The position numbers and the translations under genes are program-made. 64,000 nucleotides of DNA, taken from NCBI GenBank assembly GCA_021323655.1, contig JAJPKO010000065.1, positions 62,001-126,000 on the forward strand. The letters are read 5' to 3'. The notes under the pieces were generated by a model. That model ran no database searches. It was not told the DNA's origin and was given only the letters and a program-made list of their open reading frames with translations. The DNA comes from Acidobacteriaceae bacterium (GTDB taxonomy: Bacteria; Acidobacteriota; Terriglobia; Terriglobales; Acidobacteriaceae). Of this stretch, positions 1 to 64,000 are shown piece by piece (within the stretch, counting starts at the first letter, position 1; each line of letters begins with the position of its first letter).

Positions 1-462
1 ACAGACGCAGCCACCGCCTCCAAAGGACTAGCAAAAATTGGCAAAGACGAAAACAAAGAGTTCCAGCAGGAGATGAAGAAAGTCGCTCCGGAGGGCACTC
101 CAGCAGGCGGATCCTTCCAGCCTGGCGGCGCTCCATCTCAGGCCCTGCAGTGGGCCATAGAATCCGTGGCCAAGGGCGGTACTGTTTCTGTTATCGGTGT
201 TTACTCCGCACCGCTGCCTTTTCCTATTGATCAGGTCGTAGAAAAAAATCTTACCGTTAAGGCCGGCAATTGCAATCACCGCCGGTACATGCCGAAAATG
301 CTCGAGCTCGTGCGCAGCGGCATCATCCGGCCCGAACAGTTCCTTACTCAGACCCAGCCCATCGTCTCCGCCATTGACGCGTACCGCGCCTTCGATCGAC
401 ACCAGCCCGGATGGATCAAAGTTAAGCTTGAACCGTCTCAGCATCAACGCCGCGCAGCATAG
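1..462 (+). CDS. Zinc-type alcohol/formaldehyde dehydrogenase, C-terminal part (5' end outside window)
   Basis: Frame 1 is open from base 1, so the gene begins before the window. The visible 153 residues are the end of a medium-chain zinc-dependent dehydrogenase. They include the strand-turn VAKGGTVSVIGVYS of the NAD-binding fold and the closing substrate-domain pattern FPIDQVVEKNLTVKAG followed by a CNHRRY segment. This ending is typical of the glutathione-independent formaldehyde dehydrogenase-like subgroup. The catalytic zinc ligands lie upstream and cannot be checked, so the substrate is unknown. The YciF-like gene follows 32 bp downstream on the same strand, a pairing that suggests a stress-response setting. 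Confidence 0.8.
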   Translation, partial: TDAATASKGLAKIGKDENKEFQQEMKKVAPEGTPAGGSFQPGGAPSQALQWAIESVAKGGTVSVIGVYSAPLPFPIDQVVEKNLTVKAGNCNHRRYMPKMLELVRSGIIRPEQFLTQTQPIVSAIDAYRAFDRHQPGWIKVKLEPSQHQRRAA

Positions 463-494
463 CTGTTGCAAAACAACCCAAGGAGAAACAATCC

Positions 495-1004
495 ATGAAA
501 TTCTTTTCTGCAAACATTGATGATCTTCGCAAGCTCTACATCAACCAGCTCCAGATGCTCCTGTCCACCGAAACTCAGATCACAGAAGCGTTACCCAAAA
601 TGATTGACAAGGCCACCGACACTCAGCTGAAGCAGGCCTTCCAGTCGCACCTGCAGGAAACGGAAACCCATGTCACCCGGCTGGAAAAGATTCTCAGCGA
701 ACTCACCGGAAAGACTGACTCCATCAAATGCAAAGCCCTTGCCGGCATCATCGCAGAGGCCGAAGACATGATCAAAGATGCCTCCGATGAATCCGTCCGT
801 GACGCCGCTCTCATTTCTGCCGCACAGCGTGTCGAGCATTATGAGATTGCGACATACGGCACCGTGCGGACCTTCGCGCGCATCCTCGGCTTGAACTCGC
901 AGGCGGAAATCCTCGACAAAACGATCAAGGAAGAAGGACACGCTGACCATCTCCTCACAGAGATTGCTAACCGGGTCAATCCATATGCGGAAAAAGCTGC
1001 ATAA
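495..1004 (+). CDS. YciF-like ferritin-fold protein (DUF892)
   Basis: 169 residues, the usual length for the DUF892/YciE-YciF family. These are soluble four-helix-bundle proteins of the ferritin-like superfamily, linked with stationary-phase and osmotic or oxidative stress. The opening (LRKLYINQLQMLLSTE) and the internal pattern QRVEHYEIATYGTVRTFA match the family, including the Glu and His residues placed to bind a di-metal centre. An AAGGAG ribosome site lies 11 bases before the ATG. Activity is not established for the family. It sits between a Zn dehydrogenase and a small conserved stress-type gene. Confidence 0.9.
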   Translation: MKFFSANIDDLRKLYINQLQMLLSTETQITEALPKMIDKATDTQLKQAFQSHLQETETHVTRLEKILSELTGKTDSIKCKALAGIIAEAEDMIKDASDESVRDAALISAAQRVEHYEIATYGTVRTFARILGLNSQAEILDKTIKEEGHADHLLTEIANRVNPYAEKAA

Positions 1005-1084
1005 CAGCAGCTTCTTCTTACATACAACCATGCTCTCGTGCTGGTCTATCCATCTATACACAGCACAAATTGGAGAAGTTAAGC

Positions 1085-1411
1085 ATGGCACTTTCCAAAA
1101 CAACTCGGGACTATGATGAAATCCGAAAGTGGGCCGAGGCCCGTGGAGCGGTTCCATCTGAAGTTGCCAGCACTCACAGGAAAGATGAACCGGGTATTCT
1201 GCGCTTTCAATTTCCTGATGCAACCAATCAGAAGGACAATAACCTGAGAGAGATATCCTGGGAAGAGTTTTTTGAAAAATTTGACGAGAGTAATCTTGAA
1301 TTGATCTATCAGGAAAAAACAGCCGAAGGCGCGGTAAGCAACTTCAACAAACTGGTGCATCCGGAGTCTGTAGAACGTAAATCGTCAGGTAAAAAGCACG
1401 CCGCAGCCTGA
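1085..1411 (+). CDS. Small conserved protein often mislabelled '1,4-alpha-glucan branching enzyme'
   Basis: 108 residues from the ATG at 1085, which has GGAG 9 bases upstream; a TTG at 1070 would lie ahead of that ribosome site and is less likely. The pattern KTTRDYDEIRKWAEARG, then ISWEEFFEKFDE and a closing SNFNKLV, is that of a small soluble family found beside stress genes. Databases often label it as a glucan branching enzyme, although it is far too short and has no GH13 motif. The C-terminus is a Lys/Ala-rich tail. Function unknown. Confidence 0.8.
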   Translation: MALSKTTRDYDEIRKWAEARGAVPSEVASTHRKDEPGILRFQFPDATNQKDNNLREISWEEFFEKFDESNLELIYQEKTAEGAVSNFNKLVHPESVERKSSGKKHAAA

Positions 1412-1433
1412 TCTCACTCATATCCAATCTGGA

Positions 1434-1459
1434 AGGATGGCGCTTTCACGCGCCATCCT
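1434..1459 (+). other. Perfect 10-bp hairpin in the leader of the sugar cassette
   Basis: AGGATGGCGC at 1434-1443 pairs exactly with GCGCCATCCT at 1450-1459 around the loop TTTCAC. It lies 22 bases after the stop of the previous gene and just before the GGAGAGG ribosome site of the glycosyltransferase gene. No T-tract follows, so it is not a classical intrinsic terminator. It may be a weak terminator, an mRNA-stabilising element or a leader control structure. Confidence 0.55.
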
Positions 1460-1482
1460 CTCCTGTGGAGAGGAAACGCCGG

Positions 1483-3384
1483 ATGAAGGTAGTCATCTTT
1501 GGGCTTACCGTGAGCTCCTCATGGGGAAACGGCCATGCCACCTTATGGCGAGGCTTATGCAAAGCACTTTCCCATCGCGGGCACCAGGTTGTCTTTTTCG
1601 AGAAAGACGTACCCTACTACGCCACCACGCGGGACATGACAGCACTGCCTGGCGGCGGATACTTATATCTGTATTCGAGCTTCTCTGATGTAGCCGCTCT
1701 CGCCCGCCAACATGCGGATGAAGCAGACCTGGCGCTGGTAACAAGCTATTGCCCAGACGGACGCGCAGCTTCTGATCTCGTCCTCACCTCATCAGCAAAC
1801 ATTCGCGGCTTTTACGATCTCGACACGCCCATCACACTGCAAAGGCTCACCGCTGGAGAAACAATCGAGTATCTTCCCACACAGGGTCTCGGTGACTTCG
1901 ACATTGTACTCAGCTATACCGGCGGCCGCTCGCTTCAGGATTTGCAGCACCTGCTTGGAGCGCGGCGTGTCGCGCCTTTGTATGGAAGCGTAGACCCCGA
2001 AGTTCACGCACCCGCAGAACAGGTTGCTGATTATCGCGCCGACCTCTCTTATCTCGGGACCTATGCTGCTGACCGCCAATCACTGCTTGAATCGTTGTTC
2101 ATAGAACCCGCGCGCAGGCTCCCGCAAATGCGCTTTGTCATCGGTGGCGCGCAATATCCGCACAGCTTCCCCTGGACGCCAAACCTTTTCTTCGTTCGCC
2201 ATATGCCGCCCAATCTTCATCCGTCCTTTTATTCATCATCGCGCGCCACGTTAAACGTAACCCGCAAGGCCATGGCAGACTATGGCTATTGTCCATCCGG
2301 ACGACTCTTTGAAGCAGCAGCATGCGGTGTCCCCATTCTCAGCGATATGTGGAGCGGCATCGAGGCCTTCTTCGTTCCCGGGAAAGAGTTGCTGATCGTG
2401 CGTTGCGCGCAGGACGTGATAGACGAACTAGAACGCTCAGATGAAGAACTGCGCGCCATTGCCCAGGCGGCGCGCGAACGCACTTTGGCCGAACATACGG
2501 CTGAACATCGAGTCATAGAGCTTGAACAATTTTGCTCATCGTCCTCCGCACCGCAGTCTCAGAAAACAGAAACATGGGGCATCATCCCCGCCGCCGGAGT
2601 GGGAAGCCGCATACAGCCACTGGCATTTTCCAAAGAGCTACTCCCCGTCGGCAGCAGAACAGAAGGCGGTACGGAAAGGCCGCGCGCAGTGAGCGAATAT
2701 CTTATAGACCGCATGATTGCAGGCGGCGCCTCGCGGTTGTGCTTCGTCATTTCACCCGGAAAATCTGACATCCTCGAGTATTACGCATCCGGCACATCCA
2801 GAGCAGAAATCGTCTATGCCGTTCAGCCAAAACCTGGAGGCCTGTGCGATGCCGTATTTCGCGCTCTTCCCGTGATCTCAAACGATTCGCATGTCATCAT
2901 CGGCCTGCCCGATACCGTGTGGTTTCCTCCGGATGCTCTTGCGCAGCTACCAGACGGCCAGCTTTCATTTCTGCTTTTTCCCGTAGAGCATCCGGAGTTT
3001 TTCGACGCTGTCATCACAGACGACGCTGGAAACGTCGAAGAAATTCAGGTGAAGCAGCGCGACGCAAGGTCCCACTGGGTCTGGGGAGCGTTCAAAATGA
3101 CAGGCCGCACGTTGCATGCCCTGTATTCTCTTTGGAGACGGCCAGATCGCGGCGATGAGTACTTCGGCACTCTCATCAACGCTTATCTGCGCGAGGGCGG
3201 TACAGCTGTGGGAATACGTGCAGGCCAGTCCTATGTGGATGTTGGCACGCTGCATGGATATCGTGAAGCAACCCGTCTGCTCAGTGAAGCAAACCCCGCC
3301 TCATTCCAACCACGGCACTACAAAACAGAACCGCAGCCACAAACAGGAGCAACGAAAGATGCGCACATCGCTCATGTCGCCTGA
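1483..3384 (+). CDS. CgeB-like glycosyltransferase fused to a sugar-phosphate nucleotidyltransferase
   Basis: 633 residues from the ATG at 1483, preceded by GGAGAGG; an upstream GTG at 1465 overlaps the hairpin and is less likely. Residues 1-350 form a GT-B glycosyltransferase of the CgeB/glycosyltransferase-1 type: an N-terminal MKVVIFGLTV strand, a DFDIVLSYTGG segment, and a C-terminal donor-site part with SGRLFEAAACGVPILSD. A Ser-rich linker (about 349-360) leads to a second domain from residue 366. That domain opens with the nucleotidyltransferase signature GIIPAAGVGSR followed by a Lys, and ends with YVDVGTLHGYREA, as in RfbA/GalU-type enzymes. One protein may therefore make an NDP-sugar and transfer a sugar. 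It is first in a four-gene cassette and overlaps the next gene. Donor and acceptor are unknown. Confidence 0.85.
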   Translation: MKVVIFGLTVSSSWGNGHATLWRGLCKALSHRGHQVVFFEKDVPYYATTRDMTALPGGGYLYLYSSFSDVAALARQHADEADLALVTSYCPDGRAASDLVLTSSANIRGFYDLDTPITLQRLTAGETIEYLPTQGLGDFDIVLSYTGGRSLQDLQHLLGARRVAPLYGSVDPEVHAPAEQVADYRADLSYLGTYAADRQSLLESLFIEPARRLPQMRFVIGGAQYPHSFPWTPNLFFVRHMPPNLHPSFYSSSRATLNVTRKAMADYGYCPSGRLFEAAACGVPILSDMWSGIEAFFVPGKELLIVRCAQDVIDELERSDEELRAIAQAARERTLAEHTAEHRVIELEQFCSSSSAPQSQKTETWGIIPAAGVGSRIQPLAFSKELLPVGSRTEGGTERPRAVSEYLIDRMIAGGASRLCFVISPGKSDILEYYASGTSRAEIVYAVQPKPGGLCDAVFRALPVISNDSHVIIGLPDTVWFPPDALAQLPDGQLSFLLFPVEHPEFFDAVITDDAGNVEEIQVKQRDARSHWVWGAFKMTGRTLHALYSLWRRPDRGDEYFGTLINAYLREGGTAVGIRAGQSYVDVGTLHGYREATRLLSEANPASFQPRHYKTEPQPQTGATKDAHIAHVA

Positions 3385-4141
3385 CGATGTCTGGACACAA
3401 GAGGCCATCCGTCACAAAGTAGAAAAGCTCGGCACCTGGTTCCACAACATAGACCTCAAGGGCGTACAAACCGCGCCACATCATTTTCTCGGCGATTATC
3501 CGCGCCTCAAATGGGAGTGCTTTCGCGAAGCCATTCCTCGCGATCTTACCGGAATGTCCGTGCTCGACATCGGCTGCAACGCCGGCTTCTACTCTTTTGA
3601 AATGAAGAAGCGTGGCGCCGCACGAGTATTAGGCATGGATTGGGACGAGGACTACCTGAAACAGGCACGCTTTGCAGCGCAGGTGCTCGATCTTAACGTC
3701 GAATTTCAGAAACTATCCGTCTGGCAAATTGCAGAATTACGCGAGAAGTTCGACCTCGTCATCTTCATGGGCGTCTTCTATCATCTGCGCCATCCGTTGC
3801 TCGCCCTCGACCTCATCCACGAACATGTCGCAAAAGACCTGCTCCTTTTCCAGTCGCTGCAGCGTGGCCCCACAACAGTCACGTCCATGGCCGAAGACTA
3901 CGGCTTCCAGGACTCGTCTATATTCGAGGATCCAGGCTGCCCACGCATGTATTTCATCGAGCACTCCTATTCTGGCGATCCAACAAACTGGTGGTTCCCC
4001 AATCAGGCTTGTGTTGAGGCCATGTTGCGCAGCGCGGGATTCAGCATCGAAAGCCATCCTGAACAGGAAGTCTATCTCTGCCGCTGGCAACAACTACCCG
4101 CCGCGCCCGATGGCCCGCGCGTCGCCTATCCATCCAAATGA
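3359..4141 (+). CDS. SAM-dependent methyltransferase (TIGR04290/CmoB-like)
   Basis: 260 residues from the ATG at 3359, with CAGGAG 9 bases upstream; it overlaps the end of the preceding gene by 26 bases. The SAM-binding motif VLDIGCNAGFYS is at residues 68-79, an acidic post-motif MDWDEDYL follows, and FMGVFYHLRHP is the helix-strand element typical of CmoB-like class I enzymes. A stand-alone family of such proteins (TIGR04290-like by recollection) occurs with glycosyltransferases. In this setting it probably methylates the sugar or aglycone made by the cassette. An O- or N-methyl target is inferred only. Confidence 0.85.
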   Translation: MRTSLMSPDDVWTQEAIRHKVEKLGTWFHNIDLKGVQTAPHHFLGDYPRLKWECFREAIPRDLTGMSVLDIGCNAGFYSFEMKKRGAARVLGMDWDEDYLKQARFAAQVLDLNVEFQKLSVWQIAELREKFDLVIFMGVFYHLRHPLLALDLIHEHVAKDLLLFQSLQRGPTTVTSMAEDYGFQDSSIFEDPGCPRMYFIEHSYSGDPTNWWFPNQACVEAMLRSAGFSIESHPEQEVYLCRWQQLPAAPDGPRVAYPSK

Positions 4142-4147
4142 GGTTCC

Positions 4148-4954
4148 ATGGATGCTCAGAAAATACTCGAGCAGATCAGCGCGCCATCCACAGAGCACGC
4201 GCCGCTGCCAACTGTTCTTATTGTGGTCGCGCACCCAGACGATGAAGTCATCGCCCTCGGAGGCCGCCTTCCCCGCTTCCGCAATGCCACTTTTGTTCAT
4301 GGAACCGATGGCGCCCCGCCAGATGGCCGCGATGCACACCATCACGGCTTTGCATCTTTAGGCGAATACCGCAGTGCCCGCCAGCAGGAGTTGTACGCAG
4401 CCTTCCAGATTGCAGAGATAGATCATCCTCGCGATCATCATCTGCGGATTCCTGACCAGTATGCAGCATTCCATCCCGATCTTCTTGTCTCGCAGCTTCT
4501 CGTTCTTTTACATGGCGAGCAATTTCAGGCCGTGCTCACGCACCCCTATGAGGGAGGCCATCCCGACCACGACGCCTGCGCCTTTGCCGTGCACGCAGCA
4601 GTCTCGCAAATCGAATCCCGCCTTCGCCCAGTAATCATTGAAGCCGCTTTCTACCATGCCGGACCTGCAGGAATCGAAACAGGCAGCTTCCTCCCATTGC
4701 CCCTGTCCCTGTCAATGATCGAGAGGCGATTAAGCAACGCAGAGCAGCAGTTCAAAAAGAAATTGCTGCACTGCTTTCGTTCTCAGCGCGAAACCCTTCA
4801 ATATTTCGGGACAGAAATCGAGCGCTACCGCATCGCTCCCACCTACGACTTCACACAGCCGCCCCATTCCGGCAGGCTCTTTTACGAACAGTTCTCCTTG
4901 GGAATCACAGGAAAAGACTTCTGCAAGCTCGTACAGAATGCACCATGCCGCTGA
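4148..4954 (+). CDS. PIG-L family zinc deacetylase (LmbE-like)
   Basis: 268 residues. The zinc-binding motif AHPDDE is at residues 28-33 and the second motif HPDHDA lies in the middle of the protein, as in GlcNAc-PI de-N-acetylase, MshB and BshB enzymes that remove an acetyl group from N-acetylglucosaminyl conjugates. An internal HHHGFASLGEYRSARQQEL segment matches the family. No signal peptide is seen, so it is cytosolic. It starts 6 bases after the methyltransferase and overlaps the GT4 gene by 10 bases, which indicates translational coupling. A glycosyltransferase plus PIG-L pair recalls mycothiol and bacillithiol synthesis, but these genes are not clear MshA/BshA orthologues. Confidence 0.9.
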   Translation: MDAQKILEQISAPSTEHAPLPTVLIVVAHPDDEVIALGGRLPRFRNATFVHGTDGAPPDGRDAHHHGFASLGEYRSARQQELYAAFQIAEIDHPRDHHLRIPDQYAAFHPDLLVSQLLVLLHGEQFQAVLTHPYEGGHPDHDACAFAVHAAVSQIESRLRPVIIEAAFYHAGPAGIETGSFLPLPLSLSMIERRLSNAEQQFKKKLLHCFRSQRETLQYFGTEIERYRIAPTYDFTQPPHSGRLFYEQFSLGITGKDFCKLVQNAPCR

Positions 4955-6000
4955 CAATTCTGAATGTCGCTTATCCTTACGCTCCAGTGGGCCCTGACGC
5001 CGTCGGTGGTTCCGAGCAAATTCTTTCTGCATTGGACATCGGCATTACATGCGCCGGTCACCACTCTGTCGTTGTCGCGCAGCAAGGCTCGCAAACCGCT
5101 GGAGTTCTCATCGCCGTCAACGCTCACTGTGGCCACATCACCAGCGAAGTCCGTGCCTGGACGGCCGCCTCCTGTCAGCACAGCATAGACGAAGCACTCC
5201 GCAACTTCTGCATTGACTTGGTCCATTTCCACGACATGGACTTTCATCTCTATCACACACCGCATAGCATTCCATCACTCGCCACGCTGCACCTGCCAGC
5301 ATCCTGGTACCCGCGGAAAATCTGGGAACAATCCTACACAACACTCCAATGCGTCTCTCACACACAACGAAAAACGCTTCCGTCCGAATGGCAAACTGCT
5401 CCCGTCATCGCGAACGGCGTCTTCCGTGAAGAAGCGGTCCTCCACCTCACCCGCCGCAATTATGCCTTGGCTCTGGGCCGGATCTGCGCGGAAAAAAATT
5501 TCCACGCCGCTCTCGACGCGGGCACCCAGGCAGAAATTCCAGTATGGATCGGAGGCCAGGTCTATCCCTATCGCGAGCATCAATCCTATTTCGAGCAGCA
5601 AATTACGCCGCGCCTTCAGCATGGCCACCGTTTTCTCGGCCCGCTCAACGCGTCCCGAAAGAAGCGCTTGCTTGCAGCAGCAAAGTGTCTGCTCATTCCA
5701 TCGCTTGCTCCAGAAACCAGCTCTCTGGTTGCGATGGAAGCACTCAGCACTGGTACACCTGTCATTGCATTCCCGTCAGGCGCTCTTCCGGAGATCATTC
5801 AGCATGGAATCACAGGATTTCTGGTCCACAACCAGAGAGAGATGGCGGCCGCCATCCGTCACGTGCATGAAATCTCTTCCGAGGGCTGTCAGCGGGAAGC
5901 AAAAGAGAGGTTTTCACAGCGACGTATGATCGAAGAATACTTGTCCCTCTACGCGGCGCTTGTGGGAAGGTCAAACCACGCAGTGCGTCTCGTCAGATAA
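4945..6000 (+). CDS. Glycosyltransferase family 4 protein
   Basis: 351 residues. The N-terminal strand ILNVAYPYAPVGPDAVGGSEQIL holds the Gly-Gly-Ser acceptor-side loop of GT4 enzymes. The C-terminal half has ALGRICAEKNFHAALDA, then SLAPETSSLVAMEALSTGTPVIAF with the E(x)7E retaining-GT4 motif, and ends in a helix. It is the last gene of the cassette, with its start inside the deacetylase gene. It probably adds a second sugar or builds the core glycoside deacetylated by the PIG-L enzyme. Its end overlaps the convergent DUF3309 gene by 8 bases. Confidence 0.9.
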   Translation: MPLTILNVAYPYAPVGPDAVGGSEQILSALDIGITCAGHHSVVVAQQGSQTAGVLIAVNAHCGHITSEVRAWTAASCQHSIDEALRNFCIDLVHFHDMDFHLYHTPHSIPSLATLHLPASWYPRKIWEQSYTTLQCVSHTQRKTLPSEWQTAPVIANGVFREEAVLHLTRRNYALALGRICAEKNFHAALDAGTQAEIPVWIGGQVYPYREHQSYFEQQITPRLQHGHRFLGPLNASRKKRLLAAAKCLLIPSLAPETSSLVAMEALSTGTPVIAFPSGALPEIIQHGITGFLVHNQREMAAAIRHVHEISSEGCQREAKERFSQRRMIEEYLSLYAALVGRSNHAVRLVR

Positions 6001-6145
6001 CACGCAGCAGGAGAAGAATAATCACAATCAGCAGGATCAATCCGATTCCACCACTCGGATAATAGCCCCAGCTACGGCTGTAAGGCCATGAAGGAAATGC
6101 GCCAATCAGCAAAAGAATCAGAATGATAAGCAGAATCGTTACCAT
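5993..6145 (-). CDS. DUF3309 small two-helix membrane protein
   Basis: A 50-residue reading frame: two very hydrophobic helices (VTILLIILILLLIGAF and GLILLIVIILLLLRVI) joined by the conserved loop PSWPYSRSWGYYPSGG. This is the whole of the DUF3309 family, often found in stress and desiccation gene sets. The ATG at 6145 has GGAG about 9 bases upstream on the minus strand. The stop lies inside the last codons of the convergent GT4 gene. Function unknown; an inner-membrane location is expected. Confidence 0.9.
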   Translation of the reverse strand: MVTILLIILILLLIGAFPSWPYSRSWGYYPSGGIGLILLIVIILLLLRVI

Positions 6146-6227
6146 AGTTGTCTATCTCCAGAAGCTACCCTCGCTATGATGTGCTCTGCTTTGCGTAGGA
6201 TGTTCGTCTTCTCCAACTTTCCTTCAC

Positions 6228-6998
6228 TTACTGCTCGTGGTAACTCCGCATCAGTCCGCCATCCACAACAAATGTGGATCCAGTAACATACCCCGCATCC
6301 TCAGACGCAAGAAACACAGCCATTCCTGCCACGTCTTCCGGGGTCCCCATGCGATGCAGCGGCACATTCGCAAGCAGCGCATCCAGCTCCTCCTTGTTCT
6401 CCAGCAGCCCTTTATTGATGGGAGTAGCAATCGCTCCAGGAGCAATGTTGTTCACCGTAATTCCCAGCGGCCCAAGCTCCACCGCAAGATTGCGCATAAA
6501 CATCCTCAGCCCGCCCTTGCTGCAGCAGTACGCGATAAATCCCGGAAAGGCCGTGTCCTCATGTACTGAGCTGATGTTGATGATCCGCCCCTGCCGCTTC
6601 GCATCGCGCAGCCGCTGCACAAACGCCTGCGTTAGAAATACAGCGCTCTTCAGGTTCACATCCATCACGCGGTCATAGTCCTCTTCCTTCATCTCCCAGA
6701 AGTCCGACCGTTTCTCCGTCCCGGCATTGTTTACCAGAATGTCCACAAACCCAAATGCCTTCCACGCCTCAGCAATCAGCTTCTCGCGGTTTTCTCTCGT
6801 CGTAATGTCCGCCTGGACCGTCACCACTTTTCCACCCGCGGCTTCAATTTCCTTCTTTGTCGCTTCAGCGCCTTCCGGATGACTCACATAATCAATCACT
6901 ACAGACGCGCCTTCTCTTCCAAAGCGCTTCGCAATGCCCTGCCCAATGCCCGAACTTGATCCGGTAATGATTGCCGTCTTGCCCTGTAAGCACGCCAT
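6228..6998 (-). CDS. Short-chain dehydrogenase, glucose 1-dehydrogenase-like
   Basis: 256 residues, a full-length classical SDR. TGSSSGIGQ at 12-20 binds the nucleotide, NNAG lies at 90-93, and the catalytic Ser143/144, Tyr157 and Lys161 (AYCCSKGG) are present. The C-terminal DAGYVTGSTFVVDGG is typical of glucose 1-dehydrogenase-type members. VIDYVS at the end of the second strand, without a conserved acidic stop, is compatible with NADP or dual use. AAAGGA precedes the start. It lies 17 bases after the DUF72 gene, so the two are likely cotranscribed. True substrate uncertain. Confidence 0.85.
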   Translation of the reverse strand: MACLQGKTAIITGSSSGIGQGIAKRFGREGASVVIDYVSHPEGAEATKKEIEAAGGKVVTVQADITTRENREKLIAEAWKAFGFVDILVNNAGTEKRSDFWEMKEEDYDRVMDVNLKSAVFLTQAFVQRLRDAKRQGRIINISSVHEDTAFPGFIAYCCSKGGLRMFMRNLAVELGPLGITVNNIAPGAIATPINKGLLENKEELDALLANVPLHRMGTPEDVAGMAVFLASEDAGYVTGSTFVVDGGLMRSYHEQ

Positions 6999-7015
6999 AG
7001 ATGGTCCTTTTCCTT

Positions 7016-7948
7016 TTAGTCAGATGCAAGTTGGTGCATCGGTGTGGACACAACCGCCCTCTCCTCGCCAATTCGTCTCGCAACGCGCTCTCTCAGGCCT
7101 TTCGCATCAAAGGGAGCACGCACCTTCGCGTCGTTGTCAAAGTAAACGTACACGTCCCGCCCAGCCGTTTGTGCCGCTTTCTCCGGATGAGCAAAACGGC
7201 CATCGGGTGCATTTCCCCCATTTGCCCACGCCGTCACGCGCTCGGCCCAGACATCCAGCGCCGGGTCATCATACCCGCTTGCATACAGTTGTTCTGCCCC
7301 ATGCAGCCTGCAATACACAAAGTCCGCCGTGACGTCCATCAGTAACGGCCACTCCACTGTGTCCGCCACTACCAGTCCCACCTTGTATTTGCGCAGCAAC
7401 TCAATAAACTCCGGCACAACAAAACTTGCATGCCGAATCTCCACGCAATGACGCAGCGCTCGCTTCCTCCCGGCCTGCGTCCATGCCCGTCCCCGCAACA
7501 CAACGCTATGGGATTCCGCAATTTGTTCCGCCGCTGTGGAAGTATGCGGCAGCAGACGAAAGAACTTCTCAAAGCGTTCAGCATCAAACGTAAAATTTGG
7601 CGGAAATTGCCACAGGACAGGCCCTAGCTTTTCTCCGAGCCGCAGCACTCCCTGCGCAAAAAAGTTGGCCAGCGGCTCCTCAGTCTCGCGCAACCGCTTC
7701 TGGTGCGTAATGTATCGCGATCCCTTTACGGCAAAGACAAAATTTTCCGGAGTTTCCGAGGCCCACCGTGCAAAGCTCTCCGGCCTGTGCATGGAATAGA
7801 ACGTGCCATTAATTTCAATCGTGGAAAATTCCCGGCTCGCATATTCCAGCTCACGCCGCTGCGTCAGCTTTGGCGGGTAAAACTTCCCCCGCCAGCCCGC
7901 ATAGCGCCAGCCGGAAATACCAATTCGCACCTGCCCCGCATTCTCCAC
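7016..7948 (-). CDS. DUF72 family protein (TIM-barrel, YecE-like)
   Basis: 310 residues. The opening VRIGISGWRYAGWRGKFYP, the IEINGTFYSMHRPESFARWA segment and FAVKGSRYITHQKRL are diagnostic of DUF72/YecE. The later VLWQFPPNFTFD and FVYCRLHG patterns are also present. The family has a TIM-barrel fold and no settled function; UV-endonuclease-like and sugar-isomerase-like roles have been suggested from structure. Expressed with the downstream SDR. Confidence 0.9.
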   Translation of the reverse strand: MENAGQVRIGISGWRYAGWRGKFYPPKLTQRRELEYASREFSTIEINGTFYSMHRPESFARWASETPENFVFAVKGSRYITHQKRLRETEEPLANFFAQGVLRLGEKLGPVLWQFPPNFTFDAERFEKFFRLLPHTSTAAEQIAESHSVVLRGRAWTQAGRKRALRHCVEIRHASFVVPEFIELLRKYKVGLVVADTVEWPLLMDVTADFVYCRLHGAEQLYASGYDDPALDVWAERVTAWANGGNAPDGRFAHPEKAAQTAGRDVYVYFDNDAKVRAPFDAKGLRERVARRIGEERAVVSTPMHQLASD

Positions 7949-8001
7949 GCTGTTGCATGTGGATGCGGGAAGGAGCGATATCTTTGCCTCTGTTCAGGTT
8001 T

Positions 8002-8835
8002 TTAAGAAATTTCGAAGATGTTCTCAGCTTTCGCTGAGCGCGCTTTCGCCAGCGCCGCAACCTGCTTCGCCACGGCATAAAAATCTCTGGCCTTCGCTGC
8101 ATCCTCTCCCAGCAGCGCAATCGGCAGACCTCGATCGCCACCCGCGCGTATCTCCGGATCCAGTTCCACCGATCCCAAAAAGGGCACCTTGAACTGTTGC
8201 GCCATGCGCTCCGCTCCACCTTTTGAAAAGATGTCTATCTCCTGATGGCAATGCGGACAGGTAAAGTGACTCATGTTCTCCACAATCCCCAGCACTTCCA
8301 CATTCACCTGATGAAACATCTCCAGCGCCTTGCGCGCATCCTGCAGCGCAACATCGGACGGCGTAGAAACCACCACCGCTCCGGTCAGCGGGACCGTCTG
8401 CACCAGCGAAATCACCACATCGCCCGTTCCCGGAGGCAGGTCCACCAGCAGAAAATCAAGCTCTCCCCACTCCACCTGCTGCAAAAACTGTCGAATGATC
8501 TGATGCAGCATCGGCCCGCGCATCACCATCGGCTTGTCTCCCGGCGAAATAAAGCCGATCGAAATCACCTTGATTCCATGCGCGGTATTTGGCTCAATCA
8601 TGTTGTTCGCCAGTACCCGCGGCTGTTGCCCGGTCCCCAGCATCAGCGGAACATTCGGCCCATACACATCCGCATCAATCAGGCCAACTTTGTACCCGAG
8701 CTTTGCCAGTGCAATTGCCGTGTTCACCGCAACCGTTGTCTTGCCAACTCCGCCCTTTCCTGAACCAATTGCAACAATGTTTGCCACTCCCGGAATGGCC
8801 GTGGGTGTAGGCGCTGCCGCATGTGAATGTGCCAT
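8002..8835 (-). CDS. mrp: Mrp/NBP35-type iron-sulfur carrier ATPase
   Basis: 277 residues. The deviant Walker A motif GSGKGGVGKTT is at 24-34, DADVYGPN follows, and the paired cysteines CPHC at 193-196 bridge the Fe-S cluster in the homodimer. VDLPPGTGD is the switch/Walker B region. The usual N-terminal MIP18/DUF59 domain is absent; a short His/Ala-rich tail replaces it. It carries Fe-S clusters to apo-proteins. It stands alone, separated by about 90 bases from the upstream thioesterase gene. Confidence 0.92.
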   Translation of the reverse strand: MAHSHAAAPTPTAIPGVANIVAIGSGKGGVGKTTVAVNTAIALAKLGYKVGLIDADVYGPNVPLMLGTGQQPRVLANNMIEPNTAHGIKVISIGFISPGDKPMVMRGPMLHQIIRQFLQQVEWGELDFLLVDLPPGTGDVVISLVQTVPLTGAVVVSTPSDVALQDARKALEMFHQVNVEVLGIVENMSHFTCPHCHQEIDIFSKGGAERMAQQFKVPFLGSVELDPEIRAGGDRGLPIALLGEDAAKARDFYAVAKQVAALAKARSAKAENIFEIS

Positions 8836-8925
8836 GTCAAAAACTCCTCAAAACTGTTAAAAAAGATACCTGCGTGCCACACACGAATCGAAGACTTTGT
8901 ATGTGGAAGTGGTTCAGCCTCAGCC

Positions 8926-9459
8926 CTACACGCGTCCCGGACGCACCGATCCCTGCACTTCAATTTCACCTTTTCGTGCAGCCCGCTTCAGTTCCAGCTC
9001 TTTTTGTCGGAGCTCCCGCCGTCGTCCCGCATCTTCGTAGCGGCGCTTTTCTTCTTCCGTCTCCGGCTGCACCTTCGGCACCGGAACGCGCCTTCCCTGC
9101 GAATCCACCGCTACAAATGTTAGATACGCTGAAGCCACATGGCGGTGCGTTCCGGCAATCGTGTTTTCCACCCACACCTTGACGCCCACTTCCATTGAAG
9201 TATTAAAGGCGCGGTTCAGGGACGACTTCAGAATCAGCAGATCGCCCACATGCACCGGCGCAATAAAATCAATGTGGTCCATTGAGGCGGTCACAACATG
9301 GGTGCGCGAGTGCCGGTAGGCCGCCATCGCACCCACCAGATCAATAAAGTGCATCAGCCGTCCACCCAGCAAATTATTCAGCGTATTCGTATCATTCGGC
9401 AGAATCAGCTCGGTCATCTCCGACTGCGATTCAGCCACACTACGCGCAGGAAAATGCAT
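8926..9459 (-). CDS. Hotdog-fold acyl-CoA thioesterase (YciA/BACH-like)
   Basis: 177 residues. SQSEMTELILPNDTNTLNNLLGGRLMHFID carries the family's Asn-Asp-Thr-Asn and Gly-Gly segments; SMDHIDFIAPVHVGDLL and VEVWVEN-like strands complete one hotdog domain. It would hydrolyse acyl-CoA thioesters in the cytosol. The C-terminal 40 residues are charged (EEEKRRYEDAGRRRELRQKE), probably a helix. The ATG at 9459 is chosen because family members extend upstream of the internal Met15. Confidence 0.85.
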   Translation of the reverse strand: MHFPARSVAESQSEMTELILPNDTNTLNNLLGGRLMHFIDLVGAMAAYRHSRTHVVTASMDHIDFIAPVHVGDLLILKSSLNRAFNTSMEVGVKVWVENTIAGTHRHVASAYLTFVAVDSQGRRVPVPKVQPETEEEKRRYEDAGRRRELRQKELELKRAARKGEIEVQGSVRPGRV

Positions 9460-9709
9460 CAGTCATTACCTTCGGCTCTCCGTAAATTTTCAATACAGGT
9501 TTGTTTGAATGTGTGGAAGGAGCCTAACCTTTTAGTTTCGCATAGGAGCCGAACCAGCGCGATCCAGCCATCGCCTCCAACCAGGTGCCCATGTTAGGAA
9601 AGCCGAAAGCGCACTAATGTAAATCAATTCCAGTCTGCGCGAAGCGCACCCCCATCTTCCACCACTGATTCAACCGGAAAGCACAACTACATCTGGTAAA
9701 AATAACTCG
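9460..9709. other. Divergent intergenic stretch
   Basis: 250 bases between the divergent thioesterase and TPR genes. It must hold both promoters, but I see no convincing -35/-10 pair, RNA gene, repeat or small reading frame. Confidence 0.5.
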
Positions 9710-10027
9710 ATGGACAAAATCGCCGCACTCACTGAAATCCTCACCCAGGACCCCAGCAACGCTTTCGCCCGTTACGGCCTCGCGATGGAACACGCCAATC
9801 AAGGCAATGTTGAAACCGCGCTCGCTGAATTCCAGAAGCTCCTCGCCGACCACCCCGACTACACCGCCGGATACTTCATGGCCGCCCAGACGCTCGCCAA
9901 AGTGGGCCGTACGGATGAAGCAAAAATTCGCCTCAACGAAGGCATTGCCGCAGCCCGCCGCACCGCAAACCACCACGCCCTCAGCGAAATGCAGGCGATG
10001 CTCGATGACCTCGAACTGGGCCTGTAA
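9710..10027 (+). CDS. Small TPR-repeat protein
   Basis: 105 residues, wholly helical. Two to three tetratricopeptide units can be read: ARYGLAMEHANQGNVETALAEF, then AGYFMAAQTLAKVGRTDEA and a capping helix ending in MLDDLELGL. TPR units mediate protein contacts. No signal peptide is seen. It is followed after 68 bases by the Lon-N-domain protein on the same strand, so cotranscription is likely. The partner is unknown. Confidence 0.8.
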   Translation: MDKIAALTEILTQDPSNAFARYGLAMEHANQGNVETALAEFQKLLADHPDYTAGYFMAAQTLAKVGRTDEAKIRLNEGIAAARRTANHHALSEMQAMLDDLELGL

Positions 10028-10095
10028 TCTACATCAAAACGAATTGGCCTGAGCATGTTCCTCCACAGCGCGAAGTCGAGCATAATGGCAAGGTC

Positions 10096-10701
10096 ATGAA
10101 GGTCCCCCTCTTTCCGCTTCATGTCGTTCTGTTTCCGGGGACACCGCTGCCGCTCCACATCTTTGAAGAGCGCTACAAGGAGATGATCGGCGAATGCCTT
10201 GCCAGCCGCAGCGGTTTTGGCGTAGTGCGCGCGCAGCGCGAAGGCCTCGCCGTCATCGGCTGTATGGCCTCTGTCGTCCGCGTCTTGCACAAATATGATG
10301 ATGGCCGTTTGGACATCCTTTGCGAAGGAGGAGACCGTTTTGAGATCGAACAGCTCGACAACTCACGCCCCTTTCTTCAGGCTGAGGTGGACTTCTTCAC
10401 CGACGACGGCACCGAGTCTACCCGCTCCCTGCGCGAAGAGTGCCTCGCCCTCCATTTTGAAGTCCTCGAACTGGCCGGCATGGAACAGTCCTCCATCCAC
10501 CTCGATCTCGGCAACCCCATCGCATTCCAGCTGGCCGCCGCTCTTCCGTCTGACCTCGGATTCAAGCAACAACTGCTCGTCCTGCGTTCCGACGCGGAGC
10601 GCACCCAGGCCCTCTGTGAGTTCTACAAAATGATGCTCCCCAAACTCCGTGCCGGAGCACACACCACCCGCGTAGCCGCCGGAAACGGCCGCATCATGTA
10701 G
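10096..10701 (+). CDS. Lon N-terminal (substrate-binding) domain protein
   Basis: 201 residues. The opening VPLFPLHVVLFPGTPLPLHIFEERY is the hallmark of the Lon-protease N-terminal domain, followed by FGVVRA, a VVRVLHKYDDGRLDI strand and a helical second half. There is no AAA+ or Ser-Lys protease part, so this is the stand-alone form and not a protease. A role in substrate recognition or as an adaptor is inferred. AAGG precedes the ATG. Confidence 0.9.
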   Translation: MKVPLFPLHVVLFPGTPLPLHIFEERYKEMIGECLASRSGFGVVRAQREGLAVIGCMASVVRVLHKYDDGRLDILCEGGDRFEIEQLDNSRPFLQAEVDFFTDDGTESTRSLREECLALHFEVLELAGMEQSSIHLDLGNPIAFQLAAALPSDLGFKQQLLVLRSDAERTQALCEFYKMMLPKLRAGAHTTRVAAGNGRIM

Positions 10702-10738
10702 CTCCTGCCGTTGAAGAACCTGTGCGAGTAGAAGTTAC

Positions 10739-10764
10739 CGGGTGCCCCATCCTTTCGCGCAGCG
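10739..10764. repeat. Dispersed acidobacterial-type repeat fragment
   Basis: GGGTGCCCCATCCTTTCGCG resembles the block CCCCATCCTTTGCGAACG at 48403 in this window. Short intergenic elements of this kind are scattered through Acidobacteriaceae genomes. The copy here is partial and lies after the Lon-N-domain gene. The rest of 10702-10902 shows nothing clear. Confidence 0.45.
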
Positions 10765-10902
10765 CCAGTTGGAGATAAAACGCGTTATACTGCGCACCAC
10801 TCTTTCTCTCGCTTGACGGCTAGCTTCGCTATCACTTCTCCCCATCTGGATGTGAAGAGGGCTTACACCTCCAAGCTGTTATTCAGGCACGGCGCACCAA
10901 CA

Positions 10903-10934
10903 AAAAAGGGCATGGCGCATGCCATGCCCTTTTT
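10903..10934. terminator. Bidirectional intrinsic terminator
   Basis: Five A, then GGGCATGGC (10908-10916), loop GCAT, then GCCATGCCC (10921-10929) and five T. The stem is a perfect 9 bp, with A- and T-tracts in mirror arrangement, so it works on both strands. It separates the Lon-N-domain gene (+) from the Gly-rich gene (-), 14 bases after the latter's stop. Confidence 0.9.
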
Positions 10935-10948
10935 CGAATCATTGGATT

Positions 10949-11662
10949 TTACCGGTGTCCACCACCATGGAAGCCACCACCACCGTGGAAACCACCGCCG
11001 CCTCCTCCATGGAAGCCACCACCACCAAACCCATGGAAGCCGCCGCCGCTATATGCGTGCATTGCAGAGCTACCGTGGAATCCGGAAGCACCACTGTACC
11101 CATGGAAACCGGACTCACCGTGGAATCCCCCATAAGGGCCGCGATATCCAATACTGTTCAGCACCCGCGAGTTCCCATAAGCACCACCGTTGCGGAAACC
11201 GTTGTGAAAGCCACCGATGCGAGGTTGTGGTCGGCCCCAAGCTCCACCATTGCGGTAGCCGTTGTTGAACCCATTGGTATATCCGCGTGTATAACCATAA
11301 CCATATCCACGGCCATAACCCCAGCGGCCATGACCCCAGTAAGGATGCGACCAGCCCCAGCCACCCCATGGATGGCCCCATCCCCAACCCCATGGCGCTC
11401 CGTACCACCCGGTAAACCACGGGCCAGCACCAATAAAGAGACCGCCCACAAACCAGTCTGGGCCATAGTACCCATACGGAGCGCAGTCATACGGCCAGTA
11501 AGGGTAATATCCCCAGGGGCAGACCGGTGGCGCTGCCACATACACAGGGGCCGGATAGTCCACCACCGGCCCAATACCGATACCAACAGCGATCTGGCTA
11601 TGGGCGAACGAAGCCGGCAAAGCAAGCGCCGCGAGCAACGCGAGTGAACGTAGAATACGCAC
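10949..11662 (-). CDS. Exported Gly/Tyr/Trp/His-rich repeat protein
   Basis: 237 residues from a GTG at 11662, chosen because GGGAGGT lies 7 bases before it and a good signal peptide starts there (RILRSLALLAALALPASFAHSQ). The mature part has a hydrophobic IAVGIGIGPVVDYPAPVYVAAPP segment, a region dense in Tyr/Trp/Pro, then RGYGYGYTRGYTNGF-type repeats, and it ends in GFHGGGG/FHGGG repeats. No domain is recognised. Low complexity and export suggest a surface or matrix protein; His clusters could bind metals. Function unknown. Confidence 0.75.
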   Translation of the reverse strand: MRILRSLALLAALALPASFAHSQIAVGIGIGPVVDYPAPVYVAAPPVCPWGYYPYWPYDCAPYGYYGPDWFVGGLFIGAGPWFTGWYGAPWGWGWGHPWGGWGWSHPYWGHGRWGYGRGYGYGYTRGYTNGFNNGYRNGGAWGRPQPRIGGFHNGFRNGGAYGNSRVLNSIGYRGPYGGFHGESGFHGYSGASGFHGSSAMHAYSGGGFHGFGGGGFHGGGGGGFHGGGGFHGGGHR

Positions 11663-11801
11663 CAGGACACCTCCCGTCAGAGGAAACCGCTGTCCGTCTG
11701 ACGCGACCTGCACGGCCCACACGAAGAACCCGCAGGAAACCCACTCTATTAGAACCCTGGAGCCATAAAAAGTTGCGTGTGGGCCTTCTCTCCGGCAATC
11801 T

Positions 11802-12881
11802 TTACCGGCGTGCCTCAAATACCATACTGAACGGTGTCTCCGACGCACGGCGAAAACGTGTAAACCCGCCCTGCATCACAACTTCCCGTATCTTCTTCTC
11901 CCCTGCCTGCGCTCCCAGACCTACTCCTACCTCCTGGGCCAGCGAGGCAGGCACACAGCATATCGTGGACGCGGAATAAAATATCTTCCCCACTGGATTC
12001 AGATTGGCGGAAATGTCGTCCGCTGCCTGTGGCTCAACAATCATCCACGTTCCATCCTTTGCCAACGAGTTATAGACATGACGCGCCGCACCCGTCGGGT
12101 CGCCCATATCGTGCAGGCAATCGAAGCACGCGGCAAAGTCATACCCGCTTCCTGGATACGCCTGCGCCGGAGCAACTTCAAAATGCACCCGCTCAGACAA
12201 GCCGGCCTCCGCCGCGATCTGGCGTGCACGCTGAACAGACGCATCGTGATAATCGAACCCGAAGAATTCCGACGCCGGATAGGTCTGCGCCATCAGAATC
12301 GTCGAGGCGCCATGACCGCAGCCAATATCTGCAACGCGCGCGCCGGAACGCAGCTTCTCTTCCACTCGATCGAGCGCAGGAATCCAGTTGGTCGTCAGGT
12401 TCGCCAGATAATTTGGCCGGAAGAACCGCTCCGTGCCTTCAAACAGGCCCTTTTCATGTTCGTGCCATCCAAAGCCCTTGCCCGTGCGGAAGATCTCGGT
12501 GATCTTCTCCTCGTCCTTCATGCACGACGCAATAAAGTGATACAGCCCTGGAAGGTCCATTGCCATCCCACCCTGTGAGAGCAGCTGCGCCTGTTCCGGC
12601 GTCATAAAGTACATTCCAGACGACGCATCGTATTCCACATATTTCGCCGCCGCGTTGGCATTCAGCCACTCGCGCACATATCGCTCAAATGTGCCCGTGC
12701 GCTTCGCCAGGTCGGCCGCGGTCATCGGCTCCCCGCTCGCCAGCGCGCGATACAGCCCCAGCCGGTCTCCGATGACCAGCAATACTGAGTGCATCGCCGC
12801 GCCCATATCGCCAACAGCCTGATGCAACAACGCCTGCATCTTGTCCGGATCTACCGATCTGGACATGCTTTGTGTAGCCAT
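11802..12881 (-). CDS. SAM-dependent methyltransferase with N-terminal winged-helix domain
   Basis: 359 residues. The N-terminal 100 residues (MHSVLLVIGDRLGLYRALA, MTAADLAKRTGTFERYVREWL) are the dimerisation/winged-helix domain seen in Rv2258c-like methyltransferases. The SAM site VADIGCGHGASTILMAQ follows near residue 185, with FFGFDYHDASV and a CFDCLHDMGDP motif. Small-molecule methylation is likely; the substrate is unknown. It is a single gene, convergent with nothing, with the Gly-rich gene downstream on the same strand. An AAGGAGGGAG ribosome site precedes the ATG. Confidence 0.88.
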   Translation of the reverse strand: MATQSMSRSVDPDKMQALLHQAVGDMGAAMHSVLLVIGDRLGLYRALASGEPMTAADLAKRTGTFERYVREWLNANAAAKYVEYDASSGMYFMTPEQAQLLSQGGMAMDLPGLYHFIASCMKDEEKITEIFRTGKGFGWHEHEKGLFEGTERFFRPNYLANLTTNWIPALDRVEEKLRSGARVADIGCGHGASTILMAQTYPASEFFGFDYHDASVQRARQIAAEAGLSERVHFEVAPAQAYPGSGYDFAACFDCLHDMGDPTGAARHVYNSLAKDGTWMIVEPQAADDISANLNPVGKIFYSASTICCVPASLAQEVGVGLGAQAGEKKIREVVMQGGFTRFRRASETPFSMVFEARR

Positions 12882-13049
12882 AAACTCCCTCCTTGGGAAT
12901 AAGAGCTCATGGGTGGAGACTCAGGCCTGAACATGCCCGTAAGAGGAGGGAATAAGACGCCGGAGGAACACACCCGTCCGCCCCGCGATTATACTCGCAG
13001 AAATAGTGGCGCGGATAACCCCACCGTTACAGGTGTGAGAGACAGGACA

Positions 13050-14309
13050 TCAGCTCAGGTTTTCCGCGTCCAGAATCGGCATGTCCAGCGTGGGCTCCAG
13101 CAGGCAATCAAGATGGGCGATTTTCTCGAGCGCGCACTTCAGGGCAGACCCGGAACACGGCTCAGCAATCACCACAAATGGCAGATTGGTCTTGTTGTAA
13201 CCAGGCTTTTGCAGAATCGCGTGAATATTGATCTCCTGCTCAGCCAGTGCTCCAGCAATCTGCGCAATAATTCCAGGACGGTCTTTCACGATAAACCGAA
13301 TATAATGCGGAACGAGCAGGTCAGCGCTGACCGCTGTTTTCATACTGGGAAGATCAATGGTCCGCGAACCATGCGCAATCGCCAACAGATCAGAGACGAC
13401 TGCCACCGCCGTCGGATGTCCGCCTGCGCCGTGTCCGGAAAAGACAACGTCTCCGCCATAGGCACCGCCCACCAGTACCATATTTTCCGTGCCCCGCGAC
13501 CATGCCAGCGGAGAAGTCTTCGGCACGAGCATGGGCCCGACCACGGCCAGTACTCGGCCGTCCTTCAACTCTGCGCGAGAGATCTGGCGAATCGTGCAGC
13601 CCATCTCCTTGGCATAGGCGAAATCAATCGCAGCAATTTCGGCGATGGGTTTGCAGGAAACGTCCTTCACCGCCACATCGGCACGCAACGCAATGCGCGA
13701 CAAAATCACCAGCTTGGCCCGCGCGTCAAATCCGCCGACATCTTCTGTGGGATCGGCTTCAGCGTATCCAAGCTTCTGCGCTTCTTTCAGCACTGGAGCA
13801 AACTCCGCACCCTCTTCCATCTTGCTCAGGATGAAATTACAGGTGCCGTTCAGGATGCCTTCAATGCGCGTGATGCGGTCTCCAGCCAGGCCTTGCTGAA
13901 TGCCTGGAATTACCGGCACTCCGCCAGCCACAGCAGCGCCGTAATAAAGATGAACGCCTTTCTCGCGCGCCAGCTTGTCGAGCGCAATGCCATGTTCGGC
14001 AATCAGCTTCTTGTTTGCGGTCACAACTGACTTGCCGGATCCCAGCGCGCGGCGCACCCATTCGCCTGTGGGCTCAAGACCGCCCACCAGTTCCAGCACC
14101 ACATCTACTGGCGACGACAGCACCTCATCAATGTTCTCTGTCCATGTCACACCCACGGGGACCCAGTCTGCGCGTTTGCGCGCAACGCCGCGGTTGAAGA
14201 TGTGCGTCAGTTCAATGCCTTGTGATTTTTCATCGCAAAGAATGCGCGCCACAGAACTACCCACCGTTCCAAAACCAAGGATGGCCACCTTAGAGACAAC
14301 TTGACTCAC
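13050..14309 (-). CDS. hom: Homoserine dehydrogenase
   Basis: About 419 residues from a GTG at 14309 with GGGGAG 9 bases upstream; an ATG at 14333 is possible but has no such site. Domains in order: NAD(P) binding (VAILGFGTVGSSVARIL), catalytic domain with LVGGLEPTGEWVRRAL, TANKKLIAEHG, EGILNGTCNFIL and GYAEADPTEDVGG, then a C-terminal ACT domain (HYIRFIVKDRPGIIAQIAGAL). It reduces aspartate semialdehyde to homoserine for Thr/Met synthesis; the ACT domain is the expected site of threonine feedback. It overlaps the decayed upstream gene by 20 bases. Confidence 0.95.
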   Translation of the reverse strand: MSQVVSKVAILGFGTVGSSVARILCDEKSQGIELTHIFNRGVARKRADWVPVGVTWTENIDEVLSSPVDVVLELVGGLEPTGEWVRRALGSGKSVVTANKKLIAEHGIALDKLAREKGVHLYYGAAVAGGVPVIPGIQQGLAGDRITRIEGILNGTCNFILSKMEEGAEFAPVLKEAQKLGYAEADPTEDVGGFDARAKLVILSRIALRADVAVKDVSCKPIAEIAAIDFAYAKEMGCTIRQISRAELKDGRVLAVVGPMLVPKTSPLAWSRGTENMVLVGGAYGGDVVFSGHGAGGHPTAVAVVSDLLAIAHGSRTIDLPSMKTAVSADLLVPHYIRFIVKDRPGIIAQIAGALAEQEINIHAILQKPGYNKTNLPFVVIAEPCSGSALKCALEKIAHLDCLLEPTLDMPILDAENLS

Positions 14310-14887
14310 TCTTCTTTTCTCCCCACGCATCATGTCTTGACAGGAATCCTGACTTCCATCTTAGCGGAAGTCGCTGGACAGGCAGTTGATTGTACGGCGT
14401 AAACCCTTCCCATTCGATGGGAGTAAAGGTATTTCCCTGCAATGTTTCCAGCAACTCTTTATATATGCCCTCGCCATTGGATCTGTTGGTCATCATCAGC
14501 ATGCCTGCTCCGGCATCCTGAAAATACACAGCGTAATTGCGCCATCCCTCCTGCACAAGCTGCATCACCATATAGGCGAAGGCTACTTTACTGAGCGACG
14601 CTGCGCTCATGATCGTGTCCGTTTGTAATGGAAGGCGAAGCGTACGGTCCCGCTCTCCATAGGTTTTCAGGTAAACGATCTTGCGGTCGTCGAAAATTGC
14701 AAGACCAAGGCCTGGAACTCTGGCTGCATGCTTCAGCCGTTCTACGGTCGAGTCAATCGCGTTTGCTGAGATTGCGCTGCCGTCCAGCCGCTTTACAGAA
14801 GAAGCATTTTGAAAATGCTCCGTAGACGACGAAGCACATCCTGTAAACAGCAACGCTGCTTTCAACCAATAAGACCGGCCGTTTCAT
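14290..14887 (-). pseudogene. Decayed serine hydrolase (beta-lactamase/PBP4-like)
   Basis: A strong GGAGG site and ATG at 14887 open MKRPVLL, but the frame carrying the rest is offset by one base; it continues from about 14865 with a lipobox-like LLFTGC. The SxxK motif (SLSK) then appears in the family context TDTIMSAASLSKVAFAYMV, but the chain jumps after LVQEG to NYAVYFQDAGAGMLMMTNRSNG, which belongs near the C-terminus. The central 200 or so residues with the YxN and HxG regions are missing. Frameshift plus internal deletion make a working enzyme unlikely. Confidence 0.75.
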
Positions 14888-14909
14888 TCGTCCTCCGAGA
14901 TACGGCGTT

Positions 14910-16349
14910 TTATTCCACTGGTTCCCTGGCGTTCTGCTCTGCCGAGGCCTTCATGCTCTCCATGCTGTCTCGCTCCATGGCCAGTGGAATTCTGACCTCC
15001 GCCTGACACCCTCTCGCACCTGTGCGATTGCGTAGTTCAAGCGAGCCGTTATGGGCTTCAGCAATTTGCCTAGCCAGCACAAGGCCTACTCCCGTGCCCG
15101 TGCGCTTGGTGGTGTAGAACGGCACAAAAAGGTTCCCCGGATTGGCGATGCCTGGGCCGTTGTCTTCAACAAAGACAGAGGCAAATGCGCCCACAGCTTT
15201 TGCGGAAATCTTTACTTCAGGTGTTCCGGACTGTCCGCCTTCTTCATGTTCACTGAGGGCCGCTTCAATTCCATTGCGAACCAAGTTGATCAGCAATTGC
15301 TCCAACTGGTCCGCATCGGCCATCAGATCCACTGGCGGCACCTCTTCGACTTCTATCCGAAGCCGGGTTTCCAGACCCGCCACCCGGTCCACCAGTGCCT
15401 GAAGCGGTACTCTGCGTAAAACAGGCGCCGGCAGCTGTGCCAATTGCCGGTATGCCTGCACAAATCGGTTGAGCGACTCCGCGCGGCCTTCAATTACATT
15501 CAACCCGCGTTCAAAATCGGCAGTATTACCATCCGCCACCTGCCCCACCCGTAGTCGCAGGCTGCCTGCAATAGACTTGATTGGAGCCAGCGAATTGCTG
15601 ATCTCATGACCCAGCACGCGAATCAGCCTGCGCCATGCCGCCCTTTCTTCTTCGCGCAGAGCTGCGCCTACGTCAGAAAGAACAAGCAGCGTATGTGGAA
15701 TGCCACGCTGACGAAAGGTATTCTTGCGTACCATCCAGCGTGTCTGCTGACCTTGCGATTCAATGATGGCAATGCCTTCGTCCGGTTCATCCAGAAATCT
15801 TTGCAGGCCAAGCTCGCTGGCTTTTCTGCCCAGGTCCCTCGTTGCATTCAAGCGAAGCACCCGTTCCGCTGCCGGATTCACCACGCGCATCGCACACTCC
15901 TGATCAAATGCCATCACGGGAGAATCCATTTCCAGAATCACGCGGCGTAGCAAAGCCACGGCCTCCAGCGCTCCCAGGCGCTGGGATTGCAAGGTATCGG
16001 CAAGTTCGTTGATCTCAATCGCCAGTTCCCCGAGAGCATCCTTCGGCGTGGCATTGCGAGCACGGAAGGAGAAGTCTTCTTCTCGCAGAGCGGCAACCAC
16101 ATTGGCCAGCGTCTGCAGAGGACGCACTACCTGCTCAATAAAGATGGATGCCACCAGCAGTACGACCAGAGCCAGCGCGGCCAGTACGCCCAGGATGACG
16201 GGCAATGAGACGCGCTCAACCCAGAGCAGTATGGCAATCAGAATGAAGATAGGCAGGCACAGTGAGGCGATCAGCATTTTGATCCGGGCCTCAAAGCGAA
16301 ACCCTTCTGTAGGTATTTTCTTCCGTGCAAACCGCCTGTCAGATGCCAT
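14910..16349 (-). CDS. NtrY-type sensor histidine kinase
   Basis: 479 residues. Two membrane helices (about 25-45 and 50-71) with almost no periplasmic loop, HAMP (72-122), a PAS-like domain (about 132-230, MDSPVMAFDQ), the dimerisation/phospho-acceptor box with His248 (VLGHEISNSLAPIK), and a HATPase domain with NLVRNGIEAA, DNGPGIANPGNLF and GTGVGLVLA. The short loop suggests sensing within the membrane or cytoplasm. It overlaps the NtrC-type regulator by 11 bases and is the last gene of the efflux operon, so it most likely controls it. Confidence 0.93.
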   Translation of the reverse strand: MASDRRFARKKIPTEGFRFEARIKMLIASLCLPIFILIAILLWVERVSLPVILGVLAALALVVLLVASIFIEQVVRPLQTLANVVAALREEDFSFRARNATPKDALGELAIEINELADTLQSQRLGALEAVALLRRVILEMDSPVMAFDQECAMRVVNPAAERVLRLNATRDLGRKASELGLQRFLDEPDEGIAIIESQGQQTRWMVRKNTFRQRGIPHTLLVLSDVGAALREEERAAWRRLIRVLGHEISNSLAPIKSIAGSLRLRVGQVADGNTADFERGLNVIEGRAESLNRFVQAYRQLAQLPAPVLRRVPLQALVDRVAGLETRLRIEVEEVPPVDLMADADQLEQLLINLVRNGIEAALSEHEEGGQSGTPEVKISAKAVGAFASVFVEDNGPGIANPGNLFVPFYTTKRTGTGVGLVLARQIAEAHNGSLELRNRTGARGCQAEVRIPLAMERDSMESMKASAEQNAREPVE

Positions 16350-17742
16350 ACTTCTCCATCCGCCGGTACAAGGCGCCGCGGCTCAGACCAAGGGCCTCGG
16401 CAGCCTGGCTCACGTTGCCATTGCAGCGCGCCAGGGCCTTGCGGATGAGAATACCCTCTACAGACTCTAAACTCATGTCTTCCAACGTTTGGGCACTCAC
16501 ACGCGACTGGTTCAGGCCCAGATCAGAAGATTCAATTTTCAGGCCTCGCGCCATCAGCACAGCGCGCTCGATCGTGTGGTCCAGCTCGCGCACATTCCCC
16601 GGCCAGTGATACTGCATCATGACCTGCACCGCCGCCGGATCAATCCCCTCCATGGCCTTTCGGTACCGCGTAGCATACCGGTTCAGAAAATGTGCTGCGA
16701 GCAAAGGGATGTCTTCACGCCGCTCGCGCAGTGGAGGCAGATGGATTTCCACCGTGTTCAAGCGGAAGAGGAGGTCTTCGCGAAACCGCCCCTGCTGGGC
16801 TTCGCTGCGAAGATCAGCATTCGTGGCAGAAAGCACACGTACATTCACACGCCGCGTTTTCGATGAACCGACGCGCTCCATCTCCCCGGTTTCCAGCACG
16901 CGCAGCAGCTTGGCTTGCTGCCGTAGCGGGACATTGGCAATCTCATCCAGAAAAAGAGTGCCACCATCGGCCAGTTCAAAGCGGCCGATACGCTCTGTAC
17001 GCGCATCAGTAAATGCGCCTTTCACGTGGCCAAACAACTCGCTTTCGAAGGTGCCTTCCGGCAGCGCGCCTGTATTCACCGCAACCAGCGAATGCGAAGC
17101 GCGTGACGACAGCGCATGCAGCATCTGCGCCACCACTTCTTTCCCTGTACCGTGTTCTCCTGTAATCAGCACGTTCGCATCAGATGGTCCAATACGCCGG
17201 ATCGTGCTCAGCACTGGCTGCATGGCAGGGGCCGTTGCAATCAACTCCGGCAGCCCATCCCCGCGCAGCATCTGGTTTTCGGCTTCAAGATGCTGTGCGC
17301 GCCTCACCGCATGGTACAGCTCAATCTGCGTTCGCAAAATTGTGAGCAGCCGTGCATTGTCCCAGGGTTTCTGAATGAAATCGCGTGCGCCGCGGCGCAT
17401 GGCCTCCACTGCAACTTCCACGTTGGCCCATGCCGTCATCACAATCACAGGCACATGGCTATCCAGCGCTTTGATCTGCGTCAGCAGGTCAAGTCCTTCT
17501 TTGCCCGACGTGGTGTCTCGGGTGTAGTTCAGGTCCACCAACAGCGCGTCAAATGATCCGGATTGCAGCGCGCTTATCACCGCCACGGGTGACCGCACCT
17601 TCTCAATCAGGTAGCCTTCCGGCGCCAGCAGGAACTCCAAAGCATCGAGAATCGAGGGCTGGTCATCCGCGATCAATACGCGGGAAGGCTGCGCGGTGAC
17701 AACATCGCTTTCCAGCTTGCCGGCTTGAGAGAGAGTAGACAT
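16339..17742 (-). CDS. Sigma-54-dependent response regulator (NtrC family)
   Basis: 467 residues. Receiver domain (21-135) with the acid pair Asp26/27, phospho-acceptor Asp70 and Lys125; AAA+ domain with Walker A GEHGTGKE (195-202) and Walker B TLFLDEI; C-terminal Fis-type helix-turn-helix (about 425-467, SQAAEALGLSRGALYRRM). The sigma-54-contacting loop reads GAFTDA (242-247) rather than the canonical GAFTGA, a natural variant. It probably binds the paired inverted repeats at 22715-22750 and activates the -24/-12 promoter of its own operon. Confidence 0.93.
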   Translation of the reverse strand: MSTLSQAGKLESDVVTAQPSRVLIADDQPSILDALEFLLAPEGYLIEKVRSPVAVISALQSGSFDALLVDLNYTRDTTSGKEGLDLLTQIKALDSHVPVIVMTAWANVEVAVEAMRRGARDFIQKPWDNARLLTILRTQIELYHAVRRAQHLEAENQMLRGDGLPELIATAPAMQPVLSTIRRIGPSDANVLITGEHGTGKEVVAQMLHALSSRASHSLVAVNTGALPEGTFESELFGHVKGAFTDARTERIGRFELADGGTLFLDEIANVPLRQQAKLLRVLETGEMERVGSSKTRRVNVRVLSATNADLRSEAQQGRFREDLLFRLNTVEIHLPPLRERREDIPLLAAHFLNRYATRYRKAMEGIDPAAVQVMMQYHWPGNVRELDHTIERAVLMARGLKIESSDLGLNQSRVSAQTLEDMSLESVEGILIRKALARCNGNVSQAAEALGLSRGALYRRMEKYGI

Positions 17743-17766
17743 CCGAACTCGATTCTACCTTCAAAG

Positions 17767-19746
17767 CTATGGCTGCAAATGCGTAACCACACCGCTCTTT
17801 GCGTCATCTATGGAAACACCCATGCGCTCCAGCGTTGACCCGGTGGCACGATCAATATCAACTTTTGCCTTTTCAAAAGCTGTCTCAGCTACAGCCAGCG
17901 CGGACTCAGCTACAGCCAGCGCCTGCTCGCTTGTAAGCACGTCGTAGGCTGACATGGCCCCGAGCTTCTGCTCCTGCTTGGAAATATCAAAGGTCTTCTG
18001 TGCCAGATCTCTCGCCTTTTGTGCGGCCACCACACGCGCCTGCGCCTGTTGCAGCGCATACTGCGAGTTGCGCACGTCCAGCAGAATGCTTTTTTTCTGC
18101 TGCTCAAACGTCAGCTCTTTCTGGCGATAGTCAAGTACGGCCCGGAACTGGTCCGCTTTGGCAACGCGATTGCGAAGCGTAATGTTCAACGCAAACCCAA
18201 CCTGGTACTCAGGTGAAGAATAATTGAAGGTGTTCGTGAAGGCACCCGCAAAGTTTTTCGGTAAGGTAGTGCTGCACTCCCCATCAGGAAGGTTACACGC
18301 GGGATTCAACAACCCACCAATGCCCGTTCCGATGTACTCTCCGTAAAGAGACAAATTGGGCAGCAACTCGTTCTTGATGGTCTTGAGGTTGTTCTGCGCA
18401 ATCTGCATTGCTATCTGGTCTTCAGCCACATCGGGGCGGTTCTTTTCTGCCTCAGCAATCAGCTGCTCGATTGGTTTTTCGGCATTTGGATCAGGTGTGC
18501 CAGTCAGATCAAGCGGAATGACCGGCATATCAGCCAGTGCTGGATCATCAATCGTCTTGGTGAGGGCGTTTTTAATGAGTAATTCATTTAATCTTAGTGT
18601 CGCCCGAGCAACCGTCAGATCACCTTCCGCAGAAGCTACTGCCGCCTGGTCCTTCATCACCTGCATTGCAGGAATGGCCTGCAACTGCAACTGCTTCTGA
18701 TCGTCAGAAAGAGTCTCGTTGGCATACGCCAGCGAACGCTCTTTCACCTGTGCATCCTTGTATGCACTCACCAGGTCCCAGTAGATGTTTTCCACTTGCG
18801 TAATCGTAGCGATCACCTGCGCCGTAAAGCCCAGGTCCGTCAATTGCAGGTTCTTTTTAGCAATATGCATGTAGCGCTGGTTCGTTCCTAATCCAAAACC
18901 CTGAAGCAGCGGCTGGTTGATTACTATGTTGAAGTTTGTCGTGAGCTGTGGGCTGAGGATGTTGTAAATGCTGTTTGTGGTCTGCCGGAGACCGTAATCA
19001 GTAATCGTAAAATTTGTGCCCAGCGAAAATGCCTGTGAGTAACTGGACTGGAGCTCAATCGTATTCTGCTTTAAAACAGGTACTCCAGACAATGCTTTGT
19101 TGATTTGGATTGCTGATGTGTGGTCCACATAACCCTGAACCGCAAGTTGAGGATCGAAAGAAGGAACAGCAGCACCATTGCCTAGTGTTGACTGCACCAG
19201 GCCTCCTGCACCGGCCGCTGTAACCCCACTTCCTGCACTGCTCCCACTGCCCGCTCCAGAAGAACTGAAGCCTCCCTGTGTGCCCTGCGCGATTGCTGTA
19301 TTCACTCCGTGTGCAGAGCCTCCGGCTTTTGTGCGCAAAAGGTCAGCCTGAGCAATGGGCAGATTGTAACGGAAATAAGCCAGATCAAGGTTGTTCTCAA
19401 GCGCAAGAGCAATCGCATCACGCAGCGAAAGATAAAGCTTGCCATCGCGTTCAAGGCTCTGCAACCGTGGCGAATTCGTCAGGTTGATCGGCGGGACCGT
19501 GCTTGGCATATACGGCGCAAACGGATTATGCGAATGTGGCACTTCCACATGGAAAGGCTCTTGCTGCCCCACCTGCTGCGCCTGCCGGGCCTGTTGAGCA
19601 ATACTCACCGGCGCCGGTTGCTGCTGGGCCGTACCCGGAGCATCAGGCATAGGTGCCATGCTCTGCTGGGCAAATCCGCTGGCCGCCGTCAGAAAAGACA
19701 ATGCCACTGCCGCCAATTGCTGCTGGAACCCGGGACCAATCTTCAC
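17767..19746 (-). CDS. TolC-family outer-membrane efflux protein
   Basis: 659 residues, longer than E. coli TolC because of a Gly/Ser/Ala-rich insert (GAGSGSSAGSG, about residues 160-190). Signal peptide MKIGPGFQQQLAAVALSFLTAASGFA. Two OEP repeats are visible, each with long coiled helices: VENIYWDLVSAYKDAQVKERSLAYA and NSQYALQQAQARVVAAQKARDLAQKT. It forms the outer-membrane channel for the HlyD/ATPase pump encoded upstream. Its start overlaps the ATPase stop by 4 bases. Confidence 0.92.
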   Translation of the reverse strand: MKIGPGFQQQLAAVALSFLTAASGFAQQSMAPMPDAPGTAQQQPAPVSIAQQARQAQQVGQQEPFHVEVPHSHNPFAPYMPSTVPPINLTNSPRLQSLERDGKLYLSLRDAIALALENNLDLAYFRYNLPIAQADLLRTKAGGSAHGVNTAIAQGTQGGFSSSGAGSGSSAGSGVTAAGAGGLVQSTLGNGAAVPSFDPQLAVQGYVDHTSAIQINKALSGVPVLKQNTIELQSSYSQAFSLGTNFTITDYGLRQTTNSIYNILSPQLTTNFNIVINQPLLQGFGLGTNQRYMHIAKKNLQLTDLGFTAQVIATITQVENIYWDLVSAYKDAQVKERSLAYANETLSDDQKQLQLQAIPAMQVMKDQAAVASAEGDLTVARATLRLNELLIKNALTKTIDDPALADMPVIPLDLTGTPDPNAEKPIEQLIAEAEKNRPDVAEDQIAMQIAQNNLKTIKNELLPNLSLYGEYIGTGIGGLLNPACNLPDGECSTTLPKNFAGAFTNTFNYSSPEYQVGFALNITLRNRVAKADQFRAVLDYRQKELTFEQQKKSILLDVRNSQYALQQAQARVVAAQKARDLAQKTFDISKQEQKLGAMSAYDVLTSEQALAVAESALAVAETAFEKAKVDIDRATGSTLERMGVSIDDAKSGVVTHLQP

Positions 19747-20447
19747 GATGCGCTCACCTCCGCGCCTATTTCTGGATTGGCTGTGTCCTTTGTCATCCAG
19801 CCATCCCGTATCTCAATCACTCGGCTGCCGTAGGAAGCGTTCGCTTCAGAATGCGTCACCTGTACAATCGTCGTCCCTTCCTCATTCAATTGCTTGAAAA
19901 GCTCCATGATCTCTTTCGCCTGGCTTGAGTGCAGGTTCCCGGTCGGCTCGTCCGCCAGAAGCAGCGCCGGCTTATGAATCACCGCCCGCGCAATGCCGAC
20001 CAGTTGCTGCTGCCCGCCGGAAAGCTGCGACGGGTACAGGTCTTTTTTCCCGACAATCTGAAAGTGATCGAGCGTATCCGCCACCAATGCCTGGCGCTCG
20101 GCCTTGGGAATGTCCTTATAGGAAAGTGGCAGGTCAATGTTCTCTTGTACAGTCAGATCATCCAGCAGGTGATAGCTCTGAAAGACCATCCCGATGTTGC
20201 GTTTCGCCAGCTCCGCGCGTTGCTTGCGGTTCATCTTATGGGCCGCCGCGTCCTTGAACCAGTACTCACCTATCCATTGGTCATCGAGCAGGGCCAGCAC
20301 GTTCAGTAACGATGACTTCCCCGCTCCAGACGGCCCCATGATGGTCAGAAACTCGCCTTCCCGAATGGTGAGATTGATCCGGCGCAGGACCCACGTCTGC
20401 CCTGCGCCGGTCTTGTAGCTGCGCTCAACGTTTTTCAGTTCAATCAT
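19743..20447 (-). CDS. ABC transporter ATPase (MacB/LolD type), second copy
   Basis: 234 residues. Walker A GPSGAGKSS, Q-loop FQSYHLLDDLTV, signature LSGGQQQ, Walker B LLLADEPTGNL and the switch His (VTHSE) are all present. The residue after the signature is Leu (QQQLVGIARA) where the family usually has Arg. It is a MacB/LolD-type exporter ATPase that needs an FtsX-type permease, and none is encoded nearby. A 149-base gap with a dispersed repeat separates it from the first ATPase. Confidence 0.92.
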   Translation of the reverse strand: MIELKNVERSYKTGAGQTWVLRRINLTIREGEFLTIMGPSGAGKSSLLNVLALLDDQWIGEYWFKDAAAHKMNRKQRAELAKRNIGMVFQSYHLLDDLTVQENIDLPLSYKDIPKAERQALVADTLDHFQIVGKKDLYPSQLSGGQQQLVGIARAVIHKPALLLADEPTGNLHSSQAKEIMELFKQLNEEGTTIVQVTHSEANASYGSRVIEIRDGWMTKDTANPEIGAEVSAS

Positions 20448-20457
20448 GGTGAATTAC

Positions 20458-20500
20458 CATCCTGAGCGAAGCGCATAGTGCGTAGTCGAAAGAGCCTGCC
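20458..20500. repeat. Dispersed intergenic repeat between the two ATPase genes
   Basis: CATCCTGAGCGAAGCG, then GCGTAGTCGAAAGAGCCTGCC. The same family is recognisable at 48305 and 48505. The 149-base gap between the two ATPase genes holds this copy and nothing else that I can identify. Confidence 0.7.
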
Positions 20501-20596
20501 TTTTCCGCCGCCATCGCCCATCACTCGTTTCAGGCAATAGTCGGCCGAAAGCATTTCCTCAAAGGATTCCGCGCCGACCACTGCTCAGATTTAGAT

Positions 20597-21316
20597 TTAT
20601 CGCGCTTCCAGCACCTGCTCCAGTGCGTCCCCTTCAGAGACAACCTTGCCGTCAAACAAGTGCACATTGCGCTCCGCATGGCGGGCAAAACGAGGATCGT
20701 GCGTCACCATCAGAATCGTCGCGCCGTCCTTATGCAGATTGGCCAGCAGATCCATCACCGCTTCGCCATTGCGCGAGTCCAGGTTACCGGTAGGCTCGTC
20801 GGCCAGCAGAATCGAAGGCGACCCGGCAAGAGCACGCGCTACCGCCACGCGCTGCTGCTGACCGCCGGAAAGCTGGGAAGGATAATGCTTCATGCGATGG
20901 GCCATGCTCACCCGCTCCAGCGATTCCTGCACACGCCGCTTGCGCTCGGCCGCGGACATTCCGGTACGGTAGGTCAGAGGCAACTCGACGTTTTCATACA
21001 CGGTGAGATCACCAATCAGGTTGAAGCTCTGAAAAATGAAGCCAATTTCCTGATTGCGGATCCGTGATCGCTGCGCAAAATTCAGATTCTCAACCGCATG
21101 TCCATTCAGCCAGTACTTCCCACCTGTAGGCGTGTCCAGCAGGCCGATAATGGAAAGCAGAGTGGACTTGCCGCAGCCGGATGGGCCTTGCATTGCCACA
21201 TACTCGCCCTTATTGACGGTGAGATGGATCCCCGAAAGCGCATGCGTCTCGATCTCATCCGTATAGAAGACCTTCGTCAGGCCCTCAATTGAAATTAACG
21301 GCTGTCCGTTGTCCAT
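20597..21316 (-). CDS. ABC transporter ATPase (MacB/LolD type), first copy
   Basis: 239 residues. Walker A GPSGCGKST, Q-loop FQSFNLIGDLTV, signature LSGGQQQRVAVARA, Walker B ILLADEPTGNL and His switch VTHD. It is canonical throughout, unlike the second copy. It lies 30 bases after the HlyD adaptor. It would power export of a peptide, lipid or drug through an FtsX/MacB-type permease that is not in this operon. Confidence 0.94.
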   Translation of the reverse strand: MDNGQPLISIEGLTKVFYTDEIETHALSGIHLTVNKGEYVAMQGPSGCGKSTLLSIIGLLDTPTGGKYWLNGHAVENLNFAQRSRIRNQEIGFIFQSFNLIGDLTVYENVELPLTYRTGMSAAERKRRVQESLERVSMAHRMKHYPSQLSGGQQQRVAVARALAGSPSILLADEPTGNLDSRNGEAVMDLLANLHKDGATILMVTHDPRFARHAERNVHLFDGKVVSEGDALEQVLEAR

Positions 21317-21346
21317 ATCTGTTCTGCTCCTCTCGTTTAGCGCGCT

Positions 21347-22612
21347 TTACTCCAGACGGACTTTGTCTGTGGCATCATACCGCGACATGTCCGACAAAAT
21401 TACCCGGTCCCCCTCTTTCAGGCCATCCAGAATCTGGATCTGCGTGACTGAGGCCTTTCCAACCTTCACCTGGACTCGTGTGGCCGTCTTCCCATCAGGA
21501 TCAATCTTGAACAGGCTGATGGTGCTGTCCGGATTTCCAAACGCCGGACGACCCACATACAGCACGTCCTGCAAACGCTCCTGATCAATCGTCCCGTCCA
21601 CACTCAACTGCGGCACCGCACCCGAAGGCAGCGGCCCATCCAGTTGTACGTCAACCGTACGCGTTCCGTTCACTACTGAAGGATCAATTCTGATGACATG
21701 CCCCGGGACAATGCCGTTATGGGTGTCAATTTCCGCTGGCTGGCCCAGCTGAATATCATGCGCCTGGGTCTCTGCAATCTGCAGCGCAGCCTTCAGCTTG
21801 TCGAGCTGAATGACCTCGGCTACTGATGTGCCCGCTGTTACGTGCTGGCCCACCTGCACAGGTGTGGCCAGGGGCGCGAGCACTCCGCTGATCCCGGCAC
21901 GGACCTGGAGTGCGGCTTCCTGCTTCTCATAAAGAGCAAGCAGCGCCTTCGCCTGTTCGATTTTCGTCTGCGCTGAAGCAAGCTGGACTTCGATTGCTTT
22001 CTGGTTTACCTCCAGTTGCTGCTGGCTCAGGTCGTGTTGGATCGTCAACTGGTCGGCCGTTCCCTTGGACTTGCTGTACGCCAGTCCGGAAATGACCCCG
22101 AGCTCATAGAGCTGCTTGTCTGTCTGCGCCTGCAGCTTGTCCTGGCTGTAGTTAGCATTCACCTCGGCCGCGGCAGTCTTCTTGTCCATGAGCGTGCTTT
22201 GCAACTGCGCCTGTAGACTCTTGTAATCCGCCTCAGCGCCCTTCAGCGCCAGTTGCGCATTCAGCACTTGCTGCTGAAGCTGCGGATCGGCCAGATCCAT
22301 CAAAATCGTATCGGGAGTTACTTTTGTGCCCGGAAGAACACGTATGCGAACTACAGTCGCATCGGTCTGGGCTGGAATCAGCTCAATGCTGTCCTCGCGC
22401 GGAACAAGCGTTCCCAACCCACGCACCTGCACCACCAGCGGACCGCGTTTCACCGTATCGGGCCAGATGGTACTGGCATCCACCGTGGGTGCAGCAGGCT
22501 TCAGCCGCATGACGGCCGCAGCTGCGGCAACAACAACAACCAGTGCGATTACGCCAACTACGATTTGGCGACGGGTCTTCTTCTTCTTGATATCGGGCCG
22601 TGCAATATCCAT
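21347..22612 (-). CDS. HlyD-family periplasmic adaptor
   Basis: 421 residues. N-terminal membrane anchor (about 17-36, VVGVIALVVVVAAAAAV) after a Lys/Arg stretch, a lipoyl half-motif around VQVRGLGTLVPRED, a long coiled-coil hairpin (about 115-225), the second lipoyl half (AGISGVLAPLATPVQVGQHV), and beta-barrel and membrane-proximal domains. It links the inner-membrane pump with TolC. It is the first gene of the operon. No Shine-Dalgarno is seen before its ATG, and the -24/-12 promoter would start the mRNA only about 3 bases upstream. Confidence 0.92.
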   Translation of the reverse strand: MDIARPDIKKKKTRRQIVVGVIALVVVVAAAAAVMRLKPAAPTVDASTIWPDTVKRGPLVVQVRGLGTLVPREDSIELIPAQTDATVVRIRVLPGTKVTPDTILMDLADPQLQQQVLNAQLALKGAEADYKSLQAQLQSTLMDKKTAAAEVNANYSQDKLQAQTDKQLYELGVISGLAYSKSKGTADQLTIQHDLSQQQLEVNQKAIEVQLASAQTKIEQAKALLALYEKQEAALQVRAGISGVLAPLATPVQVGQHVTAGTSVAEVIQLDKLKAALQIAETQAHDIQLGQPAEIDTHNGIVPGHVIRIDPSVVNGTRTVDVQLDGPLPSGAVPQLSVDGTIDQERLQDVLYVGRPAFGNPDSTISLFKIDPDGKTATRVQVKVGKASVTQIQILDGLKEGDRVILSDMSRYDATDKVRLE

Positions 22613-22625
22613 CGCTTAGATACGT

Positions 22626-22641
22626 TGCAACTCAGAAGCCA
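22626..22641 (-). promoter_or_regulatory. Sigma-54 (-24/-12) promoter of the efflux operon
   Basis: On the minus strand the sequence TGGCTTCTGAGTTGCA has GG and GC at exactly the sigma-54 spacing (TGGC-N8-TTGCA layout). The predicted start is near 22615, 3 bases from the HlyD ATG, so the message would be almost leaderless. The operon itself encodes an NtrC-type activator, which supports the call. Confidence 0.75.
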
Positions 22642-22714
22642 AATTTGGTAAGCCTGTAACCTTCTCTCACCCTTGGACTTAGAGGGAACAACCGGTAACT
22701 TAGCCAATAGGAGG

Positions 22715-22730
22715 TGTCCATTTCCGGAAT
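22715..22730. promoter_or_regulatory. Upstream activator site 1 (imperfect inverted repeat)
   Basis: TGTCCATTTCCGGAAT repeats the first 14 bases of site 2, with the last arm degraded. Its centre is 20 bp from site 2, two helical turns, and about 107 bp upstream of the predicted start. This spacing suits two dimers of an enhancer-binding protein. Confidence 0.7.
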
Positions 22731-22734
22731 CAAT

Positions 22735-22750
22735 TGTCCATTTCCGGACA
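22735..22750. promoter_or_regulatory. Upstream activator site 2 (perfect inverted repeat)
   Basis: TGTCCATTTCCGGACA: arms TGTCC and GGACA with a 6-base spacer, centred about 127 bp upstream of the predicted -24/-12 start. Probably bound by the NtrC-type regulator at 16339-17742. Confidence 0.75.
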
Positions 22751-22990
22751 GGTTAACCAAATCCTTGCAGGTACCGACCTCCTCAACGTCAGTACCTGAT
22801 CGGCTGGAATGTGCTGCAGGACCTGCCGTATGCTGCTCGGTGAATTCCAATTATCTTCCCAATACGCTGATCCTGCGCCATGGCAATCACTTACACGATC
22901 CAACCAAAATGCGATAGCCTTGAAGCAGGCTTAATTCCTGCGGGATTTACATCAGGAGATATTCTGTTATCCCCCTTTCTTGAGGTGCAA

Positions 22991-24856
22991 GTGAGATTTG
23001 TCTCTTCGATCTGTTTTCTTGCGGCGTTGACTTTCCCGCTGCAATCCGCATTTGCACAGAACAGCCCAGACAAGTTCCAGAACGTCGCTCCCTACGCCGC
23101 TGCTGGCGGAGCGCCGCAACAGTCTGTTCCGCCAAACTACACCCCTGCGGCGCCCGTAACCTATGTCAGCACCCTCGGGTCCCCTTATGTCCCGGTGGAC
23201 AGCTGGATTTATCCAGCGCTCACCCGCCTGCAGGGGCTGGGGTACGTGGATACAGCCTTTCTGGGCCTTCGTCCCTGGACACGGCTCAGCATCCTGCACA
23301 TGCTGCAGCAGACCGCGGACAAAATTGAAGGCGACACGAACAACGACGAGGCACGTGAAATTTACCTCGCCGTGCTGCACGAAGTTTCCCCCGGGATCCA
23401 GAACAACTACGGCGAGCGGGCTGCTCATGCCGAAGTCGAGAGCATTTACAGCCAGTTCCGCGGCATCAGTGGAACGCCTCTGCGCGACAGTTATCACCTG
23501 GGCCAGTCCATCGTGAATGACTATGGCCGTCCCTACCAGGAAGGCTTCAACAACTACACCGGCTTCAGCGCCCACAGCGAAGCAGGTCGTTTTGCCCTGT
23601 ATTTTCGCGGCGAATATCAGCACGCCCCCAGCGCAACCGGATACTCACCTGCGCTGTACCAATATCTCTCCCTTAACATTGACGGAGTTCCGCTGACCAC
23701 GCCGAACCTGGACCAGGCCACCATTCCCCTCGGTCCCATCGCCTCCGTCAATACATTCCGCGTGCAGGAAGCTACTCTTTCCTACAACATCCTCAACCAC
23801 TCCATCTCATTTGGAAAAACCGATCATTGGTGGGGACCAGGACAGGGCGGAGCATTTGCATTCACCAACAACGCGGAAAACATCTACGCCTTCCAGATTG
23901 ACCGCACCGAGCCCCTGCGGATCCCCCTGCTTTCCAGGCTGACCGGCCCCTTCCGTTATGACTTTTTCATCGGCAGCCTCAAAGGCCACACCTATCCAAA
24001 CTCGCCATGGATACACGGTGAAAAGCTCAGCTTTAAACCCACAGAAAATCTGGAGTTTGGGTTTGAGCGCACTGCCATCTGGGGCGGCAAGGGCCATGGC
24101 TGCCTTAATTCCGTAACCGGCAACATTGATCCCTGCACAGAACCAATCACGCTCCACACGTTCCTGAAAAGCTTCTTCAGCGTGCAGAACGTTACCGGAT
24201 CTGAGAAGTTTTCCCGCAATGATCCCGGCGCCCGCTTTGGCACATTCGATTTTTCGTACCGTCTCCCGTATCTGCGCAAATGGCTGACCTTGTATAGCGA
24301 TTCACTCGTGCACGATGACGTAAGCCCCATCAGCGCACCGCGGCGCGCCGGCATCCGTCCTGGCATCTATCTGTCACACTTCCCTGGGCTCGATCATCTC
24401 GATCTGCGCGTAGAAGCAGTTTCCACAGACCCCGTAAGTAATTCAACAGCGCAAGGACAGTTCCTTTATTACGAAACAGTGCAAAGGCAGGGCTACACCA
24501 ACAAAGGCTCCATCATGGGAGACTGGATTGGCCGTCAGGCCAAGGGCGGGCAGGCATGGCTCACCTATCATCTTTCGCCGAAAGAACAGATTCAGTTCAG
24601 CTATCGGAATGCAAAGGCCTCGGTACTTCAAACTAACAAAGCCAATCCCTATCTTCTGCACGGCTTTTTGCCGGGAGGCACCACTCAAAACGATTACCAG
24701 TTCGGTGTAGTCAAGCGCGTTCTGAAAGACATCGAACTGAACGGATGGGTCCAGTACGAACAATGGAAAGCGCCGCTATACAAGTCGGGCTCGCAGAGCG
24801 ACACCACAGCCGCCTTCCAGATCACCTGGTACCCCAAAGAAAACAAGATATTCTGA
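22991..24856 (+). CDS. Wzi-type capsule-assembly outer-membrane barrel
   Basis: 621 residues from a GTG at 22991 with TGAGG 5 bases upstream and an immediate signal peptide (RFVSSICFLAALTFPLQSAFAQ). The ORF extends to 22880, but that extension places 37 residues before the signal. The sequence has Wzi features: WIYPALTRLQGLGYVDTAFLGLRPWTR near the start, SISFGKTDHWWGPGQGGAF in the middle, and LEFGFERTAIWGGKG. Wzi proteins are outer-membrane barrels that help attach capsular polysaccharide. No capsule genes lie next to it. Ends in a terminator. Confidence 0.85.
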   Translation: MRFVSSICFLAALTFPLQSAFAQNSPDKFQNVAPYAAAGGAPQQSVPPNYTPAAPVTYVSTLGSPYVPVDSWIYPALTRLQGLGYVDTAFLGLRPWTRLSILHMLQQTADKIEGDTNNDEAREIYLAVLHEVSPGIQNNYGERAAHAEVESIYSQFRGISGTPLRDSYHLGQSIVNDYGRPYQEGFNNYTGFSAHSEAGRFALYFRGEYQHAPSATGYSPALYQYLSLNIDGVPLTTPNLDQATIPLGPIASVNTFRVQEATLSYNILNHSISFGKTDHWWGPGQGGAFAFTNNAENIYAFQIDRTEPLRIPLLSRLTGPFRYDFFIGSLKGHTYPNSPWIHGEKLSFKPTENLEFGFERTAIWGGKGHGCLNSVTGNIDPCTEPITLHTFLKSFFSVQNVTGSEKFSRNDPGARFGTFDFSYRLPYLRKWLTLYSDSLVHDDVSPISAPRRAGIRPGIYLSHFPGLDHLDLRVEAVSTDPVSNSTAQGQFLYYETVQRQGYTNKGSIMGDWIGRQAKGGQAWLTYHLSPKEQIQFSYRNAKASVLQTNKANPYLLHGFLPGGTTQNDYQFGVVKRVLKDIELNGWVQYEQWKAPLYKSGSQSDTTAAFQITWYPKENKIF

Positions 24857-24859
24857 AGC

Positions 24860-24891
24860 AAACATGCCCTCGAAAGTTCGAGGGCATGTTT
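24860..24891. terminator. Bidirectional terminator between Wzi-like and gpmI genes
   Basis: AAACATGCCCTCGAA (24860-24874) pairs with TTCGAGGGCATGTTT (24877-24891) around AG: a perfect 15-bp stem, A/T-rich at its base. It sits between two convergent genes, 3 bases after the Wzi-like stop. Confidence 0.85.
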
Positions 24892-24907
24892 CATACGACA
24901 AAAGCAC

Positions 24908-26515
24908 TCAGGCGCGATGCTGACGCAAATCTCCGCCTGTCATCTGCTTCGGCTGTTCCAGGCCAAGCAGATTCAGCACCGTCGGCGAAATGTCCCGCAG
25001 CGATCCGCCCGGCCGCAACGAGTAGTTCTTCGCATCCTCGCTCACCAGAATGAAGGGCACCGGGTTCGTGGTGTGCGCCGTATGCGGCCCGCCTGTCACC
25101 GGATCCACCATCATCTCCGCGTTCCCATGGTCGGCGGTAATCAATAACGATCCGCCTCTCTGGCGGATGGCCTGATAGATGCGCCCAAGGCAGGCATCCA
25201 CAGTCTCGACACCCTTGATCGTCGGCTCCAGCCTGCCCGAATGCCCGACCATATCAGCATTCGCAAAATTCACCACGACCAGATCAAATGCAGTGTCCTC
25301 CACCGCCTTGATGACAGCGTCTGCAATACCCGCTGCACTCATCTCAGGAGCGAGATCATAGGTGGCCACTTTCTGTGACGGCACCAGGATCCGGTCTTCT
25401 CCTGGAAAGGGTGTCTCAATCCCGCCATTGAAGAAGTACGTCACATGCGCATATTTTTCCGTCTCCGCAACACGCAGATTGCGGAGGTTCGCCTGTGCCA
25501 GCATATTGGCCAGCAGGTTCTCCATGGACTCAGGCAAAATTACCAGCGGTAACGTAAAGAGCTTGTCATACTGTGTCATGCAGACGTAGTGCAGGCCCTT
25601 CGGGACCTCGCTGCGCGGGATCGTCTCATCCAGTTCCGCAGCGCTGACCAGTTCGCGTCCGCCTTCTTTTGTCAGGCCGCTGTTGCGCGCCAGCACCCGC
25701 GTAATCTGCCGCGCGCGATCTGCCCTGAAGTTAAACATGATGCAGACATCTTCATCCCGAATCACGCCATTCGGACGGCCATGTTCATCTGTAACCACAA
25801 AAGGCACAATAAACTCGTCCGTCACACCATTGTTGTAGGACTCTCTGATGCGGGCCACGGGGTCGTGATACGCGCCGCCTTCAGCCTGTCCTTTCACCAT
25901 CGCATCAAAGGCCTTCTTTTCGCGCTCCCACCGGCGGTCGCGGTCCATCGCATAGTAGCGGCCTGAAACGGATGCAATCTTGCCCACGCCATACTCGCGT
26001 ATCTTCTGCAGCAACGCCTCAAGATAACCAGCTCCACTCGTCGGCAGAGTATCGCGGCCATCCATAAATGCATGAACAAAGACGCGCCCTACGCCGTGTT
26101 TCTTGGCCGCGCGCAGCAGCGCATACAGGTGTTCCTGGTGTGAGTGTACGCCGCCATCGGAGACAAGCCCGAACAAATGCAGCTGCCGTCCGCCTTCGCG
26201 CGCGCGCTTCATCGCATCGGCTACAACAGGATGAGAGGCAAACTCGTCTTTCGCAATCAGGAGATCAATGCGGGTAATGTCCATCTGGACCACGCGCCCC
26301 GCGCCAATGTTCAAATGGCCGACCTCGCTGTTCCCCATCTGACCATCCGGCAGTCCCACGAAGTGGTCTGAGGCATGCAGCAGAGTGTTCGGGTACTCCG
26401 CAAGCAACCGGTCATACGTAGGCTTGCGCGCCAGCGCGATTGCATTGTTTTCGATTTGTGGGCGATAGCCCCATCCATCCAGAATCGTAAGGACCAGCGG
26501 CCTATTGCTCGACAA
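24908..26515 (-). CDS. gpmI: 2,3-bisphosphoglycerate-independent phosphoglycerate mutase
   Basis: 535 residues, slightly longer than the usual 510. Metal-binding LDGWG (12-16), catalytic Ser63 in [33 protein letters not shown], and the C-terminal metal motifs [12 protein letters not shown] and TADHGNAE. It interconverts 3- and 2-phosphoglycerate, needing two Mn ions. Upstream on the same strand come a DUF2059 gene and enolase, the next glycolytic step. Confidence 0.96.
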
Positions 26516-26554
26516 CTCTTTCTCCTGTCTAAGAATTAGTAATAATAGATAGAA

Positions 26555-26577
26555 GGAAGAGCCAGGCAGGCCCTTCC
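26555..26577 (-). terminator. Possible terminator after the DUF2059 gene
   Basis: GGAAGAGCC and GGCCCTTCC pair with one mismatch around AGGCA. On the minus strand the stem is followed by a T/A-rich run. It lies about 45 bases after the DUF2059 stop and before gpmI. Confidence 0.4.
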
Positions 26578-26622
26578 GGAATGCAATTCAGAACAACAAC
26601 TTCACTGCCTTTCAGCGCAAGC

Positions 26623-27228
26623 CTACTGCTTCGGCTGCGTGGACGGCTTCTGCGCTGGAGCATTCAGCGATGGTTTGCTCTGCTGGTGTTGCTCTGCATA
26701 CTTCTGCTGCGCTGCTTCAATCTCAGCCTTGTGTCTGGTGATTACGTCCCGGGCAGTGTCCTGCGCAATCTGTATTGCTGAGCGCTGCAGTTCAGAAATC
26801 ATATATGGTTCAGCTACCACCAGATGCTGACCCGCTGGGGTCTTATAGAACTCAATGATCTTCGCCGCATCTTCTGTCGAAATATACTTCGGATAAATCT
26901 CTCCGGCCTTCGCATTCAGATCAGCTGTCTGCAGGCTCTTGTCCAGATCATCAATCACGTCCTGCGGAATAAATGGAGGAAATGCGCTGCGGTAGTACTG
27001 CATGGCAGTAGCAACAATGTGCTTCTTCAGATCATCGGTCTTTGTGACCGCCTGCATTTCCTTGATCTGATCTGCGGTAATCGGGTGCGCGGGTGCTGGC
27101 AAGGGCGCGGCCTGCTGGGCTGCCTGTCCATTGCTGGAAGCAGGCGGTGTGGCCGGGGCGGAAGACTGCTGAGCAAGCGCAGCGGCAGAGAGCGCCGCCA
27201 CACAGACTGCTGTTGAGAAAATTCGCAT
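26623..27228 (-). CDS. Exported DUF2059-type protein
   Basis: 201 residues from the ATG at 27228, which has AGGAG 6 bases upstream and starts a signal peptide (RIFSTAVCVAALSAAALAQ). After a Pro/Ala/Gln-rich linker comes the DUF2059-like helical part: PFIPQDVIDDLDKSL, KYISTEDAAKIIEFYKTPAGQHLV. The C-terminus is again Gln/Pro/Lys-rich. Probably periplasmic; function unknown. It lies between eno (70 bases upstream) and gpmI. Confidence 0.8.
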   Translation of the reverse strand: MRIFSTAVCVAALSAAALAQQSSAPATPPASSNGQAAQQAAPLPAPAHPITADQIKEMQAVTKTDDLKKHIVATAMQYYRSAFPPFIPQDVIDDLDKSLQTADLNAKAGEIYPKYISTEDAAKIIEFYKTPAGQHLVVAEPYMISELQRSAIQIAQDTARDVITRHKAEIEAAQQKYAEQHQQSKPSLNAPAQKPSTQPKQ

Positions 27229-27298
27229 AAATTGCTCCTGTATCCAAAGAAAAGCAAAACGCGCGGAGTCATTGTCCGCGCGCTGCTCCATTCACTTG

Positions 27299-28756
<1,458 letters not shown>

Positions 28757-28785
28757 CTAACGTCTCAGCACAATGAAAACTGACA

Positions 28786-28821
28786 AAACAAAAGGGCTGC
28801 CATCCCCAACAATAGCGGCCC
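28786..28821 (-). terminator. Probable terminator of the TonB-type receptor gene
   Basis: On the minus strand GGGCCGC pairs with GCAGCCC (one mismatch) around a 14-base loop and is followed by TTTTGTTTTG. It lies 16 bases after the receptor stop. Confidence 0.55.
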
Positions 28822-28836
28822 TGTGAACAGGAAAAA

Positions 28837-31764
28837 TCAGAAGTTAAACGAGGCCTGAAGTGTGAAGCTGCGATTGCCCGGTGTCCGCGGCCCGAAGAAC
28901 CCACCAGCCAGTGACTGCGACTTGCCAAAGAAGGGCGAGAGTAGCGTTCCGTTCGGTGTTCCCAGATTCTCGTGGTTCAGGATGTTGGTTCCGAACGCCG
29001 ACAGCGTAAGGCTGTACTTGCGCGAAACCGTCTGGTCCAGACGCCCCGGTCCACCCTGATTACCGCTCAACCCCATAAAGCCACCGTGTCCGTGTCCGCC
29101 GCCCAGTCCGTGCGGGCCTCCACCGCCAGCACCGCCACCTTCCACGCGTGGACCAATGCCAATCACCTTGCTCACGCGCATATTCATGCTGACGTTCTGC
29201 GGCCCCATTCCATATCCATAGGGAATAATTCTTTCGTTTGTGCCCGCTGGATTCGTGTTCAAGCAAGGCATTCCATGAATGCCATAATTCGCGGGATTGA
29301 TCGCTCCGGCCTCAGAGCAGCTTGCCGCAAAAGTAGGACGCGCATTGAATTGGTTGTTGGAGACCAGATCGTTGCCAATCGTAATGTCATACGGCGTCCC
29401 CGAATTGTAGGCCACCATCGGCGAAAGCGAAATCGCCCACGGTGCATTGATATTTCCCAGGACCACAAACCGCTGGTGAATATCAAAACCCATGCGCCCA
29501 TAATCCAGCTTAAGATCATGCGAATTCAAAGGCATCGAATTCACGCCGCCTGTATTGCCCAGCGCATTGTTATACATATAGAAGCCGAAGAGACTGAAGC
29601 GGCGGAGGCGCGCGCTGCCGCTGGCCAATATCTGACTCTGGCGGTAAAAACCATTCGATTGGTACGTGTAAAGATTCAGGGCAGGCGCCGGAAGTCCACC
29701 CGCAGGAACATCCGCATAGGTGCCATTTGACCCATCCCAGAAAGGCGCATTGATGTTGTTCGTCAGATACTGGTGAATGCCCTGGCTATAGAGATACGTG
29801 ACATTCATCGTTGCCGCCTTGCTCAGCTGCCGGTCTATGCCAATCGCTGCCTGCATGTCGAGCGAGGCATGGAATCGCGGGTCTGTCTGGTAATACGTGG
29901 GCGCAGTGTCACCTGTACCTTCACCGGAATTCTTAAAGGTCTGGATCAGGATTTGTTGCGCCGGATGGTACTGGTTATAACGAATCGTAAAGATCGGGAA
30001 GGGCGTGCTCCCTCCACCCCCAAAAGTGTTTGCCACGCCCCAGCGCTGGTAGAACCAGCCATACCCGGCACGCAGGACCGTCTTGGCGGGCTTGCCATTT
30101 CCGCCATCGAGCGCATAAGCAAACGAGAATCGCGGCGCCCAGTCATTGATGTCGTGAATATAGTTCTGCGCCTCCCAGCGAAGTCCATAGCTGAACGTGA
30201 AGCGCGGACTCACCTTCCAGTCGTCCTGGTAAAAGAGCGAAGCATCAAAAAGCGTCGCGCGTGCCGTGTACTGGCCGTCATTGACGACCGTGACCTGATA
30301 CTTCTGCGGACTGTGGTTCAGATAATCCGACAGCGACTGATACGTATACAGGCCATTCGTTCCGGCATCGCTGAAGTTGGCATCGCGGGTGGCACGCAGC
30401 CTCGCGCCAAAGTTCAGCGAATGGCTCCCCGCCGCGGCCGTAAAGTAGTCCTGCAATTCAAAGTAGTCCTGATTGTCACGAACAGCTCCGCTGTTGCTGC
30501 CTCCCGTCGTGAAAGCACCCTGCACGGAAACAGTGGGGGCGGTCGAAAGCGGCGTCTGCGAGGAACGGCTGCGGGTATATTCAAACCGCATATCGTTCAC
30601 GACCTTCGAACTCATCACCCAGCTGTTGCTCAGCTGGAATTCATTCTCAATACTGTGCGTGTTATAGCCGGTAGAAGGCAGGCTCGTTTTCCCAATTCCG
30701 GAGTTCGTATTCTGGCCGCGATTAAAGCTGTAACGCAGCGTCAGTGTGTCCGCCTGCCCAAGCTGCACATCAAGGCGCGGGCTTATGTCAATGCGAGTAC
30801 TCGGATTACCGATCGTTTCATTCAGATACACCGGATTGTTCGGGTCCGTCGTGCGCACCGGATCAACCGCATCTATGATGCTCACGTTCTGGTTGTTGCG
30901 CGCAAATACGCTCAAAAAGGCTGAAGCGTTCTTTGACAGCGGCCCGCTGACGTTTCCGTGCACAAAGTACGAATAATAAGGAGGCATCTTGATGGGCGGA
31001 AGGTTTGTTCCGCTGCTCCGCCGGTTTGAGTTCAGAATCGGGTTTGAAGAGTTAAACGCCGAGTCATTTCCAAACACATTTACGCTGCCATGGAATTTGT
31101 CAGTACCCGGCTTCGTAAAGATTTCAATGCGCCCATATCCCAACCGATCGTACTGCGCCGAGAACGGGTTCTGATTGACGCGGATTTCGCGAATCGCAGA
31201 CTTGGGCGGCAACTGGCCACCGGTAAATCCGTCAATGTAAATCTGGCCGCCATTGGGTCCGGCAGATGGCCCAGCCAGCGCTTGGAGCTCACTCTGCAAT
31301 TCGTCTGGATCATCGGACAGCGTGTCCAGGTCCTTGCCTTTAATCACAATGGCATTGGCATTGTTCTCCGGATTTGTATCAACCGTCGTGGTCTCTGCCT
31401 GCACCTGCACCTGCTGCTGTTCCACCTGTATCTGCAGAGAAATGTCATATTGCTTCGACTGCCCTGCAGCCAGAGTGACCGCCTTGGACTGCGAAGGCGC
31501 AAAGCCCTGCGCCGTCACAATAACAATGTATGTTCCGGCATCAAGATTATTGACGTGGTAAGCGCCCGTCCCGCTGGAAGTCACCGTTGCGACCGTATGT
31601 CCATCAGGCGTGGTCAGGCTGACCGCTGCGCCGGGAATCACAGCTCCGGACGGGTCCGTCACCTGGCCATGCAGCGAGCCTTTTGCGGACTGCGCGTGCG
31701 CGCCGGCGATCAGCCACAAACCCAAAAGGGCAGAAAAGCAGGATAGCAGAACTCTCCGTTTCAC
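28837..31764 (-). CDS. TonB-dependent-receptor-like outer-membrane protein with carboxypeptidase-regulatory domain
   Basis: 975 residues. Signal peptide (LLSCFSALLGLWLIAGAHAQ), a carboxypeptidase-regulatory-like Ig domain (about 30-110, LHGQVTDPSGAVIPGA), a plug-like domain (about 130-250, with IYIDGFTGGQLPPKSAIREIRVNQNPFSAQYD), and a large barrel ending in an aromatic F. Near the C-terminus is a Gly/His-rich insert (GGGHGHGGF). This is the Oar/acidobacterial receptor type; the substrate, possibly a plant sugar or peptide, cannot be told. The exported protein upstream is on the same strand 75 bases away. Confidence 0.9.
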   Translation of the reverse strand: MKRRVLLSCFSALLGLWLIAGAHAQSAKGSLHGQVTDPSGAVIPGAAVSLTTPDGHTVATVTSSGTGAYHVNNLDAGTYIVIVTAQGFAPSQSKAVTLAAGQSKQYDISLQIQVEQQQVQVQAETTTVDTNPENNANAIVIKGKDLDTLSDDPDELQSELQALAGPSAGPNGGQIYIDGFTGGQLPPKSAIREIRVNQNPFSAQYDRLGYGRIEIFTKPGTDKFHGSVNVFGNDSAFNSSNPILNSNRRSSGTNLPPIKMPPYYSYFVHGNVSGPLSKNASAFLSVFARNNQNVSIIDAVDPVRTTDPNNPVYLNETIGNPSTRIDISPRLDVQLGQADTLTLRYSFNRGQNTNSGIGKTSLPSTGYNTHSIENEFQLSNSWVMSSKVVNDMRFEYTRSRSSQTPLSTAPTVSVQGAFTTGGSNSGAVRDNQDYFELQDYFTAAAGSHSLNFGARLRATRDANFSDAGTNGLYTYQSLSDYLNHSPQKYQVTVVNDGQYTARATLFDASLFYQDDWKVSPRFTFSYGLRWEAQNYIHDINDWAPRFSFAYALDGGNGKPAKTVLRAGYGWFYQRWGVANTFGGGGSTPFPIFTIRYNQYHPAQQILIQTFKNSGEGTGDTAPTYYQTDPRFHASLDMQAAIGIDRQLSKAATMNVTYLYSQGIHQYLTNNINAPFWDGSNGTYADVPAGGLPAPALNLYTYQSNGFYRQSQILASGSARLRRFSLFGFYMYNNALGNTGGVNSMPLNSHDLKLDYGRMGFDIHQRFVVLGNINAPWAISLSPMVAYNSGTPYDITIGNDLVSNNQFNARPTFAASCSEAGAINPANYGIHGMPCLNTNPAGTNERIIPYGYGMGPQNVSMNMRVSKVIGIGPRVEGGGAGGGGPHGLGGGHGHGGFMGLSGNQGGPGRLDQTVSRKYSLTLSAFGTNILNHENLGTPNGTLLSPFFGKSQSLAGGFFGPRTPGNRSFTLQASFNF

Positions 31765-31838
31765 AAAGTCTCCAAAGATTCAATGTCAGTCGTGCAATGT
31801 GGTCTTTTGTATGAACACCAGGGCCTTTGCCCAAACTT

Positions 31839-32975
31839 TTACTGCGGCTGGCCAGCGGCCGCCGCATCGCCTCCACCACCGAGGCTCCAGGAAGAAGAGA
31901 AAAGGCTCTGGCTTTCTTTTGTGGAAGCCTGAAGCATGGATTCAACTCCGGCAAGCAACGTGATCGCCGTCGCGCTTTCCGGCGAGCCTTCCGTCGCGAC
32001 AATCATCACTGCATCGCCTTTGTGCAGGTCTCTCACCTGGATGGAAGGAGCATGCTGCAATACCTGCTGAAGATCGCCGCTGTGCTGCCCCTCTGGTGTA
32101 CCCGGTGCCTGTCCATTCATCGGTACAGGCCCGCCAGCCGTGTGTTGCGGAGCACCACTGCCTTGCAGCGCTCCGCCCTTCAGCCGCGCAGCAATCATCT
32201 GCGCCATCTGCGGATCAAGCCTGTGCAGTTGTGAGTCTCCCGTAAAGTGGATCTCAATCGGCTTCTTTGTGGCCAGGTCCGTTACAGTAATGGACTGCGT
32301 TCCTGCATTTACACTTACAACCTTTGCAGCAATATTGCGGAAGGAACCGACAACAATCTCGTCCGCATTCAGTTCGTTTCCATCCCCGCTACGCTCGCCG
32401 CGTGCACGCAACTGGTCTCCCGCCTTGATCTGGTCAAGCGTCGAAACCCTGGCATTGTCAAATTTCACCGAGTCCTGCGCATAGCGCCGCACCACGGTCT
32501 TCGGTGACGCATGAATCGTAAGGGTGCGCGCTCCAGAAGCAACCACAATCGCGCCTGCTGTGGAATCAACCGATTTCACAATACCGCCCACCCCATGCTG
32601 CCACTGCTCGCGCTCCTGCTCCTGCTTCTGCGCAATATCGCTCTTCTTCATCGCGATGATCGTCTGCGCTGTATAAGCATTGGCCGAAGTTTCCGGAGTG
32701 GCCCTTACCAGCACGCGGTCTCCCACCGCCAGGTCATGAACATGGATGCGCGTCGCACTGCTCAAATCCCTCTGTCCCGGCTCTGCCTGCAAAATCCGCG
32801 TCGCATCGCTGACACTCACCGTAGACACCACACCGGCATCCGACTTGAGCGTGACCGTGTCTCCGCTCACTGAGGTGACCGTGCCAAGCAGGCGCGCCCC
32901 CGCAGGGGCCTGGGCATACACTGCCGCCGTGGATGCTGAAACCAGAACCACGAGTGCTGTACGTGCAAGTCGCAT
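31839..32975 (-). CDS. Exported protein with repeated DUF5666-like beta domains
   Basis: 378 residues from the ATG at 32975, which opens a signal peptide (RLARTALVVLVSASTAAVYA); a TTG at 33008 would add 11 residues. At least three similar beta units can be read, each with a GxVxSVxxxTxTV pattern followed by IxxGDxLRxRG: around residues 30-100, 130-200 and 215-330. This resembles DUF5666-type OB-like repeats. The C-terminus is Gly/Ala-rich. Probably periplasmic or surface; function unknown. Likely cotranscribed with the receptor downstream. Confidence 0.75.
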   Translation of the reverse strand: MRLARTALVVLVSASTAAVYAQAPAGARLLGTVTSVSGDTVTLKSDAGVVSTVSVSDATRILQAEPGQRDLSSATRIHVHDLAVGDRVLVRATPETSANAYTAQTIIAMKKSDIAQKQEQEREQWQHGVGGIVKSVDSTAGAIVVASGARTLTIHASPKTVVRRYAQDSVKFDNARVSTLDQIKAGDQLRARGERSGDGNELNADEIVVGSFRNIAAKVVSVNAGTQSITVTDLATKKPIEIHFTGDSQLHRLDPQMAQMIAARLKGGALQGSGAPQHTAGGPVPMNGQAPGTPEGQHSGDLQQVLQHAPSIQVRDLHKGDAVMIVATEGSPESATAITLLAGVESMLQASTKESQSLFSSSWSLGGGGDAAAAGQPQ

Positions 32976-33152
32976 GAAGTCTTTCCATGAGTTGAGCAAA
33001 CGCTGCAACTGCTACATTGGGTAAGACGAATAGCTCGCTTTAAAGTCTCAGGGAAAGTACATCCCCCACTGCCTTAAGCTTTTCTTTAAGTAGAACTACC
33101 TCCAGCGCCCTCATCCGTTTATCATCAGCAAAGGATCGTACCCGGAACCCAG

Positions 33153-34442
33153 ATGGCCATCACAAACGTAAACAAATCCTCTGTCAGCACATTAGCGTCC
33201 CCAGGCGGCACCAATAAAAGCGCCATGGCGATGGTCACCACCCTCTTCTTTGTCTGGGGTTTCCTCACCTCGCTCAATGACATTCTTATCCCCCACCTCA
33301 AATCCATCTTTTCGCTGAATTATGCCGAGGCCATGCTGGTGCAGTTTGCCTTCTTCTGCTCCTATGCCGCTTTCGGTATCCCTTCAGGAAAAGTGGTAGA
33401 GTGGATCGGCTATCAACGCACCATGGTTGCAGGCCTGTTCACCATGTGCGCCGGAGCGCTGCTGTTTATTCCTGCCGCCAGCGCGCCTTCCTTTGCGTTG
33501 TTTCTCACTGCGCTCATCATCCTGGCAGCCGGAATCACAGCCCTGCAGGTGGCCGCCAATCCTTATGTTTCGGTACTGGGTCCCTCGGAAACCGCCTCCA
33601 GCCGCCTGAACCTTACACAGGCATTCAACTCTCTGGGCACGGTTATCGGTCCGCTGCTCGGCGGATGGCTGATCCTGCGCGGCGCGAAAGTTCTGGACAC
33701 AAGCAAGCTATCCCCGCAGGCGCTGCATGCCTATCGCGTGCATGAGGCGGCCACCGTCAAGTTTCCCTATTTCGCTATCGCGTTGGCGCTCGTTGCTCTG
33801 GGCCTTGCCATCGCGCTTTACAAATTTCCACGCATCGACACTACCAAAGACTACCGCCCCATCGGTGAGAAGAAAGACAGCATCTGGCGCCATCGCCATG
33901 TCGTCCTGGGGGCAGTCGCTATTTTCGTCTATGTCGGCGCGGAAGTCTCCATCGGCAGCTTCCTCATCAACTACTTCAACCAGCCTGAGATCGGCGGCCT
34001 CTCAGCGCTTGCCGCCTCTGCGCTCGTGCCCTTTTATTGGGGAGGCGCCATGGTAGGCCGCTTCATCGGCTCCGCCATTCTGCAGAAGGTCCAGACCGGC
34101 AAACTCCTCGGCCTGTGCGCCATCGTGGCTACCCTGCTCGTCCTTCTGTCCATGATGACCTTCGGTCACATGGCCATCTGGACCATCCTGCTCGTCGGAC
34201 TCTTCAACTCCATCATGTTTCCCAGCATCTTCACTCTGGGCATCGCGGAAATGGGCCCACTCACCGGCGAGGCCTCCGGCCTGCTCGTCACCGCAATCGT
34301 GGGCGGTGCGCTCATCCCGGAAATCCAGGGCATGCTCGCCGATCGCATCGGCATTCACCACGCCTTCGTCCTTCCGGTGCTCTGCTATATCTTCATTGCC
34401 TATTATGGATTCAAAGGCTCGAAGGTCATTCTTCCCGAATAG
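33153..34442 (+). CDS. FucP-type sugar:proton symporter (MFS)
   Basis: 429 residues with about 12 membrane helices. TLFFVWGFLTSLNDILIPHLKSIF is the FucP-family opening (Asn-Asp in helix 1), and GITALQVAANPYVSVLGP with RLNLTQAFNSLGTVIGPLLGG is the typical mid-region. Family members import L-fucose, glucose/galactose or N-acetylglucosamine; this exact sugar is not determinable. The L-rhamnose locus 20 kb away has no importer of its own, so this is a candidate. Its stop abuts the convergent acyltransferase stop with no spacer. Confidence 0.88.
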   Translation: MAITNVNKSSVSTLASPGGTNKSAMAMVTTLFFVWGFLTSLNDILIPHLKSIFSLNYAEAMLVQFAFFCSYAAFGIPSGKVVEWIGYQRTMVAGLFTMCAGALLFIPAASAPSFALFLTALIILAAGITALQVAANPYVSVLGPSETASSRLNLTQAFNSLGTVIGPLLGGWLILRGAKVLDTSKLSPQALHAYRVHEAATVKFPYFAIALALVALGLAIALYKFPRIDTTKDYRPIGEKKDSIWRHRHVVLGAVAIFVYVGAEVSIGSFLINYFNQPEIGGLSALAASALVPFYWGGAMVGRFIGSAILQKVQTGKLLGLCAIVATLLVLLSMMTFGHMAIWTILLVGLFNSIMFPSIFTLGIAEMGPLTGEASGLLVTAIVGGALIPEIQGMLADRIGIHHAFVLPVLCYIFIAYYGFKGSKVILPE

Positions 34443-35294
34443 CTACTCGCAGTGCTCCCCCGTCGAGGGCGGACGCTTATAAGTTTCGCGGTCGGTAAAG
34501 AGCTTTGCCTCATCTTTAGTCCGAATACGCTTCGCCGGAACGCCGCCAACAATACTATGCGGGGCCACGTCCCGCGTGGCCACGCCCATGGCCCCCAGTA
34601 TGGAGTCCTCGCCTATATTCACTCCGGCCATCACAGATGAGTGATAGGTAATTCGGGCATAAGGCCCGACTTCCGTCCGGCGGTTCTCCACAATCATCGG
34701 ATCTCTCGGATCATGCACATGCGAATACACGGATGCATAGTCTGAGATGGATGTTCCTTTGCGAATAATCAGTTCGCCGCGGTCATCCAGCATCACACAT
34801 TTGTGAATGACGCAGTCATCTTCAATCGTAAGGTTGTACCCATAGCTGAACTCGACGCCGTGAAAGATCTTCACATTCTTCCCAATGTGTTTGAAGATGT
34901 GTTTCCCCAGCATCGCCCGGAAGCGGAACCCCAGCCAATGGTTCAGTGCCACTGGTGAGCGGTCAAACATCTGCCAGAAATAAATAAGCGGCTTGATACA
35001 CGCATACTTCTTCTCGTCTATATCGCCGTAATACTCCGGCTCCAGCGTGATATTCGCCGAATCCAGTGAAAGCTGAAGCACATTGAACGGAAGTTCGGTC
35101 GTAAGAGTAAAGTTCAGCCTTCCGCCTCTGGGGCGCCCCAGAAAAAGCTGATGCAGATTGTCATAGACCAACTCCGCGCGAAGCTCTGGCCTGCGATGCT
35201 TCGTAAATTCTTCATCCAGATAGTTGATCCATCGCAGAAACACCTCTTCCGCTTCACGCGAAGGCCGCAGATTGCGATATTCATAACGAGGCAT
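34443..35294 (-). CDS. Left-handed beta-helix acyltransferase
   Basis: 283 residues. An N-terminal helical part of about 140 residues (WINYLDEEFTKHRR) has no parallel in ordinary CysE/LacA. The C-terminal hexapeptide-repeat domain (about 145-265) has ILGAMGVATRDVAPHSIVGGVPAKRIR, the typical end of sugar O-acetyltransferases. The likely catalytic His lies in SVYSHVHDPRDP. Acceptor unknown; a cell-surface sugar is possible. Coded back-to-back against the FucP-type gene. Confidence 0.82.
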   Translation of the reverse strand: MPRYEYRNLRPSREAEEVFLRWINYLDEEFTKHRRPELRAELVYDNLHQLFLGRPRGGRLNFTLTTELPFNVLQLSLDSANITLEPEYYGDIDEKKYACIKPLIYFWQMFDRSPVALNHWLGFRFRAMLGKHIFKHIGKNVKIFHGVEFSYGYNLTIEDDCVIHKCVMLDDRGELIIRKGTSISDYASVYSHVHDPRDPMIVENRRTEVGPYARITYHSSVMAGVNIGEDSILGAMGVATRDVAPHSIVGGVPAKRIRTKDEAKLFTDRETYKRPPSTGEHCE

Positions 35295-35414
35295 AGATTT
35301 TCATCGTCCTAAATCTTCAGATGTGCCACAGGACTTCACCGCCACATCTCACTGAATCCGGGCGCTCCACGTCTCTTCGAGATGTGGGCAGGCACGCCAG
35401 TGGTCCGGAACCTC

Positions 35415-36143
35415 TCACTGGATCGCAAACACCGCATACACCGTCGCAGATTCCTCAATCTGACGCGGATTGATCGCCAGAGGAGCCACTCTGTCCGCTG
35501 CGCCAAACGACTGCGCCTTCATGGCTACCATCGGCAGCGGACGTACCGGACCTTCCGGCGCCTGGTTACTTGCGTAAACCAGGCCCCACAGCTTCACATT
35601 CAGTCCGTCGGCCATTTGCTGCGCAAGGACCTGCGCTTTTTTAAGAGCATTGGCAGCGGCTTTGGCCTGAAGACCATTCATGTCCTGGTACTGCCAGTCA
35701 ATCTGACCGCTCTGGTTTGCTCCAGCCTCCACAGCAGCATGCAGCACCTTCGCCGCATCATCGGGTTTCGTCTTCACCGTCCACGATTGGTTCAGTACAA
35801 ACTGTTTCTGGGCGCGCTGCATCTCCGATTCTTTCGGATCGTGATAGTTATTTGGCGTGATGCTCTGGTTCTCGCTTTCAATGGACTTCTCCGGCACACC
35901 CGCCTTTTTCAACGCATCCATAATGGCATTCGATACTTTCGACCCGTTCGCATACGTTGACTGCTCATCCGCTCCGAAGACCTGAAACCCGACATGCACC
36001 ACAGCCAGGTCCGCATCCGTCACTGCCTTGTCGCTGGCCGTAACAGCAATGGTTCGGTTGTCCTTGTCTACCTTGATGGTCTGTGCATTCGTCCAAGTTG
36101 GTGTGGCCAGAGCCAGTGCACAAAAAAACGCCCATTTCTTCAT
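35415..36143 (-). CDS. SIMPL domain protein (DUF541)
   Basis: 242 residues from the ATG at 36143, 10 bases after AGGAGG; the ATG at 36152 is too close to the ribosome site. Signal peptide KKWAFFCALALATPTWTNAQ. The SIMPL pattern is clear: DLAVVHVGFQVFG, VSNAIMDALKKAGVPEKSIESENQSI, ANALKKAQVLAQQMADGLNVKLWGLVYAS. Family proteins are periplasmic and often assemble as rings; the role is unknown. Followed by trpD upstream on the same strand without clear coupling. Confidence 0.88.
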   Translation of the reverse strand: MKKWAFFCALALATPTWTNAQTIKVDKDNRTIAVTASDKAVTDADLAVVHVGFQVFGADEQSTYANGSKVSNAIMDALKKAGVPEKSIESENQSITPNNYHDPKESEMQRAQKQFVLNQSWTVKTKPDDAAKVLHAAVEAGANQSGQIDWQYQDMNGLQAKAAANALKKAQVLAQQMADGLNVKLWGLVYASNQAPEGPVRPLPMVAMKAQSFGAADRVAPLAINPRQIEESATVYAVFAIQ

Positions 36144-36203
36144 GCGTGCCATTCCTCCTGTGCTTCAATAACAGCACTCGCAAGTATAAATTGCAGCCAG
36201 TAC

Positions 36204-37232
36204 TTACCGAATTTTCATCGCAAACTCTCTCAGCCGTTTCAGCGTTTGCATCACCGCACCGGAATCAATCGCCTCAGCCGCGCGCGCCACACCCTCCCGG
36301 AAATCCGCTGCAATTCTCCCAGTCACCAGGGCGGCCGCTGCATTCAACAGAACAATGTCCCGCTTCGGCCCGCGCTCACCCGCAAAAATGCGCTCCAGAA
36401 TCGCCGCGTTGTGCGCTGCACTCTCCGCAGCCGCGAGTGACGAAACAGGTGCACGCTCAAGCCCGGCCTCTTCTGGGGTGATCTCGAACAGCCGCACCCC
36501 ACCTGCGCTCCGCACCTCGGCCACATGGCTCGCTCCGGTAATCGTCAGCTCATCCAGTCCATCGCTTCCATGGACCACATAGGCGTGCCGCACCCCCATC
36601 CGTGACATCGTTTCCGCAACCACACTCACGCGATGAGCAGCAAACACTCCCATCACCTGGGTCGGAGCACCCGCTGGATTCGTCAACGGCCCCGCCAGAT
36701 TGAAGATCGTGCGGAACCCCAGCGCCTGCCGGATCGGCGCAACTCGCTTCATCGCCGGATGCAGCGCGGGAGCATACAGAAACATAAATCCCGCGGTCCG
36801 CAATGATTCCACAGCCAGTTCCGGCGGGAGCGCCACGGCAACACCCAGCGCCTCCAGCACATCCGCTGACCCGCATTTTGAAGTCACAGCGCGATTGCCA
36901 TGTTTTGCCACCTTCGCGCCTGCCGCCGCCGCAACCAGCGCCGCTCCGGTTGAGATATTGAAGGTGCCGCGGCCATCGCCGCCTGTGCCGCAGGTGTCTA
37001 TCAGTTGCCCGCGCTCTTCTTCCGTCAGCGGAACAGGAATAGACAACTCCAGCATCGCTTCGGCAAAGCCCGTCAGCTCGTCCGCAGCTTCACCGCGCTC
37101 GGCCATTGCCGTCAGTAGCGCAGCAATGTCCGCGTCGGCCACCTCACCGGTCAGCATTTCCCGCAGAACAGAGCGTGCTTCCTCCCGGGAAAGCGGGCGC
37201 TGCTCCTGGTTCAGTTCTTTCAAAATGGGCAT
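36204..37232 (-). CDS. trpD: Anthranilate phosphoribosyltransferase
   Basis: 342 residues. The PRPP-binding [15 protein letters not shown], the [22 protein letters not shown] stretch, and [16 protein letters not shown] are all present. It joins anthranilate with PRPP in tryptophan synthesis. No other trp gene is in the window, so the pathway is dispersed here. No leader peptide or attenuator is visible in the short region upstream. Confidence 0.96.
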
Positions 37233-37316
37233 CTAAGTTCATCGTACCGAAGGACGTGGCGCACGGCTATGAATCGCCCCCCACCCTGCCGTAATCTTGA
37301 AGAAGAGAGGTGCTAC

Positions 37317-37787
37317 ATGGAAAAAGCTACATTCGGCGCAGGATGCTTCTGGGGCGTGGAAGTAAACTTCGCCCAGATTCCAGGTGTGATTGAAACCGCC
37401 GTCGGCTATGAAGGCGGAACAATGGACCGCCCCACCTACAAAGATGTCTGCACCGATCAGACCGGGCACGCGGAAGTCGTCGAACTGACCTACGATCCGG
37501 CAAAGGTCAGCTATGAGCAGTTGCTCGATGCCTTCTTCGCCCTGCACGACCCCACACAGCTCAACCGCCAGGGCCCGGACTGGGGCACGCAGTACCGCTC
37601 CGTCATCTTCTTTCACTCACCCGAACAGGAAGCCGCCGCAAAGCAGAAGATCGAAAAGCTCACCGCGGAAAAGCGCTTCGCCAAACCCATCGTGACCCAG
37701 GTCGTCCCCGCCCAGACCTTCTGGCGCGCCGAAGAATACCACCAGAAATATCTGGAAAAACGCGGCCTCGCCAGCTGCCACATCTAG
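37317..37787 (+). CDS. msrA: Peptide-methionine (S)-S-oxide reductase
   Basis: 156 residues from the ATG at 37317, with GAGAGG 7 bases upstream. The catalytic GCFWG (Cys10) is near the N-terminus, then [17 protein letters not shown], the Glu/Asp residues of the active site, and [11 protein letters not shown] close to the end. It repairs oxidised methionine using thioredoxin. Only Cys10 is well placed; the C-terminal ASCHI has one possible resolving Cys. Divergent from trpD. Confidence 0.95.
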
Positions 37788-38006
37788 TCCTCCCAGGACA
37801 TGCTCCACCCGAAGCACAATCTACCTGCGCCGCTAGCTGGTTGTTTAGTAAGTTTGAGATACACAGCACAACTAACACCACAGACATATTTACGCATGTC
37901 TCAAGCTCCTCTAGGATGCTGGCGCAGTAGTTGTACTAAAGTGCTCTAAACCGCGTCGAGGTTACGAAAGGATGCCAACTCTATGTTTTATTCATCGCAC
38001 TCCCTA

Positions 38007-39074
38007 CTAAAAGTGGTGCGAGATACCCACAATCACCGTGTAATCGGCAAAGAAAGCATCCCCGTGGGCAGTCCCGTTCTTAAGTTCGGTGACGCTCGGT
38101 TCCCGGTTCCGCGCGAGCGCCCACGGCCCATTCACCGAAAGCGTGTCGCGCTTGTAATTGAACATAAACCCCGGATCCAGCGAAACAATATACCCCGGGC
38201 GCCGGAACCCATCGTTCCCGCCAATCAGATCATGGGCAGGAACGCCCTCGTCGCGCACGCCCAGGCTGAACGCCAGACCGCGCACCCACGGCATCCCCTG
38301 AGACAGTCCCGCACGCCACAAATACTGGTCCGGCACTGACATCACACCCTGTCCAGGTTGCGAGCGGAATGTCGGTACGCCATTCGTGTCCATCGGGTTC
38401 ACCAGATATTGCCCCTGAAGATAGCCAAAGGAACGGCGCCAGAATGCCTTATACGCCTGCGTCGCGGCAACAAAACCCCATCCGCCGTCGCCCGGCTGCA
38501 TGGACTGGTCGGCGGTCGCCTTGATGATCTTGCCCTTGTACAGCCCGGATCCCGTCGCATCGTTGATGCCCGTAGGCGCCTTCAGTGACAGGCTCACCGC
38601 AATGTTGCCGTTGTTTTCTGTCGGCGGGCGGAAAATCCACGCCTGCGCGCCCACCGTCAGATCGCCAATCCCGCTCACCTGATAAATGCCTGACGGCGGA
38701 TAAATCTGATTGCGTGTACCATCAAACACCGGCACGTCCGCAATGATGCTCCATCGCGGATTAAGCCGGTACTCGATGCCAATATCAAAAATGTTCTGGT
38801 GGTTGCGGACCGCCGTCGGACGATTGATCTCCTGCGTGCCGATAAAGTACTTGTTCGAATTAAAGACCCGGTACCCAAGATTCAGCGTGAGATTGTGGAT
38901 CGAAAAGCCGCCCGGCGTGTGCTGGTCCGCGTCTGACACCAACTCATTCAGCGCGCGCTGGTTGGAGTGCGCTGCAACACATCCCTGCGCATGGATTTTT
39001 ATGCCGAATGCAGAAAAGGCCGTAACGAGCACGAGCGCTCGAATGCCGATTTTGCCTGCAAATCTCCTGTACAT
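38007..39074 (-). CDS. Outer-membrane beta-barrel protein of unknown role
   Basis: 355 residues with a signal peptide (IRALVLVTAFSAFGIKIHAQG). The body alternates aromatic and small residues in amphipathic strands (LTLNLGYRVFNSNKYFIGTQE, DIGIEYRLNPRWSIIADVPVFDG, GDLTVGAQAWIFRP) and ends in IVGISHHF, a C-terminal Phe as for BAM-inserted barrels. It resembles the transporter/phenol-degradation MetA-like barrel superfamily. No specific substrate can be given, and no enzyme genes flank it. Confidence 0.75.
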   Translation of the reverse strand: MYRRFAGKIGIRALVLVTAFSAFGIKIHAQGCVAAHSNQRALNELVSDADQHTPGGFSIHNLTLNLGYRVFNSNKYFIGTQEINRPTAVRNHQNIFDIGIEYRLNPRWSIIADVPVFDGTRNQIYPPSGIYQVSGIGDLTVGAQAWIFRPPTENNGNIAVSLSLKAPTGINDATGSGLYKGKIIKATADQSMQPGDGGWGFVAATQAYKAFWRRSFGYLQGQYLVNPMDTNGVPTFRSQPGQGVMSVPDQYLWRAGLSQGMPWVRGLAFSLGVRDEGVPAHDLIGGNDGFRRPGYIVSLDPGFMFNYKRDTLSVNGPWALARNREPSVTELKNGTAHGDAFFADYTVIVGISHHF

Positions 39075-39228
39075 GACTGGCCTCGTAAAAGAACTTGCTG
39101 TGATTTTTTTGGGGTACTGTGCGTGACATTAGAGCACGAGGCCAGACATTGTCTTGCAGCAATGGAATGAGGGCCGCATCCACCAAAAGGATGGTCTCAG
39201 GCCCGCTCTAAGTGGATAGAATCTCGGC

Positions 39229-39819
39229 TCAGCCCTGTCGTTCCGCTGCGGAAAGCACTTCTTCGCCAGTCGGACGCGGCCTGATCACCTTCGCCGGGTT
39301 TCCCGCGCAAATCGTCATCGGAGGCACATTTTTTGTGACCACACTGCATGCCCCCACCACCGCTCCGCGTCCCACTGTGACGCCCGGAGCAACAAAGACA
39401 TTCGTCGCCAGCCACACTTCAGGCTCAATCACCACAGCGCTAGAGTAGATATCAAAGGTAGGTTTCAGATAATCGTGTGCAGCCGCACACACATACGAGT
39501 GCTGAGACACGCACGCGTTGTCGCCGATATAGATTTCACCCAGCGTGTACAGCGTCGCGTGGTCGCCCACCCACACGTAATCCCCAATGGTTAACTTCCA
39601 GGGATAAGTAATTTCCGCAGTAGGCCGGATGATGACCCCTTTTCCGATCCTCGCTCCAAACAGGCGCAGCAGAAAGTTTCGCCACCCATACATAAACTGC
39701 GGCGAGCAGCGGAAAAGCGTGCCTTGAACAATCCACCAGAGCTGCACAAACCATGCTGGCCGGCCTCGAAAATTCGGCGGAAGAGTAAATCTTGCCAGGT
39801 CCTGTACGCGAGGTTGCAT
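39229..39819 (-). CDS. WcaF-like sugar acetyltransferase
   Basis: 196 residues. A short N-terminal part (RPAWFVQLWWIVQGTLFR) typical of the WcaF-like group, then hexapeptide repeats (IGKGVIIRPTAEITYP, IGDYVWVGDHATLYT) and a catalytic-site His in AAHDYLKPTFDI. Ends in VVGACSVVTKNVPPMTICAGNPAKVIRPR. It probably acetylates an exopolysaccharide sugar. There is no polysaccharide cluster next to it. Confidence 0.87.
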   Translation of the reverse strand: MQPRVQDLARFTLPPNFRGRPAWFVQLWWIVQGTLFRCSPQFMYGWRNFLLRLFGARIGKGVIIRPTAEITYPWKLTIGDYVWVGDHATLYTLGEIYIGDNACVSQHSYVCAAAHDYLKPTFDIYSSAVVIEPEVWLATNVFVAPGVTVGRGAVVGACSVVTKNVPPMTICAGNPAKVIRPRPTGEEVLSAAERQG

Positions 39820-39878
39820 GTATTTATTAGTTTAAGCCAAGCCATTCATGGGCACATTCATCGCAGTGTAAACTCATC

Positions 39879-40781
39879 ATGATGGACTTGAAGGGTTGCG
39901 GCACTGCGCTGGTCACTCCGTTTCGCGCTGACGGTTCCATAGATGAGCCGGCCCTGCGCGCATTGGTGCAGTGGCAAATCGAAAACAGAATGGACTGGCT
40001 GGTCGCCTGCGGAACGACCGCCGAGACCCCCACGCTGGAAGAAGAAGAATGGCTTCGTGTCATTCGCATCGTGGCAGAAGCCGCCACCGGACGCGTCCCT
40101 GTCTGGGCTGGATGCACGCACAACTCGACCCGCGAAACCGTGCGCAAAGCGCAGGCAGCCGCGCAGATTCACGGCGTGACCCACATCCTCGTCGCCAACC
40201 CGTACTACAACAAGCCCGGACAGGAAGGCCAGTACCAGCACTTCAAGGCCGTTGCAGATGCCGTGCATCTTCCCGTCGTTCTCTACAACATTCCCGGACG
40301 CACCGCCGCAAATCTTGAGCCTGCCACCGTGCTGCGCCTCATCCAGAACAGCGCGAACATCGTTGGCATAAAAGAATCAAGCGGAAATCTGCCGCAAATC
40401 ACTGATCTCATCACGCAGGTACCGCAAGGCTTCCATGTCTACTCCGGTGACGACAACATGGTGCTCGGCGTACTCGGCGTTGGAGGATCAGGCGTCGTCT
40501 CTGTCGCCTCTAATGAAATTCCAGCGGAAATGGCGCAGTTGGTCCGCGCCGCACTCACTGGTGACTGGGAAACAGCCCGCCAGCTCAACCGCCGCTATTA
40601 TCGCCTCATGCAGGCCAATTTCTGGGAGACCAATCCCGCTCCGGTAAAGGCCATCCTTGCCATGATGGGCCGCATTGAAGAGCATTGCCGCCTGCCCATC
40701 GTCCCCGTCTCCTCAGCCACGCGCACAAGGCTTGAAAAAGTGGCCAGTGAAGTCGGTCTTCTGGTCAAAACGCTCTCCTAG
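39879..40781 (+). CDS. dapA: 4-Hydroxy-tetrahydrodipicolinate synthase
   Basis: 300 residues. Thr-Thr 47-48 (CGTTAETPTL), Tyr136 (VLYNIPGRT) and the Schiff-base Lys165 (IVGIKESSGN) are at the expected places of the DapA/NAL superfamily. It condenses pyruvate with aspartate semialdehyde in lysine/diaminopimelate synthesis. The nearby dapD supports DapA rather than a sugar-acid aldolase. The next gene starts 2 bases after the stop. Confidence 0.95.
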   Translation: MMDLKGCGTALVTPFRADGSIDEPALRALVQWQIENRMDWLVACGTTAETPTLEEEEWLRVIRIVAEAATGRVPVWAGCTHNSTRETVRKAQAAAQIHGVTHILVANPYYNKPGQEGQYQHFKAVADAVHLPVVLYNIPGRTAANLEPATVLRLIQNSANIVGIKESSGNLPQITDLITQVPQGFHVYSGDDNMVLGVLGVGGSGVVSVASNEIPAEMAQLVRAALTGDWETARQLNRRYYRLMQANFWETNPAPVKAILAMMGRIEEHCRLPIVPVSSATRTRLEKVASEVGLLVKTLS

Positions 40782-40783
40782 CC

Positions 40784-41377
40784 ATGCTCCGCATCGCCAA
40801 TGCGTTGTTGCTTCTTTTGCTCGGCGCAACTATCGCAAACAGCGAGAGCGCTTCACCCGGCCCAACCAGGGTCCACTCCTTCAAAGACTCCGCACCGCTC
40901 TCTTCTCTCCCGCACGAACAGCAGAAAAATGTGCTGCGCGCTCTCAGTGACGACATCGCAGAACTCTCGCAACTCGACATCGCCAGCACCACCAGAAGCA
41001 AATCCGCTTACCGGCAGTATGTGACCGACAGGCTCCAGTTCCAGCCTGTAACAGAGCAGCTTCTGCTCGTCAGCTATAAATCCAACACAGTCTGCGGTCA
41101 GCATGAAAATTGCCCGGTCTGGATCATCCGCCTCGACGCATCCACCGCCCGCTCCATGGTGCCCTGGCAAAACGAGCTTGGCACCAGCGCAGGAGGAGCC
41201 TGGGGCTTTGCCAGCCACGCCGACGTAAACGCTCCTTATCCTGAACTGGTCCTGCTTACGCACCTCTCTTCCGCCCAGACCGGGCTCGCTTGTTATCGCG
41301 AAACCAAACAGCATTATCTGCGCGTAACCTGCTCGCCCGGTTCCACACGATGGCTCCAGTACGCCGACCAGTGGTAG
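40784..41377 (+). CDS. Exported protein of unknown function between dapA and dapD
   Basis: 197 residues. An N-terminal signal (RIANALLLLLLGATIANSES) begins 2 bases after dapA. The mature protein has a helix with HEQQKNVLRALSDDIAEL, then strands QLLLVSYK, CPVWIIRLD and PELVLLTHLS, and four cysteines (VCGQHENC, LACY, VTCS) that could form two disulfides. No family is recognised. Its position inside a dap operon may only reflect a shared promoter. Confidence 0.7.
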   Translation: MLRIANALLLLLLGATIANSESASPGPTRVHSFKDSAPLSSLPHEQQKNVLRALSDDIAELSQLDIASTTRSKSAYRQYVTDRLQFQPVTEQLLLVSYKSNTVCGQHENCPVWIIRLDASTARSMVPWQNELGTSAGGAWGFASHADVNAPYPELVLLTHLSSAQTGLACYRETKQHYLRVTCSPGSTRWLQYADQW

Positions 41378-41405
41378 CGTGCAGAATTGATAGACTCGGT
41401 TTGTG

Positions 41406-42251
41406 ATGCAAACCACTTCTCTCCAGAAAAGAATCGAAGATCATTTTGCTTCCGGCGCCGCCGCCGTTGGAGATCCCGATGCCGGCGCCGCATTTCACGA
41501 ACTGCGCGACGCCCTTGAATCCGGTGCAGTCCGCTCTGCCGAACCCGATGTTGCAACACCGACAGGCTGGCGCGCCAACGCATGGGTCAAGCAAGGCATC
41601 CTGCTCGGCTTCCGCCTTGGACAACTGACCGCCTCCGGCCACGACCTTTCCTTCGTGGACAAGCACACCTATCCCGCGCGGCAGTTCACTCCCGAGCAGG
41701 GAGTCCGCATCGTTCCCGGAGGATCATCCGTCCGCTCCGGCGCATACCTGGCCAGGTCCGTCGTCTGCATGCCTCCCATGTATGTCAATGTGGGGGCTTA
41801 CGTAGATGAGGGCACCATGGTGGACTCTCACGCACTCGTCGGAAGCTGCGCCCAGATCGGCAAGCGCGTCCATCTCAGCGCCGCAGCCCAGGTCGGCGGC
41901 GTGCTTGAGCCTGTCAACGCCAGCCCGGTCGTTCTCGAAGACGATGTGCTGGTGGGCGGCAACTGCGGCATCTATGAAGGCACCATCGTGCGCAAACGCG
42001 CCGTCCTCGCTGCCGGGACCATCCTCACCCGTGGCACCCCGGTCTTTGATGTGGTCAACGGCATTGTTCTGCGCGCTTCGGGCGATACTCCGCTCATCAT
42101 TCCGGAAGGCGCCGTTGTCGTCCCGGGCGCACGCGCTATCACCAAAGGCAAAGCAGCTGAGTGGGGCCTCAGCGTCTACACTCCTGTGATTGTGAAGTAT
42201 CGCAATGAAAAGACGGAACTGAGCCTCGCACTGGAAGATTTGCTGCGATAA
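41406..42251 (+). CDS. dapD: 2,3,4,5-Tetrahydropyridine-2,6-dicarboxylate N-succinyltransferase
   Basis: 281 residues from the ATG at 41406; a GTG directly before it is also possible. An N-terminal helical domain leads to the left-handed beta-helix with [60 protein letters not shown], and a C-terminal strand region. It uses succinyl-CoA, so lysine synthesis here follows the succinylase branch. It ends an operon with dapA. Confidence 0.95.
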
Positions 42252-42299
42252 CGCAATAAATCTTTGATTGTGTCGCAGCTTGGGTGTTTGTTTTGAAGA

Positions 42300-42360
42300 G
42301 GCACGGCTTTAGCCGTGCCGATAAAAGCGAAAAAAGAAGGGGCTTTTAACCCAGAGGGAA
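42300..42360. repeat. Hairpin-forming dispersed repeat after dapD
   Basis: GGCACGGCTTTAGCCGTGCC (42300-42319) folds into an 8-bp stem. It is followed by GATAAAAGCG and a second, degraded arm pair (GGGGCTTTTAACCC). The two-hairpin layout is that of the REP-like element common between genes in Acidobacteriaceae. It may also act as the dapD transcript end. Confidence 0.7.
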
Positions 42361-42402
42361 TTCGGAAATTTAAACTGAGATACTACTTAATCTTTGCGGT
42401 TC

Positions 42403-42432
42403 TTGACGATGGTTCTTTTGAACACCAATAAT
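42403..42432 (+). promoter_or_regulatory. Sigma-70-type promoter of sdhCAB
   Basis: TTGACG (42403-42408) and AATAAT (42427-42432) are 18 bases apart. The sdhC ATG is about 110 bases downstream. One mismatch in each hexamer. Confidence 0.5.
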
Positions 42433-42541
42433 AAATAGTGACTTCTCCAAAAGATTCACCGGTACGCATACACCTCTACCTCAACTCCTGCGGCCTGTGC
42501 TTCAGGCTGCCGGAAATGAAACCAAAGGCTGGGATGATCGA

Positions 42542-43230
42542 ATGAGCACTACTGCGGTCAGTCTGCGCGCAAACCGCGTCGTGGGCTTCTGGGATTCGAC
42601 AAACGGCAAGAAAGTAGTGATGGCCATTACAGGCGCCATCTTGTTTCTCTTTGTCATTGGCCATCTTGCAGGCAATCTGCAAATCTACGAGGGACCTGTC
42701 AGGTTCAACGGCTATGCGCACTTCCTGCACACCGTCGGCGAGCTCCTCTGGACCGTCCGCGTCATCCTGATTGCCTCTGTCATTCTGCACATCACAGCGA
42801 CCGTGCAGCTTGCTCTGCGCAAAAAGCGCGCCCGCCCCATCGGTTATTCGCGCAAGCAGGCCATTGCCTCTTCCTACGCTTCGCGTACCATGTATTGGAG
42901 CGGCCCCATCCTCCTGGCCTTTGTCATCTTTCACCTCCTTCAGTTCACTGCCGGCTATATCCACCCGGGTTCGCAGTTCATTGAAGGCGATGTCTACCAC
43001 AACGTCGTCGCCGGATTCAGAGTGTGGTGGGTCTCCGTCTGGTACATCTTCTCCATGCTTCTGCTTGGTTTTCACCTGCGGCACGGCATCTGGAGCATGT
43101 TCCAGTCCATCGGCTTCAACCACCCGCGGCACACCCCGATTCTGAAAGTAGCGGCACTCGTCATCGCCATTGTCATCGTTCTCGGATACATCTCAATTCC
43201 GGTTAGCGTTTTGCTGGGGATCGTAAAGTA

Positions 43231-43231
<1 letters not shown>
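42542..43231 (+). CDS. sdhC: Succinate dehydrogenase cytochrome b subunit (b558 type)
   Basis: 229 residues from the ATG at 42542. Five membrane helices are visible, with haem-ligand histidines in [29 protein letters not shown] and [16 protein letters not shown]. This matches the single-subunit, di-haem b558 anchor (TIGR02046-type) that replaces SdhC plus SdhD. The stop overlaps the sdhA start (TAATG). An upstream in-frame start at 42497 is not supported. Confidence 0.92.
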
Positions 43232-45138
<1,907 letters not shown>

Positions 45139-45144
45139 AAGTAA

Positions 45145-45972
45145 ATGAAACTGACCTTAAAGATCTGGCGCCAGAAGAACACCAACGAAAAGGGCCGCTT
45201 CGTCAGCTACACCGTAGACAACGTCAATCCCGACATGTCCATGCTCGAGTGCCTCGACGTGCTTAATGAGACCCTCATCGAGCGCGGCGAAGAGCCGGTC
45301 GCCTTCGAGCACGACTGCCGCGAAGGCATCTGCGGCTCCTGTGGCTTTATGATCAACGGCATCCCGCACGGCCCTATGCCTGCCACCACCGTCTGCCAGC
45401 TCACCATGCGCCACTTCAAAGACGGGCAGGAGCTCACCATCGAGCCGTGGCGCGCCTCCGCCTTCCCGCTCATTAAAGATTTGGTCGTGGACCGCCGTTC
45501 CTTCGACCGTATCATCGCCTCCGGTGGATACATCTCCATCAACACCGGCAATGCTCCGGACGCCAACTCCATCCCCGTCGGCAAGGACATTGCCGACAAG
45601 GCCATGGACGCGGCCGCCTGCATCGGATGCGGTGCCTGCGTTGCAGCCTGCCCAAACGCCTCCGCCGCCCTCTTTACCGGGGCCAAGATTGCCCATCTGA
45701 GCATACTCCCCCAGGGCCAGCCCGAGCGTGACCGTCGCGCCCTGCAAATGGTCGCCCAGATGAACGCGGAGAACTTCGGCGGCTGCACCAACATCGGCGA
45801 ATGCACCGCTGCCTGCCCCAAGGAAATCCCGCTCGAAGTCATCGCCACCATGAACCGCGACTTCATCCGCGGAAGCTGGAAGGAGCGCGACAGCACCGTC
45901 CGCACCATCACTCCCATGACCGAATGGAGCACCGGCTCCAAGCTCGACATTGACCCGCACGCCACCAGCTAG
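45145..45972 (+). CDS. sdhB: Succinate dehydrogenase iron-sulfur subunit
   Basis: 275 residues. [2Fe-2S] ligands in [15 protein letters not shown] and C-terminal clusters [13 protein letters not shown] and [16 protein letters not shown] for the [4Fe-4S] and [3Fe-4S] centres. It passes electrons from SdhA to the membrane haems. It starts 6 bases after sdhA; GGAGC precedes the ATG. Confidence 0.96.
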
Positions 45973-45997
45973 AGGTATGCCTGCGGAGCTGTTTTGA

Positions 45998-46020
45998 GGC
46001 CGGCCTTTTTTAGGCCGGCC
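45998..46020. terminator. Hairpin between convergent sdhB and sucD
   Basis: GGCCGGCC (45998-46005) pairs with GGCCGGCC (46013-46020) around TTTTTTA: an 8-bp all-GC stem. No T-tract follows on either strand, so it may be a weak terminator or just a barrier. Confidence 0.45.
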
Positions 46021-46063
46021 CTCAGACTGTTGCCGGAAACAGACGTGATGCTCGTCTCTTCTC

Positions 46064-46939
46064 TTACGCCTTCCCGATGACCCGGGCCACGGTCTCGCCA
46101 ATGGCCGCGGGGCTTTCCACAACGTGAATACCGGCAGCCGTCAGCGCCTTCATCTTCTCCGCGGCAGTTCCCTGTCCGCCAGAAATGATCGCCCCCGCGT
46201 GGCCCATGCGGCGTCCCGGAGGAGCAGTCTGTCCCGCAATGAAGCCCACCACCGGCTTCTTGACGTGCTGCTTCACATACTCAGCAGCCGTTTCTTCCGC
46301 CGTTCCACCAATTTCACCAATCAGAATGATGGCCTCGGTTTCCGGATCTTCGTTCAACAGCTTCAGCGCATCCACATGCGTTGTCCCGATGATCGGGTCG
46401 CCGCCAATACCAATAGCAGTGGACTGCCCGATTCCGCGCAGCGTGAGCTGATAGACGGCCTCATAGGTCAGCGTTCCCGAGCGGGAGACGATGCCCACAT
46501 TGCCTTCTTTATGAATACGGCCCGGCATAATGCCGATCTTCGCCTTCCCAGGTGAAATCACTCCCGGGCAGTTTGGCCCCACCAGCCGCGACTTTGAATT
46601 CCGAAGCACGCTCCAGACCTTCACCATGTCGTTGACCGGGATGCCTTCCGTGATGCAGATAATCAGCGGAATGCCCGCGTCGTTGGCTTCCAGAATCGCA
46701 TCCGCAGCAAACGGCGGCGGCACAAAGATGACCGTGGCATTTGCCCCGGTTTCGGCAACTGCCTTCTCGACCGTATCAAAGACGGGCCAACCTTCGTGGA
46801 TCGTCCCCCCCTTGCCCGGAGTCACGCCACCCACAACTTTGGTGCCGTATTCAGCGCAGCCCTTCGCATGGAACGTGCCCTCTTTTCCAGTGATGCCCTG
46901 CACAATGAGGCGTGTGTTTTTGTCTACCAGTACTGCCAT
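46064..46939 (-). CDS. sucD: Succinyl-CoA synthetase alpha subunit
   Basis: 291 residues. CoA-binding Rossmann fold ([20 protein letters not shown]), [20 protein letters not shown], and the phospho-His motif [16 protein letters not shown]. With SucC it makes succinyl-CoA or ATP/GTP. It starts 2 bases after sucC ends. Its product feeds both the TCA cycle and the DapD step encoded 4 kb away. Confidence 0.96.
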
Positions 46940-46941
46940 AT

Positions 46942-48120
46942 CTACTTGCCTCCTTTGGCTGCTGCAACCACGATATCGGCTGCCTCTTTCATCGTTTCTC
47001 CAACCGAGAACTTCAGCCCCGACTCTTTGAGGATCTTGCGGCCTTCTTCCACATTTGTGCCCTCAAGCCGCAGAACAATCGGCAAAGTCACATTCAGCTT
47101 CTTCGCGGCTGCCACCACTGCCGTCGCCAGCACGTCTACACGCAGAATTCCGCCAAAGATGTTGATGAAGATGGCCTTCACATTCTTGTCTGAGAGCAGA
47201 ATGCCAAACGCAGCCTCAATCTGCTGCTGGTTCGCGCCGCCGCCCACGTCGAGGAAGTTTGCAGGCGATCCGCCCGCGTACTTGATGATGTCCATCGTCG
47301 CCATCGCCAGGCCAGCACCGTTCACCATGCAGGCAATGTTGCCATCCAGACGAATGTAGTTCAGCGCATACTTCGACGCTTCCACTTCGAGCGGGTCTTC
47401 TTCCGCGATATCGCGCAGCTCCTTTAGCTCCTTGTGACGGAACATCGCATTGTCGTCAAAATTGATCTTGCAGTCGAGCGCGAACAGCTTTTCGTCCTTC
47501 GTCGTAATGAACGGATTGATCTCCAGCAGTGAAGCATCCGTGTCCACGTAAGCCTGGTAAAGTCCCAGCATGAACTTCACAGCTTCGTTGATCTGCTTAG
47601 ATTTCAGCCCCAGCGCAAAGGCCAGTTGCCTCGCCTGATAGGGCTGAAAGCCCACCGCCGGGTCAATGTATGCCTTATGGATCGCCTTCGGGTCCTTCGC
47701 CACAACTTCTTCAATCTCCATGCCCCCCGCCTGCGACGCCATAAACACCAGTTTGGCCGCCGCACGGTCCAGCACGATTCCCAGATACAGCTCCCGGTCA
47801 ATCGCCGCCGTTTCTTCAATCAGCAGGCGCTGTACTTTCTGCCCCTGCGGCCCGGTCTGGTGCGTCACCAGCTGCATGCCCAGAATCTGCTTGGCATACT
47901 GCTCAGCTTCTTCCAGATTTTTGGCCACCTTCACGCCGCCGCCCTTGCCGCGGCCCCCGGCATGGATCTGCGCTTTGACCACAACGCCGTTGGCCCCGCC
48001 GGAAAAGAGTTTTTTGGCCACATCCAGCGCTTCATCGAGCGTGTTGGCCATCTCACCCCGGGGCACGGCAACTCCATACCGCGCCAGGATGTCTTTTGCC
48101 TGATATTCGTGGATTTTCAT
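46942..48120 (-). CDS. sucC: Succinyl-CoA synthetase beta subunit
   Basis: 392 residues from the ATG at 48120, which matches the family start [12 protein letters not shown]; a start at 48147 would add nine unrelated residues. The ATP-grasp domain ([22 protein letters not shown]) and the nucleotide/CoA-side domain ([36 protein letters not shown]) are present. Confidence 0.96.
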
Positions 48121-48304
48121 AGCTTGTCTGATTGTTTGCGGCCGCACAATTCGACCCGTTGCGCGGAACCTCCGTGCATCTTCAGGTAAATTTACGGCTA
48201 ACTTTTTATAGTACAGGGCCAGACGGTGGGTTGTCAGGTTGGCGGAACCAACGGCCAGCCATCGAAAAAATCGTCATCCTTGTATCTGCGGAATTTCGTA
48301 AGTC

Positions 48305-48335
48305 TGTCATGCTGAACGAAGCGAAGGATCTGCAT
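48305..48335. repeat. Dispersed repeat copy
   Basis: TGTCATGCTGAACGAAGCGA followed by AGGATCTGCAT. Same family as 20458-20500 and 48505-48537, and nearly the consensus known from Acidobacteriaceae intergenic DNA. Confidence 0.7.
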
Positions 48336-48402
48336 CGCGATGCGATTTGTTGTGCGAGCAACAACCCTTTGCAGCATGCACAAAGCAGAACGAATCCCGC
48401 TA

Positions 48403-48472
48403 CCCCATCCTTTGCGAACGGAGTCCTCGGAACGCCGGTGTTCGCGTTCTGGGGCGGAAAGCAAAGGGCGGG
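48403..48472. repeat. Dispersed inverted-repeat element
   Basis: CCCCATCCTTTGC at one end and GCAAAGG near the other, enclosing a GC-rich middle. The left arm also resembles 10739-10764. Confidence 0.5.
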
Positions 48473-48504
48473 AACCACAACTGCCAGCCTCGAGCAAAAA
48501 TCGC

Positions 48505-48537
48505 CATCCTGAGGCGAAGCCGAAGTACCCGCACCCT
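48505..48537. repeat. Degraded dispersed repeat copy
   Basis: CATCCTGAGGCGAAGCCGAA and then GTACCCGCACCC. An altered copy of the element at 20458. Confidence 0.55.
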
Positions 48538-48589
48538 CAAGCAATGCAGCCCAGGCTAGACGGTAAAAGCACCAGCTCCAGCGCCTGCC

Positions 48590-49039
48590 TTAAGACGCAA
48601 CGCCCCTGATATACGCCTCAAGATGCCGGATTGTTTGCTGTTGTTCAGAGATGACCCAGTTCACCAGATCGCCAATCGAAATAATCCCGACTAATCTCCC
48701 GCCTTCCATGACCGGCAGGTGGCGGAAACGTTTGTCTGTCACAATCCGCATGCACTCGCCCACCGTATGCTGAGGAGAAATCGTAACCAGGTCCCGCGTC
48801 ATAATTTCGGCCACCTGCGTGTCCTTTGAAGAACGCCCTTTCAGAATCACTTTGCGCGCATAGTCCCGCTCAGAAATGATCCCCACCAGTTGGCCCTGCT
48901 CTACTACCGGAAGCGCGCCCACTTGTTTTTCCGCCATCATCTCAATGGCCTCGTATACTGACATCGCAGGTGAGATGGACCATACCTCCGCGGGTTTGTT
49001 CCTGAGAACTGCGCCTATTTTGCTTTCCAGTTCCGCCAT
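48590..49039 (-). CDS. Two-CBS-domain protein
   Basis: 149 residues made of a CBS pair: first unit with VYEAIEMMAEKQVGALPVVEQGQLVGIISERD, second with VGECMRIVTDKRFRHLPVMEGGRLVGIISIGDLV. CBS pairs bind adenine nucleotides. The SERDYARKV stretch after the first unit is typical of small stand-alone bacterial CBS proteins tied to stress and dormancy. GAGGT precedes the ATG. It is 42 bases downstream of the MFS gene on the same strand. Confidence 0.9.
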   Translation of the reverse strand: MAELESKIGAVLRNKPAEVWSISPAMSVYEAIEMMAEKQVGALPVVEQGQLVGIISERDYARKVILKGRSSKDTQVAEIMTRDLVTISPQHTVGECMRIVTDKRFRHLPVMEGGRLVGIISIGDLVNWVISEQQQTIRHLEAYIRGVAS

Positions 49040-49081
49040 AACGCTACCTCGGGGAATGGATAATAGTCCTACGGAAAGACG

Positions 49082-50374
49082 TTAGTCCAGACCTCTTAAC
49101 TCTTTCGACACCGAGTAAAAACCCACATAGCACATCATCGCCAGACCGGTCAGAATCGCAATGGCATGCTCTGTAAGAAGATGGCGCGACATCTCTCCCA
49201 CAATCAGGCACCCAACCGGCGGCAGGCCCAGAAAGCTCGCCGCATAGATGCTCATTACGCGACCCCGCATTGCATCACTGGAAAGCTGCTGCATCGTCAC
49301 ATTCACTGTAGAAAGGCTGATAATCATACCCAGCCCTTCGCAGAAAGACATTGCCGCTGAAAGCGCAAATATTTTCGAGTAACAAAGCACCAGGACTGCC
49401 GCCATTACAAACAGTCCTGCAAAGACAATCACCCGCCCGCGCCAGCGGATCTTTCCCAGGTACGCTATGATGCCCGCTCCCGTCAGTGCCCCAATTCCGG
49501 AACACGCCATCAGAAAACCGAGGCCCCGTTCGCCCGCATGCAGTACGTCACGGGCAAAATACGGAATAAACGTAATGAACGGCAGCAGCAACAGGCTCGC
49601 GCTCATAATCAGTAACACCACTGCTGACATTTGCGCCGACTCCCGTACGTATGCGATCCCGTCCCGAAGGCTCCTTAGCACGCTTCCATGTCGCGCCGGC
49701 GTTTCTTCGGGGTAACGCATCTTGTGTAGCGGCCACAACACAGCAAGAAAGCTGAACGCATTCAGAAAGAAGTTGCCAGCCATTCCGATCCACGCCATCG
49801 CATAACCGCCCAGCGTTGGCCCGATGATGCGCGACATATTGAATTGCGCAGAGTTTAGTGCAATCGCATTTGGCAGGTCTTCCGCTGAAACCAGGCGCGG
49901 TACAAGCGCCTGATACGTGGGCGCATTCAACGCGTTGGCCACACCATTACAGAAAGCAATCAGAACAAGCTGCCGAATGGTAATCACTTTGAAATAGGTC
50001 AGCAACGCAAGCACAAATGCGAACAACATCTGTGCCGTCTGCGTGGCCATCAGCAGCTTGCGTTTGTTTACGCGGTCCGCAATCACACCGCCAAAGAGCG
50101 TAAAAAGCAGAAACGGAAACGATGCGGCAAAACCCACCATTCCGAGCCAATAAGAAGAATTGGAGAGTTCCAGTACCAGCCAACCCTGGGCAACATTCTG
50201 CATCCATGTGCCGACATTGGAAAGCAAGCATCCGCCCCAGAAAAGGCGATAGTCATCGTTGCGGAGCGCGCGCACAATCGCAGGCCAGGGCTTGCCCGCA
50301 ACCGGAAGCTCCATGACCAGATCGTTTTTCAGTTCCGGATCGATCGTTGCCGGAGCGCTGTCCTTTACCGCCAC
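49082..50374 (-). CDS. MFS exporter (EntS/MFS_3-like)
   Basis: 430 residues with about 11-12 membrane helices. NDDYRLFWGGCLLSNVGTWMQNVAQGWLVLEL is the opening of the MFS_3/EntS group, and FGGVIADRVNKRKLL carries the loop-2-3 motif A. Members export siderophores, macrolides or unknown small molecules. No siderophore genes are near. Divergent from the peptidase gene. Confidence 0.88.
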   Translation of the reverse strand: MAVKDSAPATIDPELKNDLVMELPVAGKPWPAIVRALRNDDYRLFWGGCLLSNVGTWMQNVAQGWLVLELSNSSYWLGMVGFAASFPFLLFTLFGGVIADRVNKRKLLMATQTAQMLFAFVLALLTYFKVITIRQLVLIAFCNGVANALNAPTYQALVPRLVSAEDLPNAIALNSAQFNMSRIIGPTLGGYAMAWIGMAGNFFLNAFSFLAVLWPLHKMRYPEETPARHGSVLRSLRDGIAYVRESAQMSAVVLLIMSASLLLLPFITFIPYFARDVLHAGERGLGFLMACSGIGALTGAGIIAYLGKIRWRGRVIVFAGLFVMAAVLVLCYSKIFALSAAMSFCEGLGMIISLSTVNVTMQQLSSDAMRGRVMSIYAASFLGLPPVGCLIVGEMSRHLLTEHAIAILTGLAMMCYVGFYSVSKELRGLD

Positions 50375-50563
50375 TGGGCGCTCCTCTTCGTGCTGCTACA
50401 TCGCTCTTCACGCATAATCATGACTCAGTCAATGCTTGAGAATTATCGATTACGTCCGTGAAGGCTGCACGAACACACCAAAAATAAGGACAATTTGTAT
50501 ACCATTTCTTTAAATAGTGTAAGCTCACTGTTTATCAACAAACTCCCCTCAAGGAGCATATAC

Positions 50564-52708
50564 TTGACTCTTCGCACTTTCGCCATCTGCCTTTCCGTTT
50601 CCGCCCTCACATTATCTGTGTCGGCGCAGTCCGTTACACCTTCGCGAACGCTCTTTGGCTATCGCGATTTCTCGGCGCAGGCAAGAATAGACGAGCAGTT
50701 TCTCGCTGTCCCCAACGCAAAGCTCGCCGGAGAAGAACTCAAGACCCTCACCGCGGCACCGCACATCGCAGCCTCCAAAGAAGACCATGACACCGCGCTT
50801 TACGTCGCCGGCAAATTCAAGGCTGCGGGATTAGAGACAGAGATCGTTCCCTACAACGTCTGGCTCAATCTGCCCAAAGAAATCAGCATCACGGCCACCG
50901 ATCCGAATGGAAAAGTCCTCATGACAGGCCCTGCACGGGAGCACGTGGAAGGTGATCCATTTCAGGACGATCCGCGTGTCCTGACCGCCTTCAACGGCTC
51001 TTCACCCTCCGGTGATGTGACTGCCGAGGTGGTCTACGCCAATTATGGCAGGCCAGAAGACTTCAAGAAACTCGACGACCTGGGCATCAGCGTAAAGGGC
51101 AAAATCGTCCTCGTCCGTTACGGGCAGAACTTCCGAGGTGTCAAGGTTTATATCGCGCAACAACGTGGCGCAGCCGGCGTCATCATTTATTCCGATCCCG
51201 CAGATGACGGCTATTACCGCGGCGATATGTATCCGAATGGCCCATGGCGCCCTGAAACCGGGGTCCAGCGCGGCGCCGTGCAATATCTCTTCAAGTATTC
51301 AGGAGACGCCAGTACTCCCGGCATTGCCGCTAAACCCAATCTGCCCGATTCAAGCCGCATCAACCCTGCAACGGCTCCCAACATGCCGCAGATTCCATCC
51401 ACTCCGCTTTCTTATCACGATGCCGCCCCTATTCTGAAAGCGCTCACGGGGCCCGCCGTACCCCAGGGATGGCAGGGGTCACTGCCCTTCACCTATCACG
51501 TTGGCCCCGGCGGCGTAAAGGTCCACATGTTTCTCAAGCAGGATTACGCCTACCGCACCATCTGGGACGTCATCGGAAAAATTAAAGGCACTGAATGGCC
51601 TGATGAATGGGTCATCGCCGGAAACCATCGCGATGCATGGGTATATGGCGCAGTAGACCCCAATAGCGGAACCGCAGCCATGCTTGAGGCTGTCCACGGC
51701 GTCGGCCAACTGCTTAAATCTGGATGGAAACCGAAGCGCACCCTTATCTTCGCCAGTTGGGACGCGGAGGAGGAGGGCCTCATCGGTTCAACGGAATGGG
51801 CTGAAGATAACGCAGCGGCCCTCCAGCATGCCGTGGCATACTTCAATACCGACGTCGGCGTCTCAGGCCCAAACTTTGACGCGGGCGCCGTCCCTTCACT
51901 CAAGCAATTCACCCGCGATATCGCAAAAGAAGTCCCCAGCCCGCATGGCGGATCGGTCTATGACCAATGGAAAAAGAGTGAGGCCGAAGAGGCCTTGCGA
52001 CATCATTTGATGAACGAACATGCTTCACATCCTGCGGGTCATGAAAGCGACGTAAGCGTCGGTGATCTTGGCAGCGGCTCCGACTACACGCCGTTCATCC
52101 AGCATCTAGGCGTGCCATCTACTGACATTGGATCCATGGGCCCGTACGGCGTCTATCATTCAGTCTTTGATAATTACAACTGGTTCATCAAAAATGCCGA
52201 CCCCAGCTTCGTCTTCGAGCAGCAGCAGGCGCGCGTTTTTGGTCTCGAAGCACTCCATATGGCTGACGCAGATGTGCTGCCGTACGATTATGTAACCTAC
52301 GGAAAAGAGCTCTCAGACTACCTGACAGCCGCAAAAAAGAAGGCCTCGGACGAAAAGATCTCCGGTCTCGACTTCTCCCCTGCACTGGCCGCAGCACAGC
52401 GCTTCACTACCGCTGCCGAAGCCGTATATAAAAAACAGCAAACTGTACCACCAGATACTACTCAATTGAACGCGCAGCTCCGGCAGGTAGAAAGCGACTT
52501 TCTCTCTTCAGCAGGACTCCCGAATCGTCCCTGGTTCAAACACACGGTCTACGCGCCGGGCGAATACACAGGTTACGCTGCCGTGGTTATTCCAGGCGTG
52601 AATGAAGCAATTGACGCGAAAGACAGCAGCCGCGCATCTGCTCAGCTTTCCATTCTGACGGAAGCCATCAATCGAGCGGCCGGCACACTGGAGGAAGCTT
52701 CAAAATAG
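50564..52708 (+). CDS. M28 family glutamate carboxypeptidase II-like peptidase
   Basis: 714 residues if translation starts at the TTG at 50564, which has AAGGAG 7 bases upstream and opens a signal peptide (TLRTFAICLSVSALTLSVSA). A TTG at 50495 would add 23 residues and bury the signal. Domains: PA-type insertion (about 95-260, KGKIVLVRYGQNFRGVKVYIAQQRGAAGVIIYSD), M28 catalytic core with AGNHRDAWVYGAVDPNSGTAAMLE and ASWDAEEEGLIGSTEW (zinc ligands and the Glu base), and a helical dimerisation domain. It would trim C-terminal acidic residues from peptides in the periplasm. Confidence 0.88.
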   Translation: MTLRTFAICLSVSALTLSVSAQSVTPSRTLFGYRDFSAQARIDEQFLAVPNAKLAGEELKTLTAAPHIAASKEDHDTALYVAGKFKAAGLETEIVPYNVWLNLPKEISITATDPNGKVLMTGPAREHVEGDPFQDDPRVLTAFNGSSPSGDVTAEVVYANYGRPEDFKKLDDLGISVKGKIVLVRYGQNFRGVKVYIAQQRGAAGVIIYSDPADDGYYRGDMYPNGPWRPETGVQRGAVQYLFKYSGDASTPGIAAKPNLPDSSRINPATAPNMPQIPSTPLSYHDAAPILKALTGPAVPQGWQGSLPFTYHVGPGGVKVHMFLKQDYAYRTIWDVIGKIKGTEWPDEWVIAGNHRDAWVYGAVDPNSGTAAMLEAVHGVGQLLKSGWKPKRTLIFASWDAEEEGLIGSTEWAEDNAAALQHAVAYFNTDVGVSGPNFDAGAVPSLKQFTRDIAKEVPSPHGGSVYDQWKKSEAEEALRHHLMNEHASHPAGHESDVSVGDLGSGSDYTPFIQHLGVPSTDIGSMGPYGVYHSVFDNYNWFIKNADPSFVFEQQQARVFGLEALHMADADVLPYDYVTYGKELSDYLTAAKKKASDEKISGLDFSPALAAAQRFTTAAEAVYKKQQTVPPDTTQLNAQLRQVESDFLSSAGLPNRPWFKHTVYAPGEYTGYAAVVIPGVNEAIDAKDSSRASAQLSILTEAINRAAGTLEEASK

Positions 52709-52715
52709 AAGAACA

Positions 52716-53813
52716 CTATTCTTCCTGTTCCTGCACCATCTTCGCTGTAATGATTCGGTGCTGGACCCAGTTATAAGGCGGCACAGTGTGTCCGCGCAGG
52801 ATTGCAACTCCTAATTGAACAAGTCGCGGTCCATAGCTGTGCGCCTCGTGCGATACAGAAGCAATGATTGGGCTCTGCGGCTTTTTCATTTCTTCCAGCA
52901 CTTCAGGAATGCAGTCCTGACCGACAATCGCAACGTTCTTTTCCCGCTGCGCATCCAAAGTGGCCTGCAATGCACCTAACGCGCTTGTGTCAGTTGCGGC
53001 AGCAATCAGAATACGGTCTGTCCTCTGATGGCGCTTGAAAAAATCAGCAACCACCCGTGCGCTGGTCTCCCTCATGCCGCGGCCATCCAATCGGATCAAC
53101 GCTTCCTGCGGCAGGTCAGGCAGAAGGGAACGGATGCCCTCAAACGCGCCTGTGATCCGGCTCTGCACAAAGCCACCTGCTTCGGCAACGTCCAAACCGA
53201 TCACCCAGTCCACCTTTTTCTTCCACCTGGAAATTGCATGTTGCGCCAGCAGCTCACCAGCCTCAAAGCCAACTTGGAAATTGTCCACTCCGAAATAACA
53301 GGCATGCGGATGTGGGATATCAATCGCAATCAACGGAATCCCTGCGCGCGAGATGATATGGGCGATCGTAGGAGCTACGTGTTCTTCAATCTGGAACTCG
53401 ATCACCAGGTCTACGCCCTCGGCAACAAATTCTCTGGCATTCTTAATCGCCGTATCTGCGTCGTAGCGGTTGTCGCGTACCAGCAGTTCTACTCCAGATG
53501 CAGCGGCAGCGGTCCTCAGGCTGGTGGTCACTGCTTCAGAAAACGGCATTTCCGCACTCTGTCCAGCAAAACCGAAACGGATTTTCTTGGGGCGTGAAAC
53601 CAGCCGGTAAGAGCCGTCAGGAGATTGCGCCACATAACCGCGATGCACAAATGTCTTCAGAATGCGGTAAACGCTTGTCTTTGAAATCTGCGAGCGCTGG
53701 TAGATGGCTTCCAGTGTGATGGGCCGTTTTTCTTCTTCTAGAAGCTCAAGAATATCGAGCGCTTTGGAGAGGATGGGAATAAGATAAAGCCGCTTGATCT
53801 TTTGCTGGGCCAA
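52716..53813 (-). CDS. IclR-type HTH fused to a periplasmic-binding-protein-like sensor domain
   Basis: 365 residues. The N-terminal 75 residues are an IclR-type winged helix (LSKALDILELLEEE, ISKTSVYRILKTFVHRGYVAQ). From about residue 77 the chain changes to a ribose-binding-like fold (IRFGFAGQSAEMPFSEAV, AIKNAREFVAEGVDLVIEFQI, GIPLIAIDIP) and ends in IASVSHEAHSYG. The usual IclR GAF-like domain is absent. LacI proteins pair this sensor with a different HTH, so the combination is unusual. Next to rhaB, it is most likely the rhamnose regulator. Confidence 0.85.
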   Translation of the reverse strand: MAQQKIKRLYLIPILSKALDILELLEEEKRPITLEAIYQRSQISKTSVYRILKTFVHRGYVAQSPDGSYRLVSRPKKIRFGFAGQSAEMPFSEAVTTSLRTAAAASGVELLVRDNRYDADTAIKNAREFVAEGVDLVIEFQIEEHVAPTIAHIISRAGIPLIAIDIPHPHACYFGVDNFQVGFEAGELLAQHAISRWKKKVDWVIGLDVAEAGGFVQSRITGAFEGIRSLLPDLPQEALIRLDGRGMRETSARVVADFFKRHQRTDRILIAAATDTSALGALQATLDAQREKNVAIVGQDCIPEVLEEMKKPQSPIIASVSHEAHSYGPRLVQLGVAILRGHTVPPYNWVQHRIITAKMVQEQEE

Positions 53814-53853
53814 CTTGAATCACGCCTCCAGAAGCGTAAGTATACAGTGATAG

Positions 53854-55278
53854 TCAGCATTTTCTCATACCGGTCAGCGCGTCGGCCCAATAGGCAATAC
53901 GCTCACATGATCCAGCCGCACCTTCCAGAACGGCAAGCTGCACCGCAAAATTGCCCACCGTGGAACTTTCTGGCACGCCGCAAACCAGTTCCAGGCCAGT
54001 AGCTTCGCTTGTAAGGCGGTTCAGGAACTGGTTCTGACTTCCCCCTCCGACCATCGCAAGCCGCTTCAACTTTTTTCCGCTCAGATGTGCTGCGTTCCGA
54101 AGCACCTCAGCATACCGTGCCGCAAGGCTATGAAAGATGAGTGCTGCAAACTTCGGCATGGATGAGGCGCTTTCCTCGATGACAGCCAGGCCTCGTCTGG
54201 CCAGTTGAGCATTGATGCGCGAAGCCATCTTTCCGTGCAGCAGAAGGTCAGCGTCATCTACATCCAGAAGGTCCTTCGGCTGCGGCTCTCGCTCAGAAGC
54301 TGCAATTAGCTCCGGCATGGTCCAGCCCCCCTCAGGACACAACTGCTCCATACACTGCCGCAGCAACCACATTCCATTCACATTCTTGTGGAAGCACACC
54401 TGACCACCCGCCGCCCCAAGATTCGTGAAGCCGGACTGGAATGCCTCCTGGGTCGGAATCGAACGGTCAAGGAGAACGCCAACCAGCGACCATGTTCCGG
54501 AACTGATATAGGCCCAGTCATCGCCATGCAGAGGAATGCCCGCAACTGCCGAAGCAGTATCGTGGCAGCATGGCGCAATCAGTTTTGTGCCCCGATATGC
54601 AGAGCTTGCCGAAAAAGTATCGTTCGTACAACCCAGCATTGTCCCGGTAGAAACAAGCTGTGGTGCAGCATTCGCATCCAATCCAACCCGAGAAAAGATC
54701 TCCCCGCACCATTCATGCGTCTTTGCGTCCACCAATCCTGTGTGCGTAGCATTCGTAAGCTCGGAAACGCGGCCTCCGCCCAGATACATCAGCACATACT
54801 CCGGCAGATTGACCCACGGGCTGCTATTCGGCAGGCCAGCAATCCTGTCTGCCACCAATTGAAACAAGGTGTTCAATCGGAGTGGCTGCGCCCCGCCTAG
54901 AAGGAATAGTTCTTCCGGAGAAACATCTTTCCTCACCGCAACCTCAGCAGCCTCGGTCCGGATGTCCCGGTAGCAATACGGGTCGGCGGACGGTTTTCCA
55001 TCTCCATTCAGACGCACATAATCTACCGCCCATCCATCCACGCCAATGGAAGCGATGGAGTGAGGCGCATGCACCTCGCAAAGCCGCAGACCCTTCTCCA
55101 GTTCCGCGCAGATACGTCCGAGATCCCACCGTAATGTTCCGCCCCGTTCCACAGGAGCATTGCTGAAGCGATATATCAGATCAACGCGCGGTCTCCTGTT
55201 CTCCCAGCAGAGAAGCGAGACACGGCAACTCTCCGCGCCTAGATCAATCGCAACAATGGAAGGAAGGTGGTTCGGCAT
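53854..55278 (-). CDS. rhaB: L-Rhamnulose kinase
   Basis: 474 residues, a full FGGY kinase. N-terminal phosphate-binding AIDLGAESCRVSLL; the rhamnulokinase segment GVDGWAVDYVRLNGDGK; CCHDTASAVAGIPLHGDDWAYISSGTWSLVG; and LAMVGGGSQNQFLNRLTSEATGL near the end. It phosphorylates L-rhamnulose. 74 bases separate it from rhaD upstream on the same strand. Confidence 0.93.
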   Translation of the reverse strand: MPNHLPSIVAIDLGAESCRVSLLCWENRRPRVDLIYRFSNAPVERGGTLRWDLGRICAELEKGLRLCEVHAPHSIASIGVDGWAVDYVRLNGDGKPSADPYCYRDIRTEAAEVAVRKDVSPEELFLLGGAQPLRLNTLFQLVADRIAGLPNSSPWVNLPEYVLMYLGGGRVSELTNATHTGLVDAKTHEWCGEIFSRVGLDANAAPQLVSTGTMLGCTNDTFSASSAYRGTKLIAPCCHDTASAVAGIPLHGDDWAYISSGTWSLVGVLLDRSIPTQEAFQSGFTNLGAAGGQVCFHKNVNGMWLLRQCMEQLCPEGGWTMPELIAASEREPQPKDLLDVDDADLLLHGKMASRINAQLARRGLAVIEESASSMPKFAALIFHSLAARYAEVLRNAAHLSGKKLKRLAMVGGGSQNQFLNRLTSEATGLELVCGVPESSTVGNFAVQLAVLEGAAGSCERIAYWADALTGMRKC

Positions 55279-55351
55279 TGGTCAGTTCATCTGAAAATTG
55301 TCATACTGTGCACCGCAATCCACATCCCGCTGTAGAAATGTGGGCACTCCT

Positions 55352-57577
55352 CTAGCGCAGAAACGCATCTGCTAGGCCCCCATCCACAGGGATCAAATGA
55401 CCTGTAGTGCAAGGCGCCTTCGTCCCTGCAAGAAACAGAATGGCTTCGGCACAGATACGTGGATCAATCGGCTGATGCGTGAGTGTTCGCTTCGCGTAGA
55501 ACTTCGCCAGTAGATTGCGCAGTTCATCATCACTCTGGCCAGCTTCAAACGGAATTTCATATTTTTTCAGCGAAGCAACAACTCGGTCACGAGGAAACAT
55601 CGTTGAGCCTTTGACCACGGTCGCCGGGCTGATGCCATTGACGCGAACCAGGGGCGCCTGCGAGACGGCAAGCTCTCGAACCAGATGGCTCAGCGCAGCC
55701 TTGCTCACGTCGTACGCTTCACTCCCCTTCTTCGCGACCACGGCATTGGCCGAACTGGTCAGCACAACACTTGCTGCAAGCCCCTGTTCACGCAGCAATC
55801 TCCCAATTTCATCCACCAGCAGATAATTCGCTGTCACATTAATTTCTAAAGTCAGCGCCCACTGCGCTTCGGTAATCACCCCATCAGGCGAAGAAGGGAA
55901 GATAGCAGCCGTATTCACCAGAATGTCCAGCCCCCCAAATGTTGCTACGGTTTCGCGCACTGCAGCACGAATCGCGTCCCGTTTGCGGATATCCACTGAT
56001 ACAGCAATCGCAGCTTCCTTCCCTGCAATTGCCTTCACCTCCTCAGCCACGCGCTCTGAACCTGCAAGATCGCGGTCAGCGATGACGACATGTGCCCCAC
56101 GCTCGGCTGCAAGCAATACGACTTCCCTGCCAATACCGCTCGCGCCACCAACCACAAGTGCAATCTGACGGCTCAGCTCTTTCTCAGGAGGTTGACGGCG
56201 GATTTTTGCCTCTTCCAGCTTCCAGTACTCAATCCGGAACGCCTCGGAAGGCGGCAGCGCCACATAGTTGTCTTCCACTTTGAAAACGTTGGCCAGCGCC
56301 GCAGATCCACACTGTGGGACCACATCAGAAACCTTACCCTCTTCCAGTCCAGCCGCCCCTTTCATCACATGGATCGCATTCACATAAAACTCTCCCGTGA
56401 TGCGAGATTCGGGTTTGTTCTTGCCAAAGCTGAGCATCCCTACGCCCGGAATCAGCACCACTGTCGGGTTTGCGTCCCGCATTGCGGGAGAAAGCTCGCC
56501 GCGGTGACTCGCGTAGTAATCTGCATAATCTTTGCGATATTTTCCAAGCCCATCCTCGATCTGCTTCTTCAGCGCCTCCACGCCGCTCGCCGGGTCCCAA
56601 TCCACATAAAATGGACGGATCTTCGTACGAATGAAATGATCAGGACAGCTTGTCCCCAGATACGCGAGTTTCGGCGCATCTACGGAATTCACAAACTCCA
56701 GCACTTCAGGCAAATCAGAGTACGTCCCAATCAGCCTACGCTGCTGTGAAACACGGCCACGCACAAAGGGCAAAACCTCAAGGGCCAACTCCCGGCGATC
56801 ATCGAGCGCCTTGCGCTTCTGCCCTCCAAAAATCGCGTTGCCCTTCTTTGCTACATGTTTCTCAATAAAGTCTGTCAGATCATCAATAATGGAAATCGTG
56901 TTCGCATAGCATTCCCGCTGCGTGTCCCCCCAGGTGAACAACCCGTGTCCACCTAAAATCACGCCATCACAGCCTGGGTTCTCCCCGACTGCCCGCTTCA
57001 GCATCATTCCCAGCTCAAAACCAGGGCGTTGCCACGGCAGCCACACCAACTTGTGTCCATACTCCCGATTAAACTGCTCCATCTTTTCCCGCCCATTCGC
57101 GGCGGCGGCTAGTGCAATCGCGCAGTCGGGATGAAGGTGGTCTACATGTGCAAATGGTAGAAAACCATGAAGCGGCGTATCAATCGAAGCAGCCACCGGA
57201 TTGATTCCAAAGGTACAAAGTGGATAGTAGTCCACCATCTCATCTTCAAACTCTGCCCCCCTGTACAGCGACTCCAGCGCCAACAGCTTATCAAGATAAA
57301 GAGTGGCAAAGCCGCTGCGCTTAATGCTGCCCAGGTCCCCGCCGCTGCCCTTCACCCACAGGACTGGCTTTGTGCTCCCGTCCAGCGGATCCGCCTGGTG
57401 GATCTTTGAGCTGGTGTTTCCTCCACCAAAGTTGGTGATACGCAGATCAGAGCCAAGCAAATTTGAGCGGTAGCGCAATAACTCAGGCTCATCCATTCCG
57501 CTCACCTCGCTGTCATTCCATCGGTCTTCCAGATACTTCAGGCTGAGTTTTTTACGAGATCCAGCAACGGGAGACAT
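55352..57577 (-). CDS. rhaD: Bifunctional L-rhamnulose-1-phosphate aldolase/lactaldehyde dehydrogenase-type SDR
   Basis: 741 residues. The first ~430 are a class II aldolase (zinc His in HVDHLHPDCAIAL; HGLFTWGDTQRECYANTISI). From about 480 onward a classical SDR begins (VVGGASGIGREVVLLAAERGAHVVIADRD, VLTSSANAVVAKKGSEAYDVSKAAL with Tyr and Lys). This RhaEW-like fusion cleaves rhamnulose 1-phosphate and then oxidises L-lactaldehyde. It lies between rhaB and rhaI. Confidence 0.93.
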   Translation of the reverse strand: MSPVAGSRKKLSLKYLEDRWNDSEVSGMDEPELLRYRSNLLGSDLRITNFGGGNTSSKIHQADPLDGSTKPVLWVKGSGGDLGSIKRSGFATLYLDKLLALESLYRGAEFEDEMVDYYPLCTFGINPVAASIDTPLHGFLPFAHVDHLHPDCAIALAAAANGREKMEQFNREYGHKLVWLPWQRPGFELGMMLKRAVGENPGCDGVILGGHGLFTWGDTQRECYANTISIIDDLTDFIEKHVAKKGNAIFGGQKRKALDDRRELALEVLPFVRGRVSQQRRLIGTYSDLPEVLEFVNSVDAPKLAYLGTSCPDHFIRTKIRPFYVDWDPASGVEALKKQIEDGLGKYRKDYADYYASHRGELSPAMRDANPTVVLIPGVGMLSFGKNKPESRITGEFYVNAIHVMKGAAGLEEGKVSDVVPQCGSAALANVFKVEDNYVALPPSEAFRIEYWKLEEAKIRRQPPEKELSRQIALVVGGASGIGREVVLLAAERGAHVVIADRDLAGSERVAEEVKAIAGKEAAIAVSVDIRKRDAIRAAVRETVATFGGLDILVNTAAIFPSSPDGVITEAQWALTLEINVTANYLLVDEIGRLLREQGLAASVVLTSSANAVVAKKGSEAYDVSKAALSHLVRELAVSQAPLVRVNGISPATVVKGSTMFPRDRVVASLKKYEIPFEAGQSDDELRNLLAKFYAKRTLTHQPIDPRICAEAILFLAGTKAPCTTGHLIPVDGGLADAFLR

Positions 57578-57689
57578 ATGCGTTTCTTTTTCCTTTCGTC
57601 CGGCCAGACCAGCATCTCTGACTACGAGGCAGTGAAACGATTTCTACGCTTGCTGGCTGAAGGCACGGACAATAATCTGATTATATCTA

Positions 57690-57703
57690 TATAGAATTTA
57701 TTT
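57690..57703. promoter_or_regulatory. Possible second rhamnose operator
   Basis: TATAGAATTTATTT matches 11 of 15 bases of the inverted repeat at 58988-59002 (other orientation) and overlaps the palindrome TCTATATAGA. It lies after rhaI and about 110 bases before rhaD. Confidence 0.3.
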
Positions 57704-57716
57704 ACCGATAGAATTA

Positions 57717-58919
57717 TCAGGCATAGCTGCTTATCAGCGAAGTATTCCGCGTCCTGCGCTCACGCTCAATTTTTTCCACATACCCGCTCGCGCGCAATGC
57801 TTTCAACGGATCCGTCGGAAGGCCCTTTCTCTCCCGCCACGTTCTCAGCAGAGGACGCACGTCCGTCCAGAAAGCATCCCGCAGGCACTCTTCCGCCTCA
57901 ACCGTGTTCGCCGTCGCCTGCAACTCAGCCAGTCTGTTATGGTCTACCAGCAGCGCCTTCGCATACAGCTCCTGCGCAATAACTACAGTCTGCACCATGG
58001 CTTCAAGTTTGCCTTTGATGTTGTGGCTCTGGTCCACCATATATGCAATCGAACTGGAAGCTCCTCCAGCGGGATCGCTCAGAATTTCATGGAAGATGCG
58101 AAATACCTGGTATGGATCAATTGAGCCAATGGTCAGATCGTCATCCGCATAACGGCGGTCATTAAAGTGGAACCCACCCAGCCTGCCCAGATGCAGCAGC
58201 CACGCCACAATCTGTTCAATATTCTGCGCCTGGTAATGGTGCCCTGTGTCAACCAGAACAAAGGCCTTTGGTCCTACTGCGCGCGCCAGGTTTGCTGACA
58301 TGCCCCAGTCGGCAATGTCGGTAAAGTAGAACGCTGGCTCAAATGGCTTATATTCAATCAGCAACCGCTGGCCATCATCCAGCGCATCATGCGTCACACG
58401 CAGCGCTTCTTCCATCCACGCAATTCGGTTGCGAATGCTCTGTGCGCCGGGATAATTCGACCCATCCGCCACCCACAGTGAAATGTCTTGCGACCCCAGC
58501 ACCTTCGCAATCTCAACTGAATCCAGCAGATGGTCCACTGCTTTACGCCGGATCCCCGCATCCGGGTTGCAAATGGAGCCGAACTTGTACTCCTGGTTCT
58601 GAAAGAGATTGGGGTTGATGGATCCGGCCCGTACCCCATAGCGGGACACCAGCTGCTTCACAATCTGAGCATCACCCACTCCGCCCGGCAGGTCCCATAA
58701 AACATGGAGCGCAAGCGAAGGCGTCGCTCCCGTCAAGTTATGCACCTGGGCTGCATCGGCAAACTTTTCTTCCAGCGTCCCTGCAGCACCAGGCTGCAAA
58801 AACTTGCCAAACCGCGTGCCTGTATTTGCAAAACCCCACGAAGGGATCTCAATCACAAAGCTGTCCAGCTTCTCTAAAACCCCTTCAAACACCCGCTCCG
58901 CGCGGCCATCTGTGCTCAT
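57717..58919 (-). CDS. rhaI: L-Rhamnose isomerase (Pseudomonas stutzeri type)
   Basis: 400 residues. A TIM-barrel xylose-isomerase-like protein with IPSWGFANTGTRFGKF, SIWVADGSN-like strand KVLGSQDISLWVADGSNY, LLIEYKPFEPAFY (metal Glu), LVDTGHHYQAQNIE (metal Asp/His) and GGFHFNDRRYADDDL. This is the RhaI form, unrelated in sequence to E. coli RhaA. It turns L-rhamnose into L-rhamnulose. Divergent from the glycosidase gene. Confidence 0.93.
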   Translation of the reverse strand: MSTDGRAERVFEGVLEKLDSFVIEIPSWGFANTGTRFGKFLQPGAAGTLEEKFADAAQVHNLTGATPSLALHVLWDLPGGVGDAQIVKQLVSRYGVRAGSINPNLFQNQEYKFGSICNPDAGIRRKAVDHLLDSVEIAKVLGSQDISLWVADGSNYPGAQSIRNRIAWMEEALRVTHDALDDGQRLLIEYKPFEPAFYFTDIADWGMSANLARAVGPKAFVLVDTGHHYQAQNIEQIVAWLLHLGRLGGFHFNDRRYADDDLTIGSIDPYQVFRIFHEILSDPAGGASSSIAYMVDQSHNIKGKLEAMVQTVVIAQELYAKALLVDHNRLAELQATANTVEAEECLRDAFWTDVRPLLRTWRERKGLPTDPLKALRASGYVEKIERERRTRNTSLISSYA

Positions 58920-58987
58920 TTCATCCTCTTTTCAGAGCTGACTCCAGCAAGCAAAGCGGAGTGTAGCTCCATCCATCATACATTTTC

Positions 58988-59002
58988 AATAGAAATTCTA
59001 TT
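58988..59002. promoter_or_regulatory. Perfect inverted repeat in the rhaI/glycosidase divergent promoter
   Basis: AATAGAA-A-TTCTATT: 7-base arms with a 1-base centre, 69 bases upstream of rhaI and 24 upstream of the glycosidase ORF. Placed to control both directions; the IclR-HTH regulator of the locus is the likely ligand-responsive binder. Confidence 0.65.
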
Positions 59003-59025
59003 TCATATTTGTACTTGAACATACT

Positions 59026-60546
59026 ATGATTACGCCAATGAGCTTTCGGCCGGTTCCTATGACGCAAAACAAAGCACTCCTGGTCCTCGCCCTCCTGGTA
59101 GTTTCATTACCGCTTACGGTACAGCCCCAATCCATCCAGGTAGATTGGGACAAGACCCTCATCGTTTCCAAATCAACCCCAACATTGCAGGTCGTCGTCA
59201 ACCCCATGCTGCGTCGCGGCTCGCCTATCCACGACCAGTCGTTTGCAGCATTGAAGGCGCTGGGTGCAGAGTACGTCCGCTACGTCCCCTGGCTCCCCTA
59301 TCCCCGGCTAGCCGTTGCCGAACTCGAAAAGGGCAAGTGGGATCTTTCGCTGATTGACCCCATGACCACTGACTTCCTCTCTGCTACTGAGGGGCATTCC
59401 ACCATCATCAACTTCAGCACCATTCCCGCATGGCTCTTCAAGACTGACAAACCCATCACCTATCCTGATGATCCGGACCAGGTCACATGGGATTACACCC
59501 AAGGCACTCAATTAAATGATCCATCTGGGAAAGAACTCGGCGACTACTACGCACGCCTTGTGAGCTGGTACACAAATGGCGGCTTTACCGACGAAAACGG
59601 TAAAGAGCACCATTCAGGACACCATTACAGCTTTCCCTACTGGGAGGTCCTGAACGAGCCGGACTTCGAGCACCACACCACTCCTCAGCAGTACACAGAG
59701 CGCTATGACGCCATTGTTTCGGCCATCCATCAGGTCAGCCCGCAGACAAAATTCGTTGGCCTGGCGCTGGCCATGGCTGACCGGCCGGACATGTACGAAT
59801 ATTTCCTCAATCATGCGAATCACAAACCCGGGGTGCCTCTCGATTTTATCTCGTACCACTTTTATGCTTCGCCTACCGATGGCCACGATCCCAACGTTTG
59901 GCAATACTCCTTCTTTGATCAGGCCGACAGGTTTTTAGCCGAGGTCAAATTCATCGAGGCCATTCGCAAACGCCTTTCTCCTGAAACCAAAACAGACATA
60001 GATGAATTGGGAGTGATCCTCCCCGGCGACGGGGAAGAAAACGCCCAGCGAAAGGCCCTCCCCTTCACTACGCCTGAAATCTACTGGAATGCCGCTGGGG
60101 CCCTCTATGCTTACCTCTTCATTGGCCTTACCAATCAGGGCATTGACGTCATCGGCGAATCGCAGCTTGTAGGCTATCCTTCACAATTTCCCAGTGTTTC
60201 CATGATGGATTGGCGCACCGGTAAACCAAACGCACGCTATTGGGTACTGAAGTTGATCAAAGACAATTTCCATCCCGGCGACAAGTTGACCGAAACGCAC
60301 ATCTCTCATGATCAACAGGAGATAGCGGCCCAGGCTTTTCTTACTCCTCAGGGCAGGAAACTGCTCCTCATCAATAAGAGGAACCGCGCCGCGCAAATCA
60401 CACTTCCTGCTGAGGCCGCAGCCGCAACTTTATCTACTGTGAACGAAAGCACCGGGGATGGACCGCCGCAGATCAGTCAGGTAAGTGGAACAACTATCAC
60501 GCTCGCACCCTATGCCGTCACAGTTGTCTCATGGCCATTGCGTTAA
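59026..60546 (+). CDS. Exported glycoside hydrolase, clan GH-A (GH39-like)
   Basis: 506 residues from the ATG at 59026; ATGs at 59038 and 59059 are also possible, since none has a clear ribosome site. Signal segment NKALLVLALLVVSLPLTVQ. The clan GH-A acid/base Glu is in FPYWEVLNEPDFEH (about Glu211), and a likely nucleophile Glu is in TDIDELGVILPG (about Glu327). A C-terminal beta-sandwich follows. GH39 enzymes act on beta-xylosides or uronic acids; in this locus a rhamnose-bearing glycoside is a fair guess. Cotranscribed with rhaM, 13 bases after. Confidence 0.82.
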   Translation: MITPMSFRPVPMTQNKALLVLALLVVSLPLTVQPQSIQVDWDKTLIVSKSTPTLQVVVNPMLRRGSPIHDQSFAALKALGAEYVRYVPWLPYPRLAVAELEKGKWDLSLIDPMTTDFLSATEGHSTIINFSTIPAWLFKTDKPITYPDDPDQVTWDYTQGTQLNDPSGKELGDYYARLVSWYTNGGFTDENGKEHHSGHHYSFPYWEVLNEPDFEHHTTPQQYTERYDAIVSAIHQVSPQTKFVGLALAMADRPDMYEYFLNHANHKPGVPLDFISYHFYASPTDGHDPNVWQYSFFDQADRFLAEVKFIEAIRKRLSPETKTDIDELGVILPGDGEENAQRKALPFTTPEIYWNAAGALYAYLFIGLTNQGIDVIGESQLVGYPSQFPSVSMMDWRTGKPNARYWVLKLIKDNFHPGDKLTETHISHDQQEIAAQAFLTPQGRKLLLINKRNRAAQITLPAEAAAATLSTVNESTGDGPPQISQVSGTTITLAPYAVTVVSWPLR

Positions 60547-60559
60547 CAGAAGGAGATCC

Positions 60560-60877
60560 ATGCAGAGAGTTGCTTTTATGCTGAAATTGCGCCCCGGCAC
60601 CGGACCTGCGTATGACAAAGCGCACGAGGCCGTTTGGCCAGAGATGCTCAACCTGCTCAAAAGCTCAGGAGTACAGGAATATTCCATCTTCCGTCGTGAC
60701 GAACTGCTCTTCCTTTACATGCGCGTTGAAGATTTTGAAGCGACCTGGCAGAAAATCGAACAAAGCCCCATAAACACGCGCTGGCAACAGGCCATGTCAG
60801 AATATTTTGCCCCTTTGGAAGGACTCCGCGAGAACGAACGTTTTCCCATGATGCGCGAGGTCTTCCATTTACCCTGA
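60560..60877 (+). CDS. rhaM: L-Rhamnose mutarotase
   Basis: 105 residues from the ATG at 60560 with AAGGAG 6 bases upstream. RVAFMLKLRPGTGPAYDKAHEAVWPEM is the RhaM signature (His and Tyr residues), followed by YSIFRRDELLFLYMRVEDF. It speeds interconversion of alpha- and beta-L-rhamnose, supplying the anomer that RhaI takes. Confidence 0.94.
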   Translation: MQRVAFMLKLRPGTGPAYDKAHEAVWPEMLNLLKSSGVQEYSIFRRDELLFLYMRVEDFEATWQKIEQSPINTRWQQAMSEYFAPLEGLRENERFPMMREVFHLP

Positions 60878-60944
60878 CGCTGCGCGCGCGTGCATCACGT
60901 CTTTATTGAATGAAACACCAGCTATAAGCGGAACTCAGAAATCT

Positions 60945-62372
60945 ATGTCCTCACCAATCCTGAAACTTGGCCTCTGCGGAATCGGCCTCGATGCTTACTG
61001 GCCCCAGTTCCCCGGACTGAAACAACGTCTGGAGAGCTACACTCAGACTGCCGCAAACCGTCTTGCCCAATACGGCGCAGACGTGACCAATCTCGGCCTG
61101 ATAGATACCACTGAGAGAGCGCGTCAAGCCGGCCACGCTTTCCGCCGCGCGGATATTGACCTGCTCTTCCTGTACGTCACAACATACGCACTTTCAAGCA
61201 CCGTCCTGCCACTGATCAAACTAGCAGGAGTCCCTGTCATCATCCTCAACCTGCAGCCGGACGCCGCCATGGACTATGCAGTGTTCAACCAGTTAAAAGA
61301 TCGCACTGCAATGACAGGAGAATGGCTCGCCTGGTGCTCTGCCTGTCCGGTACCTGAAATCTCCAACGTGCTGCAGCGCGCTCGGATTCCATTCCACCAG
61401 GTCACCGGAACTTTAAACGACGACCTCACGTGGCGAGAAATCGAGGAGTGGATTGCCGCAGCAAAAGTAAAGTTGCTGCTTGAAAATAATCGTCTTGGCC
61501 TTATGGGTCATTACTACTCCGGCATGCTCGACATCATGACCGACCTCACTCAGATATGCATCACCTTTGGCGGTGATATCGAAATCATCGAAGTGGACGA
61601 GTTGAGCGCCCTCCGCACACAAGTGACAGACGCCGATGTAACACAACGTACAGCCGAGTTCCACGAATACTTCGATATTCAGCCTGACTGCTCCAGTGAA
61701 GAATTGCGCCGTGCTGCTTTGACTTCGGTTGCTTTAGATAGATTTGCCGCGAATCATAAACTCACTTCTCTGGCCTACTACTATAAGGGCACCGGCATTC
61801 CCGCCAATGAAGACACGATGAGTTCCATCATCCTCGGAACATCGCTGCTGACCGCGCGGCATATTCCAGTCGCCGGTGAATACGAAATCAAGAACATCAT
61901 CGCGATGAAAATTATGGATTCTTTGGGCGTTGGTGGGTCCTTCACTGAATATTATGCCGTTGATTACAAAGACGACATCGTCCTGATGGGGCACGACGGT
62001 CCTGGCCATATTGCAATTGCGGAAGGCAAAACAAAAGTAAGGCCGCTGTCCGTCTACCATGGAAAAACAGGCCTCGGGCTCTCGGTGGAAATGAGCGTAA
62101 AGCATGGTCCGGTCACGCTGCTTTCCATTGTGGAGGACCGCGCGCATGGCTTTAAGCTACTCGTCGCACAAGCCGAATCTGTTCCCGGCAGCATCCTGGA
62201 AATCGGGAACACCAACAGCCGCTACCGCTTTCCTATCGGAGCCAGGGCCTTCATCACTCAATGGAACGGCCACGGCCCTGCACACCATTGCGCTGTGGGA
62301 ACAGGCCATGTCGCGCACAAACTGGAAAAACTGGCGAGACTACTCGGCCTCGAATTTCATCGAGTGTGTTGA
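60945..62372 (+). CDS. L-fucose/L-arabinose isomerase-family protein of unknown substrate
   Basis: 475 residues from the ATG at 60945; a TTG at 60906 extends it by 13 residues. The fold is that of AraA/FucI: a N-terminal sugar-site part (GIGLDAYWPQFPGLKQRLESYTQ), LPLIKLAGVPVIILNLQP, NRLGLMGHYYSGMLDIMTD, VAGEYEIKNIIAMKIMDSLG (metal Glu) and MGHDGPGHIAI (metal His). Longer relatives carry ARA1/FucI function; here rhamnose already has RhaI, so its role is an open question. Last gene of the divergent arm. Confidence 0.8.
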   Translation: MSSPILKLGLCGIGLDAYWPQFPGLKQRLESYTQTAANRLAQYGADVTNLGLIDTTERARQAGHAFRRADIDLLFLYVTTYALSSTVLPLIKLAGVPVIILNLQPDAAMDYAVFNQLKDRTAMTGEWLAWCSACPVPEISNVLQRARIPFHQVTGTLNDDLTWREIEEWIAAAKVKLLLENNRLGLMGHYYSGMLDIMTDLTQICITFGGDIEIIEVDELSALRTQVTDADVTQRTAEFHEYFDIQPDCSSEELRRAALTSVALDRFAANHKLTSLAYYYKGTGIPANEDTMSSIILGTSLLTARHIPVAGEYEIKNIIAMKIMDSLGVGGSFTEYYAVDYKDDIVLMGHDGPGHIAIAEGKTKVRPLSVYHGKTGLGLSVEMSVKHGPVTLLSIVEDRAHGFKLLVAQAESVPGSILEIGNTNSRYRFPIGARAFITQWNGHGPAHHCAVGTGHVAHKLEKLARLLGLEFHRVC

Positions 62373-62400
62373 CGCAAGGGACCAGGGGCACGTCATTTGC

Positions 62401-63795
62401 TCAGACTCCCGCCGCGACTGCATTCAACTCCTTGATAAGGCTTCCTACAAACGCCTTGGCATCTCCAAATAGCATCAGGGTCTTGTCAAGGTAATATAGG
62501 TCGTTATCAATTCCCGCAAAGCCAGGACTCATGCTGCGCTTAATCACCATGACCGTTCGCGCCTCATAGGCGTTCAGAATTGGCATTCCGGATATAGGGC
62601 TGCCCTTGGTAAACCGGGCCGCAGGATTCACGACATCGTTAGCTCCAATCACCAGTGCGACATCGGTGCGCGAAAATTCCGGATTGATTTCATCCATCTC
62701 AATCAAGCGGTCGTAGGGCACATCGGCCTCCGCAAGCAGAACGTTCATATGTCCCGGCATGCGTCCCGCCACAGGATGAATGGCGAAACTCACTTCCACA
62801 CCGCGTTTGGTCAGAATATCATGCAGTTCACGCAATTTATGCTGCGCCTGCGCAACAGCCATTCCATAGCCAGGGATAATCACCACCTTGCGCGCCGCAT
62901 CCAGAATCTGTGCTGCTTCTTCTGCAGATGCAGAGCGGATAGGCCTTGCTTCGGTCTTCGTCACCGTGGTCTGGACAGTACCGAATGCGCCAAACAGAAC
63001 GTTTGTAAATGATCGGTTCATGGCACGGCACATAATCACTGAAAGGATGAACCCGGACGAACCATCCAGCGCGCCAGCAACAATCAGCATCTTGCTGTTC
63101 AGCACAAAGCCCAGCAGCGCAGCCGAAAATCCGGCGTAAGAATTCAGCAAAGAGATGACGGTCGGCATGTCCGCTCCGCCAATCGGTGTCACCAGCATCA
63201 CGCCAAAAATCAGGGCCACAATTACCATCGCTACAAACAAGGTCGTTTGCTGCGGATGTACAACCAAGGCAACAGCCAGAATCAGCGCCGCCGCAAGCAC
63301 CGAAAGGCTGACAATATTCTGGTACTTATAAACAATAGGCCGCTGCGGCAGTATCTCCTGCAACTTGCCTGCTGCGATGAGGCTTCCGGTAAATGTAAGC
63401 GAACCGATGATGACCTCAAGCGCAATCTCGCCCATTCCAAAGCGTGTCAGATGGTCCAGCCCCTCGTAATACTCAGCGATGCCAATCATCGCGGCAGACA
63501 AAGCGCCAAAAGCGTGGCTCAGCGCAGTCCGCTGCGGCACAGCGGTGATCTTCACCATACCGAGGGGAATGCCAATACCTGCGCCGATAATCAACGAGAT
63601 GATGATCCACTTATAGGCAATCACTTCGGGATTGCAGAGCGTGGCGACAACAGCCAGTCCGGCCGCGATTTCTCCAGCCAGAACGCCTCTTCGTGCGCTG
63701 ACAGGCGAGCTGAGCCACTTGAGCGCCAGAATAAACAGCACAATCGCGGCAATGTAGGCGAAATGAATATACTGCTCCAGGGCCACTGCGTTCAT
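62401..63795 (-). CDS. pntB: NAD(P) transhydrogenase beta subunit
   Basis: 464 residues. About nine membrane helices including PIGGADMPTVISLLNSYAG (proton-channel helices), then the NADP-binding dIII domain (about 290 to end) with IIPGYGMAVAQAQHKLREL, HPVAGRMPGHMNVLLAEADVPYD and VIGANDVVNPAA. It couples proton entry to NADPH formation. The ATG overlaps the pntA2 stop (ATGA). Confidence 0.95.
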   Translation of the reverse strand: MNAVALEQYIHFAYIAAIVLFILALKWLSSPVSARRGVLAGEIAAGLAVVATLCNPEVIAYKWIIISLIIGAGIGIPLGMVKITAVPQRTALSHAFGALSAAMIGIAEYYEGLDHLTRFGMGEIALEVIIGSLTFTGSLIAAGKLQEILPQRPIVYKYQNIVSLSVLAAALILAVALVVHPQQTTLFVAMVIVALIFGVMLVTPIGGADMPTVISLLNSYAGFSAALLGFVLNSKMLIVAGALDGSSGFILSVIMCRAMNRSFTNVLFGAFGTVQTTVTKTEARPIRSASAEEAAQILDAARKVVIIPGYGMAVAQAQHKLRELHDILTKRGVEVSFAIHPVAGRMPGHMNVLLAEADVPYDRLIEMDEINPEFSRTDVALVIGANDVVNPAARFTKGSPISGMPILNAYEARTVMVIKRSMSPGFAGIDNDLYYLDKTLMLFGDAKAFVGSLIKELNAVAAGV

Positions 63796-64000
63796 GGTCT
63801 TTTCGCTCCGCCAGACTTGAACATCCGCACCATGCGGTCGGTGATAAGGAACCCGCCGACCATGTTGCTGAACGATGCTGCAATGGCAATAGCACCGAGC
63901 GTTGTAGTCAGCGGTGTCCCCTGCCGCCCCGTGATGATGATGGCCGCAACCACCACGATAGCATCCAAAGCGTTCGTCAATGACATCAGCGGCGTATGCA
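63792..64000 (-). CDS. pntA2: NAD(P) transhydrogenase alpha subunit, membrane part (truncated at window edge)
   Basis: The last 68 residues of the small alpha-2 subunit, open to the window end (HTPLMSLTNALDAIVV in frame). Three hydrophobic segments follow the family pattern, including TTTLGAIAIAASFSNMVGGFLITDRMVRMF. The family's full subunit is about 100 residues; its N-terminal part and the NAD-binding pntA1 lie outside the window. Confidence 0.9.
   Translation of the reverse strand, partial: HTPLMSLTNALDAIVVVAAIIITGRQGTPLTTTLGAIAIAASFSNMVGGFLITDRMVRMFKSGGAKRP

Follow-up and report, generated by a model that had tools for sequence, protein, structure and literature searches.

An IclR-type winged helix joined to a ribose-binding-protein-like domain in a candidate regulator of L-rhamnose catabolism in Acidobacteriota

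We suggest that a gene adjoining rhaB in an Acidobacteriaceae genome encodes a cytosolic, ligand-released repressor of L-rhamnose catabolism, an Acidobacteriota regulator of RhaR type with a new architecture, and we put the probability of this reading at roughly 70%. The gene lies in the window, the whole stretch of 64,000 nucleotides that was analysed (Table 1). By computation we established the architecture and fold of its product, its linkage to rhaI, rhaD or rhaB, an operator-like box, and the co-occurrence of this box with the regulator. Together with clade-specific pocket residues, the linkage, the box and the co-occurrence support the original prediction, made from the sequence of the window, which had put the gene forward as a candidate rhamnose regulator.

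Table 1. Coordinates, strand and basis of the features of the regulator locus within the window
Feature	Position	Strand	Basis or remark
IclR-HTH / periplasmic-type sugar-binding-domain regulator	52716..53813	-	TTG start, 365 aa ORF
Sugar-binding-protein domain, residues 80-341	52791..53576	-	PF13407 1.3e-24, 2ioy fold match
IclR winged helix-turn-helix, residues 15-64	53622..53771	-	PF09339 1.6e-14, PDB profile, Foldseek/VIA
rhaB, rhamnulokinase	53854..55278	-	TIGR02627 E 3.4e-91, 306.1 bits, under curated cut-off 528
rhaD-type aldolase fused to short-chain dehydrogenase (rhaD-SDR)	55352..57577	-	NF006189 1003.9 bits, cut-off 634
Weak second operator-like box upstream of rhaD	57684..57704	+	5 mismatches to 21-mer
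rhaI, L-rhamnose isomerase	57717..58919	-	TIGR02635 508.6 bits, just under cut-off 531
Predicted rhaI promoter TTGAAA-18-TACACT	58960..58989	-	-35 inside operator
Predicted operator TTTCAATAGAAATTCTATTTCA	58984..59005	.	core palindrome 58988-59002; common to both divergent units
Predicted divergent promoter TTCATA-17-TATGAT, GH39 unit	59002..59030	+	-35 overlaps operator's other end; consensus match only
GH39-like gene, divergent from rhaI	59026..60546	+	PF01229 4.5e-9
rhaM, L-rhamnose mutarotase	60560..60877	+	PF05336 2.7e-27
Arabinose/fucose-isomerase-like protein, specificity not assigned	60906..62372	+	PF11762 4.5e-8

In Pfam searches the regulator matches HTH_IclR at residues 15-64 with 53.8 bits (cut-off 22) and Peripla_BP_4 at residues 80-341 with 87.6 bits (cut-off 35.1); Peripla_BP_1, the model that includes LacI sensors, reaches 34.0 bits. 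Both HTH_IclR and Peripla_BP_4 are present in 45 of 45 aligned family members, the window's protein counted (Pfam, E <= 1e-3), which bears out the predicted order of an IclR-type HTH ahead of a ribose-binding-like domain. Neither the IclR C-terminal (GAF-like) effector domain nor the LacI HTH model is among the 21 Pfam families matched by these 45 members. The protein thus has the N-terminal winged HTH of the IclR family but not its C-terminal effector domain, and the periplasmic-binding-protein-like sugar sensor of the LacI/GalR family but not a LacI-type HTH with hinge helix. This domain content rules out an ordinary IclR or an ordinary LacI protein, and the presence of both halves in all 45 members rules out a fusion created by frameshift or misassembly. 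We likewise rejected an exported protein that matches the HTH model by chance, since a confident winged HTH is modelled at residues 13-71. A CUT2-type ABC sugar-binding protein would carry a signal peptide and adjoin an ABC permease and ATPase; here the HTH forms the N-terminus, and no ABC parts were found in the nine scanned window neighbours (sugar enzymes, peptidase, MFS protein, transhydrogenase). Because the N-terminus is the HTH, the sensor half should be cytosolic.

The regulator gene adjoins rhaB, as predicted, and the rest of the pathway follows. On the minus strand the order is rhaI, rhaD-SDR, rhaB and regulator, with the regulator starting 40 bp beyond the end of rhaB; the GH39-like gene, rhaM and the arabinose/fucose-isomerase-like gene run in the opposite direction from the rhaI promoter region. 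Neighbours were identified by family models, with rhaD-SDR above and rhaI and rhaB below the NCBIfam equivalog cut-offs, and for rhaM we chose the later start at 60560 over the 60485 of the open reading frame list. Genes for an M28 peptidase, an MFS protein and a transhydrogenase subunit lie farther out in the window. The set that stands opposite rhaI here (GH39-like, rhaM, isomerase-like) is found in L084, L085 and L087 near a 37-40% identical regulator paralogue.

We compared 40 fetched stretches and five close acidobacterial loci from an exact-peptide contig scan. The window's clade comprises 26 loci, picked by regulator similarity (identity >= 55%) and not by their neighbours. These loci are related (nine, from seven genomes, belong to genus g33), so counts over them are not independent. 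We term the g33 loci Edaphobacter-type, as they agree with the named Edaphobacter locus L055 in gene order and box. We found rhaI, rhaD or rhaB at 24 of the 26 clade loci, a count taken within the clade alone. The two unlinked loci, L073 and L074, hold second copies, and their genomes (G087 and G253) also hold a linked one. Their regulators, at 59-60% identity, share a common company of other genes without rha genes and probably respond to a different sugar. Further neighbours in the clade, judged by one representative per cluster, are rhaT, a GH106 alpha-L-rhamnosidase gene, and lutA, lutB and lutC, whose products carry out lactate oxidation, the pathway's end. Outside the clade, rha genes also occur near L088, L090, L094 and L096.

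Two of the 26 loci contain a LacI-type regulator, recognised by Pfam in L059 and by cluster membership in L065. In L065 (near 11161) it adjoins rhaI, and in L059 (3693-4802) some 4 kb separate it from the regulator; in these two loci another factor may act. Between rhaI and the regulator, L063 (5999-9058, by Pfam) and L064 (5320-8334, by similarity) carry a gene for a propeller/Y_Y_Y protein with a terminal GGDEF domain. The domain scan of neighbours covered a minority of the 401 neighbour clusters.

On reading the upstream regions we found one common box in the window, L053, L054, L058 and the Edaphobacter-type loci. For an unsupervised count we scored every 4-mer followed by a gap of 0-12 and its reverse complement (256x13 words) within at most 250 bases ahead of each gene, counting once any rows with identical last 100 bases, and as control we used the top count of any word in 20 shuffled sets. 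AATA-N7-TATT ranks first upstream of rhaI (13 of 29 rows, shuffled best 3), rhaT (16/23, shuffled best 3), lutA (13/17, shuffled best 3, with GCGG-N8 at 12) and rhaD (9/27, shuffled best 5). A different word is best at rhaB, an inner gene (5/22, shuffled 4). With one row per genus, the same word is first at rhaT (9/13), lutA (6/8, next word 5) and rhaI (4/12, or 5/12 counting any row) and ties for first at rhaD (5/16). As rhaT and lutA are often divergent, their sites are partly identical sites. The 15-mer at the core of the window's box, AATAGAAATTCTATT, is symmetric about its middle base; it is the very site that the original prediction had singled out, and it coincides with the window copy of AATA-N7-TATT. 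The box is no simple palindrome and varies between promoters, and most rhaD upstreams other than the window's have boxes with 3-7 mismatches to the 21-mer.

Upstream of the regulator itself, TTTC-N6-GAAA and CTCC-N6 tie for first place (9 of 59 rows, shuffled maximum 8). We also scanned the 26 clade loci, the window from 44,000 on, for TTTCNNTANNGAAA. All seven perfect matches among 468,022 positions lie 11-47 bases ahead of the called start of the regulator; the pattern was drawn from pre-regulator sites, and what is new is its absence elsewhere. This distribution suggests that the gene may be autoregulated where it has its own promoter. No site of this type was found ahead of the window's own regulator gene. 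Drawn by eye, TTTCNNTANNGAAA had also been considered as the best pattern for the enzyme-gene sites and was dropped when the unsupervised count gave AATA-N7-TATT.

The position of the box relative to predicted promoters bears on the mode of action. The box covers the predicted rhaI -35 in the window, L058 and L101, while in eight g33 rhaI rows it starts near the predicted +1 of a promoter with a TTGACA hexamer. These TTGACA promoters come from our own laxer scan; the promoter tool gave none in L060 at its threshold. The laxer scan finds a promoter in 13 of 16 box-bearing rhaI rows, with the box at the start site in eight, over the -35 in three and at other places in L047 and L115. Since promoters are nearly lacking in the rhaT rows (0/16) and lutA rows (1/12), the repressor geometry is read from rhaI alone. 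Repression is favoured because the box is found at two promoter positions that would both block polymerase.

The same protein could instead be a sugar-dependent activator that, sitting at about -41, recruits RNA polymerase when rhamnose is present. With its centre near -41 in the window's clade, the box lies where a class II activator might bind as well, the -35 hexamers (TTGAAA) of the window, L058 and L101 are weak, and the haloarchaeal IclR-type proteins RhcR, XacR and MscR are reported as activators (PMC11519228). However, activation is not expected from a box that lies at and past the predicted start of transcription from a TTGACA promoter, as in the eight g33 rows, and the window's regulator gene would lie inside the very unit that needs activation. 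We therefore consider an activator unlikely. As a repressor, the protein would act as follows. Without sugar, the IclR winged HTHs would sit on the 21-bp box (core AATAG-N5-CTATT), most likely as one dimer or two, and the bound regulator would block RNA polymerase; in the window it would cover the -35 hexamers of both divergent promoters. The units under its control would be rhaI-rhaD-rhaB-regulator on one side, with the regulator gene as the last gene of the putative operon, and GH39-rhaM-isomerase on the other. L-rhamnose or L-rhamnulose in the sensor cleft would close the domain and loosen its grip on DNA.

The original prediction had pointed to structure prediction and a fold search for both halves. 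AlphaFold2, run on the alignment of the 45 family members (window's protein included), gave a model with a mean pLDDT of 92.6 and a pTM of 0.78. The sensor half superimposes on the Thermoanaerobacter ribose-binding protein 2ioy (Z 34.2, rmsd 1.8, 271 residues aligned; Foldseek E 7.4e-19), and comparison of the whole model assigns residues 76-364 to the binding-protein fold. Since the sensor half fills the match list of the whole model and leaves HTH matches no place, we modelled the HTH alone (pLDDT 88.4). IclR-type proteins then rank first in Foldseek (8 rows with E <= 1e-3), and TtgV heads the VIA matches (Z 11.8), other winged helices scoring close to it. Most of the 11 solved relatives found with the HTH sequence profile in the PDB are IclR-family proteins by name. 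The two halves thus came out as anticipated, a ribose-binding-protein fold and an IclR-type HTH to which other winged-helix folds are close.

LacI sensors and binding proteins have one common fold, and the sensor half might be a LacI-family effector domain with a swapped HTH rather than a sugar-binding protein captured from an ABC transporter; Peripla_BP_1, a model that takes in LacI-type domains, does match it. Yet in both Pfam and PDB sequence comparisons the sensor scores nearer to transporter binding proteins than to LacI sensors. The Pfam scores given above, with Peripla_BP_4 far ahead of Peripla_BP_1, are reversed in the LacI protein of L059 (32.2 versus 83.5 bits). The best sequence relatives in the PDB are transporter-type sugar-binding proteins, the first named regulator being 3h5o at E 2.9e-4, and each of the 50 rows listed when the fold of the whole model was compared is a sugar-binding protein or a domain of that kind. 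The relatives on plasmids that we examined are binding proteins and lack an HTH. The plasmid scan gave 185 records with matches, and one place covering at least 80% of the query. Matches H12 and H1 have no HTH in Pfam, and H23, the match with at least 80% coverage, is annotated as a transport binding protein of 307 residues, with a LacI regulator encoded separately next to it; the match starts outside the annotated gene. A LacI origin of the sensor is accordingly a rather improbable alternative to capture of a transporter-type binding protein.

For the sugar pocket we mapped what we take to be the contact residues of RbsB (F15, N64, D89, R90, R141, D215 and Q235) onto the family. R219 (RbsB R141) is invariant in 47 of 47 members and F91 (F15) is F in 46 of the 47. 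In all 24 rhamnose-linked members D165 (D89) is D or E, while D300 (D215) and H322 (Q235) are fixed. The 23 other members have N (14), D (6), G (2) or E (1) at position 300 and Y (18), P (2), F (2) or H (1) at position 322. The pocket residues, as read from the alignment, would fit sugar binding with a clade-specific choice. Because I166 and F140 stand where RbsB has its contacts R90 and N64, the binding mode would differ from that of ribose. Judged by the neighbouring genes alone, the ligand would be L-rhamnose or L-rhamnulose.

The extended 21-bp box has a single site at up to 3 mismatches in the host genome. With up to 2 mismatches, TTTCAATAGARANTMTATTTC gives 21 sites in 19 of 120 genomes of the host family, and its reversed control pattern gives 2 sites in the same 120. 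Box and regulator searches of the 120 genomes were treated as one set, tallies by genus and completeness being equal. The 21-mer is found in 15 of 33 genomes with a rhamnose-clade regulator versus 4 of 87 without (Fisher P-value 4e-7, genome relatedness ignored); 18 of the 33 lack it at <=2 mismatches. Of the 17 sites in genomes that carry the regulator, 15 are placed at the 5' end of rhaI, rhaT or lutA, and the other two lie about 400 bp past rhaT (L111) and elsewhere (L118). The four genomes without the regulator have one of four sites at such a 5' end. This site (L116, 1501-1521) precedes lutA in genome G009, which is rated complete and has no regulator match; it may be a relic, a chance occurrence or the site of another regulator with the same specificity. 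The host's best rhaT match (L119/L123, host genome C18) lies away from the rha locus and is without the 21-mer, its upstream region having only TTTCAAACCGGAAA ahead of a TTGACA hexamer. Overall, both marks of a regulator of rhamnose catabolism, linkage to rha genes and a common upstream operator-like box, were found.

We regard as improbable, and as the weakest alternative, that the protein senses another sugar or signal, with its place in rhamnose loci incidental and a different factor binding the box: although family paralogues stand in loci without rhamnose genes, the rhamnose-clade copies L073 and L074 have no rha genes near and a LacI-type regulator occurs at two loci, linkage holds for nearly all clade loci, box and regulator co-occur, and that LacI protein is the only typical DNA-binding regulator among the minority of neighbour clusters put through Pfam.

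The regulator family extends beyond the rhamnose loci. The host genome (4.59 Mb) has four copies (weakest E 8.5e-57). Among 396 Acidobacteriota genomes 44, from 16 of 211 genera, carry the family (E <= 1e-20); 36 of these genomes belong to the host's family and eight are spread across seven other families. Five copies is the most seen per genome in this phylum scan, which scored at most five candidates each, and again the maximum in the 120 Acidobacteriaceae genomes, where up to 16 candidates were scored per genome. The family is present in 39 of the 120 and its rhamnose clade, by reading of the match list, in 33, two of them as fragments. The genome places behind L025 and L050 have homologues with an in-frame TAG inside the matched stretch. 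A quick tree groups 27 rows, 24 of which are rhamnose-linked (SH-aLRT 98); its root is unsure, as the outgroup consists of two binding proteins on very long branches that do not group together. Of the 19 regulators outside the rhamnose clade, 10 have a gene similar to three OMP_b-brl_4 / TonB-type receptors no more than three called genes away, as against none of 28 rows of the window's clade and L081/L082 (mechanical gene calls). Receptor-adjoining paralogues, some with glycan-related genes near, include L080 (host genome C48), L081, L087, L089-L092, L095 and L097, which suggests that they are further sugar-locus regulators of the same type. It is an even call whether this is an Acidobacteriota-wide family, an IclR winged HTH joined to a transport-type sugar-binding protein, that expanded as the phylum's own sugar switches, with one clade for rhamnose catabolism and others for outer-membrane-receptor and glycan-degrading loci, in a role held elsewhere by LacI-type or SusR-type proteins.

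The protein resembles IclR, PcaR and TtgV in its N-terminal winged HTH, by sequence and fold, and in its 15-bp palindromic operator core, a size typical of the IclR family, but unlike them it has the IclR C-terminal effector domain in none of the 45 members. In E. coli XylR, an activator, a sugar-binding-protein-type sensor is also combined with a foreign HTH, which is of AraC type and C-terminal. Closer in design is AraR of Bacillus subtilis, a regulator of sugar catabolism described as 'chimeric', with a GntR HTH joined to a LacI/sugar-binding-type domain (PMC4218819). The original prediction held that the IclR HTH is here without its usual partner, which stands, and that such sugar sensors always come with a LacI HTH, which is too strong in view of AraR. 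The regulator differs from AraR in that its HTH is of IclR and not GntR type, its sensor is nearest to ribose-binding-type transport proteins, its genes are for rhamnose and not arabinose, and its hosts are Acidobacteriota and not Bacillota. With RhcR of Haloferax, an IclR-type activator of rhamnose genes, it shares the HTH type and would share the target pathway; the paper that names RhcR (PMC11519228) gives IclR-like regulators of Bacteria and haloarchaea the usual two-domain composition, in which RhcR may thus differ from the protein described here. A 2013 comparative study of rhamnose regulons describes many unrelated regulator types (AraC, DeoR, LacI), and the words IclR and Acidobacteria are absent from its main text (PMC3870299). 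Like RhaR, RhaS, RhmR and RhiR, ours would be a local regulator of rhamnose loci, but those are AraC, DeoR or LacI proteins. An IclR-family census lists 80 companion domains, and its examined parts do not name a pairing with a sugar-binding domain (PMC5882156). Many known IclR/PBP fusions with a settled function would have spoken against the original prediction; in the literature searched, which covered few subscription journals, we found no description and no settled function of such a fusion, though homologous ones are many in Acidobacteriota. Overall, this is a real, conserved regulator type with a well-supported target set, and its design is a further version of the known chimeric sugar repressors, like Bacillus AraR built from other parts, rather than a system of a new kind.

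Gene regulation has been little studied in Acidobacteriota, which abound in soil as degraders of polymers. The present analysis yields for them a protein family together with an operator recognisable from sequence and a predicted regulon that spans transport, isomerase, kinase, aldolase, lactate oxidation and glycosidases. New sugar-responsive repressors for the laboratory might also be drawn from the family. It adds to LacI proteins and AraR another case of a sugar-binding-protein sensor placed under a different HTH, and its clades, set apart by fixed differences in the pocket (D300/H322 versus mostly N/Y), offer a series for how a binding protein becomes a switch.
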